Assembly (NCBI GenBank): GCA_903859415.1
Contig: CAIOMN010000090.1
Location: 1 to 43,517 of the forward strand
Reading direction: 5' to 3'
DNA from: an uncultured Methylococcaceae bacterium
Lineage (GTDB): Bacteria > Pseudomonadota > Gammaproteobacteria > Methylococcales > Methylomonadaceae
DNA length: 43,517 nucleotides
Below, one piece after another: positions 1 to 43,517 of the stretch. The notes beneath the pieces were generated by a model. It did not search any database. It saw only the letters and a program-made list of their open reading frames with translations, and had not been told where the DNA came from. Within the stretch, counting starts at the first letter, position 1; each line of letters begins with the position of its first letter. Position numbers and translations under genes: made by a program.

Positions 1-140
1 AAGTCCGACATGAACGGGTTTTAGCGAAAAACTGTGCAAGTTTTGATCAATTTGAAGTTTGGCATAAGGATAATTTAAAATTTTTCTGAAACCCGTCAGG
101 AACCACTTGTTCGAGTATCATATTCTCGGACAGCCTCCTA
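1..140 (+). mobile_element. Probable right end of an insertion sequence, cut by the window edge
   Basis: An open frame enters from the left edge (frame 3) and stops at TGA 87-89. Its tail reads as an ordinary protein C-terminus ending in WHKDNLKFF. About 35 bases further on, positions 121-140 carry TATTCTCGGACAGCCTCCTA. Read on the minus strand this is TAGGAGGCTGTCCGAGAATA, which resembles the terminal inverted repeats of several transposase-type insertion sequences. The inference is that the frame is the last ~28 codons of a transposase and the second motif is the element's terminal repeat. I did not recognise the family, and the other end lies outside the window, so this is tentative. The segment also has two short inverted pairs (14-21 with 89-96; 3-8 with 126-131). 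Confidence 0.35.
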
Positions 141-165
141 GCACGGATATTGCAATTTTCTAAGT

Positions 166-171
166 TATAAT
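166..171 (+). promoter_or_regulatory. Candidate -10 box for efpL
   Basis: A perfect TATAAT lies about 90 bases before the efpL start. No convincing -35 box sits at 16-18 bases upstream, so this is a weak promoter call resting on the -10 hexamer alone. The leader between it and efpL shows no other clear structure. Confidence 0.35.
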
Positions 172-259
172 ACTTGGTTATTTACTCTATCTGTTCATTG
201 ATTTATGGGTAAATCATTGTTCTTGAGTTGGCGACTATATAAATAATTTGGAGATGTGT

Positions 260-826
260 GTGGCAAAAGCGAGTGAGTTAAAGCGTGGAATGGTAGTTGA
301 GATTAATGGTGTGCCGCATATGGTCAAACAATTTGATGCAAAGAGCCCTTCTTCACGAGGCGCATCAACCTTATATAAGATTCGTTTTACTAACCTTAAA
401 ACAGGACAAAAACTGGATGAGTCTTTAAAAGGTGATGACTTTTTAAAAGACAGCGATTTAGTCAGGGCTAAAGTTCAATTCTCTTATGTGGATGGCGAGA
501 GTTATATTTTCATGGACTTGGAGGACTATACTCAGTACACCTTAAGCCGTGAGGATTTGGATGACCAGGTTAACTATTTAACAGAAGGTCTGGAAGGCAT
601 TGTTGCCTTGTTGATTGATGGTGTTATTTTGGGTATTGAGCTGCCGAGTTCGGTGATACTGGGTATTGTAGAAACAGCGCCTTCTATTAAAGGGGCAACG
701 GCCTCAGGACGCACTAAAACAGCGCGTCTGGTCACCGGTATTGAGGTGCAAGTACCTGAGTATTTGGAAGTGGATGATTTAATTAAGGTCAATACTGAAA
801 GTGGCAAATACATGGCACGTGTTTAA
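260..826 (+). CDS. efpL: Elongation factor P-like protein EfpL (YeiP)
   Basis: EfpL is a paralogue of elongation factor P that rescues ribosomes stalled at proline-rich and related motifs. The protein has the three-domain EF-P layout: an N-terminal KOW-like barrel followed by two OB folds. The loop at residues 29-34 reads SPSSRG, placing Arg33 where EF-P carries its modified lysine; E. coli EfpL also has Arg33. This numbering supports the GTG at 260, which has GGAG six bases upstream, over the ATG at 254 (directly against the GGAG) and the TTG at 248. The product is 188 aa, normal for the family. rlmG follows 24 bases downstream, so the two translation-related genes may be cotranscribed. Confidence 0.9.
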   Translation: MAKASELKRGMVVEINGVPHMVKQFDAKSPSSRGASTLYKIRFTNLKTGQKLDESLKGDDFLKDSDLVRAKVQFSYVDGESYIFMDLEDYTQYTLSREDLDDQVNYLTEGLEGIVALLIDGVILGIELPSSVILGIVETAPSIKGATASGRTKTARLVTGIEVQVPEYLEVDDLIKVNTESGKYMARV

Positions 827-850
827 AGCAACGGCTGTGTTACTGGGTTA

Positions 851-2005
851 ATGGATAATAAAACAGAAAATTTACTAAGCGTTCCTCAAGGCGGGTTTGA
901 ATTAAATCGCTTGCCGAAGCGCTCCTTAGAGTTACTGCGTGCCTGGGATGCGGCGGATGAATATGTATTAAATACGCTAGCCGAGGATATTAAACCTGCC
1001 GCTAATGCCCGTATATTAATTTTGAATGATAGTTTTGGCGCATTAGCTATCGCATTAAGTGACTTTAAACCGGATTCCGTATCAGACTCTTATTTGTCAC
1101 AGCAGGCTACGCGGCTTAATTTAAAGGCGAATAACCTGGCTGAAGACAGTGTGACGTTGATTAATAGTCTTGAGGCGTTAGAAGGATCATACGATTATGT
1201 ATTGATTAAAGCGACTAAGACCTTGGCCTTGCTAGAAGATCAATTGATACGGTTACATCCACATTTACATGCCTCAACTCACGTTATTTTGGGGGGTATG
1301 ATAAAAACCTTACCCGCGGCTATCTGGAAGTTGTTAGAGCGCTTGGTTGGAACGACTACCACATCGTTGGCGCGTAAAAAGGCCCGGCTTATTTTCACAA
1401 CACCAGATCCTGATTTGATAGTCCCTGTGAGTCCTTACCCCGTTTATTATCAGCTTGAAGGTTCGACGCATTTAATTTGCAATCATGCGAATGTGTTTTC
1501 AAGGGATAGTCTGGATATTGGCACCCGTTTTTTTCTTCAACACCTCCCGCAGCATCATGGCAAGGTTGATATTGTAGATTTGGGCTGTGGTAATGGTCTG
1601 TTAGGATTAATAGCGGCTGAAAGAAATCCAGAGGCCAGGGTACATTTTGTAGATGAATCGTTTATGGCAGTTGCCTCTGCCAGGGAGAATTTTTTTCGGG
1701 CCTTTGGAGAAGAGCGCAAGGCTGTTTTTACAGTGGGTAATGGGCTGGATAATTTTGAAACCGATTCTGCTGATTTGATTCTTTGTAATCCACCTTTTCA
1801 TCAGCAAAATACAATAGGCGATCAAATTGCTACTGCCATGATTAAGGAATCAAGGCGGGTGCTAAAGAAGAGGGGGGAGCTATGGATAGTGGGTAACCGC
1901 CATCTAAATTATCCTATTAACCTTAAGCAGTTATTTGGAAACTGTACGACGGTTGCTGCCAATAATAAATTTGTTATTTTAAAGGCAGTCGTAAAGGATA
2001 ATTAA
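851..2005 (+). CDS. rlmG: 23S rRNA (guanine-1835-N2)-methyltransferase RlmG
   Basis: RlmG methylates N2 of G1835 in 23S rRNA using S-adenosylmethionine. The 384-aa protein has the family's duplicated design: a degenerate N-terminal methyltransferase-like half (residues about 1-190) and a catalytic C-terminal half. The latter shows the SAM-binding motif VDLGCGNGLLGL near residue 245 and the catalytic NPPFH motif near residue 320. Stretches such as NHANVFSR, GTRFFLQHLP and NNKFVILKAV match the E. coli protein closely, as does the length (378 aa in E. coli). It starts at ATG 851, 24 bases after efpL. It converges on the cold-shock gene. Confidence 0.93.
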   Translation: MDNKTENLLSVPQGGFELNRLPKRSLELLRAWDAADEYVLNTLAEDIKPAANARILILNDSFGALAIALSDFKPDSVSDSYLSQQATRLNLKANNLAEDSVTLINSLEALEGSYDYVLIKATKTLALLEDQLIRLHPHLHASTHVILGGMIKTLPAAIWKLLERLVGTTTTSLARKKARLIFTTPDPDLIVPVSPYPVYYQLEGSTHLICNHANVFSRDSLDIGTRFFLQHLPQHHGKVDIVDLGCGNGLLGLIAAERNPEARVHFVDESFMAVASARENFFRAFGEERKAVFTVGNGLDNFETDSADLILCNPPFHQQNTIGDQIATAMIKESRRVLKKRGELWIVGNRHLNYPINLKQLFGNCTTVAANNKFVILKAVVKDN

Positions 2006-2068
2006 AGATACAACTGCACTAAGAAAAAAATATTAGACAATTTTCTCCTATATAAAAGTAATAAGCCA

Positions 2069-2098
2069 CCCCCAAAGAGTCATAGACTCTATAGGGGG
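2069..2098 (-). terminator. Terminator-like hairpin between rlmG and the cold-shock gene
   Basis: Two nested inverted pairs form one hairpin: CCCCC (2069-2073) with GGGGG (2094-2098), and AGAGTC (2076-2081) with GACTCT (2085-2090) around a 3-base loop. On the minus strand it follows the cold-shock gene stop by about 20 bases and is followed by a T-rich stretch. It could also end rlmG transcription from the other side. Confidence 0.6.
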
Positions 2099-2116
2099 AG
2101 ATTATATTCGAGAGTA

Positions 2117-2326
2117 TTACGCGGGGGTTACATTCTCTGCTTGCGGTCCTTTTTGACCTTGAGTTACTTGCATAGTAACTTTTTGGCCTTCTCGCAAGGT
2201 TTTGCGACCGGTGCCATTAATTGCGCTGTGGTGAACAAAAACATCTTTGCCACCTTCTTGTTCAATAAATCCAAAACCTTTTTCATCATTGAACCACTTA
2301 ACGGTACCTACAACTTGATCTGACAT
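2117..2326 (-). CDS. Cold-shock domain protein, CspA family
   Basis: This 69-aa protein is a single cold-shock domain, a five-stranded OB-fold barrel that binds single-stranded RNA and DNA and melts RNA secondary structure. The RNA-binding motifs are present as KGFGFI (RNP1) and VFVHHSA (RNP2), after the usual [12 protein letters not shown] start. Length is normal for CspA-type proteins. It is a single gene on the minus strand with a terminator-like hairpin downstream. Its leader also contains a terminator-like hairpin close to the start codon (annotated separately), which suggests control at the RNA level. Which Csp paralogue it is, and whether it is cold-induced, cannot be told from the sequence. 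Confidence 0.93.
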
Positions 2327-2341
2327 ATCACACTCTTAACT

Positions 2342-2365
2342 AAAAAAACGCCAATTTATGTTGGC
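2342..2365 (-). promoter_or_regulatory. Terminator-like hairpin in the cold-shock gene leader
   Basis: On the minus strand GCCAA, a 6-base loop and TTGGC form a small hairpin followed by G and seven T (2348-2342). It ends 15 bases upstream of the start codon. This has the shape of an intrinsic terminator inside the 5' leader, which could attenuate transcription. The stem is only 5 bp, so it is a weak terminator. Confidence 0.45.
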
Positions 2366-2519
2366 TTTGCAAATTCCAGCTCCATGAAGAAGCCGACTCA
2401 AACTTTAACTACGGCTAAATAGTAGCACTAAAAATACAGCTAGAGCAAAAAACATTTTAATTAAATACGGAATATTATTGATCTAACAGCTTTGCTAGGT
2501 TCATTAATGTTCACAGGGT

Positions 2520-3407
2520 TTATTTAAGCTTAAATTTAAAGGTCGGAAGACGTTCAAAAAACTCATGCATAATTAGTGCTAAGACTATCAATCCCGAGCC
2601 TGTTACTACTTTTAGACTGAGCATTTCATGGTTAATAACGTGACCTAACAATAAACCTAGTAACGGGGTGATCAAGCTGATTAATGCAACGCGGGTAGCT
2701 GATAAATGCGTTAGCAGATAAAAATAGAAGATAAAGCCTATTGTGGTTGCTATCACACCTAAATAAATAATCGCTGCCAGACTGGTGGGTGTCCATAATG
2801 TTGGCCATTGACCATCAATTAGGCCCCAGGTAACCAGATAGGCAGGTAAAGCGATTAGCAAACCTCCGGTGACTTGATCACGTGCCGGTATTTTTGCACC
2901 CACGCACTTTATCAAAACCGAGCAGACGGCTTGTAATCCTGCAGAGAACAGGACAGCGCCAATCCCCAATACCGCGCTATGACCTAATTGTAAGGCTGAA
3001 CCGAACATAACAACCAGTCCGCCAATTCCTAGGCTATATGAGAGTAATTTGCCCAGGGTAAGACTGCGTTCCCCCAAGAAAATAGCGGCTAATAAAGCGG
3101 TTATGAGTGGCGTTAAACCAAACATGACCGAAATCCAGCCAGACGGAATAAATTGAGCCGCCCAGTAGACTGGGAGCATGCAGCCGTAGATTTGTAAAGC
3201 TACAGCAAGATACGTTAACAAGGCTTTGGGATGCCAGGCTAAGGGTTGTCGGGTGAACAAGAGTGCCAATAATAAGCAAGCTGTTCCAATGCTCATTCGG
3301 GCTGTGACACCGAATAGAAAGCCTGGGCCTTCACCACTCCATTTGATCGCTAGAGGGGTTGTTGTCCAAAGCAAAACAACAGTAAGATAAGTTAATGGAA
3401 TGCGCAT
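2520..3407 (-). CDS. EamA/DMT-family transporter, ten membrane segments
   Basis: This is a drug/metabolite transporter superfamily protein of 295 aa with about ten hydrophobic segments in two EamA repeats (roughly residues 5-135 and 145-285). That is the usual layout for inner-membrane exporters of amino acids, metabolites or drugs; the substrate cannot be predicted. I chose ATG 3407-3405 because it overlaps the histidine kinase stop in a TAATG arrangement, indicating translational coupling. An ATG 21 bases further upstream lies inside the kinase gene. The tail after the last membrane segment is short and basic. Being third in a PhoP/PhoQ-like operon suggests export under control of that sensor, which is inference. 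Confidence 0.85.
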   Translation of the reverse strand: MRIPLTYLTVVLLWTTTPLAIKWSGEGPGFLFGVTARMSIGTACLLLALLFTRQPLAWHPKALLTYLAVALQIYGCMLPVYWAAQFIPSGWISVMFGLTPLITALLAAIFLGERSLTLGKLLSYSLGIGGLVVMFGSALQLGHSAVLGIGAVLFSAGLQAVCSVLIKCVGAKIPARDQVTGGLLIALPAYLVTWGLIDGQWPTLWTPTSLAAIIYLGVIATTIGFIFYFYLLTHLSATRVALISLITPLLGLLLGHVINHEMLSLKVVTGSGLIVLALIMHEFFERLPTFKFKLK

Positions 3408-4753
3408 TAGGGTAAATACACACTCCATCTCATGCCACCCAGTTCAGCGCTGGTACCGCCTTCAAGCGTGCCGCCCAGTAGGCTGATTATTTCATGAACG
3501 ACAGTAACGCCAATGCCGTGGCCATGAATATTTTCATCAGCACGTATGCCTCTTTTTAGGATGTCATTAAATTTCCCCACGGGTATTCCTGGGCCATCAT
3601 CTTCAATCTGAAGTAATAAACCATAGGTGCGTCTATTTTTACGCGGATTAAGATTGATGGTAACTTTGACTGAGTGATGGCACCATTTGCAGGCGTTATC
3701 CATTAGGTTTCCAATAATTTCGTATAAATCACCTTCTTCACAATAGATTAAATGCTGTTCAGGGATCTCCAATTCAAAAGTAAGGCCTTTCTCGATGTAT
3801 ACTTTATCGAGAGAGGATTTAATTTTCATAATGACCTTGCTGATATCAATACTCTTAATAGCTTTAAGCTCCGCCTTAGCTGCCGCCTTTTGTAATTGAT
3901 ATTCAACAATTTGATTCATTCTTGAAATCTGCTCTTGAACGGTTTCTTTGTTATCACTGAAAGATTCAACACAGCCCCGTAATATAGCCAATGGTGTTTT
4001 TAAACTGTGGGCTAAATCAGCCAGGTTATTTCTATATCTGTCTAATTGTGCGCGCTCATGAACTATAAAAGCATTAAGATTGCTGGCCAGTCCGGCTAGT
4101 TCAGTTGCATAAACGCCATCTAAGAGTGTCTTATGACCTTGATCAACTTCTTCAAGGTCATTGACGATGTCTCGAAGTGGTTTTAAACTCCAGCGCAATA
4201 ATACAAACTGAATAATGACTAAGGTCACTCCTATTGCCAGTAGCCAGATTCTTAATAGGTCTCTTAAATGCTCGATTTGCGTACTTACAAATCGTGCATC
4301 TTCAGTCACGGTAAATATAAATTCCCGCTCAATCCCATTGCTGCTTTTTAAAATGACATCCGAATGGACGGCATAACGATCATGTTTAACAACGACAAAT
4401 TCTGAGATACCAGCAGTTAACTGATTAGGCGGTATCAGTTCCTCAAGTCCAATCGCCGATTGAGAACGCCAGACGGTATCCTTTTTAGCCTGTTGGATAA
4501 AGCCATATAAACCTGATCCCGGAGTTTCAAAGCGTGGCTCAGGGAGTAAAGGGGGCATGATCAAATCGCCAGATTCGTTTAATTTTGCTGCGGATAAAAG
4601 TGCATAAACCTGAACTTGTAATCGATCTTTTAAGGCTTGCTCAGCACTGTGACGGAAGCCTTGCTCCAGAATGATGGCGACTAGGGTAAAGAATATTGCT
4701 AGTACAAAACCTTCTGTCACTAATAAGCGAAAGCTTAGGGATTTTCTGCGCAT
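3407..4753 (-). CDS. Sensor histidine kinase, PhoQ-like
   Basis: A 448-aa inner-membrane histidine kinase. Membrane segments lie at about residues 8-27 and 165-187, enclosing a periplasmic sensor of about 140 aa. A HAMP-like linker, a phosphoacceptor helix and an ATPase domain follow. The phosphoacceptor His249 sits in DLAHSLKTPLAIL, the version of the H-box typical of PhoQ rather than most kinases. The ATP-binding domain has an N-box (NLMDNACKW), a DDGPGIP G1 box and HGHGIGV. PhoQ homologues sense divalent cations, acid pH or cationic peptides. The periplasmic domain here is too divergent for me to assign a signal. Its ATG directly follows the response regulator stop (TAAATG) and its own stop overlaps the EamA start. 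Confidence 0.9.
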   Translation of the reverse strand: MRRKSLSFRLLVTEGFVLAIFFTLVAIILEQGFRHSAEQALKDRLQVQVYALLSAAKLNESGDLIMPPLLPEPRFETPGSGLYGFIQQAKKDTVWRSQSAIGLEELIPPNQLTAGISEFVVVKHDRYAVHSDVILKSSNGIEREFIFTVTEDARFVSTQIEHLRDLLRIWLLAIGVTLVIIQFVLLRWSLKPLRDIVNDLEEVDQGHKTLLDGVYATELAGLASNLNAFIVHERAQLDRYRNNLADLAHSLKTPLAILRGCVESFSDNKETVQEQISRMNQIVEYQLQKAAAKAELKAIKSIDISKVIMKIKSSLDKVYIEKGLTFELEIPEQHLIYCEEGDLYEIIGNLMDNACKWCHHSVKVTINLNPRKNRRTYGLLLQIEDDGPGIPVGKFNDILKRGIRADENIHGHGIGVTVVHEIISLLGGTLEGGTSAELGGMRWSVYLP

Positions 4754-5431
4754 TTAAGAAACGCCAGACCCAATCCGGTAACCACGACCACGCAATGTTT
4801 CAATCGGTTTACGTGTTCCGTCAGGATCCAGTTTTTTTCTTAAGCGACCAATAAAAACCTCAATAACATTGCTGTCTCTATCAAAGTCTTCATCGTAGAT
4901 GTGTGCGGTTAAAACAGTTTTTGAAATTAATTCGCCTTTACGAAACATAAGATATTCTAAGACCTTGTATTCAAATGCTGTTAATTCCAGTTTTGTGCCG
5001 GAAACGAAGACTTCTTGTGCCATAGTATTAAGTTCGATGTTGTCATGAGTTAATACAGGATGCGCTTGTCCAGCTGAACGTCTGATTAATGCGTTTATTC
5101 TGGCCAGTAATTCTTCGTATTGGAAGGGTTTAACCAAATAGTCATCTGCTCCTGCCTCTAGGCCTTCTACCTTTTCCTGCCAACGACTTCGGGCAGTCAA
5201 AATTAAAATAGGCGTGGTAATTTTTTCTTTACGTAAGCGTTTGATCAGTTCTATACCTGAAAAATCGGGAAGTCCAATATCAATAATAGCAACATCAATA
5301 GGGTACTCTTTACCCATGAAGTAGCCATCGCTTCCAGTATGGGAACTGTCAACAGCAAATCCTTTATTCACTAGATATTGTTGGATTTGATTACAGAGGG
5401 TTATTTCATCTTCAACGATAAGAATGCGCAT
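4754..5431 (-). CDS. OmpR/PhoP-family response regulator
   Basis: A 225-aa DNA-binding response regulator. The receiver domain (1-115) has the acidic pocket at Glu7/Asp8, the phosphoacceptor Asp51 in IIDIGLPD, and Lys101 in LVKPF. The C-terminal winged helix (about 130-222) has the OmpR-type LTAFEYKVLEYL helix and the RGRGYRIG wing. The wording around WQEKVEGLEAGADDYL matches PhoP of enterobacteria. It is the first gene of a three-gene minus-strand operon with the PhoQ-like kinase (no gap) and the EamA transporter, and it is divergent from icd. I saw no clear PhoP box (paired GTTTA half-sites) upstream, so autoregulation is not shown. Confidence 0.92.
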   Translation of the reverse strand: MRILIVEDEITLCNQIQQYLVNKGFAVDSSHTGSDGYFMGKEYPIDVAIIDIGLPDFSGIELIKRLRKEKITTPILILTARSRWQEKVEGLEAGADDYLVKPFQYEELLARINALIRRSAGQAHPVLTHDNIELNTMAQEVFVSGTKLELTAFEYKVLEYLMFRKGELISKTVLTAHIYDEDFDRDSNVIEVFIGRLRKKLDPDGTRKPIETLRGRGYRIGSGVS

Positions 5432-5566
5432 GGGATCTCTTGGGATGGTTAATTGTTGCCAGTTTCTGTGCGGAAAACTTGAGACATTTCATTGAGTAAA
5501 GGATGAATGGATACAAGCTTGTCGGGTGTGATAGGCAGATAGATTCTTTTTTAGCATATATTTTAC

Positions 5567-5593
5567 TTGAATAGACATTGTTAAGACTATAAT
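5567..5593 (+). promoter_or_regulatory. Candidate sigma-70 promoter for icd
   Basis: TTGAAT (5567-5572) and a perfect TATAAT (5588-5593) are 15 bases apart, a little short of the ideal 17. They lie about 50 bases before the icd start, in the divergent region shared with the PhoP-like gene. Confidence 0.5.
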
Positions 5594-5645
5594 TCTCCAC
5601 TGTTGTTACAACCCTTGTGTTAAATATAAAATTGAGGTGTTATCT

Positions 5646-6953
5646 ATGAGTCAATCAGTTTACGAAGGCAGTGGTACTCCAATTACGATGCAAAATGGTT
5701 TATTGGTTGTACCTGATAACCCCATTATTCCCTATATTGAAGGGGACGGGACAGGTCCAGATATATGGCGTGCAACAGTACGTGTTTTAGATGCGGCTGT
5801 TAAAAGTGCCTATTCTGGTAAAAGGAAGATTCACTGGCTTGAGGTGTATGCAGGAGAAAAGGCAAACACTCTGTTTAATACCTGGTTGCCTGATGAAACG
5901 GTGACGGCGTGTCGAGATTTTTTAATTTCTATCAAAGGCCCTTTGACTACGCCCATCGGTGGTGGTATTCGCTCATTAAATGTGGCGCTGAGACAAATGC
6001 TCGATATGTACGTTTGTTTGCGTCCTGTGCGATGGTTTAAAGGCGTTCCTTCTCCAGTTAAAAATCCTGGAGCCGTTGATATGGTAATTTTTAGGGAAAA
6101 TACTGAAGACATCTATGCGGGATTGGAGTTTGAGCAAGGCAGCGATGATAACAAATTGTTTATGAAGTTATTACAGGAAAACTTTCCTAAACAATTTAGC
6201 AAAATTCGTTTTCCTGAGACGTCAGGCATTGGTATAAAACCGGTTTCACAGGAAGGGACTGAACGTTTAGTTCGCTCTGCTATTGATTATTGCCTCATTC
6301 AGAAGCGAAAAAGTCTCACGATTGTGCATAAAGGCAATATCATGAAGTTTACTGAAGGTGCTTTTCGTAATTGGGCGTATGCGCTTGCTGAGCGTGAATA
6401 CCCCGATCAAACGTATACATGGTCCCAATGGGAAAGAACGAAAGCTCAGTCAGGTGAAGAAGCGGCAAACAAGGAGCAGGCAGAAGCCTTGGCTCAGGGA
6501 CGTGTTTTAATTAAAGATGCTATCGCGGATATTGCCTTGCAACAGGTATTAACACGCCCGGAAGATTTTGATGTCATTGCGACATTAAATTTAAATGGTG
6601 ATTATTTATCCGATGCATTGGCTGCACAAGTAGGAGGTATTGGAATTGCACCAGGGGGGAATATTAATTATTCAACCGGTACTGCTGTCTTTGAAGCGAC
6701 TCATGGCACAGCACCTAAATACGCCAATCTTGATAAAGTGAATCCAGGCTCATTAATCTTGTCGGGTGAAATGATGTTGCGTTATATGGGTTGGACTGAA
6801 GCGGCTGATGCTATTATTAATGCCATGGATGCAGCGATTGCAAGTAAGCGAGTCACGTATGATTTTGCCCGTTTGATGGATAATGCGATTGAGGTTAAAT
6901 GCAGTGAGTTTGCAGATGTGTTAATTGAGAGCCTTTTTAACCTTAAACAATAA
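5646..6953 (+). CDS. icd: Isocitrate dehydrogenase, NADP-dependent
   Basis: This TCA-cycle enzyme oxidatively decarboxylates isocitrate to 2-oxoglutarate with NADP+. The 435-aa protein carries the substrate-binding serine in [13 protein letters not shown], where phosphorylation by AceK occurs in E. coli. The NADP-specificity residues of the E. coli enzyme are conserved: Lys and Tyr in HGTAPKYA, Val in DKVNPGS, Tyr in VTYDF and Arg in ARLMD. The catalytic Tyr and Lys lie in [11 protein letters not shown] and [10 protein letters not shown] chose ATG 5646 because GAGG lies 8 bases upstream; the GTG at 5637 overlaps that ribosome site. It is a typical single-subunit bacterial ICD, 20-odd residues longer than E. 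coli Icd at the N-terminus and loops. Confidence 0.95.
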
Positions 6954-7025
6954 TCAATATAATATTGAACGAATGAAAGTATTTAATATCCTCACCGTTA
7001 GTATATGACTCATTAGGATCAGACA

Positions 7026-7430
7026 ATGACTAAAGAAATTATCCAGACTAATAAAGCACCTAAAGCAATAGGAACGTATTCGCAAGCCGTAAAAGTGGGT
7101 CAAACGGTCTATCTTTCAGGACAGATTCCTTTAGTTCCTGAAACAATGATTATTGTTGAAGGGGATATTACTGCCCAGATTACCCAAGTGTTTGAGAATT
7201 TAAAAGCTGTTGCTGAAGCCGCAGGCGGTGACTTCTCTGATTTTGTGAAGCTCAATGTATTTCTAACGGATCTATCTCATTTTCCTTTGGTTAATGAAAT
7301 TATGGGACATTACTTTCAAGAGCCTTATCCCGCAAGGGCTGCAGTTGGTGTGGCTGCGTTGCCTAAAAACGTAGCGGTTGAAATGGATGGTATTATGTTT
7401 TTGAAGGAACAAGAATATCCTGCCTCTTAA
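7026..7430 (+). CDS. ridA: RidA-family reactive enamine/imine deaminase
   Basis: RidA proteins are cytoplasmic trimers that hydrolyse the 2-aminoacrylate and related imines released by PLP enzymes such as threonine dehydratase, protecting other PLP enzymes. The 134-aa protein has the complete YjgF/YER057c/UK114 fold with the family markers [21 protein letters not shown] and the C-terminal [13 protein letters not shown]. The last contains the arginine that binds the substrate carboxylate in active RidA members, so this copy is probably catalytically competent. A ribosome site AGGATC precedes ATG 7026. It lies between icd and recG; recG follows 34 bases after its stop. Confidence 0.9.
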
Positions 7431-7464
7431 TGTTTGAAAGATTAGTCCCTCCAGTCATTACACA

Positions 7465-9552
7465 GTGAATGATCTAAATCAATCAATTTCTGTATTGACT
7501 GGGGTCGGTGCTCAAACTAAAAGCCGCTTAGAAAAACTGGGTATCCGTGTTATTCAGGATCTTATTTTTCATCTACCACTAAGATACGAAGATCGGACAC
7601 GTGTTTATCCTATTGCTTCTTTGTCCGCAGGTATGACTGCACTCATTTGTGGTCGTGTCGAATTCGTTGATATTTTGTCTAAAGGCAGAAAAAGTTTAGT
7701 GTGTAGAGTGACAGATGATACTGGCCTTATCACACTAAAATTCTTTCACTTTAGTGCTAATCAACACAATATGCTTAAGCCAGGTACTTTAATCAGTTGT
7801 TTTGCTGAAGTGCGTTATGGTTTTGGTGGTTTGGAAATGGTTCATCCTGATTATCAGATCATTTCTAATCCGGATGCTGAAATTACCGAAGCACGTTTAA
7901 CGCCTGTCTATCCTTTAACCGAGGGACTGAGTCAAGGTACGATAAGAAAAGCTGTCAAACATGCGTTAACACTTTGCTATCATCAGCCGAAGTTATTAAT
8001 CGATTGGATTCCTGAGCAGACTTTAAGACAATATGCTTATCCAACGCTTTCGGAAGCCATAAACACTTTGCATGCGCCTGATGATTCCATTTCTACTGAG
8101 GCACTTCTTAGTGGAAATGTTCCAGCACTTAAAAGACTAGCCTTTGAGGAATTGCTGGCTCATCATTTAAGTCTATGTATTAGCCGAAATAAAACGAAAG
8201 CGTGGCAGGCACCTGTTTTTGGTGGGAGGAATAAATTAGAGCAGGTTGAGCAGTTTCTAAATGCCTTGCCTTTTAAATTCACTGGGGCTCAACAACGTGT
8301 TATTGCAGAGATTGAAGCAGACTGTTGTTTGCCTCAGCCAATGATGCGTCTGATTCAAGGTGATGTCGGTTCAGGTAAAACCGTTGTTGCCGCTTATGCG
8401 GCATTATTGGCATTAACTGCGGGGTATCAAGTCGCAGTGATGGCACCGACAGAATTATTGGCCGAACAGCATAAGCGTAATTTTAGCGCGTGGTTTGAAT
8501 CGTTTCAGGTTAGCGTTGTATTCTTGACGGGGCAAATTAAGGGTAAAGCTCGTAAAGAAATTCTACAAGGTTTAGCTGATGGATCAGTCGATATTATTAT
8601 TGGAACTCATGCATTATTTCAGGAAAGTGTCTTGTTTCATCAACTCGGTCTGGTGATTATTGATGAACAACATCGTTTTGGAGTCAATCAGCGTTTGGCT
8701 TTTAGAGAAAAAGGACAAAAAGGTAATATCAGACCTCACCAATTAGTCATGACAGCCACTCCAATTCCACGAACGTTAGCGATGTTGCAATACTCTGATT
8801 TGGATATTTCTATTATCGATGAGTTACCGCCCGGTAGAAAGCCAATTGTCACGAGTGTTATTCCGTCAGAGCGTCGTCTTGAAGTTATTGAACGAATTAA
8901 CAGTTGGGTAAGCAAAAAACTGCAAGTGTATTGGGTGTGTACTTTAATTGAAGAATCAGAGGTTTTGGAATGTGAGGCTGCAGAGAAAACCGCTGAATTT
9001 TTAACACTGGCACTACCTCAGGTGCGTGTGGCTTTGATTCATGGGCGTATGAAAAGCAGTGAGAAAGAAGCGGTCATGCTGTCGTTTAAGAATCATGAAA
9101 TTGACTTGTTAGTTGCTACCACAGTGATTGAAGTAGGAGTTGACGTGCCGAATGCAGGTTTAATGATTATCGAAAATCCAGAGCGTCTTGGGTTGTCTCA
9201 GTTGCATCAATTACGGGGTAGGGTAGGGCGAGGGGAGGTTGATAGTTATTGCTTGCTAATGTATCAATCCCCCTTATCGGATACAGCACGCCAGCGTTTG
9301 GGTATCTTAAGGGATAGCAATGATGGTTTTGTTATAGCTGAAAAAGATTTGGAGTTACGAGGTCCTGGTGAAGTGATGGGGACACGACAAACCGGTGCTA
9401 TTAACTTTAAAATTGCGGACTTAGCAAGAGATGCTGATTTGCTGCATAATATCCCACGGGTTGGTGAGCAGATTTTTAAGCTATCACCTCAGGCCATACA
9501 GCCCTTATGTGAACGTTGGCTTGGTACATCTACTGAATTTGCAGAGGTTTAG
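7465..9552 (+). CDS. recG: ATP-dependent DNA helicase RecG
   Basis: RecG is a superfamily 2 DNA translocase that remodels stalled replication forks and branched DNA. The 695-aa protein shows an N-terminal wedge/OB domain (about 1-230) and a helicase core. The core has GDVGSGKT (motif I), APTELLAEQ (Ia), DEQHRFGV (II, a DEQH variant typical of RecG), TATPIPRT (III), TVIEVGVDVP (V) and QLRGRVGRG (VI), followed by the TRQTG/TRG-type C-terminus. Length matches E. coli RecG (693 aa). The start used is GTG 7465; no clear Shine-Dalgarno is visible, but conserved family sequence begins about 8 codons later. It is followed in the same frame, 6 bases after the stop, by ubiC. Confidence 0.95.
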   Translation: MNDLNQSISVLTGVGAQTKSRLEKLGIRVIQDLIFHLPLRYEDRTRVYPIASLSAGMTALICGRVEFVDILSKGRKSLVCRVTDDTGLITLKFFHFSANQHNMLKPGTLISCFAEVRYGFGGLEMVHPDYQIISNPDAEITEARLTPVYPLTEGLSQGTIRKAVKHALTLCYHQPKLLIDWIPEQTLRQYAYPTLSEAINTLHAPDDSISTEALLSGNVPALKRLAFEELLAHHLSLCISRNKTKAWQAPVFGGRNKLEQVEQFLNALPFKFTGAQQRVIAEIEADCCLPQPMMRLIQGDVGSGKTVVAAYAALLALTAGYQVAVMAPTELLAEQHKRNFSAWFESFQVSVVFLTGQIKGKARKEILQGLADGSVDIIIGTHALFQESVLFHQLGLVIIDEQHRFGVNQRLAFREKGQKGNIRPHQLVMTATPIPRTLAMLQYSDLDISIIDELPPGRKPIVTSVIPSERRLEVIERINSWVSKKLQVYWVCTLIEESEVLECEAAEKTAEFLTLALPQVRVALIHGRMKSSEKEAVMLSFKNHEIDLLVATTVIEVGVDVPNAGLMIIENPERLGLSQLHQLRGRVGRGEVDSYCLLMYQSPLSDTARQRLGILRDSNDGFVIAEKDLELRGPGEVMGTRQTGAINFKIADLARDADLLHNIPRVGEQIFKLSPQAIQPLCERWLGTSTEFAEV

Positions 9553-9558
9553 CTTAGT

Positions 9559-10122
9559 TTGACTACTCAAAGTGTTTTATTTACCAAAGAACCTTTATGG
9601 CTGGAAAATCGCCAAGGCACACGCCATAAATTACCCATCAATGTTCAATCATGGACTTATGAGTCGGGCTCACTAACACAACGGTTGAGGAATTATTATG
9701 GTTCAGGTGTTGCTGTTAAGATCTTGTTTCATCGTTGGCAAACGCCTTTTCTAAGCGAGCGTCGTTTACTTAAGTTACCTGAACATCATTACAGTTTGAT
9801 ACGTGAGGTTTTGTTGCATGTGAATGATAAGCCATTGATATTGGCAAGAACTATTATCCCTTCAGCCACTATTAAAACCGCAAAAAGCAATTTATCCAAA
9901 TTAGGTACTCGTCCATTAGGGGAAGTTATTTTTTCTTATCCTAAGTTAGAGCGTATAGCGATGGATGTAACTTTAATTGATCTTCCGACTTGGACGCCAT
10001 CGATCATTGAGCAAGAATGGGTCATAAAGCCAATTTGGGGTCGTCGAACAATTTACGCGATTGAACAAAAGAGAATGCTGGTCAGTGAGTTCTTTTTGCC
10101 AGAGATAATACAGAGCTTATAG
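9559..10122 (+). CDS. ubiC: Chorismate pyruvate-lyase UbiC
   Basis: UbiC removes pyruvate from chorismate to give 4-hydroxybenzoate, the committed precursor of ubiquinone. The 187-aa protein has the family markers EPLWLENR near the start, WTYESGSLTQRLR, LIREVLLHV, LARTIIPSATI, LGTRPLGEVIF and a C-terminal RRTIYAI...LVSEFFLPEI. The arginine and glutamate that bind chorismate and the product fall in the REV, LGE and SEFFLP segments. The start is most likely TTG 9559: it is the first start codon after the recG stop, in the same frame, with GAGG at 9544-9547. Translation is therefore probably coupled to recG. A rare start codon would keep its level low. Confidence 0.88.
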   Translation: MTTQSVLFTKEPLWLENRQGTRHKLPINVQSWTYESGSLTQRLRNYYGSGVAVKILFHRWQTPFLSERRLLKLPEHHYSLIREVLLHVNDKPLILARTIIPSATIKTAKSNLSKLGTRPLGEVIFSYPKLERIAMDVTLIDLPTWTPSIIEQEWVIKPIWGRRTIYAIEQKRMLVSEFFLPEIIQSL

Positions 10123-10243
10123 GCTATCGACTTAGTTTTTGGGCCTGATTTGTTTAATACCCTGATAATGTCAGAGTAAGAGGCAGTGAGCATTAAGATA
10201 AATATTAAAATTAATTTACCTTGATAAGATAATTGCCCAAAAA

Positions 10244-10254
10244 TGTTATATAAT
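10244..10254 (+). promoter_or_regulatory. Extended -10 promoter of tRNA-Lys
   Basis: TGTTATATAAT combines an extended -10 TG with overlapping TATATA and TATAAT boxes, 13 bases before the tRNA and followed by a C-rich start region. TTGATA at 10221-10226 may serve as a distant -35 element, but the spacing is not ideal. Confidence 0.45.
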
Positions 10255-10267
10255 CCTCCAGATAAGA

Positions 10268-10343
10268 GGGGTGTTAGCTCAGTTGGTAGAGCAGTGGACT
10301 CTTAATCCATAGGTCCCGAGTTCGAGCCTCGGACGCCCCACCA
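10268..10343 (+). tRNA. tRNA-Lys, anticodon CTT
   Basis: The 76-base cloverleaf folds completely: acceptor GGGGTGT with ACGCCCC, discriminator A and encoded CCA (10341-10343); D-arm GCTC/GAGC; anticodon loop CTCTTAA with anticodon CTT; T-arm with TTCGAGC. It would decode AAG lysine codons. Its 3' part is repeated at 11677-11720, marking it as the target of an integrative element. Confidence 0.93.
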
Positions 10344-10433
10344 AATAAATCAAAGGCTTAGAGTAAAATCTAGGCCTTTTTTATTGTCTGAAAATAAAAA
10401 TGTCCCAATTTTGTTCCATTTCAAAATAAATCA
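10298..10433 (+). repeat. Direct repeat copy 1 (attL-like), tRNA 3' part plus terminator
   Basis: These 136 bases match 11677-11812 without gaps and with only about ten mismatches, at a constant offset of 1379. The repeat starts in the tRNA anticodon arm, covers the whole T-arm and acceptor 3' strand, the terminator and about 50 bases beyond. Here it is continuous with a complete tRNA. The following stretch, 10434-10710, is AT-rich and shows no supported gene. Confidence 0.85.
10352..10382 (+). terminator. Intrinsic terminator of tRNA-Lys
   Basis: AAAGGCTTAGA (10352-10362) pairs with TCTAGGCCTTT (10369-10379) with one G-T wobble around a 6-base loop, followed by a run of T. It begins 8 bases after the tRNA CCA end. 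A second version of this hairpin, with a perfect stem, is found in the downstream repeat at 11731-11761. Confidence 0.85.
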
Positions 10434-10710
10434 CCGCAACACTTGCCGACAATACAGGCATAAAAAGCTTATAACTTACTTAGCTTCCCTTAACACTGTA
10501 AAACAGCCTAGAATATTTGCCAGTTTTATCTTCTGTTTAGCTAAGTCTATTGTTAGTAATATCTTATAATATCAAAAAGATATTAAATTTAGCTGGAAAA
10601 ATTAGATGCTCTTTTTTGCTAAAACTGATCACTTTTCAACGCTCTTTTACACTCCTAGTTTTATAATATTTAGTTTGCGACTGTTTATGTCGCTTAAAAT
10701 ATATCAATGC

Positions 10711-11139
10711 TTAATCACGTGGGGTTGATTTTAAAGAGCTCTGGTGAAGCCCGACAATTCTTTGTGTGATTTGCTGATATAAAGCGGGCGGCAAAAAACC
10801 GAAGTCGTATTTATCGAGTGTTTTGGAGATGGGCCGTAAATCATATCCCGGCCATTGGAATTGATTAAAATCATCCAGAATTATCCATGAGCGCTCTGCA
10901 TCTAAACCTAAGTGTTGTTTTACCTTAGGTGGAATTTCAATGGCGGCATTAAGATTTTTAGGTGGTGTATGAGTAATGGGTGCGACAGTGACAATCTGTT
11001 CGGCCTCATTTTTTTCGACTACCAGTATTATGGCACAAGGTCTGTTCTTTAGGCCTTCTAATTGTCCGGCTTTATACTCGTTTTGCCATAAATAAGAATA
11101 TGAAATAACAAGGCCATTTTCAGGCTTAGGATAGGGCAT
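10711..11139 (-). CDS. PemK/MazF-like type II toxin
   Basis: A 142-aa protein of the PemK/MazF-like plasmid-maintenance toxin group, whose members are typically mRNA endoribonucleases. The order of conserved stretches fits: ISYSYLWQNEYKAGQLEG, then NRPCAIILVV, VAPITHTPP, AIEIPPKVKQHLGL, ERSWIILDDFNQF and WPGYDLRPI, ending in a basic tail. These strands match the SH3-like barrel of MazF proteins with a longer C-terminus. It begins 7 bases after the antitoxin stop, in the normal antitoxin-first order, so both are expressed from the operator-bearing promoter upstream of the antitoxin. Toxicity and cleavage sequence cannot be read from here. It is the only cargo of the tRNA-Lys-flanked element. 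Confidence 0.82.
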   Translation of the reverse strand: MPYPKPENGLVISYSYLWQNEYKAGQLEGLKNRPCAIILVVEKNEAEQIVTVAPITHTPPKNLNAAIEIPPKVKQHLGLDAERSWIILDDFNQFQWPGYDLRPISKTLDKYDFGFLPPALYQQITQRIVGLHQSSLKSTPRD

Positions 11140-11146
11140 TACAAAT

Positions 11147-11410
11147 CTAATCCATCAAACTATTTAAATGATCATGCTCGTCACTCATTTTTGCTTGGGC
11201 AATGGCTGCTATCGTGCCTGAAGGTAATTCAGTCACATCGTAAGCTTGTCTGGAGCGTGATTTAAGCAACAGATATTCGCTATATTCATGTTCAGACACA
11301 AAATAACCACTGGTTCGACCATGGCTGGTAATAGCAATAGACTGGCGTTGAACTTGCTCTTTGTATTGACCAAAATGTTTAACAAATTCACTAGCTGTTA
11401 CCTGTAGCAT
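11147..11410 (-). CDS. Phd/YefM-type antitoxin
   Basis: An 87-aa antitoxin-like protein. The N-terminal half (MLQVTASEFVKHFGQYKEQ, then ITSHGRTSGYFVSEHEYSEYL) matches Phd/YefM antitoxins, which dimerise, bind their own operator and use the C-terminus to wrap the toxin. I chose ATG 11410 because it has AGGA 9 bases upstream and begins at the conserved domain; a longer frame to 11473 would read through the operator palindrome. The C-terminal part (residues about 50-87) is acidic and probably unstructured, as expected for a toxin-binding tail. The toxin gene follows after 7 bases. Confidence 0.8.
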   Translation of the reverse strand: MLQVTASEFVKHFGQYKEQVQRQSIAITSHGRTSGYFVSEHEYSEYLLLKSRSRQAYDVTELPSGTIAAIAQAKMSDEHDHLNSLMD

Positions 11411-11429
11411 AATTGTATTTCCTATTATT

Positions 11430-11464
11430 TTCCGTAAATTATGCAATTTACGTAGTTTACGGAA
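11430..11464 (-). promoter_or_regulatory. Operator palindrome of the toxin-antitoxin operon
   Basis: TTCCGTAAA (11430-11438) and TTTACGGAA (11456-11464) are perfect inverted repeats. A third AATTTACGT half-site lies between them, so there are three CGTAAA-type half-sites in 35 bases, about 20 bases before the antitoxin start. This is the usual place for antitoxin or toxin-antitoxin complex binding. Confidence 0.7.
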
Positions 11465-11552
11465 AGTTGTCAATATGATGATTTATACTTATTGATGTCT
11501 CTCTGTTAGATTTGTATATCTTCTTTGTTTGGATCAATTACTAGAGAACGGC

Positions 11553-11635
11553 GTGTAGTAAATTTGTCACTACGCTACACTGGTATTGGCGTAGAGTGTA
11601 GTAAATATGTAGTAGGTTATGACTTGGCGAGTCAT
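11553..11635 (+). promoter_or_regulatory. Candidate integrase arm sites beside the right attachment repeat
   Basis: A 15-base direct repeat occurs twice: GTGTAGTAAATTTGT (11553-11567) and GTGTAGTAAATATGT (11596-11610). An inverted GTGTAG half lies at 11575-11580. A small hairpin, ATGACT/AGTCAT, sits at 11619-11635. They lie 67-124 bases inside the right repeat, where arm-type sites of tyrosine integrases are normally found. Confidence 0.5.
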
Positions 11636-11676
11636 GCAAGTTATTGATTATTAAAGTTGTATATTTTGAGTGCTGT

Positions 11677-11812
11677 ACTCTTAATCCATGGGTCCCGAGT
11701 TCGAGCCTCGGACGCCCCACCAAGTAAATCAAAGGCTTATAGTTAAATATAAGCCTTTTTTATTGTCTGAAAATAAAAGTGTCCCAATTTTGTCCCATTT
11801 CAAAATAAATCA
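11677..11812 (+). repeat. Direct repeat copy 2 (attR-like), truncated tRNA-Lys and terminator
   Basis: This copy repeats the tRNA from inside the anticodon arm through CCA (11677-11722), the terminator (11731-11761) and the following about 50 bases. The 5' part of the tRNA is missing, so it is not a functional tRNA. The terminator stem differs from copy 1 at paired positions that remain paired. Confidence 0.85.
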
Positions 11813-11982
11813 TCATAATAAACCACAATCCTTGCTAAAATTTCAGTCGAAAAAAGTCCACTAACAATCAGCATTGTTTTATTACTCCGAAAAATAAAAT
11901 ACAAATACCAAAAATTAATTTATAGTTCATAAGTTTGAAAAAAATAGGATAGTATTGCTTATTTATATTATTTGGAGAGGGT

Positions 11983-12390
11983 ATGCAAAGTTACGTTATT
12001 TCTATACCAAAAGGCACTCTATTCTGTAATGCAACTGGCTCTTCGCAAGATACGAGGAAGTCTAACTGGATAAAATATTGGAAAGATTATTCAGGTCATC
12101 GAGGAAGCTATGATATCAAATGTTGCTCAGCAGGCTGTGGGAATCAAGCTAAATATGGTGGGCATGTTTATTTTCGTTCAAATGAAATAAATTTGAGCAG
12201 GTATCTTTGTATAATTCCTATTTGTAAGACCTGTAATGATGATAAAGACTGTAACTATAACAAAGCAGGTAATAATTTATGGTTTGTACTAAGACGGAAT
12301 ATTAATGCCTTACAACTACCATATCTAGGCAAAAGACCAACTAGTGCAGATGAGTGGAAAGAACTTTATGGTAATTTGCCTCATACATAA
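11983..12390 (+). CDS. HNH-like zinc-binding protein, unknown role
   Basis: A 135-aa protein with a treble-clef-like cysteine pattern: C48-x3-C52 in CCSAGCGNQAKYGGHVYF, then CIIPICKTCN with C81-x2-C84. The arrangement C..C..GGHV..IPxCxxCN is reminiscent of HNH-type nuclease or zinc-finger folds, with His61 in the place of a catalytic histidine and Asn85 following the second knuckle. I cannot assign a named family. GGAGAGGG precedes ATG 11983 at good spacing, so expression is plausible. It lies directly outside the tRNA repeat and just before IS debris, in accessory DNA, and could be the remaining cargo of a larger island. A nuclease role is inference. Confidence 0.6.
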   Translation: MQSYVISIPKGTLFCNATGSSQDTRKSNWIKYWKDYSGHRGSYDIKCCSAGCGNQAKYGGHVYFRSNEINLSRYLCIIPICKTCNDDKDCNYNKAGNNLWFVLRRNINALQLPYLGKRPTSADEWKELYGNLPHT

Positions 12391-12449
12391 ATCTAACTAA
12401 CTGAAGGCATTACTGCTTGGTTAATTTGTATAAAAATGGGTCAATTTAA

Positions 12450-12875
12450 TTACAAATTTTGCTTACGATAACAAGCATCACCTGAGAAAGCTTCGAGTGA
12501 CGGATATTTATCGGCAGCCCCTTCCAACACCTCGTTCTTCGCTGGGATACTGGGTTGTAACACTTTGCGCATCAATAATACCGTAACTGGGGCATGTCCT
12601 GCGCCCAGTTTTTTGCCGATGAAAGGCCGTTAAACGACCCTGGCACTTTTCCCATATGCCACATTTGTTCCACCTAAAATGATAGTATACAGTTTGCCAG
12701 GGCGGAAAATCATTTGGCATCAACCGCCACTGAAACCACATATTAACAATATACAGAATAGCGTCAATAATGGTTTTTTGGAATGCTTAAGTCCACTTCC
12801 GTGTTTGCTTGCGGGGTCAAAATACACATTTATTAGGTACCACTCTGCATCACTTAGGTCACTTCTGTACGCCAT
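12450..12875 (-). pseudogene. Degenerate IS5-family transposase
   Basis: The minus strand holds transposase pieces in different frames. The N-terminal piece begins at ATG 12875 (MAYRSDLSDAEW...YFDPASKHG). The middle is in another frame, from about 12741 (WRLMPNDFPPWQTVYYHFRW, then PSYGIIDAQSV). The last piece (AADKYPSLEAFSGDACYR) ends at 12450 after an internal loss of the DDE region. These are typical IS5-family phrases. At least two frameshifts and a deletion make it non-functional. The stretch on either side, to 12391 and 12904, shows no gene. Confidence 0.85.
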
Positions 12876-12904
12876 TTCTCGCTTGCCGTCATAATTCCTT
12901 GATT

Positions 12905-13031
12905 TTAACAGAAAGCATTTTGCCAGAAAGCTTCTGAAGGTGTTTTAAGTTTTCCAGCATGTGCGTAACCACCTGCATCTACAACGGCAAGCAAGCTACG
13001 CCATTGTTCAATGGGTAATTTGAAATGTCAT
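12905..13031 (-). pseudogene. N-terminal fragment of a LysR-family regulator
   Basis: Reading the minus strand, a frame contains KLPIEQWRSLLAVVDAGGYA, the start of a LysR-type winged helix (compare the usual IEQWR...VVDAGGFAxAA). An ATG at 13031 is separated from this frame by a single extra A, so even the start is frameshifted, and the similarity ends after about 25 codons where IS-related DNA begins. It is transcribed away from the YceI-flavodoxin-pirin-DODA operon, the usual position of a LysR activator for such operons. The remainder of the gene is not found in the window. From 13032 to 13175 lies the operon leader with no other gene. Confidence 0.6.
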
Positions 13032-13175
13032 CTAAACCTATCTAATTATTAGACCATTAATAGTAGATTATTATACTTTTTTATCGTCTCAATAAGAAGT
13101 TTAATAGCCCCACTTTCAATGCTACAGAGAACTACCATGAAATACGAACCACAACTTAACTCAAGGAACCATACC

Positions 13176-13742
13176 ATGAAACGCATTACCTTTTTGATCC
13201 TGGTAGCTGCTATTTCAACCCCAGTCCTTGCTGCACAGGAAACGTATGTTATCGACAATACCCATACCTATCCACGGTTTTCCTACAGCCACTTTGGTTT
13301 CTCGACGCAATTAAGCCGCTTCGACAAAACCTCTGGTAATATCGTCATTGATCGCGAGGCGAAAATAGGTTCTGTTAGCGTCACTATTGACACTACTTCG
13401 GTTGATACCGGTTATCCTTTGTTCAACGAACATATACAGGCTGATGACTTTCTGAATACGGCAAAGTATCCAACCGCTAACTTTACCTCCAGCAAAGTCA
13501 ATTTCGAAGGCGATAAGGTTTCGTCAGTCGATGGAACCCTTACTCTAAAAGGCATCAGCAATCCAGTAACACTGACGCTGACCTCTTTTCAGTGCATGCC
13601 ACATCCGATGCTTAAAAAGGATGCCTGTGGAGCCAATGCAACAGCCGTTGTTAAGCGTACGGATTTCAACATGGGCAAATATGCACCCAATGTGGGTGAC
13701 GAGGTGACGTTGACTATTTCTGTTGAAGCGGTTAAAAAATAA
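13176..13742 (+). CDS. YceI-family periplasmic protein
   Basis: A 188-aa exported protein with a Sec signal peptide (MKRITFLILVAAISTPVLA, cleavage before AQ). The mature part is a YceI domain, an extended lipocalin-like barrel that in known structures binds polyisoprenoid or quinone-like lipids. Conserved phrases are YVIDNTHTYPRFSYSHFG, FDKTSGNIVID, HIQADDFLNTAKYPTANF and DGTLTLKGISNPVTL. ATG 13176 has AAGGA 8 bases upstream and starts at the signal peptide; an ATG frame 57 bases earlier gives no signal sequence. It is first in a four-gene plus-strand cluster with flavodoxin, pirin and DODA genes, a grouping linked to quinone and aromatic redox stress. Confidence 0.9.
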   Translation: MKRITFLILVAAISTPVLAAQETYVIDNTHTYPRFSYSHFGFSTQLSRFDKTSGNIVIDREAKIGSVSVTIDTTSVDTGYPLFNEHIQADDFLNTAKYPTANFTSSKVNFEGDKVSSVDGTLTLKGISNPVTLTLTSFQCMPHPMLKKDACGANATAVVKRTDFNMGKYAPNVGDEVTLTISVEAVKK

Positions 13743-13775
13743 ATTTTTTGCGTTTAAATATTCCAGGAGAACAAC

Positions 13776-14333
13776 ATGACTAAAGTCGCAGTAGTATTCC
13801 ATAGTGGTTACGGCCATACTGTTAAACAAGCCGAAGCAGTGGCACAAGGCGCTAAGGGTGAGTTAATAGCCATTGATGCAGAGGGCAATATTACCGAAGC
13901 ACAATGGGCTAGCTTGAGTGCAGCCGACGCTATCATCTTCGGTTCCCCAACCTATATGGGAACTGTCAGTTGGCAATTTAAGAAGTTCGCCGATGCGTCC
14001 TCTAAGCCTTGGTTTAGCCAGCAATGGAAAGATAAAATATTTGGTGGATTTACTAATTCTGCCACCATGAATGGCGATAAGCATTCTACTCTGCATTATT
14101 TCTTTACCCTGGCTATGCAACATTCAGGGGTCTGGGTTGGAACAGGTCTAATGCCATCCAATAATAAAGCAGCTCAGCGTGATGATGTGAACTACGTCGG
14201 TTCTTTTGTGGGAGCTATGATGCAAACCCCATCTGATGCTAGCCCAGATGAAGTCAATGGAGGCGATTTGGAGACAGCTAGATTGTATGGTGCGCGTGTT
14301 GCACAAGTTGCAAGTAAATTTAAAGGTAACTGA
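13776..14333 (+). CDS. Flavodoxin-like NAD(P)H:quinone oxidoreductase (WrbA-related)
   Basis: A 185-aa FMN-binding flavodoxin-fold protein. VVFHSGYGHTVKQAEAVAQGA forms the phosphate-binding first loop, and GSPTYMGTVSWQFKKFAD the loop that covers the isoalloxazine ring. FGGFTNSATMNGDKHSTL matches the NAD(P)H:quinone oxidoreductase group that includes WrbA. Such enzymes reduce quinones by two electrons, avoiding semiquinone formation. It starts 33 bases after the YceI gene with AGGAGA just upstream, and is followed 13 bases later by the pirin gene. The company of pirin and an extradiol dioxygenase supports a role in handling aromatic or quinone compounds; the actual substrate is unknown. Confidence 0.88.
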   Translation: MTKVAVVFHSGYGHTVKQAEAVAQGAKGELIAIDAEGNITEAQWASLSAADAIIFGSPTYMGTVSWQFKKFADASSKPWFSQQWKDKIFGGFTNSATMNGDKHSTLHYFFTLAMQHSGVWVGTGLMPSNNKAAQRDDVNYVGSFVGAMMQTPSDASPDEVNGGDLETARLYGARVAQVASKFKGN

Positions 14334-14346
14334 TTAGAGAAGCACT

Positions 14347-15048
14347 ATGTTGAAACTAAGAAAATCTGCAGATCGTGGTTATGCCGATCATGGCTGGCTC
14401 AAAAGCTACCACTCGTTTTCATTTGCCGATTACTATGATCCAAATTTTATGGGCTGGGGTAATTTGCGGGTGATTAATGAAGACCGTATTGAGCCAGGTA
14501 CTGGCTTTGGTAAGCACAGCCATCGCAATATGGAAATTATTAGCTACATTCTTTCGGGTGAACTTGCCCATCAGGATAGCATAGGCAATATTAAGGCGAT
14601 TCCACAGGGCGATGTGCAGCGTATGAGTGCCGGTAGGGGTGTGACGCACAGTGAGTTTAATCATGCTGAAGGCCACACAACTCATTTTTTGCAGATTTGG
14701 ATCGAACCCAATGCGCAGGACATCCAACCGGGTTATGAACAAAAAACGATTCCAGTAACAGAGAAGCTGGGGATTTTACGGTTAGTTGCATCACCCACAG
14801 GAGAACAAGGCTCTGTAGTGATTCATGCCGATGCTAAACTCTATGCGGGATTATTTAATGGTGATCAAACAGCCGACCTGATATTGAATCCATACCGAAA
14901 GGCTTATGTTCACTTGATTCATGGAGAACTTAAGGTGAATGGTCAAAAAATCAGTTCCGGCGATGCCCTATTGCTGGAGCAAGAAAGTCAGATCCAGATA
15001 ACGGATGCCAAGAAGGCCGAAGTATTGGTATTTGATTTGGCACCTTAA
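14347..15048 (+). CDS. Pirin-family protein (YhhW-like quercetinase)
   Basis: A 233-aa bicupin of the pirin family. The metal ligands of the E. coli YhhW quercetin 2,3-dioxygenase appear at identical positions: His57 and His59 in GKHSHRNMEI, His101 and Glu103 in GVTHSEF. The catalytic N-terminal cupin (about 1-125) is followed by a second degenerate cupin. Pirins of this type bind Fe or another transition metal and can open flavonols, although the physiological substrate in bacteria is uncertain. It sits 13 bases after the flavodoxin gene and 27 bases before the DODA gene, clearly within the operon. A LysR-type regulator normally controls such clusters, but here the divergent one is broken. 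Confidence 0.92.
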   Translation: MLKLRKSADRGYADHGWLKSYHSFSFADYYDPNFMGWGNLRVINEDRIEPGTGFGKHSHRNMEIISYILSGELAHQDSIGNIKAIPQGDVQRMSAGRGVTHSEFNHAEGHTTHFLQIWIEPNAQDIQPGYEQKTIPVTEKLGILRLVASPTGEQGSVVIHADAKLYAGLFNGDQTADLILNPYRKAYVHLIHGELKVNGQKISSGDALLLEQESQIQITDAKKAEVLVFDLAP

Positions 15049-15075
15049 TCACAGTTTATAGGTATTAAGTTAAAA

Positions 15076-15888
15076 ATGAACAAAGAAGCAAATAATCGAC
15101 AAAGTTCTGTTTTATATCTTTCTCATGGAGGAGGCCCGCTGCCCCTGCAGGGCGATAAAAGCCATCAAGCTATGATAGATTTTCTTAAAGCGGTTACGCC
15201 AACGCTGATAAAGCCGTCTGCCATTTTAGTCATTAGCGCACATTGGGAAGAAAATAAGCCGACGATTACCAGCGGGGCGTTTCCTTCGCTGATCTATGAT
15301 TATTATGGCTTTCCTAAAGAAGCCTATGAAATAAAGTATCCTGCCTCGGGTACGTCTAAGCTGGCGAACAAAATTTTTAATCTATTAGGCAGTGCGGGCA
15401 TTGACGCCCAGCTTGATGATCGCCGAGGCTTTGACCACGGTTTATTTGTGCCGTTAACGCTGATGTATCCGGATGCAAATATTCCTTGTGTTGAATTGTC
15501 TCTGGTCAATAACTTACAACCCGAACTGCATATTCGAATGGGTAATGCCCTGGCTGATTTAAGAAAGGATAACGTACTTGTGATTGGGTCCGGTTTTTCA
15601 TTTCATAATCTTAAGGCGTTTTTTTTACCACCGACACAACAATCCCAGGCCATGAATCAGGCCTTTGAGCATTGGTTGCATGACACCTGTTCTAATAGAC
15701 AGATGACTGAAGATGAACGTGAGCACCGGTTGATTAACTGGGAGAACGCCCCAGGCGCAAGATACTGTCATCCCAGAGAAGAACACTTGTTGCCGCTACA
15801 TGTTTGTTATGGCGTCGCCAACTCAGCAGCAGAAAGAGTATACGAATTTGAAATCATGGGAAAAGTGGTAAGTGCTTATAGTTGGTAA
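15076..15888 (+). CDS. DODA-type extradiol aromatic ring-opening dioxygenase
   Basis: A 270-aa member of the class III extradiol dioxygenases related to E. coli YgiD (4,5-DOPA-extradiol dioxygenase). Zinc or iron ligands are visible as His17 in YLSHGGGP, His56 in ISAHWE and His232/His237 in HPREEHLLPL. His177 in GSGFSFHNL is the conserved catalytic or binding histidine, and His121 falls in FDHGLF. Family length is about 260-270 aa. It is last in the YceI-flavodoxin-pirin cluster. The enzyme would cleave a catechol-type ring adjacent to a hydroxyl group; the natural substrate is unknown. Downstream, 15889-16005 holds no gene. Confidence 0.9.
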   Translation: MNKEANNRQSSVLYLSHGGGPLPLQGDKSHQAMIDFLKAVTPTLIKPSAILVISAHWEENKPTITSGAFPSLIYDYYGFPKEAYEIKYPASGTSKLANKIFNLLGSAGIDAQLDDRRGFDHGLFVPLTLMYPDANIPCVELSLVNNLQPELHIRMGNALADLRKDNVLVIGSGFSFHNLKAFFLPPTQQSQAMNQAFEHWLHDTCSNRQMTEDEREHRLINWENAPGARYCHPREEHLLPLHVCYGVANSAAERVYEFEIMGKVVSAYSW

Positions 15889-16005
15889 AACGATTTTATT
15901 CAAAACTAACTATAAAAAATCATTTTTGAGAGGATGTTTTTAAGCAAAGGGTGCAGATGAGCCAAATCGCTCTTCGACAAAAAGACAGTATAGCCTTGGT
16001 CCAGT

Positions 16006-16184
16006 AATCATTAGTTTTGTTGAAATTATTCAGATCAAATATGAATAATCTCGTTGAACAGTATCACCGTTTCATCAAGATAATCACAAAGCTGATGATG
16101 CGGTTCAAAGCATTCCACCTACAAGCAATTTATGGCTTTAGCAGAATAGATTTTCCTCCAGAGTATACATTCTCTGGCATGAGC
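16006..16184 (+). pseudogene. IS6-family transposase and amidohydrolase scar, left inverted copy
   Basis: Translating 16041-16186 gives MNNLVEQYHRFIK, a degenerate version of the IS6/IS240 transposase C-terminus, then a jump into the amidohydrolase phrase FPPEYTFSGM before a stop. The DNA is an inverted copy of 17366-17627 with an internal deletion of about 75 bases, after GCATTCCA. It is inactive. The stretch 16185-16351 before the permease contains no gene. Confidence 0.8.
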
Positions 16185-16351
16185 TAAACTTTGCGGCACA
16201 ACCCCCGTTACAAAACTGCATTAACTTTGAAGTGCGCCCATTTTTTATGTTAGTTTTTACGATAATGACGACATTATTTTGTTAAAGACTATCTAATTAA
16301 CTGTTATATTGGCTTCATTTTGAGTCATATAAAGCATTAAGGTTAGTTTTG

Positions 16352-17161
16352 ATGAGTTTTGGATATACATTATCAGGTTTTGCAGTCGGAATATTAGTCG
16401 GAATTACTGGTGTGGGCGGTGGTTCTTTGATGACACCGTTGCTGGTGTTCTTGTTTGGTTTTAATCCTGCAGTTGCAGTAGGTACAGATCTTTTATTTGC
16501 GTCTATCACTAAAACCGGTGGCGTCTGGGTTCATCACGGTAAACATGGCTCAGTGGACTGGAAAATTGTTGGCTGGATGGCTCTAGGCAGTATCCCTTTT
16601 GCTGTCATGACCTTGTTTGCACTTAAATATTACATGTCTGTCGGAAAGGAAATAACAGGCGCTATTACTTTTACATTAGGAATAGCTCTAATTTTAACCG
16701 CCTGTGCGCTGCTTATTCGTAGTATTTTGTTGAATAGAGCAAAAAATCTTAAGCCCATTGATGATGAGCACAGTAACGCTCAAAATGCGGCTCGGTTTAA
16801 GCATTTGCAAATTCCAGCGACTGTCATTATTGGTGCCATATTAGGTGTGTTAGTTACCTTATCCTCCGTAGGTGCAGGTGCCTTGGGTACAGTGGCTTTG
16901 TTATTTCTTTATCCTAGAATGACGACCCTGAAAATAGTGGGTACTGATTTAGCTCATGCAATTCCTTTGACTGCTGTGGCTGGAATTGGTCACTTGAGTT
17001 TGGGAAATGTGGATGGGGTTTTATTAGGTAGTTTATTGATTGGTTCTTTGCCGGGTATTTGGATAGGCAGTCATTTAAGTGCAAAGATACCTGAAAAATA
17101 CTTACGCCCAGTATTGGCAACGATTTTGTTGCTCATTGGATTTAAATTTGTTTTACATTAA
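16352..17161 (+). CDS. TauE/SafE-family sulfite-exporter-like permease
   Basis: A 269-aa integral membrane protein of the TauE/SafE family (formerly DUF81). It has about eight hydrophobic segments arranged as an internal duplication. Each half begins with the family's glycine-rich motif: GILVGITGVGGGSLMTPLL (residues about 13-32) and LGVLVTLSSVGAGALGTVAL (about 165-185), followed by GTDL in both halves (VGTDLLFAS and VGTDLAHAI). Members export sulfite, sulfoacetate or related organosulfur anions; the substrate here is unknown. ATG 16352 has AAGG about 9 bases upstream, preferred to the TTG at 16349. It stands alone between two inverted IS6/amidohydrolase scars, which suggests it was carried or bracketed by transposition. 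Confidence 0.88.
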   Translation: MSFGYTLSGFAVGILVGITGVGGGSLMTPLLVFLFGFNPAVAVGTDLLFASITKTGGVWVHHGKHGSVDWKIVGWMALGSIPFAVMTLFALKYYMSVGKEITGAITFTLGIALILTACALLIRSILLNRAKNLKPIDDEHSNAQNAARFKHLQIPATVIIGAILGVLVTLSSVGAGALGTVALLFLYPRMTTLKIVGTDLAHAIPLTAVAGIGHLSLGNVDGVLLGSLLIGSLPGIWIGSHLSAKIPEKYLRPVLATILLLIGFKFVLH

Positions 17162-17198
17162 GGTTAGTCTATCAATATTGCGCCCTGGATAGACGACC

Positions 17199-17388
17199 TC
17201 AGCACATTATCCACAAGCTTGGCCCAATAGCCGCCCCAATGGGTAAAATCTTATCATTAAAATTATAATGGGGATTATGCAGCAGGCAACTGTTCTCAGA
17301 AGAGCTGTTACCAATCCAGCTATAACAGTCGGGTTTTTCTTGTAGTATAAAAGCAAGGTCTTCTGAGCCCATGCCAGAGAATGTATAC
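17199..17388 (-). pseudogene. C-terminal remnant of an M20-family amidohydrolase
   Basis: The minus strand reads FPPEYTFSGMGSEDLAFILQ, then YSWIGN, LHNPHYNFNDKILPIGAA and a stop at 17199. GSEDxAF, WIGN and LHNPxYxFND are the characteristic end of M20 amidohydrolases (hippurate hydrolase-type). All of the protein upstream of this is absent, replaced by IS6-family sequence, so only the last about 60 codons remain. Confidence 0.82.
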
Positions 17389-17401
17389 TCTGGAGGAAAA
17401 G

Positions 17402-17765
17402 CTATCCTGCTAAAGCCATAAATTGCTTGTAGGCGGGAATGCCTTCATCTGAAAACTGCCCTTTTCCGATCATATGTGCCGTTTCGATACCATCAATTGT
17501 TGCTTTGGCCGAATGAAATGCTTTGAGTCGCATCATCGGCTTTGTGATTTTCTTGATGGAACGGTGATCTTGTTCAACGAGATTATTCATATATTTGATC
17601 TGAATAATTTCAACAAAACTAATGATTCCTGCAAGCATCAGCAGGAAGTTAATGTTTTCCAGTCCAACATAATTTGCTGCTCTTGTCCATAACTACTTTC
17701 TTCGGAAAACCATTACTTTCTATAGCTTGCTTAAAGAAAGCTTGTTCTGTGACACATGTGAAACT
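17402..17765 (-). pseudogene. Truncated, frameshifted IS6-family transposase
   Basis: Minus-strand pieces in two frames read FFKQAIESNGFPKKVVMDKS, then NYVGLENINFLLMLAGIIS, IKYMNNLVEQDHRSIKK and AKATIDGIETAHMIGKGQ. These are the C-terminal third of an IS6/IS240-type DDE transposase, containing a frameshift near 17665. The N-terminus is missing. It is the right-hand arm of the inverted pair around the TauE gene. Between 17766 and 18041 I see no supported gene; an open frame at 17773-17982 (minus) resembles nothing I know. Confidence 0.85.
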
Positions 17766-18041
17766 AGAGGTTTTAGTATGTTGTCATCGTCGCCAAGAGG
17801 AATGCTGGTCTAATATAATCCATTTGGTAAAAATATATTCTTCGTAGGACTATTTCTCCTTTTGCTACTAATCCATCACCATATGCACTAATTGTCAGCG
17901 GTACTTTATATTTCCTTGTTATTGCACCATTTAAATTCGGTGATCCAAAACTTTCGGCTACGGTTTGATAAATAAACAGCAATACTTGTGATAATTTAAA
18001 AATGAGAAAGTAGTCGATTAGTTAATTTTAACTATCTTAAC

Positions 18042-18236
18042 TTATTCACTCCTACTCAATGATTCCGGTGTGGTTAACTTATTCAGCAGTGATTGACTTG
18101 TCATAGCCTTAATTTTTTCCAAAGTCTGCTCTGTTTTACAATAGTCTGGCAAGTTATCCCATAGTTGAAGTATTTCAAGCTCATATAATTTTGCTTCGTA
18201 ATCATTCGAGTTAACCTCGAAGTCATTTTTAACCAT
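18042..18236 (-). CDS. Small acidic hypothetical protein
   Basis: A 64-aa open frame, rich in Glu, Asp, Leu and Lys, predicted helical, with no motif I recognise. ATG 18236 is preceded by GTAGG at acceptable spacing. It lies in accessory DNA between IS debris and a predicted secreted protein. It may be real or chance; no family can be named. Confidence 0.35.
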   Translation of the reverse strand: MVKNDFEVNSNDYEAKLYELEILQLWDNLPDYCKTEQTLEKIKAMTSQSLLNKLTTPESLSRSE

Positions 18237-18420
18237 TATTTTTACCTACAATCTTTAAAGACCAGTAAGACACATTTATTTAAAAAAAGGTCTACATCAT
18301 AAAGTCCTTATTGTTCAAAACGCAAGTTTTTAATTTGTTGCAGCAAAAATTTTATAAAAGTAACCCAATAAACCGTTGTCTTAGCGAAAGTAATTCAAGG
18401 CACTAATAATTTAGGTGCAG

Positions 18421-18765
18421 TTATTCTATCGAATTGATTTTTTTAAGTTCTAGTTTTAAATGAAACAATTTATGTTTGAGTATCTTTATATTGTTAATTT
18501 CCCCAAGTGTTAGCTGATATTCAGTTGTTTCTTTGGAGTTCATGTATTTATCAGGCTGATAAGAATCTTGATTTGTAGATTCGTCATTTTTGTTACGTAT
18601 TGGACTAACAATGTTCGGGTTATAGTCCTTAACATAAGTTATAGTAGAACTTGCAGGGCCTAATACGTAGCTACTCGCAAATCCTTGGACATACTTGGTA
18701 GCAAAGTCGGCAAAAGAAAAGGTTGAAATAGCCATTAACAACATCACACATAATCCTTTTTTCAT
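18421..18765 (-). CDS. Small predicted secreted protein
   Basis: A 114-aa open frame beginning with a good Sec signal peptide (MKKGLCVMLLMAISTFSFA, cleavage before DFA). AAGG lies about 9 bases before ATG 18765, so expression is plausible. The mature part has a Ser/Thr-rich segment, a polar Asn/Asp-rich middle and a C-terminal amphipathic helix rich in Leu and Lys (residues about 85-112). There are no cysteines in the mature region and no recognised domain. It would act in the periplasm or outside. The function is unknown and it is not clearly linked to neighbours. Confidence 0.5.
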   Translation of the reverse strand: MKKGLCVMLLMAISTFSFADFATKYVQGFASSYVLGPASSTITYVKDYNPNIVSPIRNKNDESTNQDSYQPDKYMNSKETTEYQLTLGEINNIKILKHKLFHLKLELKKINSIE

Positions 18766-18975
18766 TTTCTTTGCCTTAATATCTGAGAAGAATAAAGTTG
18801 TTACTGATTCCGTTCTATTTGATTATATCAGAAATCATTGGCTGAACTCTTCCAAATGATAGTCTATTATGATAAGGCTAACGACATCCTAATCTACTGC
18901 ATTAATGCAAATTGCTATGCTAGTTCTATAATAATTAAGTATGGAGCGCGCCAATACAATTATGAGAATGAATCA

Positions 18976-19230
18976 ATGATTAATAAGCCTGCTTTTAACC
19001 AGAGGAATTTTTTACCTATCAGCCCTAGGTTTTATACTCCTCCTGCGATTACATATGGTCCTGCTTTTAATGCAGTTCACTCCTTCAATAGAGGTATTGC
19101 GCACGAATTTCATGGAGGAGGGGCTTTATCAGGCGGTTCTAGGGTGAGGTCATCGCTAAGGTTTAAATTTCCGATTGGAGGCTGCAATTCAGGTAAAATA
19201 CTTTTAATTGCCAATATAGGTAAACTTTAG
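18976..19230 (+). CDS. Doubtful short ORF, hypothetical
   Basis: An open frame with an internal ATG at 18976 giving 84 aa, or 130 aa if TTG 18838 is used. It has Pro-, Phe- and Gly-rich stretches (HEFHGGGALSGGSR) and no recognisable domain or Shine-Dalgarno. It ends 24 bases before the ABC permease gene. I list it only because nothing else occupies the stretch 18838-19253. Confidence 0.2.
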   Translation: MINKPAFNQRNFLPISPRFYTPPAITYGPAFNAVHSFNRGIAHEFHGGGALSGGSRVRSSLRFKFPIGGCNSGKILLIANIGKL

Positions 19231-19253
19231 ACTACATATGGAAACTAATAAAT

Positions 19254-20075
19254 ATGCAGAAAGGTTTTTTTAAGCAATTCATACTCATTTGTCAGTTTGA
19301 AATAAAAAGAGGCTTTACAACCCAAAAAGGCCTACTTGTTCTGGTGACTTTTGGCATTGTTTGGAGTGTTATCCTGCTATATCCGATATGTTTTGCTGCT
19401 GAGCTGGTGAGGCAGGAAAAAGGCTGGGCGCAAGACTTTAGTTTTTTTGAGTTTTTTGGTTTAGGAGCAATACATCAATGGCCTATTCCGGAGTTCGGGG
19501 TTTTGTGGCAGTTAGCTTTGATTTTGTTCCCGATGTTGAGTATTACCCTTGCAGCCGATCAAACCTGTTCTGATCGTGAGCGAGGCACATTACGGTTTAT
19601 AGTATTACGTAGTAGTCGTGACAGTATATTCTTTGGCCGTTTTGCTGGTGTCCTGGTTATTCAGGCACTTTTAATCTGTGTTGCCACTATTAGTACTTTT
19701 ATTCTAGTGTCGTTGAGGCAAGTCGAATTGATTTTTTCAGCGTTACCTAGCTTGTTAGCCATAACTATTAACTTAATTTTGGTTATTCTACCTTTTACGG
19801 CCATGATGGCTATTTTATCCGTTAAAGTGAAATCGGCTCGACAAGCTACCATCTGGGCTATTTTAATATGGACATTTCTGGCAGGTATTATTAGCGGTTT
19901 TGCTGAGTATCTACCGATGCTGAGTTATTTTAAAATATTGGTTCCCGGCTATCAATTATCCGATTTAGCGCAATTGTCAGGTTGGCAAACACTGCAATTA
20001 TCCTATATTCCTATTCTGCAAGGTTTTTTTCTGTTAATGTTGGGACGTTGGATAATGGTAAGGCAAGCACTTTGA
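19254..20075 (+). CDS. ABC-2 type transporter permease
   Basis: A 273-aa inner-membrane protein with six hydrophobic segments (about 28-50, 85-100, 125-150, 165-190, 198-218 and 245-265). The cytoplasmic segment ADQTCSDRERGTLRFIVLRS is the ABC-2/NosY-type coupling motif (E/DRERGT) that contacts the ATPase. The substrate is unknown. Its stop TGA overlaps the TTG start of the ATPase by 4 bases (TTGA), a translational coupling typical of such pairs. It lacks a periplasmic partner or a recognisable regulator nearby. Similar pairs next to nos genes handle copper or sulfur maturation, but no nos gene is present here. Confidence 0.85.
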   Translation: MQKGFFKQFILICQFEIKRGFTTQKGLLVLVTFGIVWSVILLYPICFAAELVRQEKGWAQDFSFFEFFGLGAIHQWPIPEFGVLWQLALILFPMLSITLAADQTCSDRERGTLRFIVLRSSRDSIFFGRFAGVLVIQALLICVATISTFILVSLRQVELIFSALPSLLAITINLILVILPFTAMMAILSVKVKSARQATIWAILIWTFLAGIISGFAEYLPMLSYFKILVPGYQLSDLAQLSGWQTLQLSYIPILQGFFLLMLGRWIMVRQAL

Positions 20076-20983
20076 GACAATCAATTATTCAATGCCAACA
20101 GCTTAACCATCTTTATTATGGGAAAGCTGCACTCTCTGATGTCAATTTTGAACTGATGGCAGGCGAACCGATCGCCTTGATAGGTCCTAATGGGGCAGGT
20201 AAAACCACGTTGCTAAGTATTCTGTCTGGTTTTTTACGCCCTACTTCGGGTGTAGTTAGATTGTTTGGTCATCAGCCGGGAGCGGCTCAACTCGTTGGTA
20301 AAGTCTCTGCTCTACCTCAGGATGCAAGGCTCGATCCAAGCTTTACAGTAATCGAACAATTGGTTTTCTATGCTCGACTTCAAGGTTTAAGCCGGCACTT
20401 GGCCATCCGGGAATCAAGCAGAGTATTAGAGGCTGTTTCATTAACAGAGTCCGCTAACGAAATGCCGCCAGTGCTTAGTCATGGTATGGCTAAACGTGTC
20501 TCGATTGCACAATCTTTGATAGGTAAACCTGAGCTGATTTTATTGGATGAACCTACTGCTGGGCTTGACCCTGTCAATGTCCGAAAGGTACGCGCAATCA
20601 TCACTGAACAGTCATCAGAAACTACTTTTATTATCAGTTCCCACGATTTAACAGAGCTTGATCGACTGTGTAGACAAATGTTACTACTTGAAAACGGTAT
20701 TTTGCAGTCAGAGAAAATGGGCGTTAATGAACAACATGGACCTAGTCAGTTTATCACTTTGCAAATGGAAACGTGTTCATCGTCAGATGTTATTGCTAAA
20801 CTCAAAGCTCTGAAAGGAATTGTGACGGTGACTAATTCTCAAAAAAATGAATATATTGTAGAGTATGATTCTTTCCTGTACTCCCAAATGGATCTGGAAG
20901 TGATTCAGTGTATCAAAGCTAATCATTGGAAATATCGTCAGCTGAGTCACGGTAAGACTTTGGAAGAAAAGCTTTTTAATTAG
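20072..20983 (+). CDS. ABC transporter ATP-binding protein
   Basis: A 303-aa ATPase of the ABC-2 exporter type. Walker A is GPNGAGKT (38-45). The signature loop is LSHGMAKRVSIA, in which the canonical LSGGQ is changed to LSHGM, as in several NosF/CcmA-like ATPases. Walker B is LILLDEPTAGLDP and the H-loop ISSHDL. A C-terminal domain of about 90 aa follows. I use TTG 20072 because it overlaps the permease stop and has TAAGG upstream. Longer starts lie deep inside the permease gene and add unrelated sequence. It forms one complex with the permease upstream. Confidence 0.88.
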   Translation: MRQSIIQCQQLNHLYYGKAALSDVNFELMAGEPIALIGPNGAGKTTLLSILSGFLRPTSGVVRLFGHQPGAAQLVGKVSALPQDARLDPSFTVIEQLVFYARLQGLSRHLAIRESSRVLEAVSLTESANEMPPVLSHGMAKRVSIAQSLIGKPELILLDEPTAGLDPVNVRKVRAIITEQSSETTFIISSHDLTELDRLCRQMLLLENGILQSEKMGVNEQHGPSQFITLQMETCSSSDVIAKLKALKGIVTVTNSQKNEYIVEYDSFLYSQMDLEVIQCIKANHWKYRQLSHGKTLEEKLFN

Positions 20984-21088
20984 CCTTATTAAAATGACAT
21001 TTAATAGACCTAAATCAATTCTTTCTGATTTTTGTTATGTATAAATTCACTATTATTTCAGCTCATTTACCTTCAATAGGATATTACG

Positions 21089-22726
21089 ATGAACTATAAA
21101 CCCGCTGATATTACGCACCCAGCGGATCTAAGCGCACATGAGCAGGGCACGGGTCCAGTTCGCGCTCACCATCCAGTTTATAAAGATTTTCTACCGCCCT
21201 GTAATTATGCTTGTCCAGCGGGGGAAAACATTCAAGCCTGGTTAGCCTTGGTGCAATCTGGGCATTATCAACAAGCCTGGCAGCAAATCATGCGAGATAA
21301 TCCAATGCCTGCCGTGCATGGACGAGTGTGTTACCATCCCTGTGAAACCCAATGTAATCGTGAGCAACTCGACGGCTCGGTGAGTATTCATGCTATCGAA
21401 CGGTTTTTAGGTGATAGGGCTTTAGCTGAGAATTGGCAAGTGACCGCTGATTTTGAGCCGACGGGTAAGCGTGTTTTAGTGGTGGGTGCGGGGCCGAGTG
21501 GGTTATCGGCAGCTTATCATCTTGCGAGATTGGGTCATAAGGTGGTTATTTATGAAGCGGGGCCTATTGCAGGTGGCATGATGCGTTTCGGTATACCTGC
21601 CTACCGATTGCCGCGTCATGAACTGGATTTTGAAATACAAAGAATTGTGTCTTTAGGGGTTGATATTGTCTTAAATCGCAAAGTTGATAATCTGCTTGCT
21701 GATAAAAAAGAGGGTAATTTCGACGCTGTTTTTGTTGCTGTGGGTGCCCACTTAAGCAAACGTATAGATATTCCTGCCCGAGACGCGTCCAAAATGCTGG
21801 ATGCGATTACTTTTTTACGTGATGCCTCGGCCGGGAATGCACCACTCTTAGGCAGAAAAGTAGCCATCTATGGTGGAGGCAATACCGCGATGGATGCGGC
21901 CAGAACAGCAAAACGTTTGGGTGCTGATGAAGCGTATATCATTTATCGGCGTGATCGTGAGCACATGCCAGCCCATTCCTTTGAAGCCGACGAAGCCATT
22001 GAAGAAGGTGTTAAAATCAATTGGCTGCGCTCAATTAAAGAAATGGATGATTCATCCATAAAAGTAGAAATTATGGCATTAGATGCCAATGGCGTTGCGC
22101 AACCAACCGGGAAATATGAAACTTTGGATGCAGACGCGCTTATTTTAGCGGTCGGTCAAGACACAGATACCCGTTTTTTACGTTCAGTAACTGGAATAGA
22201 ATTTAAATCCGATGATACCGTTATTGTGGATTCCAGTATGCGTACCGGGGCTGACGGTATTTTTGCTGGAGGTGATATGGTGCCTAGTGAAAGAACCGTG
22301 ACGACGGCTGTGGGCCATGGTAAGAAAGCGGCTCGGCATATTGATGCGTGGTTACGCGGTACACGTTATATTGCTCTACCTAAGCATGATCTTGTTACAT
22401 ATGAAAAATTACATATTTGGTATCAAACGGATGCCGAGCAAAAACAACAAGCGCATATTCCAGCCCAACAACGTACAGAAAGTTTTTCTGAAATCGTTAC
22501 AGGCTTAGAGGCGACCGAGGCTACTTTTGAAGCGCAACGCTGTTTTTCTTGTGGCAATTGCTTTGAATGTGATGGATGTTTTGGTGCCTGTCCCGAGAAA
22601 GCGATTTTAAAATTAGGCCCGGGTAATCGTTATAAATATGATTATGATTTATGTACCGGTTGTTCCGTTTGTTTTGAACAATGTCCTTGCCATGCTATTG
22701 AAATGGTTGCTGAACAGAGAGATTAA
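21089..22726 (+). CDS. GltD-like NAD(P)H flavoprotein with C-terminal 2x[4Fe-4S] ferredoxin domain
   Basis: A 545-aa iron-sulfur flavoprotein of the glutamate-synthase small-subunit family. It begins with an Fe-S region (CNYACPAGENI and CYHPCETQCNREQ, residues about 38-95). An FAD site (VVGAGPSGLSAAYHLA, about 131) and a nucleotide site (IYGGGNTAMDAARTA, about 260) follow. It ends in a bacterial ferredoxin-like domain with two clusters (CFSCGNCFECDGCFGACP and CTGCSVCFEQCPCHAIE). No large GltB subunit is present. Three bases separate it from nifJ, so it very probably passes electrons between NAD(P)H and the ferredoxin/NifJ system. In the same way NfnB-like and SudA-like relatives exchange electrons. 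The electron acceptor is inference. Confidence 0.9.
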   Translation: MNYKPADITHPADLSAHEQGTGPVRAHHPVYKDFLPPCNYACPAGENIQAWLALVQSGHYQQAWQQIMRDNPMPAVHGRVCYHPCETQCNREQLDGSVSIHAIERFLGDRALAENWQVTADFEPTGKRVLVVGAGPSGLSAAYHLARLGHKVVIYEAGPIAGGMMRFGIPAYRLPRHELDFEIQRIVSLGVDIVLNRKVDNLLADKKEGNFDAVFVAVGAHLSKRIDIPARDASKMLDAITFLRDASAGNAPLLGRKVAIYGGGNTAMDAARTAKRLGADEAYIIYRRDREHMPAHSFEADEAIEEGVKINWLRSIKEMDDSSIKVEIMALDANGVAQPTGKYETLDADALILAVGQDTDTRFLRSVTGIEFKSDDTVIVDSSMRTGADGIFAGGDMVPSERTVTTAVGHGKKAARHIDAWLRGTRYIALPKHDLVTYEKLHIWYQTDAEQKQQAHIPAQQRTESFSEIVTGLEATEATFEAQRCFSCGNCFECDGCFGACPEKAILKLGPGNRYKYDYDLCTGCSVCFEQCPCHAIEMVAEQRD

Positions 22727-22729
22727 ATA

Positions 22730-25700
22730 ATGACCACCCATCAGGATGTAACTGTTGACGGTAATGAAGCCGTCGCCTATGTGGCTTACCGCATTAATGA
22801 AGTCTGTGCCATTTATCCGATTACCCCCTCGTCTGCGATGGCAGAATGGGCAGACCAATGGGCTGCGGAAGGTAAAACTAATATTTGGGGTAACATCCCT
22901 TTAATTGCCGAAATGCAAAGTGAGGGAGGCGCAGCGGGTGCCGTACACGGTGCGCTACAAACGGGGGCTTTATCAACAACATTTACTGCTTCGCAGGGAC
23001 TGTTATTGATGATTCCTAACATGTATAAAATTGCCGGTGAATTAACGTCTACCGTGTTTCATGTAGCGGCACGTTCATTAGCTACGCAAGGGTTATCCAT
23101 ATTTGGCGATCATTCCGATGTAATGGCAGTACGTGATACCGGTTTTGCCATGTTAGGTTCCAGTTCTGTGCAGGAAGCCCATGATATGGCTTTAATCGCA
23201 CAGGCAATTGCTTTGGAAGCACGGGTGCCCTTTATCCATTTTTTTGATGGCTTTCGAACTTCACATGAAGTGAATAAAATTAGTTTGCTATCTGACGAGC
23301 AAATTCGTGCCATGATTAACGGAGATTTAGTACGGGCACATCGTGCGCGTGGTTTAAATCCTGATCATCCGTTTATTCGTGGTACTGCACAAAACCCGGA
23401 TATCTATTTTCAAGCCCGCGAAACCGTTAATCCCTTTTACGCTAAAGTGCCGGCCATTACACAAAACATAATGGATAAGTTTGCGGCAATCACAGGACGC
23501 CAGTATCGATTATTCGAATATACCGGAGCCGAAGATGCGACTCGAGTGATCGTCATCATGGGGTCAGCGGCAGAGACAGTGAAACAAACGGTGGCTAGTC
23601 TGGTGACTAACGGTGAGAAAGTCGGCGTTATTCATGTGCGTTTGTATTTGCCGTTTTATCAGGATGCTTTTTTAGCCGAGTTGCCACTCACCGTCAGCAA
23701 TGTGGCTGTTTTAGATCGAACTAAATCACCAGGCGCGACGGGTGAACCACTCTTTCATGATGTGGTCAGTACTTTCGCAGAGGCGTTTAATACCGATAAG
23801 CTGGCCAAAATGCCAAAGACTGTGGGTGGGCGCTATGGCTTATCATCCAAAGAATTTACCCCGGCTATGGTCAAAGGTATCTTCGATGAGTTACTTAAAG
23901 CGCAACCTAAAAGTCATTTTACGATTGGGATAAATGACGATGTCAGTCATAGTAGTCTGGATTATGATCCAGGCTTCAATATTGATTCCGATAAAGTCAT
24001 TTCCGCTTTGTTTTTCGGCTTAGGTGCGGATGGTACTGTTGGGGCGAATAAAAATACCATTAAAATTATTGGCGACTTGCCAGGTTTTTATGCTCAGGGC
24101 TATTTTGTTTACGACTCAAAAAAGTCGGGTTCACAAACCATATCACATTTACGTTTTGGACCAGACCCTATTCATGCGCCCTATCTAGTACAGACTGCTC
24201 AATTTATTGGTTGTCATCAATTCAATTTCTTATTTAAAACGGATATCTTGGCACAAGCAGCACCAGGTTCTGTCTTCTTACTTAATAGCCCTTTCTCTGC
24301 TGAGGAAGTATGGGAGCATTTGCCCCGCTATGTACAAGAAAGCATTATCAACAAACGCTTGTCTTTTTACGTCATAGACGCCTCGACCGTAGCCCAGGAA
24401 ACCGGCATGGGTAATCGGGTCAATACTATTTTACAAACCTGCTTCTTTGCTCTTTCAGGTGTATTACCTCGTGATCAGGCTATTGCTAAAATTAAAGAGA
24501 CTATCAAAAAGACTTACAGCAAAAAAGGCGAAGAAGTCGTTTTACAAAATTATGCAGCGGTAGATCAAACGCTTGCGCATTTATTTCAGGTGCAAGTGCC
24601 ATTACTAGCTACCAGTCTTGTCGAAATGCCATTGATTGTCCCAGTTGAAGCACCTCAATTTGTGCAAGAAGTCACGGCAAAAATGATGGCAGGCGAGGGC
24701 GATCAACTCGCTGTCAGCCAATTGCCGCTAGACGGTACATATCCATCGGGAACTACGGCTTGGGAGAAACGTAATGTTTCGCAATATGTTCCAGAGTGGG
24801 TGCCTGAATTATGTATTCAGTGTGGTAATTGTAGTTTCGTTTGCCCGCATTCGGTTATTCGTGCCAAGTTTTATAATCAAAGCGTCTTGGAAAATGCCCC
24901 AACTGAGTTTAAATCTGCAAAGATCAGCGCCAGGGGCTTTCCTGAAACGCGGTACACCCTCCAGATATATCTGGAAGATTGTACGGGTTGTAACTTATGT
25001 GTCAGTGTCTGTCCTGCCATGAGTCTTAAAGAAAGTGGTGTTAAAGCGATTAATATGCAGGTCAAAGAACCGCTTCTGGAGCAGGAGCGAGAAAGCATTC
25101 GATTCTTTGAAAGCATATCCTACAATAATCGGGCGAACGTTGATTTTTCTTCTATTCGTGGTACCCAGTTTTTGCAACCACTGTTTGAGTTTTCTGGGGC
25201 ATGTGCGGGTTGTGGTGAGACCCCTTATGTTAAGTTAGTCTCGCAACTTTTTGGAGATCGTTTGATTGTTGCCAATGCGACGGGATGTTCATCAATCTAT
25301 GGGGGTAACTTACCCACAACACCCTGGACCAAAAACAGTGATGACCGCGGCCCCGCTTGGTCCAATTCCTTGTTTGAAGATAATGCCGAGTTTGGGTTAG
25401 GCTTTCGCTTAACGGCAGATAAACATCGTGCCTTCGCGATGCAATTGACCCGTGAATTTCAGCATGAATTAGGCAGCGATCTGGTGAATGCAATTCTTAA
25501 TGCACCGCAAAAAACAGAGTCCCAGATTCGTATCCAACGAGAAAGAGTGGCTGAATTAAAGTCTATTTTATTGCAGATGAATTCAGAAAAAGCTCTGGAT
25601 TTATTGTCGGTTGCTGATCATTTGGTTCGCCGCAGTATCTGGATTATGGGCGGTGATGGCTGGGCTTATGATATTGGTTCAGGAGGGCTTGATCATATCC

Positions 25701-26311
25701 TTGCCAGTGGTCGGGATGTCAATGTACTGGTGATGGATACTGAGGTGTATTCCAATACCGGCGGGCAAATGTCCAAATCCACGCCATTAGGTGCCGTGGC
25801 TAAATTTGCTGCAGGTGGTAAAACGGTTGCTAAAAAGGATATCGCTTTACAAGCTATTTCTTACGGAAATGTCTATGTCGCGCGTATCGCAATGGGTGCC
25901 AATCCGCAACAAACCTTATTAGCCATGCGTGAAGCAGAGGCTTATCCCGGCCCCTCTTTAATCTTGGCTTATAGTCACTGTATAGCGCATGGCATCAACA
26001 TGCAAAATGGATTAAAACAGCAAGATTTAGCCACAGCATCAGGCTATTGGCCTCTCATACGTTATAACCCCGTTTTGCGTCAAGCCGATAAAAATCCGTT
26101 TGTGCTGGATTCTCCACGCCCACGTAAATCCTTTAAAGATTACGCCTATAATGAATTGCGCTATAAAATGCTGCAAAGAACTAATCCAGCTGAAGCGGAT
26201 CGATTGTTAAAGCTTGCACAGCAGATTGTAAATCAAAAGTGGGAAATTTATGAACAGATGGCAACACGCTCTGGTAGTCAGTTTCACCCAGATGCCAATA
26301 ATATTGAATAG
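22730..26311 (+). CDS. nifJ: Pyruvate:ferredoxin (flavodoxin) oxidoreductase
   Basis: A 1193-aa single-chain PFOR that interconverts pyruvate plus CoA and acetyl-CoA plus CO2 with reduced ferredoxin or flavodoxin. Domains run in the canonical order: pyrimidine-binding (YRINEVCAIYPITPSSAMAE), the domain with SQGLLLMIPNMYKIAGE, a gamma domain around 410-600, then a two-[4Fe-4S] ferredoxin domain with CIQCGNCSFVCPHS near 695 and CTGCNLCVSVCPAM near 750. The last is the TPP domain with CAGCGETPY near 823 and GGDGWAYDIGSGGLDH near 974. All cluster cysteines, including the proximal-cluster CAGC, are present. Full length is normal for NifJ. Oxygen-sensitive in most species, its presence indicates hypoxic metabolism or a nitrogenase/anabolic link. 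Confidence 0.96.
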   Translation: MTTHQDVTVDGNEAVAYVAYRINEVCAIYPITPSSAMAEWADQWAAEGKTNIWGNIPLIAEMQSEGGAAGAVHGALQTGALSTTFTASQGLLLMIPNMYKIAGELTSTVFHVAARSLATQGLSIFGDHSDVMAVRDTGFAMLGSSSVQEAHDMALIAQAIALEARVPFIHFFDGFRTSHEVNKISLLSDEQIRAMINGDLVRAHRARGLNPDHPFIRGTAQNPDIYFQARETVNPFYAKVPAITQNIMDKFAAITGRQYRLFEYTGAEDATRVIVIMGSAAETVKQTVASLVTNGEKVGVIHVRLYLPFYQDAFLAELPLTVSNVAVLDRTKSPGATGEPLFHDVVSTFAEAFNTDKLAKMPKTVGGRYGLSSKEFTPAMVKGIFDELLKAQPKSHFTIGINDDVSHSSLDYDPGFNIDSDKVISALFFGLGADGTVGANKNTIKIIGDLPGFYAQGYFVYDSKKSGSQTISHLRFGPDPIHAPYLVQTAQFIGCHQFNFLFKTDILAQAAPGSVFLLNSPFSAEEVWEHLPRYVQESIINKRLSFYVIDASTVAQETGMGNRVNTILQTCFFALSGVLPRDQAIAKIKETIKKTYSKKGEEVVLQNYAAVDQTLAHLFQVQVPLLATSLVEMPLIVPVEAPQFVQEVTAKMMAGEGDQLAVSQLPLDGTYPSGTTAWEKRNVSQYVPEWVPELCIQCGNCSFVCPHSVIRAKFYNQSVLENAPTEFKSAKISARGFPETRYTLQIYLEDCTGCNLCVSVCPAMSLKESGVKAINMQVKEPLLEQERESIRFFESISYNNRANVDFSSIRGTQFLQPLFEFSGACAGCGETPYVKLVSQLFGDRLIVANATGCSSIYGGNLPTTPWTKNSDDRGPAWSNSLFEDNAEFGLGFRLTADKHRAFAMQLTREFQHELGSDLVNAILNAPQKTESQIRIQRERVAELKSILLQMNSEKALDLLSVADHLVRRSIWIMGGDGWAYDIGSGGLDHILASGRDVNVLVMDTEVYSNTGGQMSKSTPLGAVAKFAAGGKTVAKKDIALQAISYGNVYVARIAMGANPQQTLLAMREAEAYPGPSLILAYSHCIAHGINMQNGLKQQDLATASGYWPLIRYNPVLRQADKNPFVLDSPRPRKSFKDYAYNELRYKMLQRTNPAEADRLLKLAQQIVNQKWEIYEQMATRSGSQFHPDANNIE

Positions 26312-26322
26312 AGGAAAATAAT

Positions 26323-27363
26323 ATGGATTTATCGACCGATTACATGGGACTTAAGCTGAAACATCCCATTGTTGCCTCTTCATCGCCCTTATCAGATTCA
26401 CTGGAAGGTATTAAATTACTGGAAGACTCGGGCGCTTCAGCAGTGGTTTTGTATTCACTGTTTGAAGAACAAATTCGCAGGGATAATGAGGCGTTTGATT
26501 TTTTTCTGCAATCGGGGACGGAAAGTTTTGCTGAGTCTCTTAACTATTTTCCGCATTTTGATATTGCCCATAAAGGACCTGATCAATATCTGAATTTGGT
26601 TCGTAAAGCGGTTGAAGCGACTGATATTCCAATTATTGCAAGCCTTAATGGCGTCACCAGTAAGGGTTGGATTGATTACGCAAAACAAATTCAACAAGCG
26701 GGTGCTAGTGCTATTGAATTGAATGTTTATTTTATACCGACTGATCTTAATATGACGGCAGAAGCAGTCGAGCAGGATTACTTTGATATTTTGAAAGCGG
26801 TAAAGTCAGCGGTATCGGTTCCTGTGTCAATGAAACTCAGTCCATTTTTTAGCTCTACAGGCAATATGGTAAAACGTTTGGATAAGGAAGGCGTAGATGG
26901 ACTGGTATTATTTAACCGCTTTTACCAACCTGATATTAATTTAGAGACTCTAACAATAGATCCACATACCGAATTAAGTAATCCGGCAGAAATTCGTTTA
27001 CCATTACTTTGGATCGCAGTATTGTACGGTCAAATTGAAGCCTCTCTGGCTGCAAGTCGAGGCGTTTATTCTGCAACAGAAGTTATCAAGTATTTAATGG
27101 TCGGAGCCGATGTGGTTATGGTGGCTTCAGTTCTGATGAAGAATGGACCACACTATTTACAAGTACTGCTCAGTGAGACAGAAAAATGGCTTTCTGCAAG
27201 AGGTTATCATTCATTGAATGAAGTAAGAGGTGTGATGAGCCGACAAAAAATAAAAGATCCTGGGGCTTTCGAAAGGGTCAATTATATTAAGGTGCTAGAG
27301 AGTTTCGAGAATCCTTTTGCTTCAGGAATAGTTGGTGCCAGCAACATAACTAACCACCGTTGA
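26323..27363 (+). CDS. Dihydroorotate-dehydrogenase-like flavoprotein
   Basis: A 346-aa (beta/alpha)8 FMN protein of the PyrD/DHOD superfamily, labelled dihydroorotate dehydrogenase-like. The start YMGLKLKHPIVASSSPL and the FMN-phosphate loops RGVYSATEVIKYLMVGADVV fit the fold. The usual active-site segment NxSCPN is replaced by ELNVYFIPTDLN, so the catalytic Cys/Ser base is absent and true dihydroorotate oxidation is unlikely. It starts 11 bases after nifJ with GAGGAAA upstream, the third gene of the operon. This GltD-like/NifJ/DHOD-like arrangement suggests a linked flavin electron carrier or another substrate. The reaction is unknown. Confidence 0.85.
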   Translation: MDLSTDYMGLKLKHPIVASSSPLSDSLEGIKLLEDSGASAVVLYSLFEEQIRRDNEAFDFFLQSGTESFAESLNYFPHFDIAHKGPDQYLNLVRKAVEATDIPIIASLNGVTSKGWIDYAKQIQQAGASAIELNVYFIPTDLNMTAEAVEQDYFDILKAVKSAVSVPVSMKLSPFFSSTGNMVKRLDKEGVDGLVLFNRFYQPDINLETLTIDPHTELSNPAEIRLPLLWIAVLYGQIEASLAASRGVYSATEVIKYLMVGADVVMVASVLMKNGPHYLQVLLSETEKWLSARGYHSLNEVRGVMSRQKIKDPGAFERVNYIKVLESFENPFASGIVGASNITNHR

Positions 27364-27400
27364 AAAATCGTGCTAGTTAAAAATCTCTTGTGTTCTTGAA

Positions 27401-27436
27401 TGACAGTCCGAGAATAGTTCTATTTTCGGACTGTCA
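27401..27436. terminator. Bidirectional terminator-like hairpin
   Basis: TGACAGTCCGA (27401-27411) and TCGGACTGTCA (27426-27436) form a perfect 11-bp stem with a 14-base loop. It lies 37 bases after the DHOD-like gene and just beyond the end of the convergent J-domain gene. No strong T-run follows on the plus strand. Confidence 0.55.
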
Positions 27437-27441
27437 CTGAG

Positions 27442-28449
27442 TTAAAATTCCCGGACAGTACGTACTCTATGAGTGAGATTTTTATTGCCAGAAAATTGAT
27501 TGCCGATATAAAAATTATGAAACCAGGCATTAAAGCTATCGCTTTCTGTTGAGCTCCAATAAAGGTGATTAGCAAAATCGCCAACTAAATTCCTTTGTTC
27601 GTATAATAGCTTAAGTTCATTTCGATTGGGTAAATGCCAATCAAAAGGGTGGCTGCCAGTTAATTTTTTGGCTTCATGCCAGGTTGCTTTGATTGATAAA
27701 TCTACACGGCTTGCTGCTAGTCCATGATGGCCTGAAGTATCAACATAAAAGACAATGCCGTTATCTTCTAAAATATCACCCAATTGATACGTGGTTCTTA
27801 CAGGCATTTCGTAACCGGTTAACTGGTATTTTTTGATGATAGTTTCAATAACATGATAGGGATTTAAGCGTTCATTAGTTTGAGCAACCAGTTTATTAAT
27901 TTCTTTTGCTGCTGCACGTTGTTGTGTACTAAGTAACCAACGAGAGAAGTTTTGTATATCAATATTAGTGCCAAAGAATTTTTTGATAAATTCGCTTTCA
28001 AGGTTTTCTGCAATTAATTGAGCCTCATCAAACCGTTTACTTTCAAGAATTTTTTGCTTAAAAGAGAAGGCGAGCTCTTTTGATAAAACATTAAGATTCT
28101 GATATAAATCATCGAGTCCTTTAACCAGTTCAATGGCAATTAACCAGCCGGGCTCTAATTCTTTGTCTTTATTATTGAGGTTGTTATCTTCAGTGTCTTG
28201 ATTAGACTCAAAGCCTGTTTTTGTAGTGGCTTGTCCCTGGGTGTATTGTTTCCTTTTTTCAGGGTCTATTAATACGGCATAGGCTTCGTTAATTTCTTTC
28301 GTTTTTCTTATGGCTTCATCTGTATCACCTTCATAGCGATCAGGGTGATAGACCATCATTAGCGCCTTGTAGGCGGCTTTAATTACAACCATTTCGGCGC
28401 TATCAATGACGCCTAATACGCTGTAGTAATCTTTTTGTATCGCACTCAT
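27442..28449 (-). CDS. J-domain protein fused to an Lcl/DUF1566 C-terminal domain
   Basis: A 335-aa protein with two recognisable ends. Residues about 7-72 form a DnaJ J-domain with YYSVLGV, the HPD tripeptide at 35-37 in MVYHPDRYE, and the EINEAYAVLIDPEKRKQY helix IV. It should stimulate DnaK ATPase. Residues about 225-335 resemble the DUF1566/Lcl domain of surface and collagen-binding-like proteins: GLAASRVDL, ATWHEAKKL, WHLPNRNELKLLYE, YWSSTES, AWFHNF and VRTVREF. The middle (100-220) is helical and unknown. No signal peptide is present. The usual Gly/Phe and zinc domains of DnaJ are missing, so this is a type III J-protein whose C-terminus may bind a specific client. Confidence 0.85.
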   Translation of the reverse strand: MSAIQKDYYSVLGVIDSAEMVVIKAAYKALMMVYHPDRYEGDTDEAIRKTKEINEAYAVLIDPEKRKQYTQGQATTKTGFESNQDTEDNNLNNKDKELEPGWLIAIELVKGLDDLYQNLNVLSKELAFSFKQKILESKRFDEAQLIAENLESEFIKKFFGTNIDIQNFSRWLLSTQQRAAAKEINKLVAQTNERLNPYHVIETIIKKYQLTGYEMPVRTTYQLGDILEDNGIVFYVDTSGHHGLAASRVDLSIKATWHEAKKLTGSHPFDWHLPNRNELKLLYEQRNLVGDFANHLYWSSTESDSFNAWFHNFYIGNQFSGNKNLTHRVRTVREF

Positions 28450-28672
28450 TTTGCACCGTGTTGCATAAAATCGAAAAGCACTATATCAGTTATCGTTTTT
28501 TATATTTATTAGCGTTACAATCACGCATTTAAGTTCAATTGTGATCATCATCCAAGAATTATATCAATATTACTTGATCAACACGCGGAATTGACGAAAA
28601 TGCTTTTTCTGATTAGAAGGTTGACTTGGGGATTTAATTCTAATTTGAACCAATTTAAGGTGTTTATTGGGA

Positions 28673-28936
28673 ATGAATAATGATACGTTGTTAAATCAGG
28701 CTCGTGATCTTTATACGGCGCTGTACGTTGAACAGTTTACTCAGTCAATTGATAATAAAGCCAGAGGTGAGCGCCTTAATGATCTGGTTATACGTGCTTA
28801 TTGCCGTTATCAGAGACGTTTAAATTGTTGTGTTTTGTGTTACCAGTATCGGACAACTGATTGTGGTCGAGAGTCCTTTTGGAAAGAAGGTTTGATGTGC
28901 TCACCTGATATAAGGCGTTCAATGAAATCGAAATAA
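28673..28936 (+). CDS. Small cysteine-containing hypothetical protein
   Basis: An 87-aa open frame. The N-terminal half is a hydrophilic helix (LLNQARDLYTALYVEQFTQ); the C-terminal half is basic and has cysteines in CCVLCYQ, TDCGRE and MCSP, which might bind metal. I know no family for it. ATG 28673 follows AAGG (28657-28660) at 12 bases, a little long. The position between the J-domain gene and the GNAT-nitrilase gene gives no functional hint. It looks like a genuine small gene because its frame is uniformly protein-like, but this is uncertain. Confidence 0.5.
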   Translation: MNNDTLLNQARDLYTALYVEQFTQSIDNKARGERLNDLVIRAYCRYQRRLNCCVLCYQYRTTDCGRESFWKEGLMCSPDIRRSMKSK

Positions 28937-29051
28937 ATAGGCTGTTTTAGTTAGATTAAAATCTGATGTACATAAGTGCTGATAAGAAGCGTTGGGAACT
29001 TTTGTTTCAGTGTAACAAAACTGTAAAAAAACAAAGTTAAGCTAATAGGAT

Positions 29052-30581
29052 ATGAAAAAAATTAAAATTGAAAAACATAAGCTTTTACTCAGGCATCTTA
29101 CGCTTGATGATTACGATAATATTGCTATTTTAATGGAGCATGTTTACGGTAATTTAGGTGGGGCTTGGAAGGCTGATCAATATGCCGCTCAAGTCAATCG
29201 ATTTCCTCAAGGACAAATTTGCATCGAGGATAATGGAAAATTAGTGGCTGCTGCCTTAAGTATGATTGTTGATTATAGCCGTTTTGGTGATATTCATACG
29301 TATGCGCAAATTACGGGTGATGGTTATTTAACGCATCATGATCCGCACGGTGATACCTTGTATGGTGTTGATATTTTTGTACACCCTGAGTACAGAGGCT
29401 TACGCTTGGGTCGACGCTTGTATGATGCACGTAAAGAATTATGTCGAAATCTTAATTTACGTAGATTCATTGCGGGTGGGCGGATTCCGGGTTACGCTAA
29501 TTATGCGGACACTTTAACACCGGTAGGCTACATTGAAGAAGTCAAGAACAGAGAAATTTTTGACCCCGTATTATCATTTCAGCTTTTAAATGGTTTCCAT
29601 GTTAGAAAGGTATTGACGGGCTATCTGCCTGTTGATGCTGATTCTAAGGGGTTTGCGACTCTGCTTGAATGGGTTAATCTTGATTATATCGAGAAAGTAC
29701 CTATGATTGGCGGCCCTAAAAATATTATTCGTTTAGGTGTCGTTCAATGGCAAATGCGGACCTTAACCAGTGTCGAAGAATTACTTAAACACGCAGAGTT
29801 TTTTATTGATGCAGTCTCTGGTTACCAATCCGATTTTGTACTGTTTCCTGAATACATGAGTGCGCCACTCATGGGCTTGTTTAATGATAAAAATCCACCG
29901 GATGCAATTCGTGCTTTGGCGGGGTTTACCAGTGAAATCCGCAATGGACTATTAGACATGGCAATGTCTTATAACATCAATATCATAGCGGGCTCTATGC
30001 CAGAGTATAGTTCTCATGAACTTTATAATGTTTCCTGGATACTGAGAAGGGATGGTACTTTTGAGGCTCAATATAAAATACATGTCACTATTGATGAGGT
30101 GAGTTGTTGGGGGGTTAAAGGCGGGGATGCGTTAAAAGTATTTGATACTGACTGTGGAAAGATTGCAGTATTAATCTGTTATGACTCTGAGTTTCCAGAG
30201 TTAGCGCGTTTGGCAACGATGCAGGGGGCACAGATTATTTTTGTACCCTTTTGGACGGATACTAAAAACGCTTATCAACGCGTGCGATACTGTTCGCAAG
30301 CGCGAGCTATTGAAAATGAATGCTTTGTTGCAATTACAGGCAGTGTTGGAAACTTGCCGCACGCTGAAAACATGGATATTCAATATGCACAGGCCGCTAT
30401 TTTTAGTCCGAGTGACTTTTCGTTCCCACATGATGCCATCTTGGCAGAAGCAACTCCCAACACAGAAATGACATTAATTACTGATGTTAATCTGGATTTG
30501 TTAAAACAGGTCCGTACCCGAGGCGCCGTTCGTAATTTGGCTAATCGGCGTCAGGATTTATATCGCCTGGAATGGGTCTAG
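29052..30581 (+). CDS. GNAT acetyltransferase-nitrilase fusion protein
   Basis: A 509-aa bifunctional protein. The N-terminal GNAT domain (about 10-200) has VDIFVHPEYRGLRLGRRLYD, the acetyl-CoA-binding R-x-x-G-x-G/A-like loop. The C-terminal carbon-nitrogen hydrolase domain (about 225-500) has the catalytic triad Glu267 in LFPEYMSAP, Lys342 in QYKIHVT and Cys376 in LICYDSEFPE. The fusion is a known family (GNAT plus amidase/nitrilase), but the substrate is not established. TAGGAT precedes ATG 29052. The hydrolase would release ammonia from an amide or nitrile. GloB follows 9 bases later; no clear biochemical link between them is seen. Confidence 0.88.
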   Translation: MKKIKIEKHKLLLRHLTLDDYDNIAILMEHVYGNLGGAWKADQYAAQVNRFPQGQICIEDNGKLVAAALSMIVDYSRFGDIHTYAQITGDGYLTHHDPHGDTLYGVDIFVHPEYRGLRLGRRLYDARKELCRNLNLRRFIAGGRIPGYANYADTLTPVGYIEEVKNREIFDPVLSFQLLNGFHVRKVLTGYLPVDADSKGFATLLEWVNLDYIEKVPMIGGPKNIIRLGVVQWQMRTLTSVEELLKHAEFFIDAVSGYQSDFVLFPEYMSAPLMGLFNDKNPPDAIRALAGFTSEIRNGLLDMAMSYNINIIAGSMPEYSSHELYNVSWILRRDGTFEAQYKIHVTIDEVSCWGVKGGDALKVFDTDCGKIAVLICYDSEFPELARLATMQGAQIIFVPFWTDTKNAYQRVRYCSQARAIENECFVAITGSVGNLPHAENMDIQYAQAAIFSPSDFSFPHDAILAEATPNTEMTLITDVNLDLLKQVRTRGAVRNLANRRQDLYRLEWV

Positions 30582-30590
30582 TTGTTAGCT

Positions 30591-31355
30591 ATGTTGACTG
30601 TTATACAAATCAAGGTGTTAGAAGATAATTATATTTATCTGATTCATGATGAGGTATCGGGTGAAACTGCTGTTGTTGATCCCGCCATGTCGAAGCCGGT
30701 TTTGGATGTGTTAGATGAAAAAGGTTGGCGATTGACTTATGTTTTAAATACCCATCATCATTGGGATCATGTGGAAGGTAATCTTGAGATAAAGCAAAGA
30801 ACAGCTTGTAAAGTAGTTGCTGCTCAATCAGATCGGGAACGTGTTCCCGGTATTGATCTGGGTGTTAATGAAGGAGACGCAATTTTTTTAGGTGAGCACA
30901 AACTTCAGGTAATTGCGACCCCGGGACATACAAGTGGTCACGTTGTATATTATTCCGCAGACAATTTAGCTTTATTTTGTGGTGATACTTTGTTTGTGAT
31001 GGGCTGTGGGCGATTGTTTGATGGTACTGCCGAGCAAATGTATCAGTCTTTACAAACAATAAAAGCATTGCCACCGGAAACCCGTGTGTATTGCGCCCAT
31101 GAATATACTGAAGCTAACGGACGATTTGCTTTAAGTATTGAGCCGGATAATAAACAGTTGCAAGACAAAATGCTTACAGTGAGACAATTGAGAGCAGAGC
31201 AAAAACCAACTGTTCCGTCAACTATTGAACAGGAACGGGCGACTAATCCATTTTTTAGAGTCGATAGTTTAAGTGTACAACAGACACTAGGACTGTTAGG
31301 TGAAAACCCAGTACGTGTTTTTACTGAGTTGCGAAAACGTAAAGATAATTGGTAA
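30591..31355 (+). CDS. gloB: Hydroxyacylglutathione hydrolase (glyoxalase II)
   Basis: A 254-aa metallo-beta-lactamase-fold enzyme that hydrolyses S-lactoylglutathione to lactate and glutathione, completing methylglyoxal detoxification. The binuclear metal site is clear: THHHWDHVEG with His55, His57, Asp59 and His60, then GHTSGHVVYY, FCGDTLFVMGCGRLF and CAHEYTEAN. The substrate-binding C-terminal segment ends in FTELRKRKDNW, as in other GloB proteins. I chose ATG 30591; the TTG at 30582 adds three residues without a ribosome site. It is 9 bases behind the GNAT-nitrilase gene and ends before a strong terminator shared with lysS. Confidence 0.94.
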   Translation: MLTVIQIKVLEDNYIYLIHDEVSGETAVVDPAMSKPVLDVLDEKGWRLTYVLNTHHHWDHVEGNLEIKQRTACKVVAAQSDRERVPGIDLGVNEGDAIFLGEHKLQVIATPGHTSGHVVYYSADNLALFCGDTLFVMGCGRLFDGTAEQMYQSLQTIKALPPETRVYCAHEYTEANGRFALSIEPDNKQLQDKMLTVRQLRAEQKPTVPSTIEQERATNPFFRVDSLSVQQTLGLLGENPVRVFTELRKRKDNW

Positions 31356-31363
31356 GCGTATGC

Positions 31364-31398
31364 TTCAAAGACCCTTGTCGTGTGAAAGGGTCTTTGAA
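31364..31398. terminator. Bidirectional terminator between gloB and lysS
   Basis: TTCAAAGACCCTT (31364-31376) and AAGGGTCTTTGAA (31386-31398) pair perfectly over 13 bp around a 9-base loop. It sits 8 bases after the gloB stop and 18 bases beyond the end of the convergent lysS gene. A U-run is weak on both sides. Confidence 0.75.
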
Positions 31399-31416
31399 TC
31401 CTGCCTATAGTGCGTA

Positions 31417-32916
31417 TTAATTTCTTGGACGCATGTGTGGAAATAACAAGACATCGCGTATTGAAGGCGCATCCGTAAAGAGCATCACTAACCGGTCAAT
31501 ACCAATGCCTTCCCCTGCAGTTGGCGGCATTCCATGTTCCAGGGCAACGATATAGTCAGCATCATAATGCATCGCTTCATCATCACCGGCTTCTTTTTCT
31601 TCAACCTGTTTTTGAAAACGGGCAGCCTGATCTTCAGCATCGTTTAATTCTGTAAAGCCATTGGCGATTTCACGCCCACCAACAAAGAATTCGAAGCGAT
31701 CCGTGACATGAGGGTCTTTGTCATTGCGTCTTGCCAAGGGTGAAACTTCAACCGGATAAGCCGTTATAAAGGTTGGGTTCATTAAGCGGCTTTCAACCGT
31801 TTTCTCAAAGATCTCAATTTGTATTTTACCTAAACCATAACTGTCTTTAACTGGGAGGTGCAAGCTCTCAGCGACTTTAACGGCTGCTTCACGGGTTTCA
31901 AGGTCACTGGCCGTTAGGTTGGGGTTAAAGTGTAGGATAGATTCATTGACGGTCATTCGGTCGAAGGGTTTACCAAAATCGTACTCTTCGCCTTGATAAT
32001 TAACCACGGTCTGACCAACCACTTCAACGGCAATGCCGCGCAACATGGCTTCAGTTAAATCCATGAGGTCTTGATATTCCGCATAAGCTTGATAAAACTC
32101 CAGCATGGTAAACTCTGGGTTGTGGCGCGTTGATAAGCCTTCATTACGGAAGTTGCGATTGATTTCAAAAACCCTTTCAAAACCACCAACCACAAGGCGC
32201 TTTAAATAAAGTTCAGGCGCAATACGCAAGAACATATCCATATCCAGCGCATTGTGATGCGTAGTAAAAGGTCTTGCAGTCGCACCGCCAGGAATGACTT
32301 GCATCATCGGTGTTTCTACTTCTAGAAACTGACGTTCTGTTAGAAACTGGCGAATATAGGCAACAATTTTAGAGCGGATTAGAAACGTATCACGAGAGTG
32401 CTCACTCATAATCAAATCCAGATAGCGTTGTCTGTATTTGATTTCTTGATCAGCAATGCCATGAAACTTTTCAGGCAATGGTCGTAGGGCTTTGGTTAAC
32501 AAACGAATGTCATTGACCTTAACACTTAATTCACCGGTTTGAGTGATAAACAAGACACCTTCAGCACCGATAATATCGCCAATATCCCATTTTTTAAATT
32601 GTTCATTATAAAAGCCTTCTGGCAGGGTATCACGGGTGATATACAACTGGATTTTTCCAGACATGTCCTGAATATGGGCAAAGCTGGCTTTTCCCATGAT
32701 GCGGCGGGTCATGATTCGTCCAGCCAGTTTTACGCGAATTGAGGCTGTTTCTAACTCTTCTTTAGTCTTTGCGCCATGCTCCGACAGCAGTTCACCTGCT
32801 AAAGCATCACGGCGAAAATCGGTAGGGAAGGCGATGCCTTCATTTTCACGCAGTTCATTTAGCTTGCTACGGCGTTGCTTAATTTGTTCTTGTTCGTCTT
32901 GTTGGATTTCTGACAT
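31417..32916 (-). CDS. lysS: Lysyl-tRNA synthetase, class II
   Basis: A 499-aa class IIb aminoacyl-tRNA synthetase charging tRNA-Lys with lysine. The N-terminal OB-fold anticodon domain (about 65-145) precedes a catalytic core with class II motif 1 around [11 protein letters not shown], motif 2 as [20 protein letters not shown] and motif 3 as [15 protein letters not shown]. Length matches E. coli LysS (505 aa). It is last in a minus-strand group with prfB; the two are normally adjacent in gammaproteobacteria. Here they are separated by the ATPase/nuclease-like cassette. It lies 55 bases after that cassette, so it may be transcribed through it or from its own promoter. No clear Shine-Dalgarno is visible before ATG 32916. 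Confidence 0.96.
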
Positions 32917-32971
32917 GGGGGAATAAGTAATGTGATTGAAAATTGTAGATTGTGAGAATCGATTTTTTTAC

Positions 32972-33535
32972 CTATAAAAACTGAGATAGATAATAAACGT
33001 TATCGTAATTTTGAATACAAACATCCAAATCTGGAGTTGAATTAAACTCAAGTTTTTTACGCTTTGATATTCCTTTATCCGGCGTTATTCTATCGAGCCT
33101 AAATAAAATGCCTTTATAGTGTAAATTATCGTTGTTCAAGTCTTGAAAATCAGAAGAGCATAATTTTATTCTATCGATGATAAATTTAAAAAATAACTTG
33201 CCGGCTCTCAGTTGTTTTAAATAATCTCCGATATTTTTTGATTTTAATTCAATTAGAAATATATAAACCTGATCACCTTTTTGATGTACTAAAATAAAAT
33301 CATTTTTAGTGCAAAGTCCTTTTATGGTAGGATTAAAGAATGGAAATAAAACATCGTTCTTTGATGTTTTATCCTTATCAAAGCTAAAACAAGAGGTATT
33401 ATTGAAATCCTTTATTTTAATATCAACAGATAAGCTCTCTTTTTCTTCTTTAAGGCGTAAAGTGTTTTTGTCTACAAGTGGGAAATGAAAATCTTCGGAA
33501 ATGATTACATTTAATGAATTAGGTAGCGACCGCAT
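32972..33535 (-). CDS. Small PD-(D/E)XK-like protein, partner of the upstream ATPase
   Basis: A 187-aa protein of unknown family. Residues 74-110 look like a PD-(D/E)XK nuclease core: Asp79 in KNDFILVH, then a beta strand leading to Glu96-Leu-Lys98 in FLIELKSKN, then a helix with Gln108 in LKQLRAGKL. The order Asp-x16-Glu-x-Lys and downstream Gln fits many such nucleases, but without alignment this is a fold inference. The flanking parts are Lys-, Asn- and Asp-rich. Its ATG overlaps the ATPase stop by one base (TAATG), so the pair is translationally coupled. The DNA is strikingly AT-rich compared with lysS and prfB on either side, suggesting recent acquisition. It could alternatively be an inactive partner. 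Confidence 0.7.
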   Translation of the reverse strand: MRSLPNSLNVIISEDFHFPLVDKNTLRLKEEKESLSVDIKIKDFNNTSCFSFDKDKTSKNDVLFPFFNPTIKGLCTKNDFILVHQKGDQVYIFLIELKSKNIGDYLKQLRAGKLFFKFIIDRIKLCSSDFQDLNNDNLHYKGILFRLDRITPDKGISKRKKLEFNSTPDLDVCIQNYDNVYYLSQFL

Positions 33536-34893
33536 TAATTATTTAACTCCTTTGCATCCTGCATAGCATAATATATCTCATTCGATGATTTATTGAGATC
33601 ATTAATGACAGTGTCAAAAGTTTCAGCAATAACCCCTTCTTCTTCATCCATTATCATCGGTATAATTTTTTTATTATCAAATAAATAGGCAGAGACGTGC
33701 CTAATTGCTAATAATTCATTGTCCTGATAATCGTATTTTTTTTGTAAGTCTGTAGCACCAACGAAATCTTTTTTTAGCATGATTAAATTATTGAGTTCGC
33801 GCACAAAATAATCACTGTGGGTACTAACAATAACCTTTAGACCCGCATTAACCAATTGAGCTAAAATTCGTGCTACCTGTCGTTGATTATCAGGATGTAA
33901 ATTAAGCTCAGGCTCATCAATCATTAAGCAATCGCCTTCCTCGGCAAGATGCTCTAAATAAAAAACTAATCCAAAAAGAGTTTTAACCGTTGATGAGCTA
34001 AAATGCAGAGGTAGTTTTTTATGGTTGCTTCTATAGGGTAAAAAGAAAACATTACCTTGACCATCTACTTCATATTTACCACTTAAAATCTTTTTTTGTA
34101 TGTTTTGTGCATACTCTCGATAAATACTTTTTTGTTTTTGTGTGCGTCCAATTTTATTAAGCGTCTGAATATAATCTTGAACCGGATCAGCATAACGTGA
34201 GTCTAAAATATCCTTTAAGAGCTCCATGGGATCGACTTTATCTTTTTGTGCATGTTGCAATAATAAATTACGGGTGCTGGATAATTCCTTATAAAATAAA
34301 TTTAGTCCTGCTCTCTCTGAAGGTAGTAAAAAAGAGTCTTTAGATAAGCAAGTAAAGACGATACTCAGTAATCCTTTTGAAATAAAGTCTTCTAGCAAAC
34401 CATCGGGAATTTCAGTATTACGCAAGGTTAGTTGAATGGTTTCATTGTTTTCTTCTTTTTCTAACAATAGCGACCAATCCTTGTTTTTTCCTAGAGAGAG
34501 CATTCGCTTGGCCGCTTTTTTAAATGCTCGTTCTTGTAAGCTATCATTATTAAAATCTAAATGTATTTTGGTATTAGCAAAGTCATCATCGGTTACACCA
34601 AATAAGCGAGGTAAATAACGCTTAAAGTCTCGCTCAATATGTTTAATCATTTCCTTTTGGTGTAAATTAAGGATATCACTGACTGTTAGGTGATGTGTTC
34701 CATTTTTTTTAAGAAGAGTTACTACTTCCTTAACAAAATTGAAACGAATATCAAATTCTTTTTCTAATAACCCATAAAGTGAGTACATAGCATAAGTCTT
34801 CCCTGAATTATTTTTACCACAAAATAGGGTAAAATCATTGAGTTCAATGCTACCGATATCAATGCCACCCAAATTTTCAAATTCAATTTTCAT
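33535..34893 (-). CDS. AAA/ABC-type ATPase (OLD-like, no TOPRIM domain) of a candidate defence pair
   Basis: A 452-aa ABC-fold ATPase of the AAA_15/AAA_21 (OLD/RecF-like) group. Walker A is GKNNSGKT (26-33), Walker B DCLMIDEPELNLHP with Asp326-Glu327, the signature helix is in HFSSSTVKTLFGL, and the switch histidine is His359 in VSTHSDYF. The central part (60-290) is the usual insertion of helices. After the core only about 90 residues remain, without a TOPRIM nuclease. ATG 34893 starts at the conserved MKIEFENLGGI strand; a GTG at 34920 overlaps prfB. It lies 16 bases after prfB and is coupled to the nuclease-like gene. Such ATPase-effector pairs are common in phage defence. Confidence 0.82.
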   Translation of the reverse strand: MKIEFENLGGIDIGSIELNDFTLFCGKNNSGKTYAMYSLYGLLEKEFDIRFNFVKEVVTLLKKNGTHHLTVSDILNLHQKEMIKHIERDFKRYLPRLFGVTDDDFANTKIHLDFNNDSLQERAFKKAAKRMLSLGKNKDWSLLLEKEENNETIQLTLRNTEIPDGLLEDFISKGLLSIVFTCLSKDSFLLPSERAGLNLFYKELSSTRNLLLQHAQKDKVDPMELLKDILDSRYADPVQDYIQTLNKIGRTQKQKSIYREYAQNIQKKILSGKYEVDGQGNVFFLPYRSNHKKLPLHFSSSTVKTLFGLVFYLEHLAEEGDCLMIDEPELNLHPDNQRQVARILAQLVNAGLKVIVSTHSDYFVRELNNLIMLKKDFVGATDLQKKYDYQDNELLAIRHVSAYLFDNKKIIPMIMDEEEGVIAETFDTVINDLNKSSNEIYYAMQDAKELNN

Positions 34894-34909
34894 TTTGTTA
34901 CTCTGTGAA

Positions 34910-36008
34910 TTACAGTCCACTCTTTAAGCTGGCTTCAATGAATTGATCCAGGTCTCCATCTAATACCGCTTGGGTATTACCTGTTTCTACACCTGTGCGT
35001 AAATCTTTAATACGGGATTGATCTAATACATAAGAGCGAATTTGACTGCCCCAGCCGATGTCGGATTTTGTGTCTTCCAATGCTTGAGCCGTTTCACTGC
35101 GTTTACGCATTTCAAGTTCATACAATTTAGCTTTTAACTGCTTCATTGCGGTATCACGGTTCTTGTGCTGTGAACGGTCACTTTGACATTGCACCACAAT
35201 ACCGGTTGGATTATGGGTCATTCGCACAGCTGATTCCGTTTTATTGATGTGCTGACCACCGGCACCACTGGCACGATAGACATCAACACGAATATCGGCT
35301 GGATTGAGATCAATGTCGATATCATCATTAATTTCAGGTGAGACAAACACGGAAGCAAAAGAAGTATGACGACGATTGCCGGAGTCAAACGGCGATTTTC
35401 TAACCAGTCGATGCACACCGGTTTCAGTTCTTAACCAACCAAAAGCATACTCGCCTTCAAATCTAATGGTGGCGCTTTTAATACCCGCGACATCACCTTG
35501 AGATTCTTCAATCAGTTCAGTTTTAAAGCCTTTGCGCTCACCCCAGCGTAAAAACATCCGTTCTATGATAGAAGCCCAGTCTTGCGCCTCAGTTCCACCA
35601 GAGCCGGATTGAATATCTAAGAAGGCATTGTTAGGATCCATTTCACCTGAAAACATCCGGCGGAATTCAAGAGCTGCGACTCTTTTCTCAAAGTGCGCTA
35701 AATCATCAACGACAGTATCAATAGTTTCTTCATCTTCTTCCTCAACGGCCATCAGCAATAATTCTTCGGCATCGGTTAAACCACGCTCTAATTCAGTGAT
35801 GGTATTAACGATGACTTCTAATTGACCGCGCTCTTTCCCTAAGGCTTGGGCCTGTTCAGGGTTATCCCAAATTTTAGGGTTTTCTAATTCGCGTAAGACT
35901 TCGACCAAGCGTTCGCTTTTAATATCAAAGTCAAAGATACCCCCTGAGTGAGTTACCACGGCTTTTCAGGTCGGCTATTTTATTTTTAATCGGATTTATT
36001 TCTTGCAT
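34910..36008 (-). CDS. prfB: Peptide chain release factor 2, with programmed +1 frameshift
   Basis: RF2 recognises UGA and UAA stop codons and triggers peptide release. The coding region begins at ATG 36008 ([18 protein letters not shown]...) and runs to CTT, followed by an in-frame TGA at 35933-35931. A +1 shift (CTTTGAC) continues as DFDIKSERL and on to the end at 34910. The GGQ peptide-release motif ([15 protein letters not shown]) is present. The codon-recognition tripeptide of RF2, SPF, is seen in [12 protein letters not shown]. Total length about 365 residues, normal. The site autoregulates RF2 level. The reading frame without the shift (MVTHSGGIF...) is an artefact. Confidence 0.96.
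35930..35945 (-). promoter_or_regulatory. prfB +1 programmed frameshift site
   Basis: The minus strand reads AGGGGGTATCTTTGAC. AGGGGG is the internal Shine-Dalgarno-like element, CTT the slippery codon, TGA the stop and C the following base. It is identical to the E. coli site. It senses low RF2 because slow termination at TGA allows the shift. Confidence 0.93.
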
Positions 36009-36117
36009 GAAGGATGATTTAACCAATGACAGTCGATACCCAACGGCATTAAAAGTGAAGCGCGGGTCGATGAAAACTTAAAAAAGATTCTGATTATAAA
36101 CTATTAGCTGCTTGTGT

Positions 36118-36243
36118 TCATGTAGAAAAATGGTCTACCCATTTAAAACCGGATACGGCGCGAGTCTTACCCGTTCGCTCACCCAGTACCGCATAGGGTG
36201 AATTTAATTCGTTTGCTTTGGCGTGTGCAATAACTGATGCAAA
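36118..36243 (-). other. Possible coding remnant upstream of prfB
   Basis: In the 324-base gap between prfB and the YigZ gene, one minus-strand frame of 42 codons looks protein-like (KANELNSPYAVLGERTGKTR, then AVSGFKWVDH) and ends at TGA 36118. It has no start codon or ribosome site. I do not recognise it. It may be the tail of a lost gene. Confidence 0.25.
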
Positions 36244-36332
36244 TCATTGGTGATTTTATGCTAAAGTCCATTGAGTAAAAACAATCCGCAATTGAATAGC
36301 AGATGCTCAAAACTTAATTGAAAGAATCAAAA

Positions 36333-36908
36333 ATGTATTATGTTACGGAATCCTACACATTCGAAGAAAGTATAAAAAAGTCACGCTTTATCAGTGTGAT
36401 TTTTCCCTGCACCAGTGATCAGGTGGTATTGCCTCAATTAAAAACGTTACACGCCGAACATCCACACGCAAGTCATATTGCCTTTGCCTACCGTATCAAA
36501 ACCCATGAAGGCATTATTTATCGGTTTCATGATGCAGGTGAGCCTACTGGTACAGCAGGAAAACCGATTTTTCAATACATTGAAGGCAAAGACATTATTA
36601 ATGTGCTCATTGTGGTGATTCGTTATTTTGGTGGTGTTAAGCTGGGGGCCGGAGGACTTACCAGAGCTTATGGTCACATGGCGAAACAGGTGATTGAAAT
36701 ATCGACCTTACAACCTTACATAGAAATGACAACACTTCAATTCACGTTAGATTATGAACGGTTTCAGTCTTTTGATTACGCATTAAAAAAAGTGAATGGG
36801 CAAATTATAGAGCAAGTCTTTGCGGGACAAATTCATCTAATCGTTACACTGCCTGCTGAAAAGCAACGCGACCTGGAAAGCCAGTTTTCTTCTGATATAA
36901 GCAGATGA
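36333..36908 (+). CDS. YigZ/IMPACT-family protein
   Basis: A 191-aa member of the IMPACT/YigZ family. The N-terminal IMPACT domain (about 8-120) has KKSRFISVIFP, HASHIAFAYRI, FHDAGEPTGTAGKPI and the glycine-rich VIRYFGGVKLGAGGLTRAYG, which match E. coli YigZ. The C-terminal DUF1949-like half (about 130-190) is present. IMPACT proteins are linked to translation control in eukaryotes; the bacterial function is not known. ATG 36333 is preferred to TTG 36318, since family sequence begins after it. It is a single gene with no obvious partners. The following 249 bases (36909-37157) show no supported gene; a 36-codon minus-strand tail ending SGTIGLSAEIFLAI is unrecognised. Confidence 0.9.
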   Translation: MYYVTESYTFEESIKKSRFISVIFPCTSDQVVLPQLKTLHAEHPHASHIAFAYRIKTHEGIIYRFHDAGEPTGTAGKPIFQYIEGKDIINVLIVVIRYFGGVKLGAGGLTRAYGHMAKQVIEISTLQPYIEMTTLQFTLDYERFQSFDYALKKVNGQIIEQVFAGQIHLIVTLPAEKQRDLESQFSSDISR

Positions 36909-37157
36909 GGAATAAGAAACTTGATGCCTGAATTATTATCCTGATAGACAGGATGTAGCAGTCCAAAGAAAGCGTAAGGACCCGTGAGTATCAATTACAA
37001 AGTTCCAATCTGATTAGAGATTAGGAGGCATAGCTCCTATATAGCCAAGAAGATCTCTGCAGACAGACCAATGGTGCCAGACTTCCGAATGGCAGTATAC
37101 CTACGGAAAGCTGTCAGTTGACTTGATCCTTCTTTGTGTTGCGTAAATGCAGTGATG

Positions 37158-37694
37158 TTAAGTAACGTTATCCGAAGCATCTTGATAGTGTTTACAGGCA
37201 TCTTTAACTTTGGCGCACCAGTCATTGCCTTTATCAACTGGTTCTCCGTTCTCATCATTACGCGCTGTATTCACAGCGTTGCGCAATCGCAGCAAAGCGG
37301 CTTCAAGATTCGCAATATCTTCCTGAGAGTAATCATTAAATATCTGATAAATGAAGGCCAGATGTTCAGGAAAAGTACGTTCGAATAAGGACTCCCCCTC
37401 CGCAGTCAGCCGGACAATCTGACTGCGCCCATCCGTTTCTGAGGCAACCCTTTGAACTAGCGCCTTTTCCTCTAGGCGACTGATTATACCGGTTAAGGTC
37501 CCTTTAGTAATCAAGGTTTCCTCGCCTAATTTCTTGAAGGTCATGCCAGCGGTATTGCCTAACGTAATGATAATATCAAATTGTGGCAGCGTGAGATTCA
37601 GCGTGTGAACATGAGTTGCTGCATAAGATAAAAAAGTCTGATGTGTCCGTAATAGCTCACGTAGCACCGTTGGAAATGTTGAGGAGGGATTCAT
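37158..37694 (-). CDS. MarR-family transcriptional regulator
   Basis: A 178-aa winged-helix regulator. The MarR core is clear: LTLPQFDIIITLGN (helix 2-3), MTFKKLGEETLITKGTLTGIISRLEEKALVQR (recognition region), DGRSQIVRLTAEGESLFE (wing and exit helix). The C-terminal helix carries the dimer interface, and a polar tail of about 35 aa with one CxxxxxxC pair (ArgNDENGE...WCAKVKDAC) follows, perhaps redox- or ligand-sensing, which is speculative. A perfect 24-bp palindrome overlaps its promoter, 14 bases before the start, so it is likely self-repressed. The same half-sites occur near the secreted-protein locus and upstream of the efflux operon, suggesting a repressor controlling drug or oxidant resistance. 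Confidence 0.92.
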   Translation of the reverse strand: MNPSSTFPTVLRELLRTHQTFLSYAATHVHTLNLTLPQFDIIITLGNTAGMTFKKLGEETLITKGTLTGIISRLEEKALVQRVASETDGRSQIVRLTAEGESLFERTFPEHLAFIYQIFNDYSQEDIANLEAALLRLRNAVNTARNDENGEPVDKGNDWCAKVKDACKHYQDASDNVT

Positions 37695-37707
37695 AGTACT
37701 TAAATCT

Positions 37708-37731
37708 ATTTGGTTCTAATTAGAACCAAAT
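37708..37731. promoter_or_regulatory. MarR operator, perfect 24-bp palindrome
   Basis: ATTTGGTTCTAATTAGAACCAAAT is a perfect inverted repeat without spacer, starting 14 bases before the marR start codon. Placement and symmetry fit a MarR dimer site. Confidence 0.8.
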
Positions 37732-37927
37732 ACTAAACCTAATCAAGAGTAGTCTCAAGTTTTTAATGTAATTTGTGTGTAATCGGACTAAAAGACAGTT
37801 CATTCTAACAGAGCCAGCAGTTAATCAAGTTTACAAACAGGATGAGCTGTAAGCCATTTTACATATCGATGATTAGATAGTTGATATAGATGAGTAGAAA
37901 TGGCTAATAAAAGTGCTTATAAATAAT

Positions 37928-37965
37928 AGTACGCATTAGAACAATAAATAGTTCTAATGCGTACT
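37928..37965. promoter_or_regulatory. Inverted repeat with operator half-sites upstream of the secreted-protein gene
   Basis: AGTACGCATTAGAAC (37928-37942) and GTTCTAATGCGTACT (37951-37965) form a perfect 15-bp inverted repeat with an 8-base gap. It contains the same ATTAGAAC/GTTCTAAT half-sites as the MarR palindrome, here pointing outwards, and lies about 115 bases before the secreted-protein start. It may be an operator, a hairpin, or both. The surrounding 37732-38079 region has no gene. Confidence 0.55.
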
Positions 37966-38079
37966 AAGTGTGCTAAACTTTAACCATACCTAACAAATGA
38001 TTTGAAATTTTCTTATACAGAGGTTCATTTTAATTGTTACGTATCAATATCCTGTTTATTAACTTTGAGGTTTATCCTA

Positions 38080-38457
38080 ATGAGCACATTTAAAAAAGTC
38101 CTGGCTTCTTTCGTTATTTCTGTAATGTCATCAACCTCTTTTGCGGTGGCGAATCCCTCGTATGAAGAAGTTAAAGCGGCTATCGATAATACCCTTGCTA
38201 AAGTAGAAGAAACTAAAGCCGCTCTGGACAATGGAACTGACAATGAAAAGCTTATAGATTTGGTCACTGATGCCCGCCAATTACAAAAAGATATTGCCAA
38301 TAACGTGCTTGATGTAAAGCGTAATCAAGCCAGCAATGTGTTGAAACAAGTGCGTGCTGCTCTCCAGAAAAATGAGTTGCAAACAGCTAAAGAGTCTTTA
38401 ACGGATGCTTTAAATCGGTATAAAGAAATTAAACAGCTCTACGCATCTAATCACTAA
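38080..38457 (+). CDS. Small exported helical protein
   Basis: A 125-aa protein with a Sec signal peptide (MSTFKKVLASFVISVMSSTS, cleavage after SFA). The mature part of about 100 aa is almost entirely helical and charged, with Lys/Glu heptad patterns (EEVKAAIDNTLAKVEETKAA; LKQVRAALQKNELQTAKESL). It resembles small periplasmic four-helix or coiled-coil proteins. It has no cysteine or histidine clusters, so no metal site is obvious. GAGG lies 9 bases before ATG 38080, better than upstream starts. It is followed 19 bases later by the AhpD-like gene, likely the same transcript, downstream of an operator-like repeat. The function is unknown. Confidence 0.75.
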   Translation: MSTFKKVLASFVISVMSSTSFAVANPSYEEVKAAIDNTLAKVEETKAALDNGTDNEKLIDLVTDARQLQKDIANNVLDVKRNQASNVLKQVRAALQKNELQTAKESLTDALNRYKEIKQLYASNH

Positions 38458-38476
38458 ACCAAAACAGGAGAAAAAC

Positions 38477-38986
38477 ATGTCTTATCTTTCCTCAAGTCCG
38501 GATTTGAATTCCTTAGTAAGCATATTAACGAAATATCCTCGCCGGGGCGTTTTACTATTTAAATTGTTGGAAGATATTGGCAGAAGTTTTTCTCCGTTCA
38601 ATAAGGGTGACAGTGAATTGATCATAACTTATGTCTCAGCGTTAATTCACTGTAATTATTGTTACAACGGCCATCAAGCGAAATCTGTAGTGTTAGGCAT
38701 TAATGATGTGATTATTTAACAGTTGCAAACCGATATTGATAGCGCCGATGTTGATGAGAAGTTAAAGCCTGTTCTGCGTTTTGTAAAAAAATTAACCCTT
38801 ACGCCCAAGGAAATTACGGCTGAAGATGCTCAATACATATTCGATGCTGGTTGGGACGAACAAGCTTTTCTTGAATCTGTTTATTTATGCGCTATCGGCA
38901 ACTGTATGAACCGTTTTATTATGGGTATTGGGGTTGATGTGGTTGGCACAGGTAATTTTTTACTTGCTAAAGCCGAGATTGCATAA
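38477..38986 (+). pseudogene. AhpD-like peroxidase-related protein interrupted by an in-frame stop
   Basis: A carboxymuconolactone-decarboxylase/AhpD-fold protein. The redox motif is intact in the first part: HCNYCYNGH with Cys59, Cys62 and His66. After residue 80 a TAA (38717-38719) interrupts the frame. The same frame continues without shift as QLQTDIDSADVDEKLKPVLR, VKKLTLTPKEITAEDAQ, WDEQAFLESVYLCAIGNCMN to the end at 38986. The two halves together make a complete protein of about 169 aa of the peroxidase-related family. AGGAGA precedes ATG 38477 at ideal spacing. Either the gene is a recent pseudogene, or the stop is read through or is a sequence error. A restart at TTG 38723 cannot be excluded. 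Confidence 0.85.
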
Positions 38987-39004
38987 TTTGTAGAGTAGAT
39001 CCTC

Positions 39005-41281
39005 CTACCAATCGGCTTTCAAACGATATGCCAAAGCATCCAAGGCTCTTTTTTGGATGTGCTCTACCAGTTCTATGATTTGCTGATCCAGCCTGAAGCG
39101 TAGCTCCCATTCCATTGCCAAATCAATCGGCAAGTTGTCTATGCGATGGTGTTCGGTGTAACGTTTTTTCAGTAGCGCGTGGATGTCGGAAACGTCAGTC
39201 AGTGGCACCAGTTGCTCGTCTTGCAGCGCTCTTGCCGCATTCTCTAAGGCATTTGTCAGTACCCTATCAAAAGCACTACTATGCTGTAGCAGTTCATCGG
39301 GAAAACTACTGAACTGTGGGCCACTTAGCAAGCGATAGCGTCGCCGGATTTGCAGTAAACCGGACAAGTTGCTGGCGTCTTCAATAACCGCAGTCAAGGC
39401 TTGTCTTTCTTTGACTTTGTTGGTAAGCCTAGCATCCGGTTCCAGTATAGCGTGAGCCACCAAACTTTGGGCAGTTGCCAGGTCTTTTTCCGCTGATAAG
39501 CGTAAGAGTAAATGGGATTTAAGCATCATGCCTGTATCCGGCAACCAGCTTGTGAGTTTGGCGAGGGTGTGCAAGGTCGCTGTGCAATGATGTCGAGCAA
39601 GTACAATCGAACGCCGAGGCCATAGCGCGTAGTCAATTATGCCCATGACGATGATGCCCAGAAAAATCCCGATGACGCGGTCACGCGGCACAGCGAGATC
39701 GGTAACCTGACCGAAATCGTGAAATACGAAGGTTGCGAATGAAAATCCGAGCTGCCTGCCTAGATAAGCGATACGTTCACTGCCGGCGGAGATCCATGCG
39801 GCAATGGCCCAAAACGGGGCTGTTGCCAGTGCAAAACCCGCGATGGTATCGAGTTGGGATTGAAATATCCACACATATACATAAGCGCATAGCCCACCAA
39901 CGACTGCGCCCGACAAACGTAACAGCGACAACCGGTAGTCGGCCCCAAGACTGGTTTGCGCAGCAACCAGACAGGTGGGAATGGCGGTATTGATACCTGG
40001 CCAGCCTAGACTTTCCACGAACAATGCACAGAGTACCGCACCCAGAGAAAATTTAATACCAAATTGCACGCTGTCGGCATGTGTGGCCCAGAAATCATAA
40101 CTAAACCAGTCGGGAAGCCAGTGAACAGCATCTTTGCTTTCAATTTCTGGTTCCAGGGTTTTAATGTTAGGCACTGCGTCTGGATTGTGTAGGTGATTTA
40201 TTAAGCCTGCGATACGTTGTATCCCAATCCACATCGCAGTTAAAATCGAAGGGTTGGTTTGCAGCGAAGCTGTCGTTTTTAAGGTATAACTGTGCAGCAC
40301 GTCATCAGTCAGTAATGTTTTTATTTGTGAAGAAACATCGTGAGATTCTTCAATACCTCCCCGTAGTGTTGTACAGGCACTTTGTAGTGCCAGATAGACA
40401 TTAAGTTTTTCCTGAGTCATTGGCTGAGCGCGGTACTCTGCGGTCAATACCTGATCAAGCCAAAGGGCAAATTCACGTAAACCGTCAATTTCCAGCAGTA
40501 GCGCCAGATAAGTTTCATGCTGTTGTCGCAGGGACGGATGTATGAGTGTTGTATTTGCTAGCAAACTCAGTGTGTTACCTAAGCTGCTCACGTTTGAAAG
40601 ATTTGAGGCTAACTGCTGATGGAGATTCACACCGCTGTCGGCCAGACGCGCAGTAAAAATGCTTTCAACTGCCGACAGTTGCGCCGTGATACTCGCCTTT
40701 AGCAGCTTGTGCGGGTCTTTTGGTTTGATTGCCCAGTGCACGACAGTCCATGAGCCAATAGCTAGCACGCCGATGATTGGGATATTCCACAAGGCATTAT
40801 AGATGCTTGCCTCGGGTGTGCTTGGGCTGTACAACACTGCTACGGAATACCAAAGCGCGATGCCGGTAGGCCAAGCAATCAGACGGGCATGAAACAAGGC
40901 GAGCGCAATAATAATAAGCGACAAGGGTAAGAGGAGCCAGGGCTCATTGCCCGCAAACATCAATGCAAGCACGGATACCAGGGTGGTGATGATGATATAT
41001 CCGAACTGACGCAGGCCGAACGCCAGCGCTTGGCCAGAATTGGCATAGGCGTCGTAACTCAAACAGATCAGCAGGGCAATCGCACCCAAAGGCGGGACAT
41101 GCAGGGTTTCGTTGACGATAGCAATAATCATCGTAACAATAAAAAGACGTAAAGCTGCGACGCGCCGTTCTGGAAAGTCCTGAAGTTCTGTTTTCAGGAA
41201 TTGTGTCAGGCTGGTTCCGAACCAGAGGCGACTTTGCTTTTTGTGCATAACCCAAGGGCGTGGCGTATCACCTATGTTCAT
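39005..41281 (-). CDS. FUSC-family inner-membrane efflux protein (MdtO-like)
   Basis: A 758-aa inner-membrane protein of the fusaric-acid-resistance/aromatic-acid-exporter group. It has two sets of hydrophobic segments (about 45-190 and 405-550) separated by a large cytoplasmic domain, and a soluble C-terminal helical part. The combination with HlyD and YtcA matches the E. coli mdtNO/ytcA organisation, in which MdtO exports toxic aromatic compounds. ATG 41281 overlaps the HlyD gene end by 14 bases; a longer frame starts further inside that gene. The base composition is higher in GC than surrounding genes. No TolC-like outer-membrane factor is found nearby, so one must be supplied from elsewhere. 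Confidence 0.88.
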   Translation of the reverse strand: MNIGDTPRPWVMHKKQSRLWFGTSLTQFLKTELQDFPERRVAALRLFIVTMIIAIVNETLHVPPLGAIALLICLSYDAYANSGQALAFGLRQFGYIIITTLVSVLALMFAGNEPWLLLPLSLIIIALALFHARLIAWPTGIALWYSVAVLYSPSTPEASIYNALWNIPIIGVLAIGSWTVVHWAIKPKDPHKLLKASITAQLSAVESIFTARLADSGVNLHQQLASNLSNVSSLGNTLSLLANTTLIHPSLRQQHETYLALLLEIDGLREFALWLDQVLTAEYRAQPMTQEKLNVYLALQSACTTLRGGIEESHDVSSQIKTLLTDDVLHSYTLKTTASLQTNPSILTAMWIGIQRIAGLINHLHNPDAVPNIKTLEPEIESKDAVHWLPDWFSYDFWATHADSVQFGIKFSLGAVLCALFVESLGWPGINTAIPTCLVAAQTSLGADYRLSLLRLSGAVVGGLCAYVYVWIFQSQLDTIAGFALATAPFWAIAAWISAGSERIAYLGRQLGFSFATFVFHDFGQVTDLAVPRDRVIGIFLGIIVMGIIDYALWPRRSIVLARHHCTATLHTLAKLTSWLPDTGMMLKSHLLLRLSAEKDLATAQSLVAHAILEPDARLTNKVKERQALTAVIEDASNLSGLLQIRRRYRLLSGPQFSSFPDELLQHSSAFDRVLTNALENAARALQDEQLVPLTDVSDIHALLKKRYTEHHRIDNLPIDLAMEWELRFRLDQQIIELVEHIQKRALDALAYRLKADW

Positions 41282-42413
41282 TAGTTTCGGCGGGGCGATC
41301 CAGAACAGTGACAAAGGCGGTCATGCCCATGCGTAAGGGATGCTCGGAGTCGCGTTCGGATATGTCGATGCGAACCTGGAAGCGGGATGCCAGAATGACC
41401 CAGTTCAGGGTGCGTTGAACCTCTGGCAATACGCCTTGTTGCTTGGCATTGTCGGGGTAATTGGCCCAGCCGATACCGCTTACTACGCCACGGTAGCGTT
41501 TTCCTGGATAACCAACAAGAAATACTTCGGCTTCTTGTCCTGGATGGATGGACTGTAGATAAGTTTCTTTGAAATTGGCGATAACATACCAGTGGCGATC
41601 ATCGACTAAGGCGAAGCTTTGTGTTCCAACTTTAGCGTATTCACCTTCGCGGGTGTTCAGGTTGGTGACATAAGCATCAAAAGGCGCACGCACCGAACAG
41701 TATTCCACGTTGAGTTCAGCGGCTGCAACTACCGCTCTGGCTGCTTCGATGCGGGCATTGACATGACCAACCTGAGCGATCAATGATATGGCGCGTTGAC
41801 TTTCGCTTTTGGCTTCGGCTATCGCGCTCTGAGCCGAAAGTACTTTGGCCCGGGCATCTGCCAACTCGGCGCGTGATGCAGCGTACTTGGATTTAGCTTG
41901 GTTGAGTTGGTCTGTTGTGACGTATTGTTTTTCTACCAATGGCTCAAGGCGATCCAGATAGTTATGCAGATACTCGTCCTCAGCTTCTACCCGCTTAACT
42001 TCTGCTTCGGCGGCAGTACGCAGGTGTTCCAGTCGTTCAATAGTACTTTCGGCGGAACCGCTAGAGGCACGCTTTGACTCTACCTCTTTTTCGGCCAGCA
42101 TTAATTCCGCCTTGGCCTGGGCCAGTTTGGCCTCGTAGGGGCGTGGATCTATCAAATACAGCAAGTCACCTTGTTTGACGTACTGATTATCTTCAACATG
42201 CAACTCCACAATACGCCCACTCACTTCGGGTGCAATGCCGACAATATTGGCACGCACCATTGCATCGTTGGTGCGGGGATGCTGATAGTTGATGCGCCAA
42301 ACCATTATTCCAGATACCAGAGCACCCAGCACGATTAACGTTCCGATTAAACGCCCCAATAGCATACGACGTTTAGGATTTATAACGTGATGACTCGTTT
42401 TTGTATTTTGCAT
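41268..42413 (-). CDS. HlyD-family membrane fusion protein (MdtN/EmrA-like)
   Basis: A 381-aa periplasmic adaptor. A single N-terminal membrane anchor (RLIGTLIVLGALVSGIMVW) is followed by a lipoyl-like domain (VGIAPEVSGRIVELHVEDNQ and YCSVRAPFDAYVTNL halves), a long alpha-helical hairpin (about 95-215, Ala/Glu/Arg-rich coiled coil) and a C-terminal beta barrel. It would join the FUSC inner-membrane protein to an outer-membrane factor. It is 14 bases overlapping with the FUSC gene and 18 bases after the YtcA gene. A MarR operator-like site lies upstream of the operon. The composition, like the FUSC gene, is more GC-rich than the neighbours. Confidence 0.92.
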   Translation of the reverse strand: MQNTKTSHHVINPKRRMLLGRLIGTLIVLGALVSGIMVWRINYQHPRTNDAMVRANIVGIAPEVSGRIVELHVEDNQYVKQGDLLYLIDPRPYEAKLAQAKAELMLAEKEVESKRASSGSAESTIERLEHLRTAAEAEVKRVEAEDEYLHNYLDRLEPLVEKQYVTTDQLNQAKSKYAASRAELADARAKVLSAQSAIAEAKSESQRAISLIAQVGHVNARIEAARAVVAAAELNVEYCSVRAPFDAYVTNLNTREGEYAKVGTQSFALVDDRHWYVIANFKETYLQSIHPGQEAEVFLVGYPGKRYRGVVSGIGWANYPDNAKQQGVLPEVQRTLNWVILASRFQVRIDISERDSEHPLRMGMTAFVTVLDRPAETNEHR

Positions 42414-42431
42414 AATGGGCAGTCTACCTAG

Positions 42432-42749
42432 CTACGTCGAGTAAAATAACAACCAAATAACAAAAGTGCATAACGCCCACAGACTAGGCACAATTAACAG
42501 TGGCGAACCGAGATACTGGGCGAGTTGGTGTCGCACCAATTGCCACATCAGCACTATGCCTGCCGCCAAGCCAGCAAGAATACAGATAATCCAGGCAGGC
42601 CAGAACGATCCTTCAATGCTGATCATCGGGTCGCAAGCCGTCAAAAGAACCGAAAAAACCACTGGAATCCCTATTTTCCGCAAGTCCAGCAGCGCTATCA
42701 TCATTTTTGACAGAACTGGGAGCCGAACTTGAAGAATTTTCTTAAACAT
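42432..42749 (-). CDS. YtcA-family lipoprotein
   Basis: A small membrane-anchored protein that accompanies MdtN/MdtO-type efflux genes. The N-terminal segment ends with a lipobox (SVLLTAC, Cys at 39), followed by DPMISIEGSFWPAWIICILAG, a second hydrophobic helix and PSLWALCTFVIWLLFY, as in YtcA. The frame gives 105 aa from ATG 42749. An internal ATG at 42704 would give about 90 aa with a more usual signal length, so the start is uncertain. It is first in the operon with the HlyD gene 18 bases later. Its promoter region, 42750-42895, contains an operator-like site for the MarR regulator. Confidence 0.78.
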   Translation of the reverse strand: MFKKILQVRLPVLSKMMIALLDLRKIGIPVVFSVLLTACDPMISIEGSFWPAWIICILAGLAAGIVLMWQLVRHQLAQYLGSPLLIVPSLWALCTFVIWLLFYST

Positions 42750-42834
42750 AGTTGATTTATTTTAAGCCGTGGTTTGGATATTGATCAGGTAATTAAAAAG
42801 CTATTCTCTTATTACACCATAGTATTTGTTCAGA

Positions 42835-42858
42835 CAATAGTTTTAATTAGAACTAAAT
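42835..42858. promoter_or_regulatory. MarR-type operator upstream of the efflux operon
   Basis: The right half TTAGAACTAAAT (42847-42858) matches the perfect marR palindrome half TTAGAACCAAAT at 11 of 12 positions; the left half keeps the AGTTTTAA core but is degenerate. It lies 86 bases upstream of the YtcA start and 38 bases upstream of the divergent small membrane ORF. Confidence 0.6.
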
Positions 42859-42895
42859 ATGGTAGACTTTAGACTATGCCATCATCGCGACATTC

Positions 42896-43117
42896 ATGTC
42901 ATCGTTTGCCTTTACGTTTACGACAAGATTCAAGCAGTATATTTACTTAAACCTGATAATCTTTGCAGCCGTTCTCTGGGCAACATTCCTTCTTATGCAG
43001 GGCGCAATGATAGTCGTAAGCGTGTTTATGTATGCATTTGCCGGTTGTATCAACATCTTTGCATTCTTGTGGGTTGAACAAAATCCTGATGAGGAGCATT
43101 TTTTAAAGAATTATTGA
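42896..43117 (+). CDS. Small predicted membrane protein, hypothetical
   Basis: A 73-aa open frame with two hydrophobic helices (about 18-37 and 39-58: YLNLIIFAAVLWATFLLMQG and VVSVFMYAFAGCINIFAFLW) and an acidic C-terminus (EQNPDEEHF). No Shine-Dalgarno is seen before ATG 42896. I know no family. It is divergent from the efflux operon and shares the MarR-type site region, so it could be coregulated; this is inference. The frame is protein-like in hydrophobic pattern, so it may be genuine. The stretch 43118-43196 is very AT-rich and contains a small inverted repeat, TTGTATTACAA. Confidence 0.4.
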   Translation: MSSFAFTFTTRFKQYIYLNLIIFAAVLWATFLLMQGAMIVVSVFMYAFAGCINIFAFLWVEQNPDEEHFLKNY

Positions 43118-43196
43118 AGAGGGAAAAACTGGTTTTTAATAAACACAATACAAAATTTTATCTACTTTTTTGTATTACAATACTATAGAACAAACT

Positions 43197-43517
43197 ATGA
43201 CCGTTAATGATGCTCTTCTCAGACAGAAACAGGAACTGGATCTCAGAAAGAAGGAGCACTATATAGAGCGCACTTCAGTGATGCGGGACGGGAACAACCG
43301 GCTGATCCGGATCGTGATTGGTCCACGAAGAGCAGGCAAATCGTTCTTCGTAACCCGGTACCTGATGGCGCAGAGTCCTTTTGGATATGTAAATTTCGAT
43401 GACGAAGAACTCAATGATGCGATAAAAATTCCCGAGATCCTCACAGCAGTAGCGGACCTGTATCCCGGAACAAAGACGCTACTGCTCGATGAGATCCAGA
43501 ATATACCGGGATGGGAA
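43197..43517 (+). CDS. AAA_14-type ATPase, N-terminal part (gene continues past the edge)
   Basis: An open frame of 107 codons runs off the right edge. It begins MTVNDALLRQKQELDLRKKE, then IVIGPRRAGKSFFVTRYLM with a Walker A at GPRRAGKS, a FDDEEL segment and LLLDEIQNIPGW as Walker B plus the family's QNI/VP motif. This is the AAA_14/DUF4143-type ATPase, widespread in archaea and anaerobic bacteria, with no settled function. Codon use (AGA, ATA, CTC, CCG, GGA) and higher GC differ sharply from the neighbouring AT-rich DNA, so transfer is likely. ATG 43197 is used; no strong Shine-Dalgarno precedes it. Confidence 0.85.
   Translation, partial: MTVNDALLRQKQELDLRKKEHYIERTSVMRDGNNRLIRIVIGPRRAGKSFFVTRYLMAQSPFGYVNFDDEELNDAIKIPEILTAVADLYPGTKTLLLDEIQNIPGWE

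Follow-up and report, generated by a model that had tools for sequence, protein, structure and literature searches.

In the genome of an uncultured Methylococcaceae bacterium, two overlapping genes lying between prfB and lysS constitute a divergent member of PD-T4-4, a system type that has already been described; the membership of the pair in this type is almost certain. As judged from the sequences of the pair and its relatives, a PD-T4-4-type phage defence composed of an ATPase and a nuclease is highly probable (probability about 0.85). The junction between prfB and lysS appears reasonably likely to be an undocumented swap-in cargo slot within a housekeeping operon, where compact defence and toxin-antitoxin (TA) modules, oriented with host transcription, are exchanged without an integrase, probably through homologous recombination via the flanks, with the junction between ribD and ribE as a second, less used slot.

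Layout and assignment of the gene pair

The window, by which the whole analysed stretch of 43,517 nucleotides is meant, carries the features collected in Table 1, where the first gene of the pair is designated A and the second B. The initial annotation had described two coupled minus-strand genes between prfB and lysS with an overlap of one base, and this coupling was confirmed as TAATG: at the A/B junction, which reads ...AATAATTAATGCGG, the TAA stop and the ATG start have one base in common. An alternative start of A, GTG at 34920, would give a protein of 461 aa and overlaps prfB, whose end is at 34910.

Table 1. Gene pair, its edges and its flanking genes, in positions of the window
Feature	Position	Strand	Detail or basis
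B, PD-T4-4 component B	32972..33535	-	187 aa; putative PD-(D/E)XK nuclease
A, PD-T4-4 component A, OLD-family ABC ATPase	33535..34893	-	452 aa from ATG 34893
TAATG stop/start overlap coupling A to B	33533..33537	-	sequence
Cargo left edge, 16 nt from prfB stop to A start	34894..34909	-	sequence; G675 comparison
Cargo right edge, 55 nt from B stop to lysS start	32917..32971	-	sequence; G675 comparison
prfB (RF2), upstream flank of the slot	34910..36008	-	ORF
lysS, downstream flank of the slot	31417..32916	-	ORF; directly behind prfB in empty-site relatives

The GC content of the pair region amounts to 28-34% (500-nt windows, 33000 to 34999), as compared with 42-45% over most of prfB and lysS, and GC3 is 0.26 and 0.25 in A and B versus 0.37 and 0.40 in prfB and lysS. 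Together with the finding that the junction is empty in most of the relatives examined, these values bear out the earlier description of an AT-rich cassette. Direct repeats that could mark an insertion were only short and scattered in the window, no tRNA marks an insertion (the sole tRNA of the window is at 10268), and the promoter and terminator scans stayed at chance level (15 vs 13.1 expected and 2 vs 3.0, respectively). A near-identical pair, with 99.6% identity in A and 98.4% in B, is found in one further genome (G673), also between prfB and lysS. Within prfB, a motif of the RF2 programmed-frameshift type, AGGGGG...CTTTGAC, occurs at about 35930-35945, which we take to be the RF2 frameshift site; slot cargo behind prfB thus lies downstream of a self-regulated gene (frameshift site within window positions 35930-36008). 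The pair's own genome (G000) contains 21 AAA_15 matches, and this richness in AAA_15-type ATPases suggests several defence loci.

The assignment to PD-T4-4, made from component-model matches and gene adjacency, rests on the best PADLOC models of both proteins. For A, this was PDLC04033 PD-T4-4_A (1.8e-141), with residues 1-445 aligned on positions 1-459 of 460, and for B it was PDLC04037 PD-T4-4_B (1.9e-42), with residues 4-187 on positions 5-186 of 190. The gene arrangement is likewise that of PD-T4-4, with A first, B adjoining, and both in one operon with a one-base overlap. Because the PADLOC models of PD-T4-4 fit both proteins nearly end to end, the suggestion of an undescribed two-gene type is rejected. 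The PDLC04037 branch, to which B belongs, is rare, being present in 3 of 274 genomes of the class.

PD-T4-4 is reported to belong to a set of ten systems that emerged from selection against T4 in E. coli and were validated against this phage (Vassallo 2022, PMC9519451), and a review assigns PD(D/E)XK and P-loop domains to it (PMC10952713). Both PD-T4-4 and the related PDC-M47 show the same gene order as the present pair, in which an OLD-type ABC ATPase is followed by a small PD-(D/E)XK-like protein. The setting differs, as the PD-T4-4 of E. coli is described in an ICE-like element, whereas the present pair occupies a housekeeping operon with no mobile gene recognised beside it.

The pair is not Septu, PARIS or Gabija, the needed partner or domain being absent in each case, which agrees with the exclusion of classical OLD and the doubts about Septu and PARIS in the initial annotation. 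An AAA_15/OLD-type ATPase is common to A and to Septu, Gabija and classical OLD. B gives no HNH match in Pfam or PADLOC, so that there is no PtuB-type partner as in Septu; A, with 452 aa, an AAA_15 domain reaching to residue 364, no TOPRIM match in Pfam and no helicase partner adjoining, does not fit Gabija or classical OLD. The AriB protein of PARIS is a DUF4435 protein, and PARIS was rejected since B has no TOPRIM/DUF4435 match and is therefore no AriB-type partner. The likeness to PARIS consists in a two-gene set of OLD-ABC ATPase and effector and in a weak but detectable similarity between A and AriA, while the difference lies in AriB being described as a TOPRIM protein (PMC12839542), for which B shows no such match.

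Conservation and surroundings of the two components

A matches the Pfam family AAA_15 (1e-28). In 30 aligned sequences, made up of 29 loci with a whole A and the window, with partial or interrupted copies excluded, the residues K32 (Walker A), R194, S300 (signature), D326/E327 (Walker B) and H359 (H-loop) are invariant. The reading of A as an OLD-like ATPase without TOPRIM is borne out by the AAA_15 match, the retained ABC motif residues and the lack of a TOPRIM match. By sequence, the solved chains closest to A are those of UvrA, AriA and other ABC ATPases, all weak (best 4.6e-5), and A is approximately 29-36% identical to most of the homologues compared.

The core of B, D79-x16-E96-L-K98, had been picked out in the initial annotation, and the alignment of 28 homologues upholds that choice, with E30, D55, D79 and K98 invariant and position 96 occupied by either E or D. 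All of the catalytic residues proposed there (D79, E96 and K98 of B, E327 of A) are present. Apart from the G673 copy, B is 16-22% identical to all compared homologues. When the 28 B sequences were compared with the B models of PADLOC, 25 matched PDC-M47B PDLC04668, while 21 matched PD-T4-4_B PDLC04034 and 21 PDLC04035. A Pfam search of the window's B yielded no match, nor did a search of the B profile against PDB sequences; single homologues match DUF2726, NERD and HSDR_N_2 weakly (0.02-0.1), and eleven further weak single Pfam matches of B homologues are most likely due to chance.

Profile comparison with hhalign gave 81% for B against HSDR_N_2 in the D...ExK register (nine domains, from 9 of 15 listed loci uncut by a contig end, of 41 matches), 1% against Mrr_cat (ten domains, from 10 of 19 listed loci uncut by a contig end, of 30 matches) and 0.15% against an unrelated ribE profile; HSDR_N_2 and Mrr_cat, two families of the PD-(D/E)XK fold, reach only 48% against each other. 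A structure model of B was rejected as evidence, with a pLDDT of 38 from a two-sequence alignment. The proposal of a nuclease-like partner is supported by the conserved D...(E/D)xK core and by the likeness to HSDR_N_2, and not by Mrr_cat or by the unusable model. On sequence grounds, the putative nuclease nature of B therefore has good support from its motif and from a single profile alignment, though none from the fold.

Homologues of A were found in 14 of 398 genomes of the phylum (E up to 1e-30); within the genus, 10 of 35 genomes have one (E up to 1e-20). Both counts include the own genome. Among 31 distinct A loci (33 examined minus two duplicates, window included), a B-like gene of 176-224 aa lies directly behind A in 28. 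A and B can be regarded as more than chance open reading frames, because A matches AAA_15 and a B-like gene follows it in these 28 loci. The three loci without a normal B are G000 C58, where the contig end truncates B, G673 C88, where a 78-aa remnant is left, and L041, where an unrelated ORF follows and A itself is only a weak match. Matches to A are present in 36 plasmid records, and all four of the loci opened (E. coli, E. albertii, Klebsiella and Annamia) have A followed directly by B. The window's B found no match in plasmid and phage records at E 1e-3, and searches of viral contigs, using both proteins of the window together with three B homologues, brought up no relative.

Several of these loci show peculiarities of their own. 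The own genome carries a second divergent PD-T4-4 A, 30% identical, at G000 C58:130128-131528 (L072), whose B is cut by the contig end. In G673 C88 (L110, 9232-10840), B is reduced to 78 aa without the catalytic core and A is still open. In G136 (L071, about 10063-11825), an A homologue is broken near Walker B by about 1.76 kb; the insert contains no Rfam family, and a long ORF across it no Pfam family.

The surroundings of related pairs agree with the defence context postulated at the outset. In G661, brxC and pglX of a BREX locus enclose one such pair, and in G674 another adjoins a type I restriction-modification (RM) system (REase 4e-268). The pair in G000 C58 lies behind a gene in which GmrSD_N and GmrSD_C domains were found by scanning, and what appears by eye to be the same 571-aa GmrSD-type gene precedes the pair in G663, G673 and G677; in G673, Cas3 and Cse1 follow about 3 and 6 kb beyond this GmrSD-associated pair. 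Other defence cargo, described below, is found at the same site as the window's pair. OLD-ABC plus PD-(D/E)XK modules within BREX have already been published (PMC12839542). Purely vertical inheritance without linkage to defence islands, a pattern previously named as counting against the defence proposal, was found neither with respect to inheritance nor with respect to linkage.

The prfB-lysS junction and its cargo

Of 35 genomes in the genus, prfB was matched in 29, one of them cut at a contig end, and 6 had no prfB match, leaving 28 usable genomes. The gap between prfB and lysS measures 31-181 nt in 19 of these and 0.88-2.0 kb in the other 9. In other genera of the family, more than 500 nt separate the two genes in 11 of 18 genomes, giving 20 filled junctions among 46 genomes of the family. 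In the 11 genomes inspected from other families of the order (of 42; loci were given for 30 of the 61 genomes examined), prfB and lysS lie 7-180 nt apart. The closest genome with an empty site, G675, has a 44-nt spacer, with prfB and lysS proteins 98.6% and 97.2% identical to those of the window, and the likeness to this empty site fades out no more than a few bases from the prfB stop.

The contents of the slot are diverse. Within the genus, it holds PD-T4-4 (G000, G673), a type II RM system (G666), RelB/YafQ (G669) and HEC-01 (G661), and a pair of 138 and 156 aa occurs alone in G677, G682 and G685 and with DUF4326 and PIN genes in G671. In other genera, HEC-01 recurs in G742 (scanned) and in G716 (85% and 79% identical to the two proteins of G661), an HEC-04-like ATPase with RelB and a YafQ-like gene occupies G700, and DUF433/DUF5615 is found in G720 (scanned), in G744 and G740 (with the first gene 76-78% identical) and in G708 (by eye). 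DUF2442 with NYN fills G724, one PilZ gene fills G748, and the 138/156-aa pair reappears in G712, where the slot has undetermined bases, and in G732, where lysS is absent from the 4 kb behind prfB. Overall, six genomes, belonging to three genera, carry overlapping genes of 138 aa and 139-156 aa at prfB-lysS (L077 1054-1919, L078, L079, L081, L181, L183). This pair has no Pfam match; its 138-aa protein, presumably HEPN-like, matches PADLOC PDC-M28A weakly (1.4e-5), and it is a candidate for an undescribed TA or defence pair.

The listed cargo genes in the nine filled slots of the genus are co-directional with prfB and lysS. The slot is richer in AT than both flanks in all 12 loci measured of the 20 filled, and no integrase or transposase was recognised among the listed slot ORFs, part of which were scanned against libraries. 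No description of a prfB-lysS slot was found among open-licence papers; the one paper retrieved for this gene pair, on Buchnera, treats another subject to judge by its title.

A rival reading is that the pair is a decayed or non-defence passenger, kept only because the site tolerates insertions. The occurrence of the same pair at prfB-lysS in only two closely related genomes (G000 and G673) and the filling of the slot in G748 by a non-defence PilZ gene speak in its favour; both frames, however, are open with the tested motif residues intact, related pairs reside in defence islands, and the other 19 of the 20 filled slots hold defence, TA or unassigned gene sets, making a passenger very improbable. 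From these sequence comparisons, a defence function of the pair is considered highly probable.

A limited set of other junctions served as controls. In an automatic count, which covered 27 of the 28 usable genomes of the genus, prfB-lysS exceeded 500 nt in 9 of 27, compared with 0 of 24 for lysS-gloB. Upstream of prfB, the junction passed this length in 4 of 19, and in one of these the space holds two normal-sized ORFs. The figures for four more junctions are 1 of 18, 2 of 10, 3 of 10 and 0 of 10, and for another, sparsely sampled one 4 of 7, where the space is taken by one gene of 408-453 aa. Among the four junctions for which at least 18 genomes were sampled, prfB-lysS is filled most frequently, but the others vary too. 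Fisher tests gave p 0.002 for 9/27 vs 0/24 and p 0.005 for 20/46 vs 0/11, values that are only indicative because genomes of one genus are not independent. Several of the filled sites, namely those with the 138/156-aa pair and with DUF433/DUF5615, may be inherited from common ancestors.

At ribD-ribE (30 loci given of 32 matches), upstream sequence sufficed in 29 genomes, 4 of which have a gap of more than 1 kb. The cargo there (L113, L115, L151/L192, L155/L191) includes PD-T4-4 in G669 and G676, DarT/DarG in G666, and a PIN fragment with a T5orf172/MUG113-type protein in G659.

Proposed action and significance

For the possible mode of action, WonAB from the WASA-1 prophage of Vibrio cholerae is an informative relative, called similar to PD-T4-4 by its authors (PMC12137116), a relation also given in PMC12409358. 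It shares with the present pair an OLD-type ABC ATPase with Walker A, signature, Walker B, H-loop and conserved Arg, as well as a partner with a PD-(D/E)XK motif, and the OLD-ABC ATPase plus novel REase class cited in PMC12137116 is close in the same way. By published description, WonB has 16.1 kDa, as against the 187 aa of B, and according to the authors WonAB differs from PD-T4-4 in ATPase inserts and C-terminal extensions (PMC12137116). In that report, the ABC motif residues and WonB K71 are essential, and the residues needed in WonA are K34, R182, E300 and H333 (PMC12137116); we infer that these four are one-to-one counterparts of the motif residues of A.

Most likely, A would act as an ATP-binding dimer, sensing a cue of the infection and keeping the small nuclease B under its control. 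Activation would need ATP hydrolysis, whereupon the putative centre D79/E96/K98 of B would cut nucleic acid, and infection would stop, probably with the loss of the infected cell. Should B act like WonB, tRNA or rRNA would be the target and translation would halt; a DNA target is also possible. The pair was presumably gained horizontally and seated in the prfB-lysS cargo slot, where it is probably expressed by read-through of the prfB transcript, and slot contents would be exchanged by homologous recombination through prfB and lysS. That the pair is an ATPase-controlled nuclease is probable; the narrower claim that its action is abortive and its target RNA is tentative, at somewhat less than even odds. 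The trigger and target may differ from those of known relatives, because A is about 29-36% identical to most homologues and B 16-22% to all but the G673 copy.

Two variants within the PD-T4-4 reading have to be considered in the light of WonAB. One is direct immunity, in which B would be a DNase that cuts phage DNA, e.g., replication intermediates, under the control of A, and the cell survives. It draws on the resemblance of the B profile to the HSDR_N_2 nuclease core and is a serious rival because 7 of the 11 Vassallo systems with putative DNA-binding or cleavage parts are reported as not abortive (PMC9519451); WonAB, on the other hand, is described as abortive, arresting translation with DNA intact (PMC12137116), and the variant is accordingly rated as possible at roughly one chance in three. 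The other resembles a TA system, with A sequestering B and releasing it on infection. Overlapping operons are common in TA pairs, TA pairs occupy the same slot in relatives, and the PDB sequence relatives of A include AriA, labelled an antitoxin (8v45, 1e-4). This variant is nevertheless unlikely, as WonB is reported to be toxic only when ATPase-competent WonA is present, by which the authors rule out simple sequestration (PMC12137116).

With the pair read as a PD-T4-4 member, a type of ATPase-nuclease defence that is still poorly understood is extended to methanotrophs, and its divergent B is offered for work on structure and target. The slot matters more than the pair. It offers a small and sharply bounded place in which to seek new compact defence systems, which could escape searches aimed at defence islands or prophage hotspots, and a case in which an essential operon may supply the promoter for defence genes. 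If the cargo slot is real, unassigned pairs at this site, the 138/156-aa pair for example, would become candidates for defence systems, and defence would spread by hitch-hiking in operons rather than by mobile elements.
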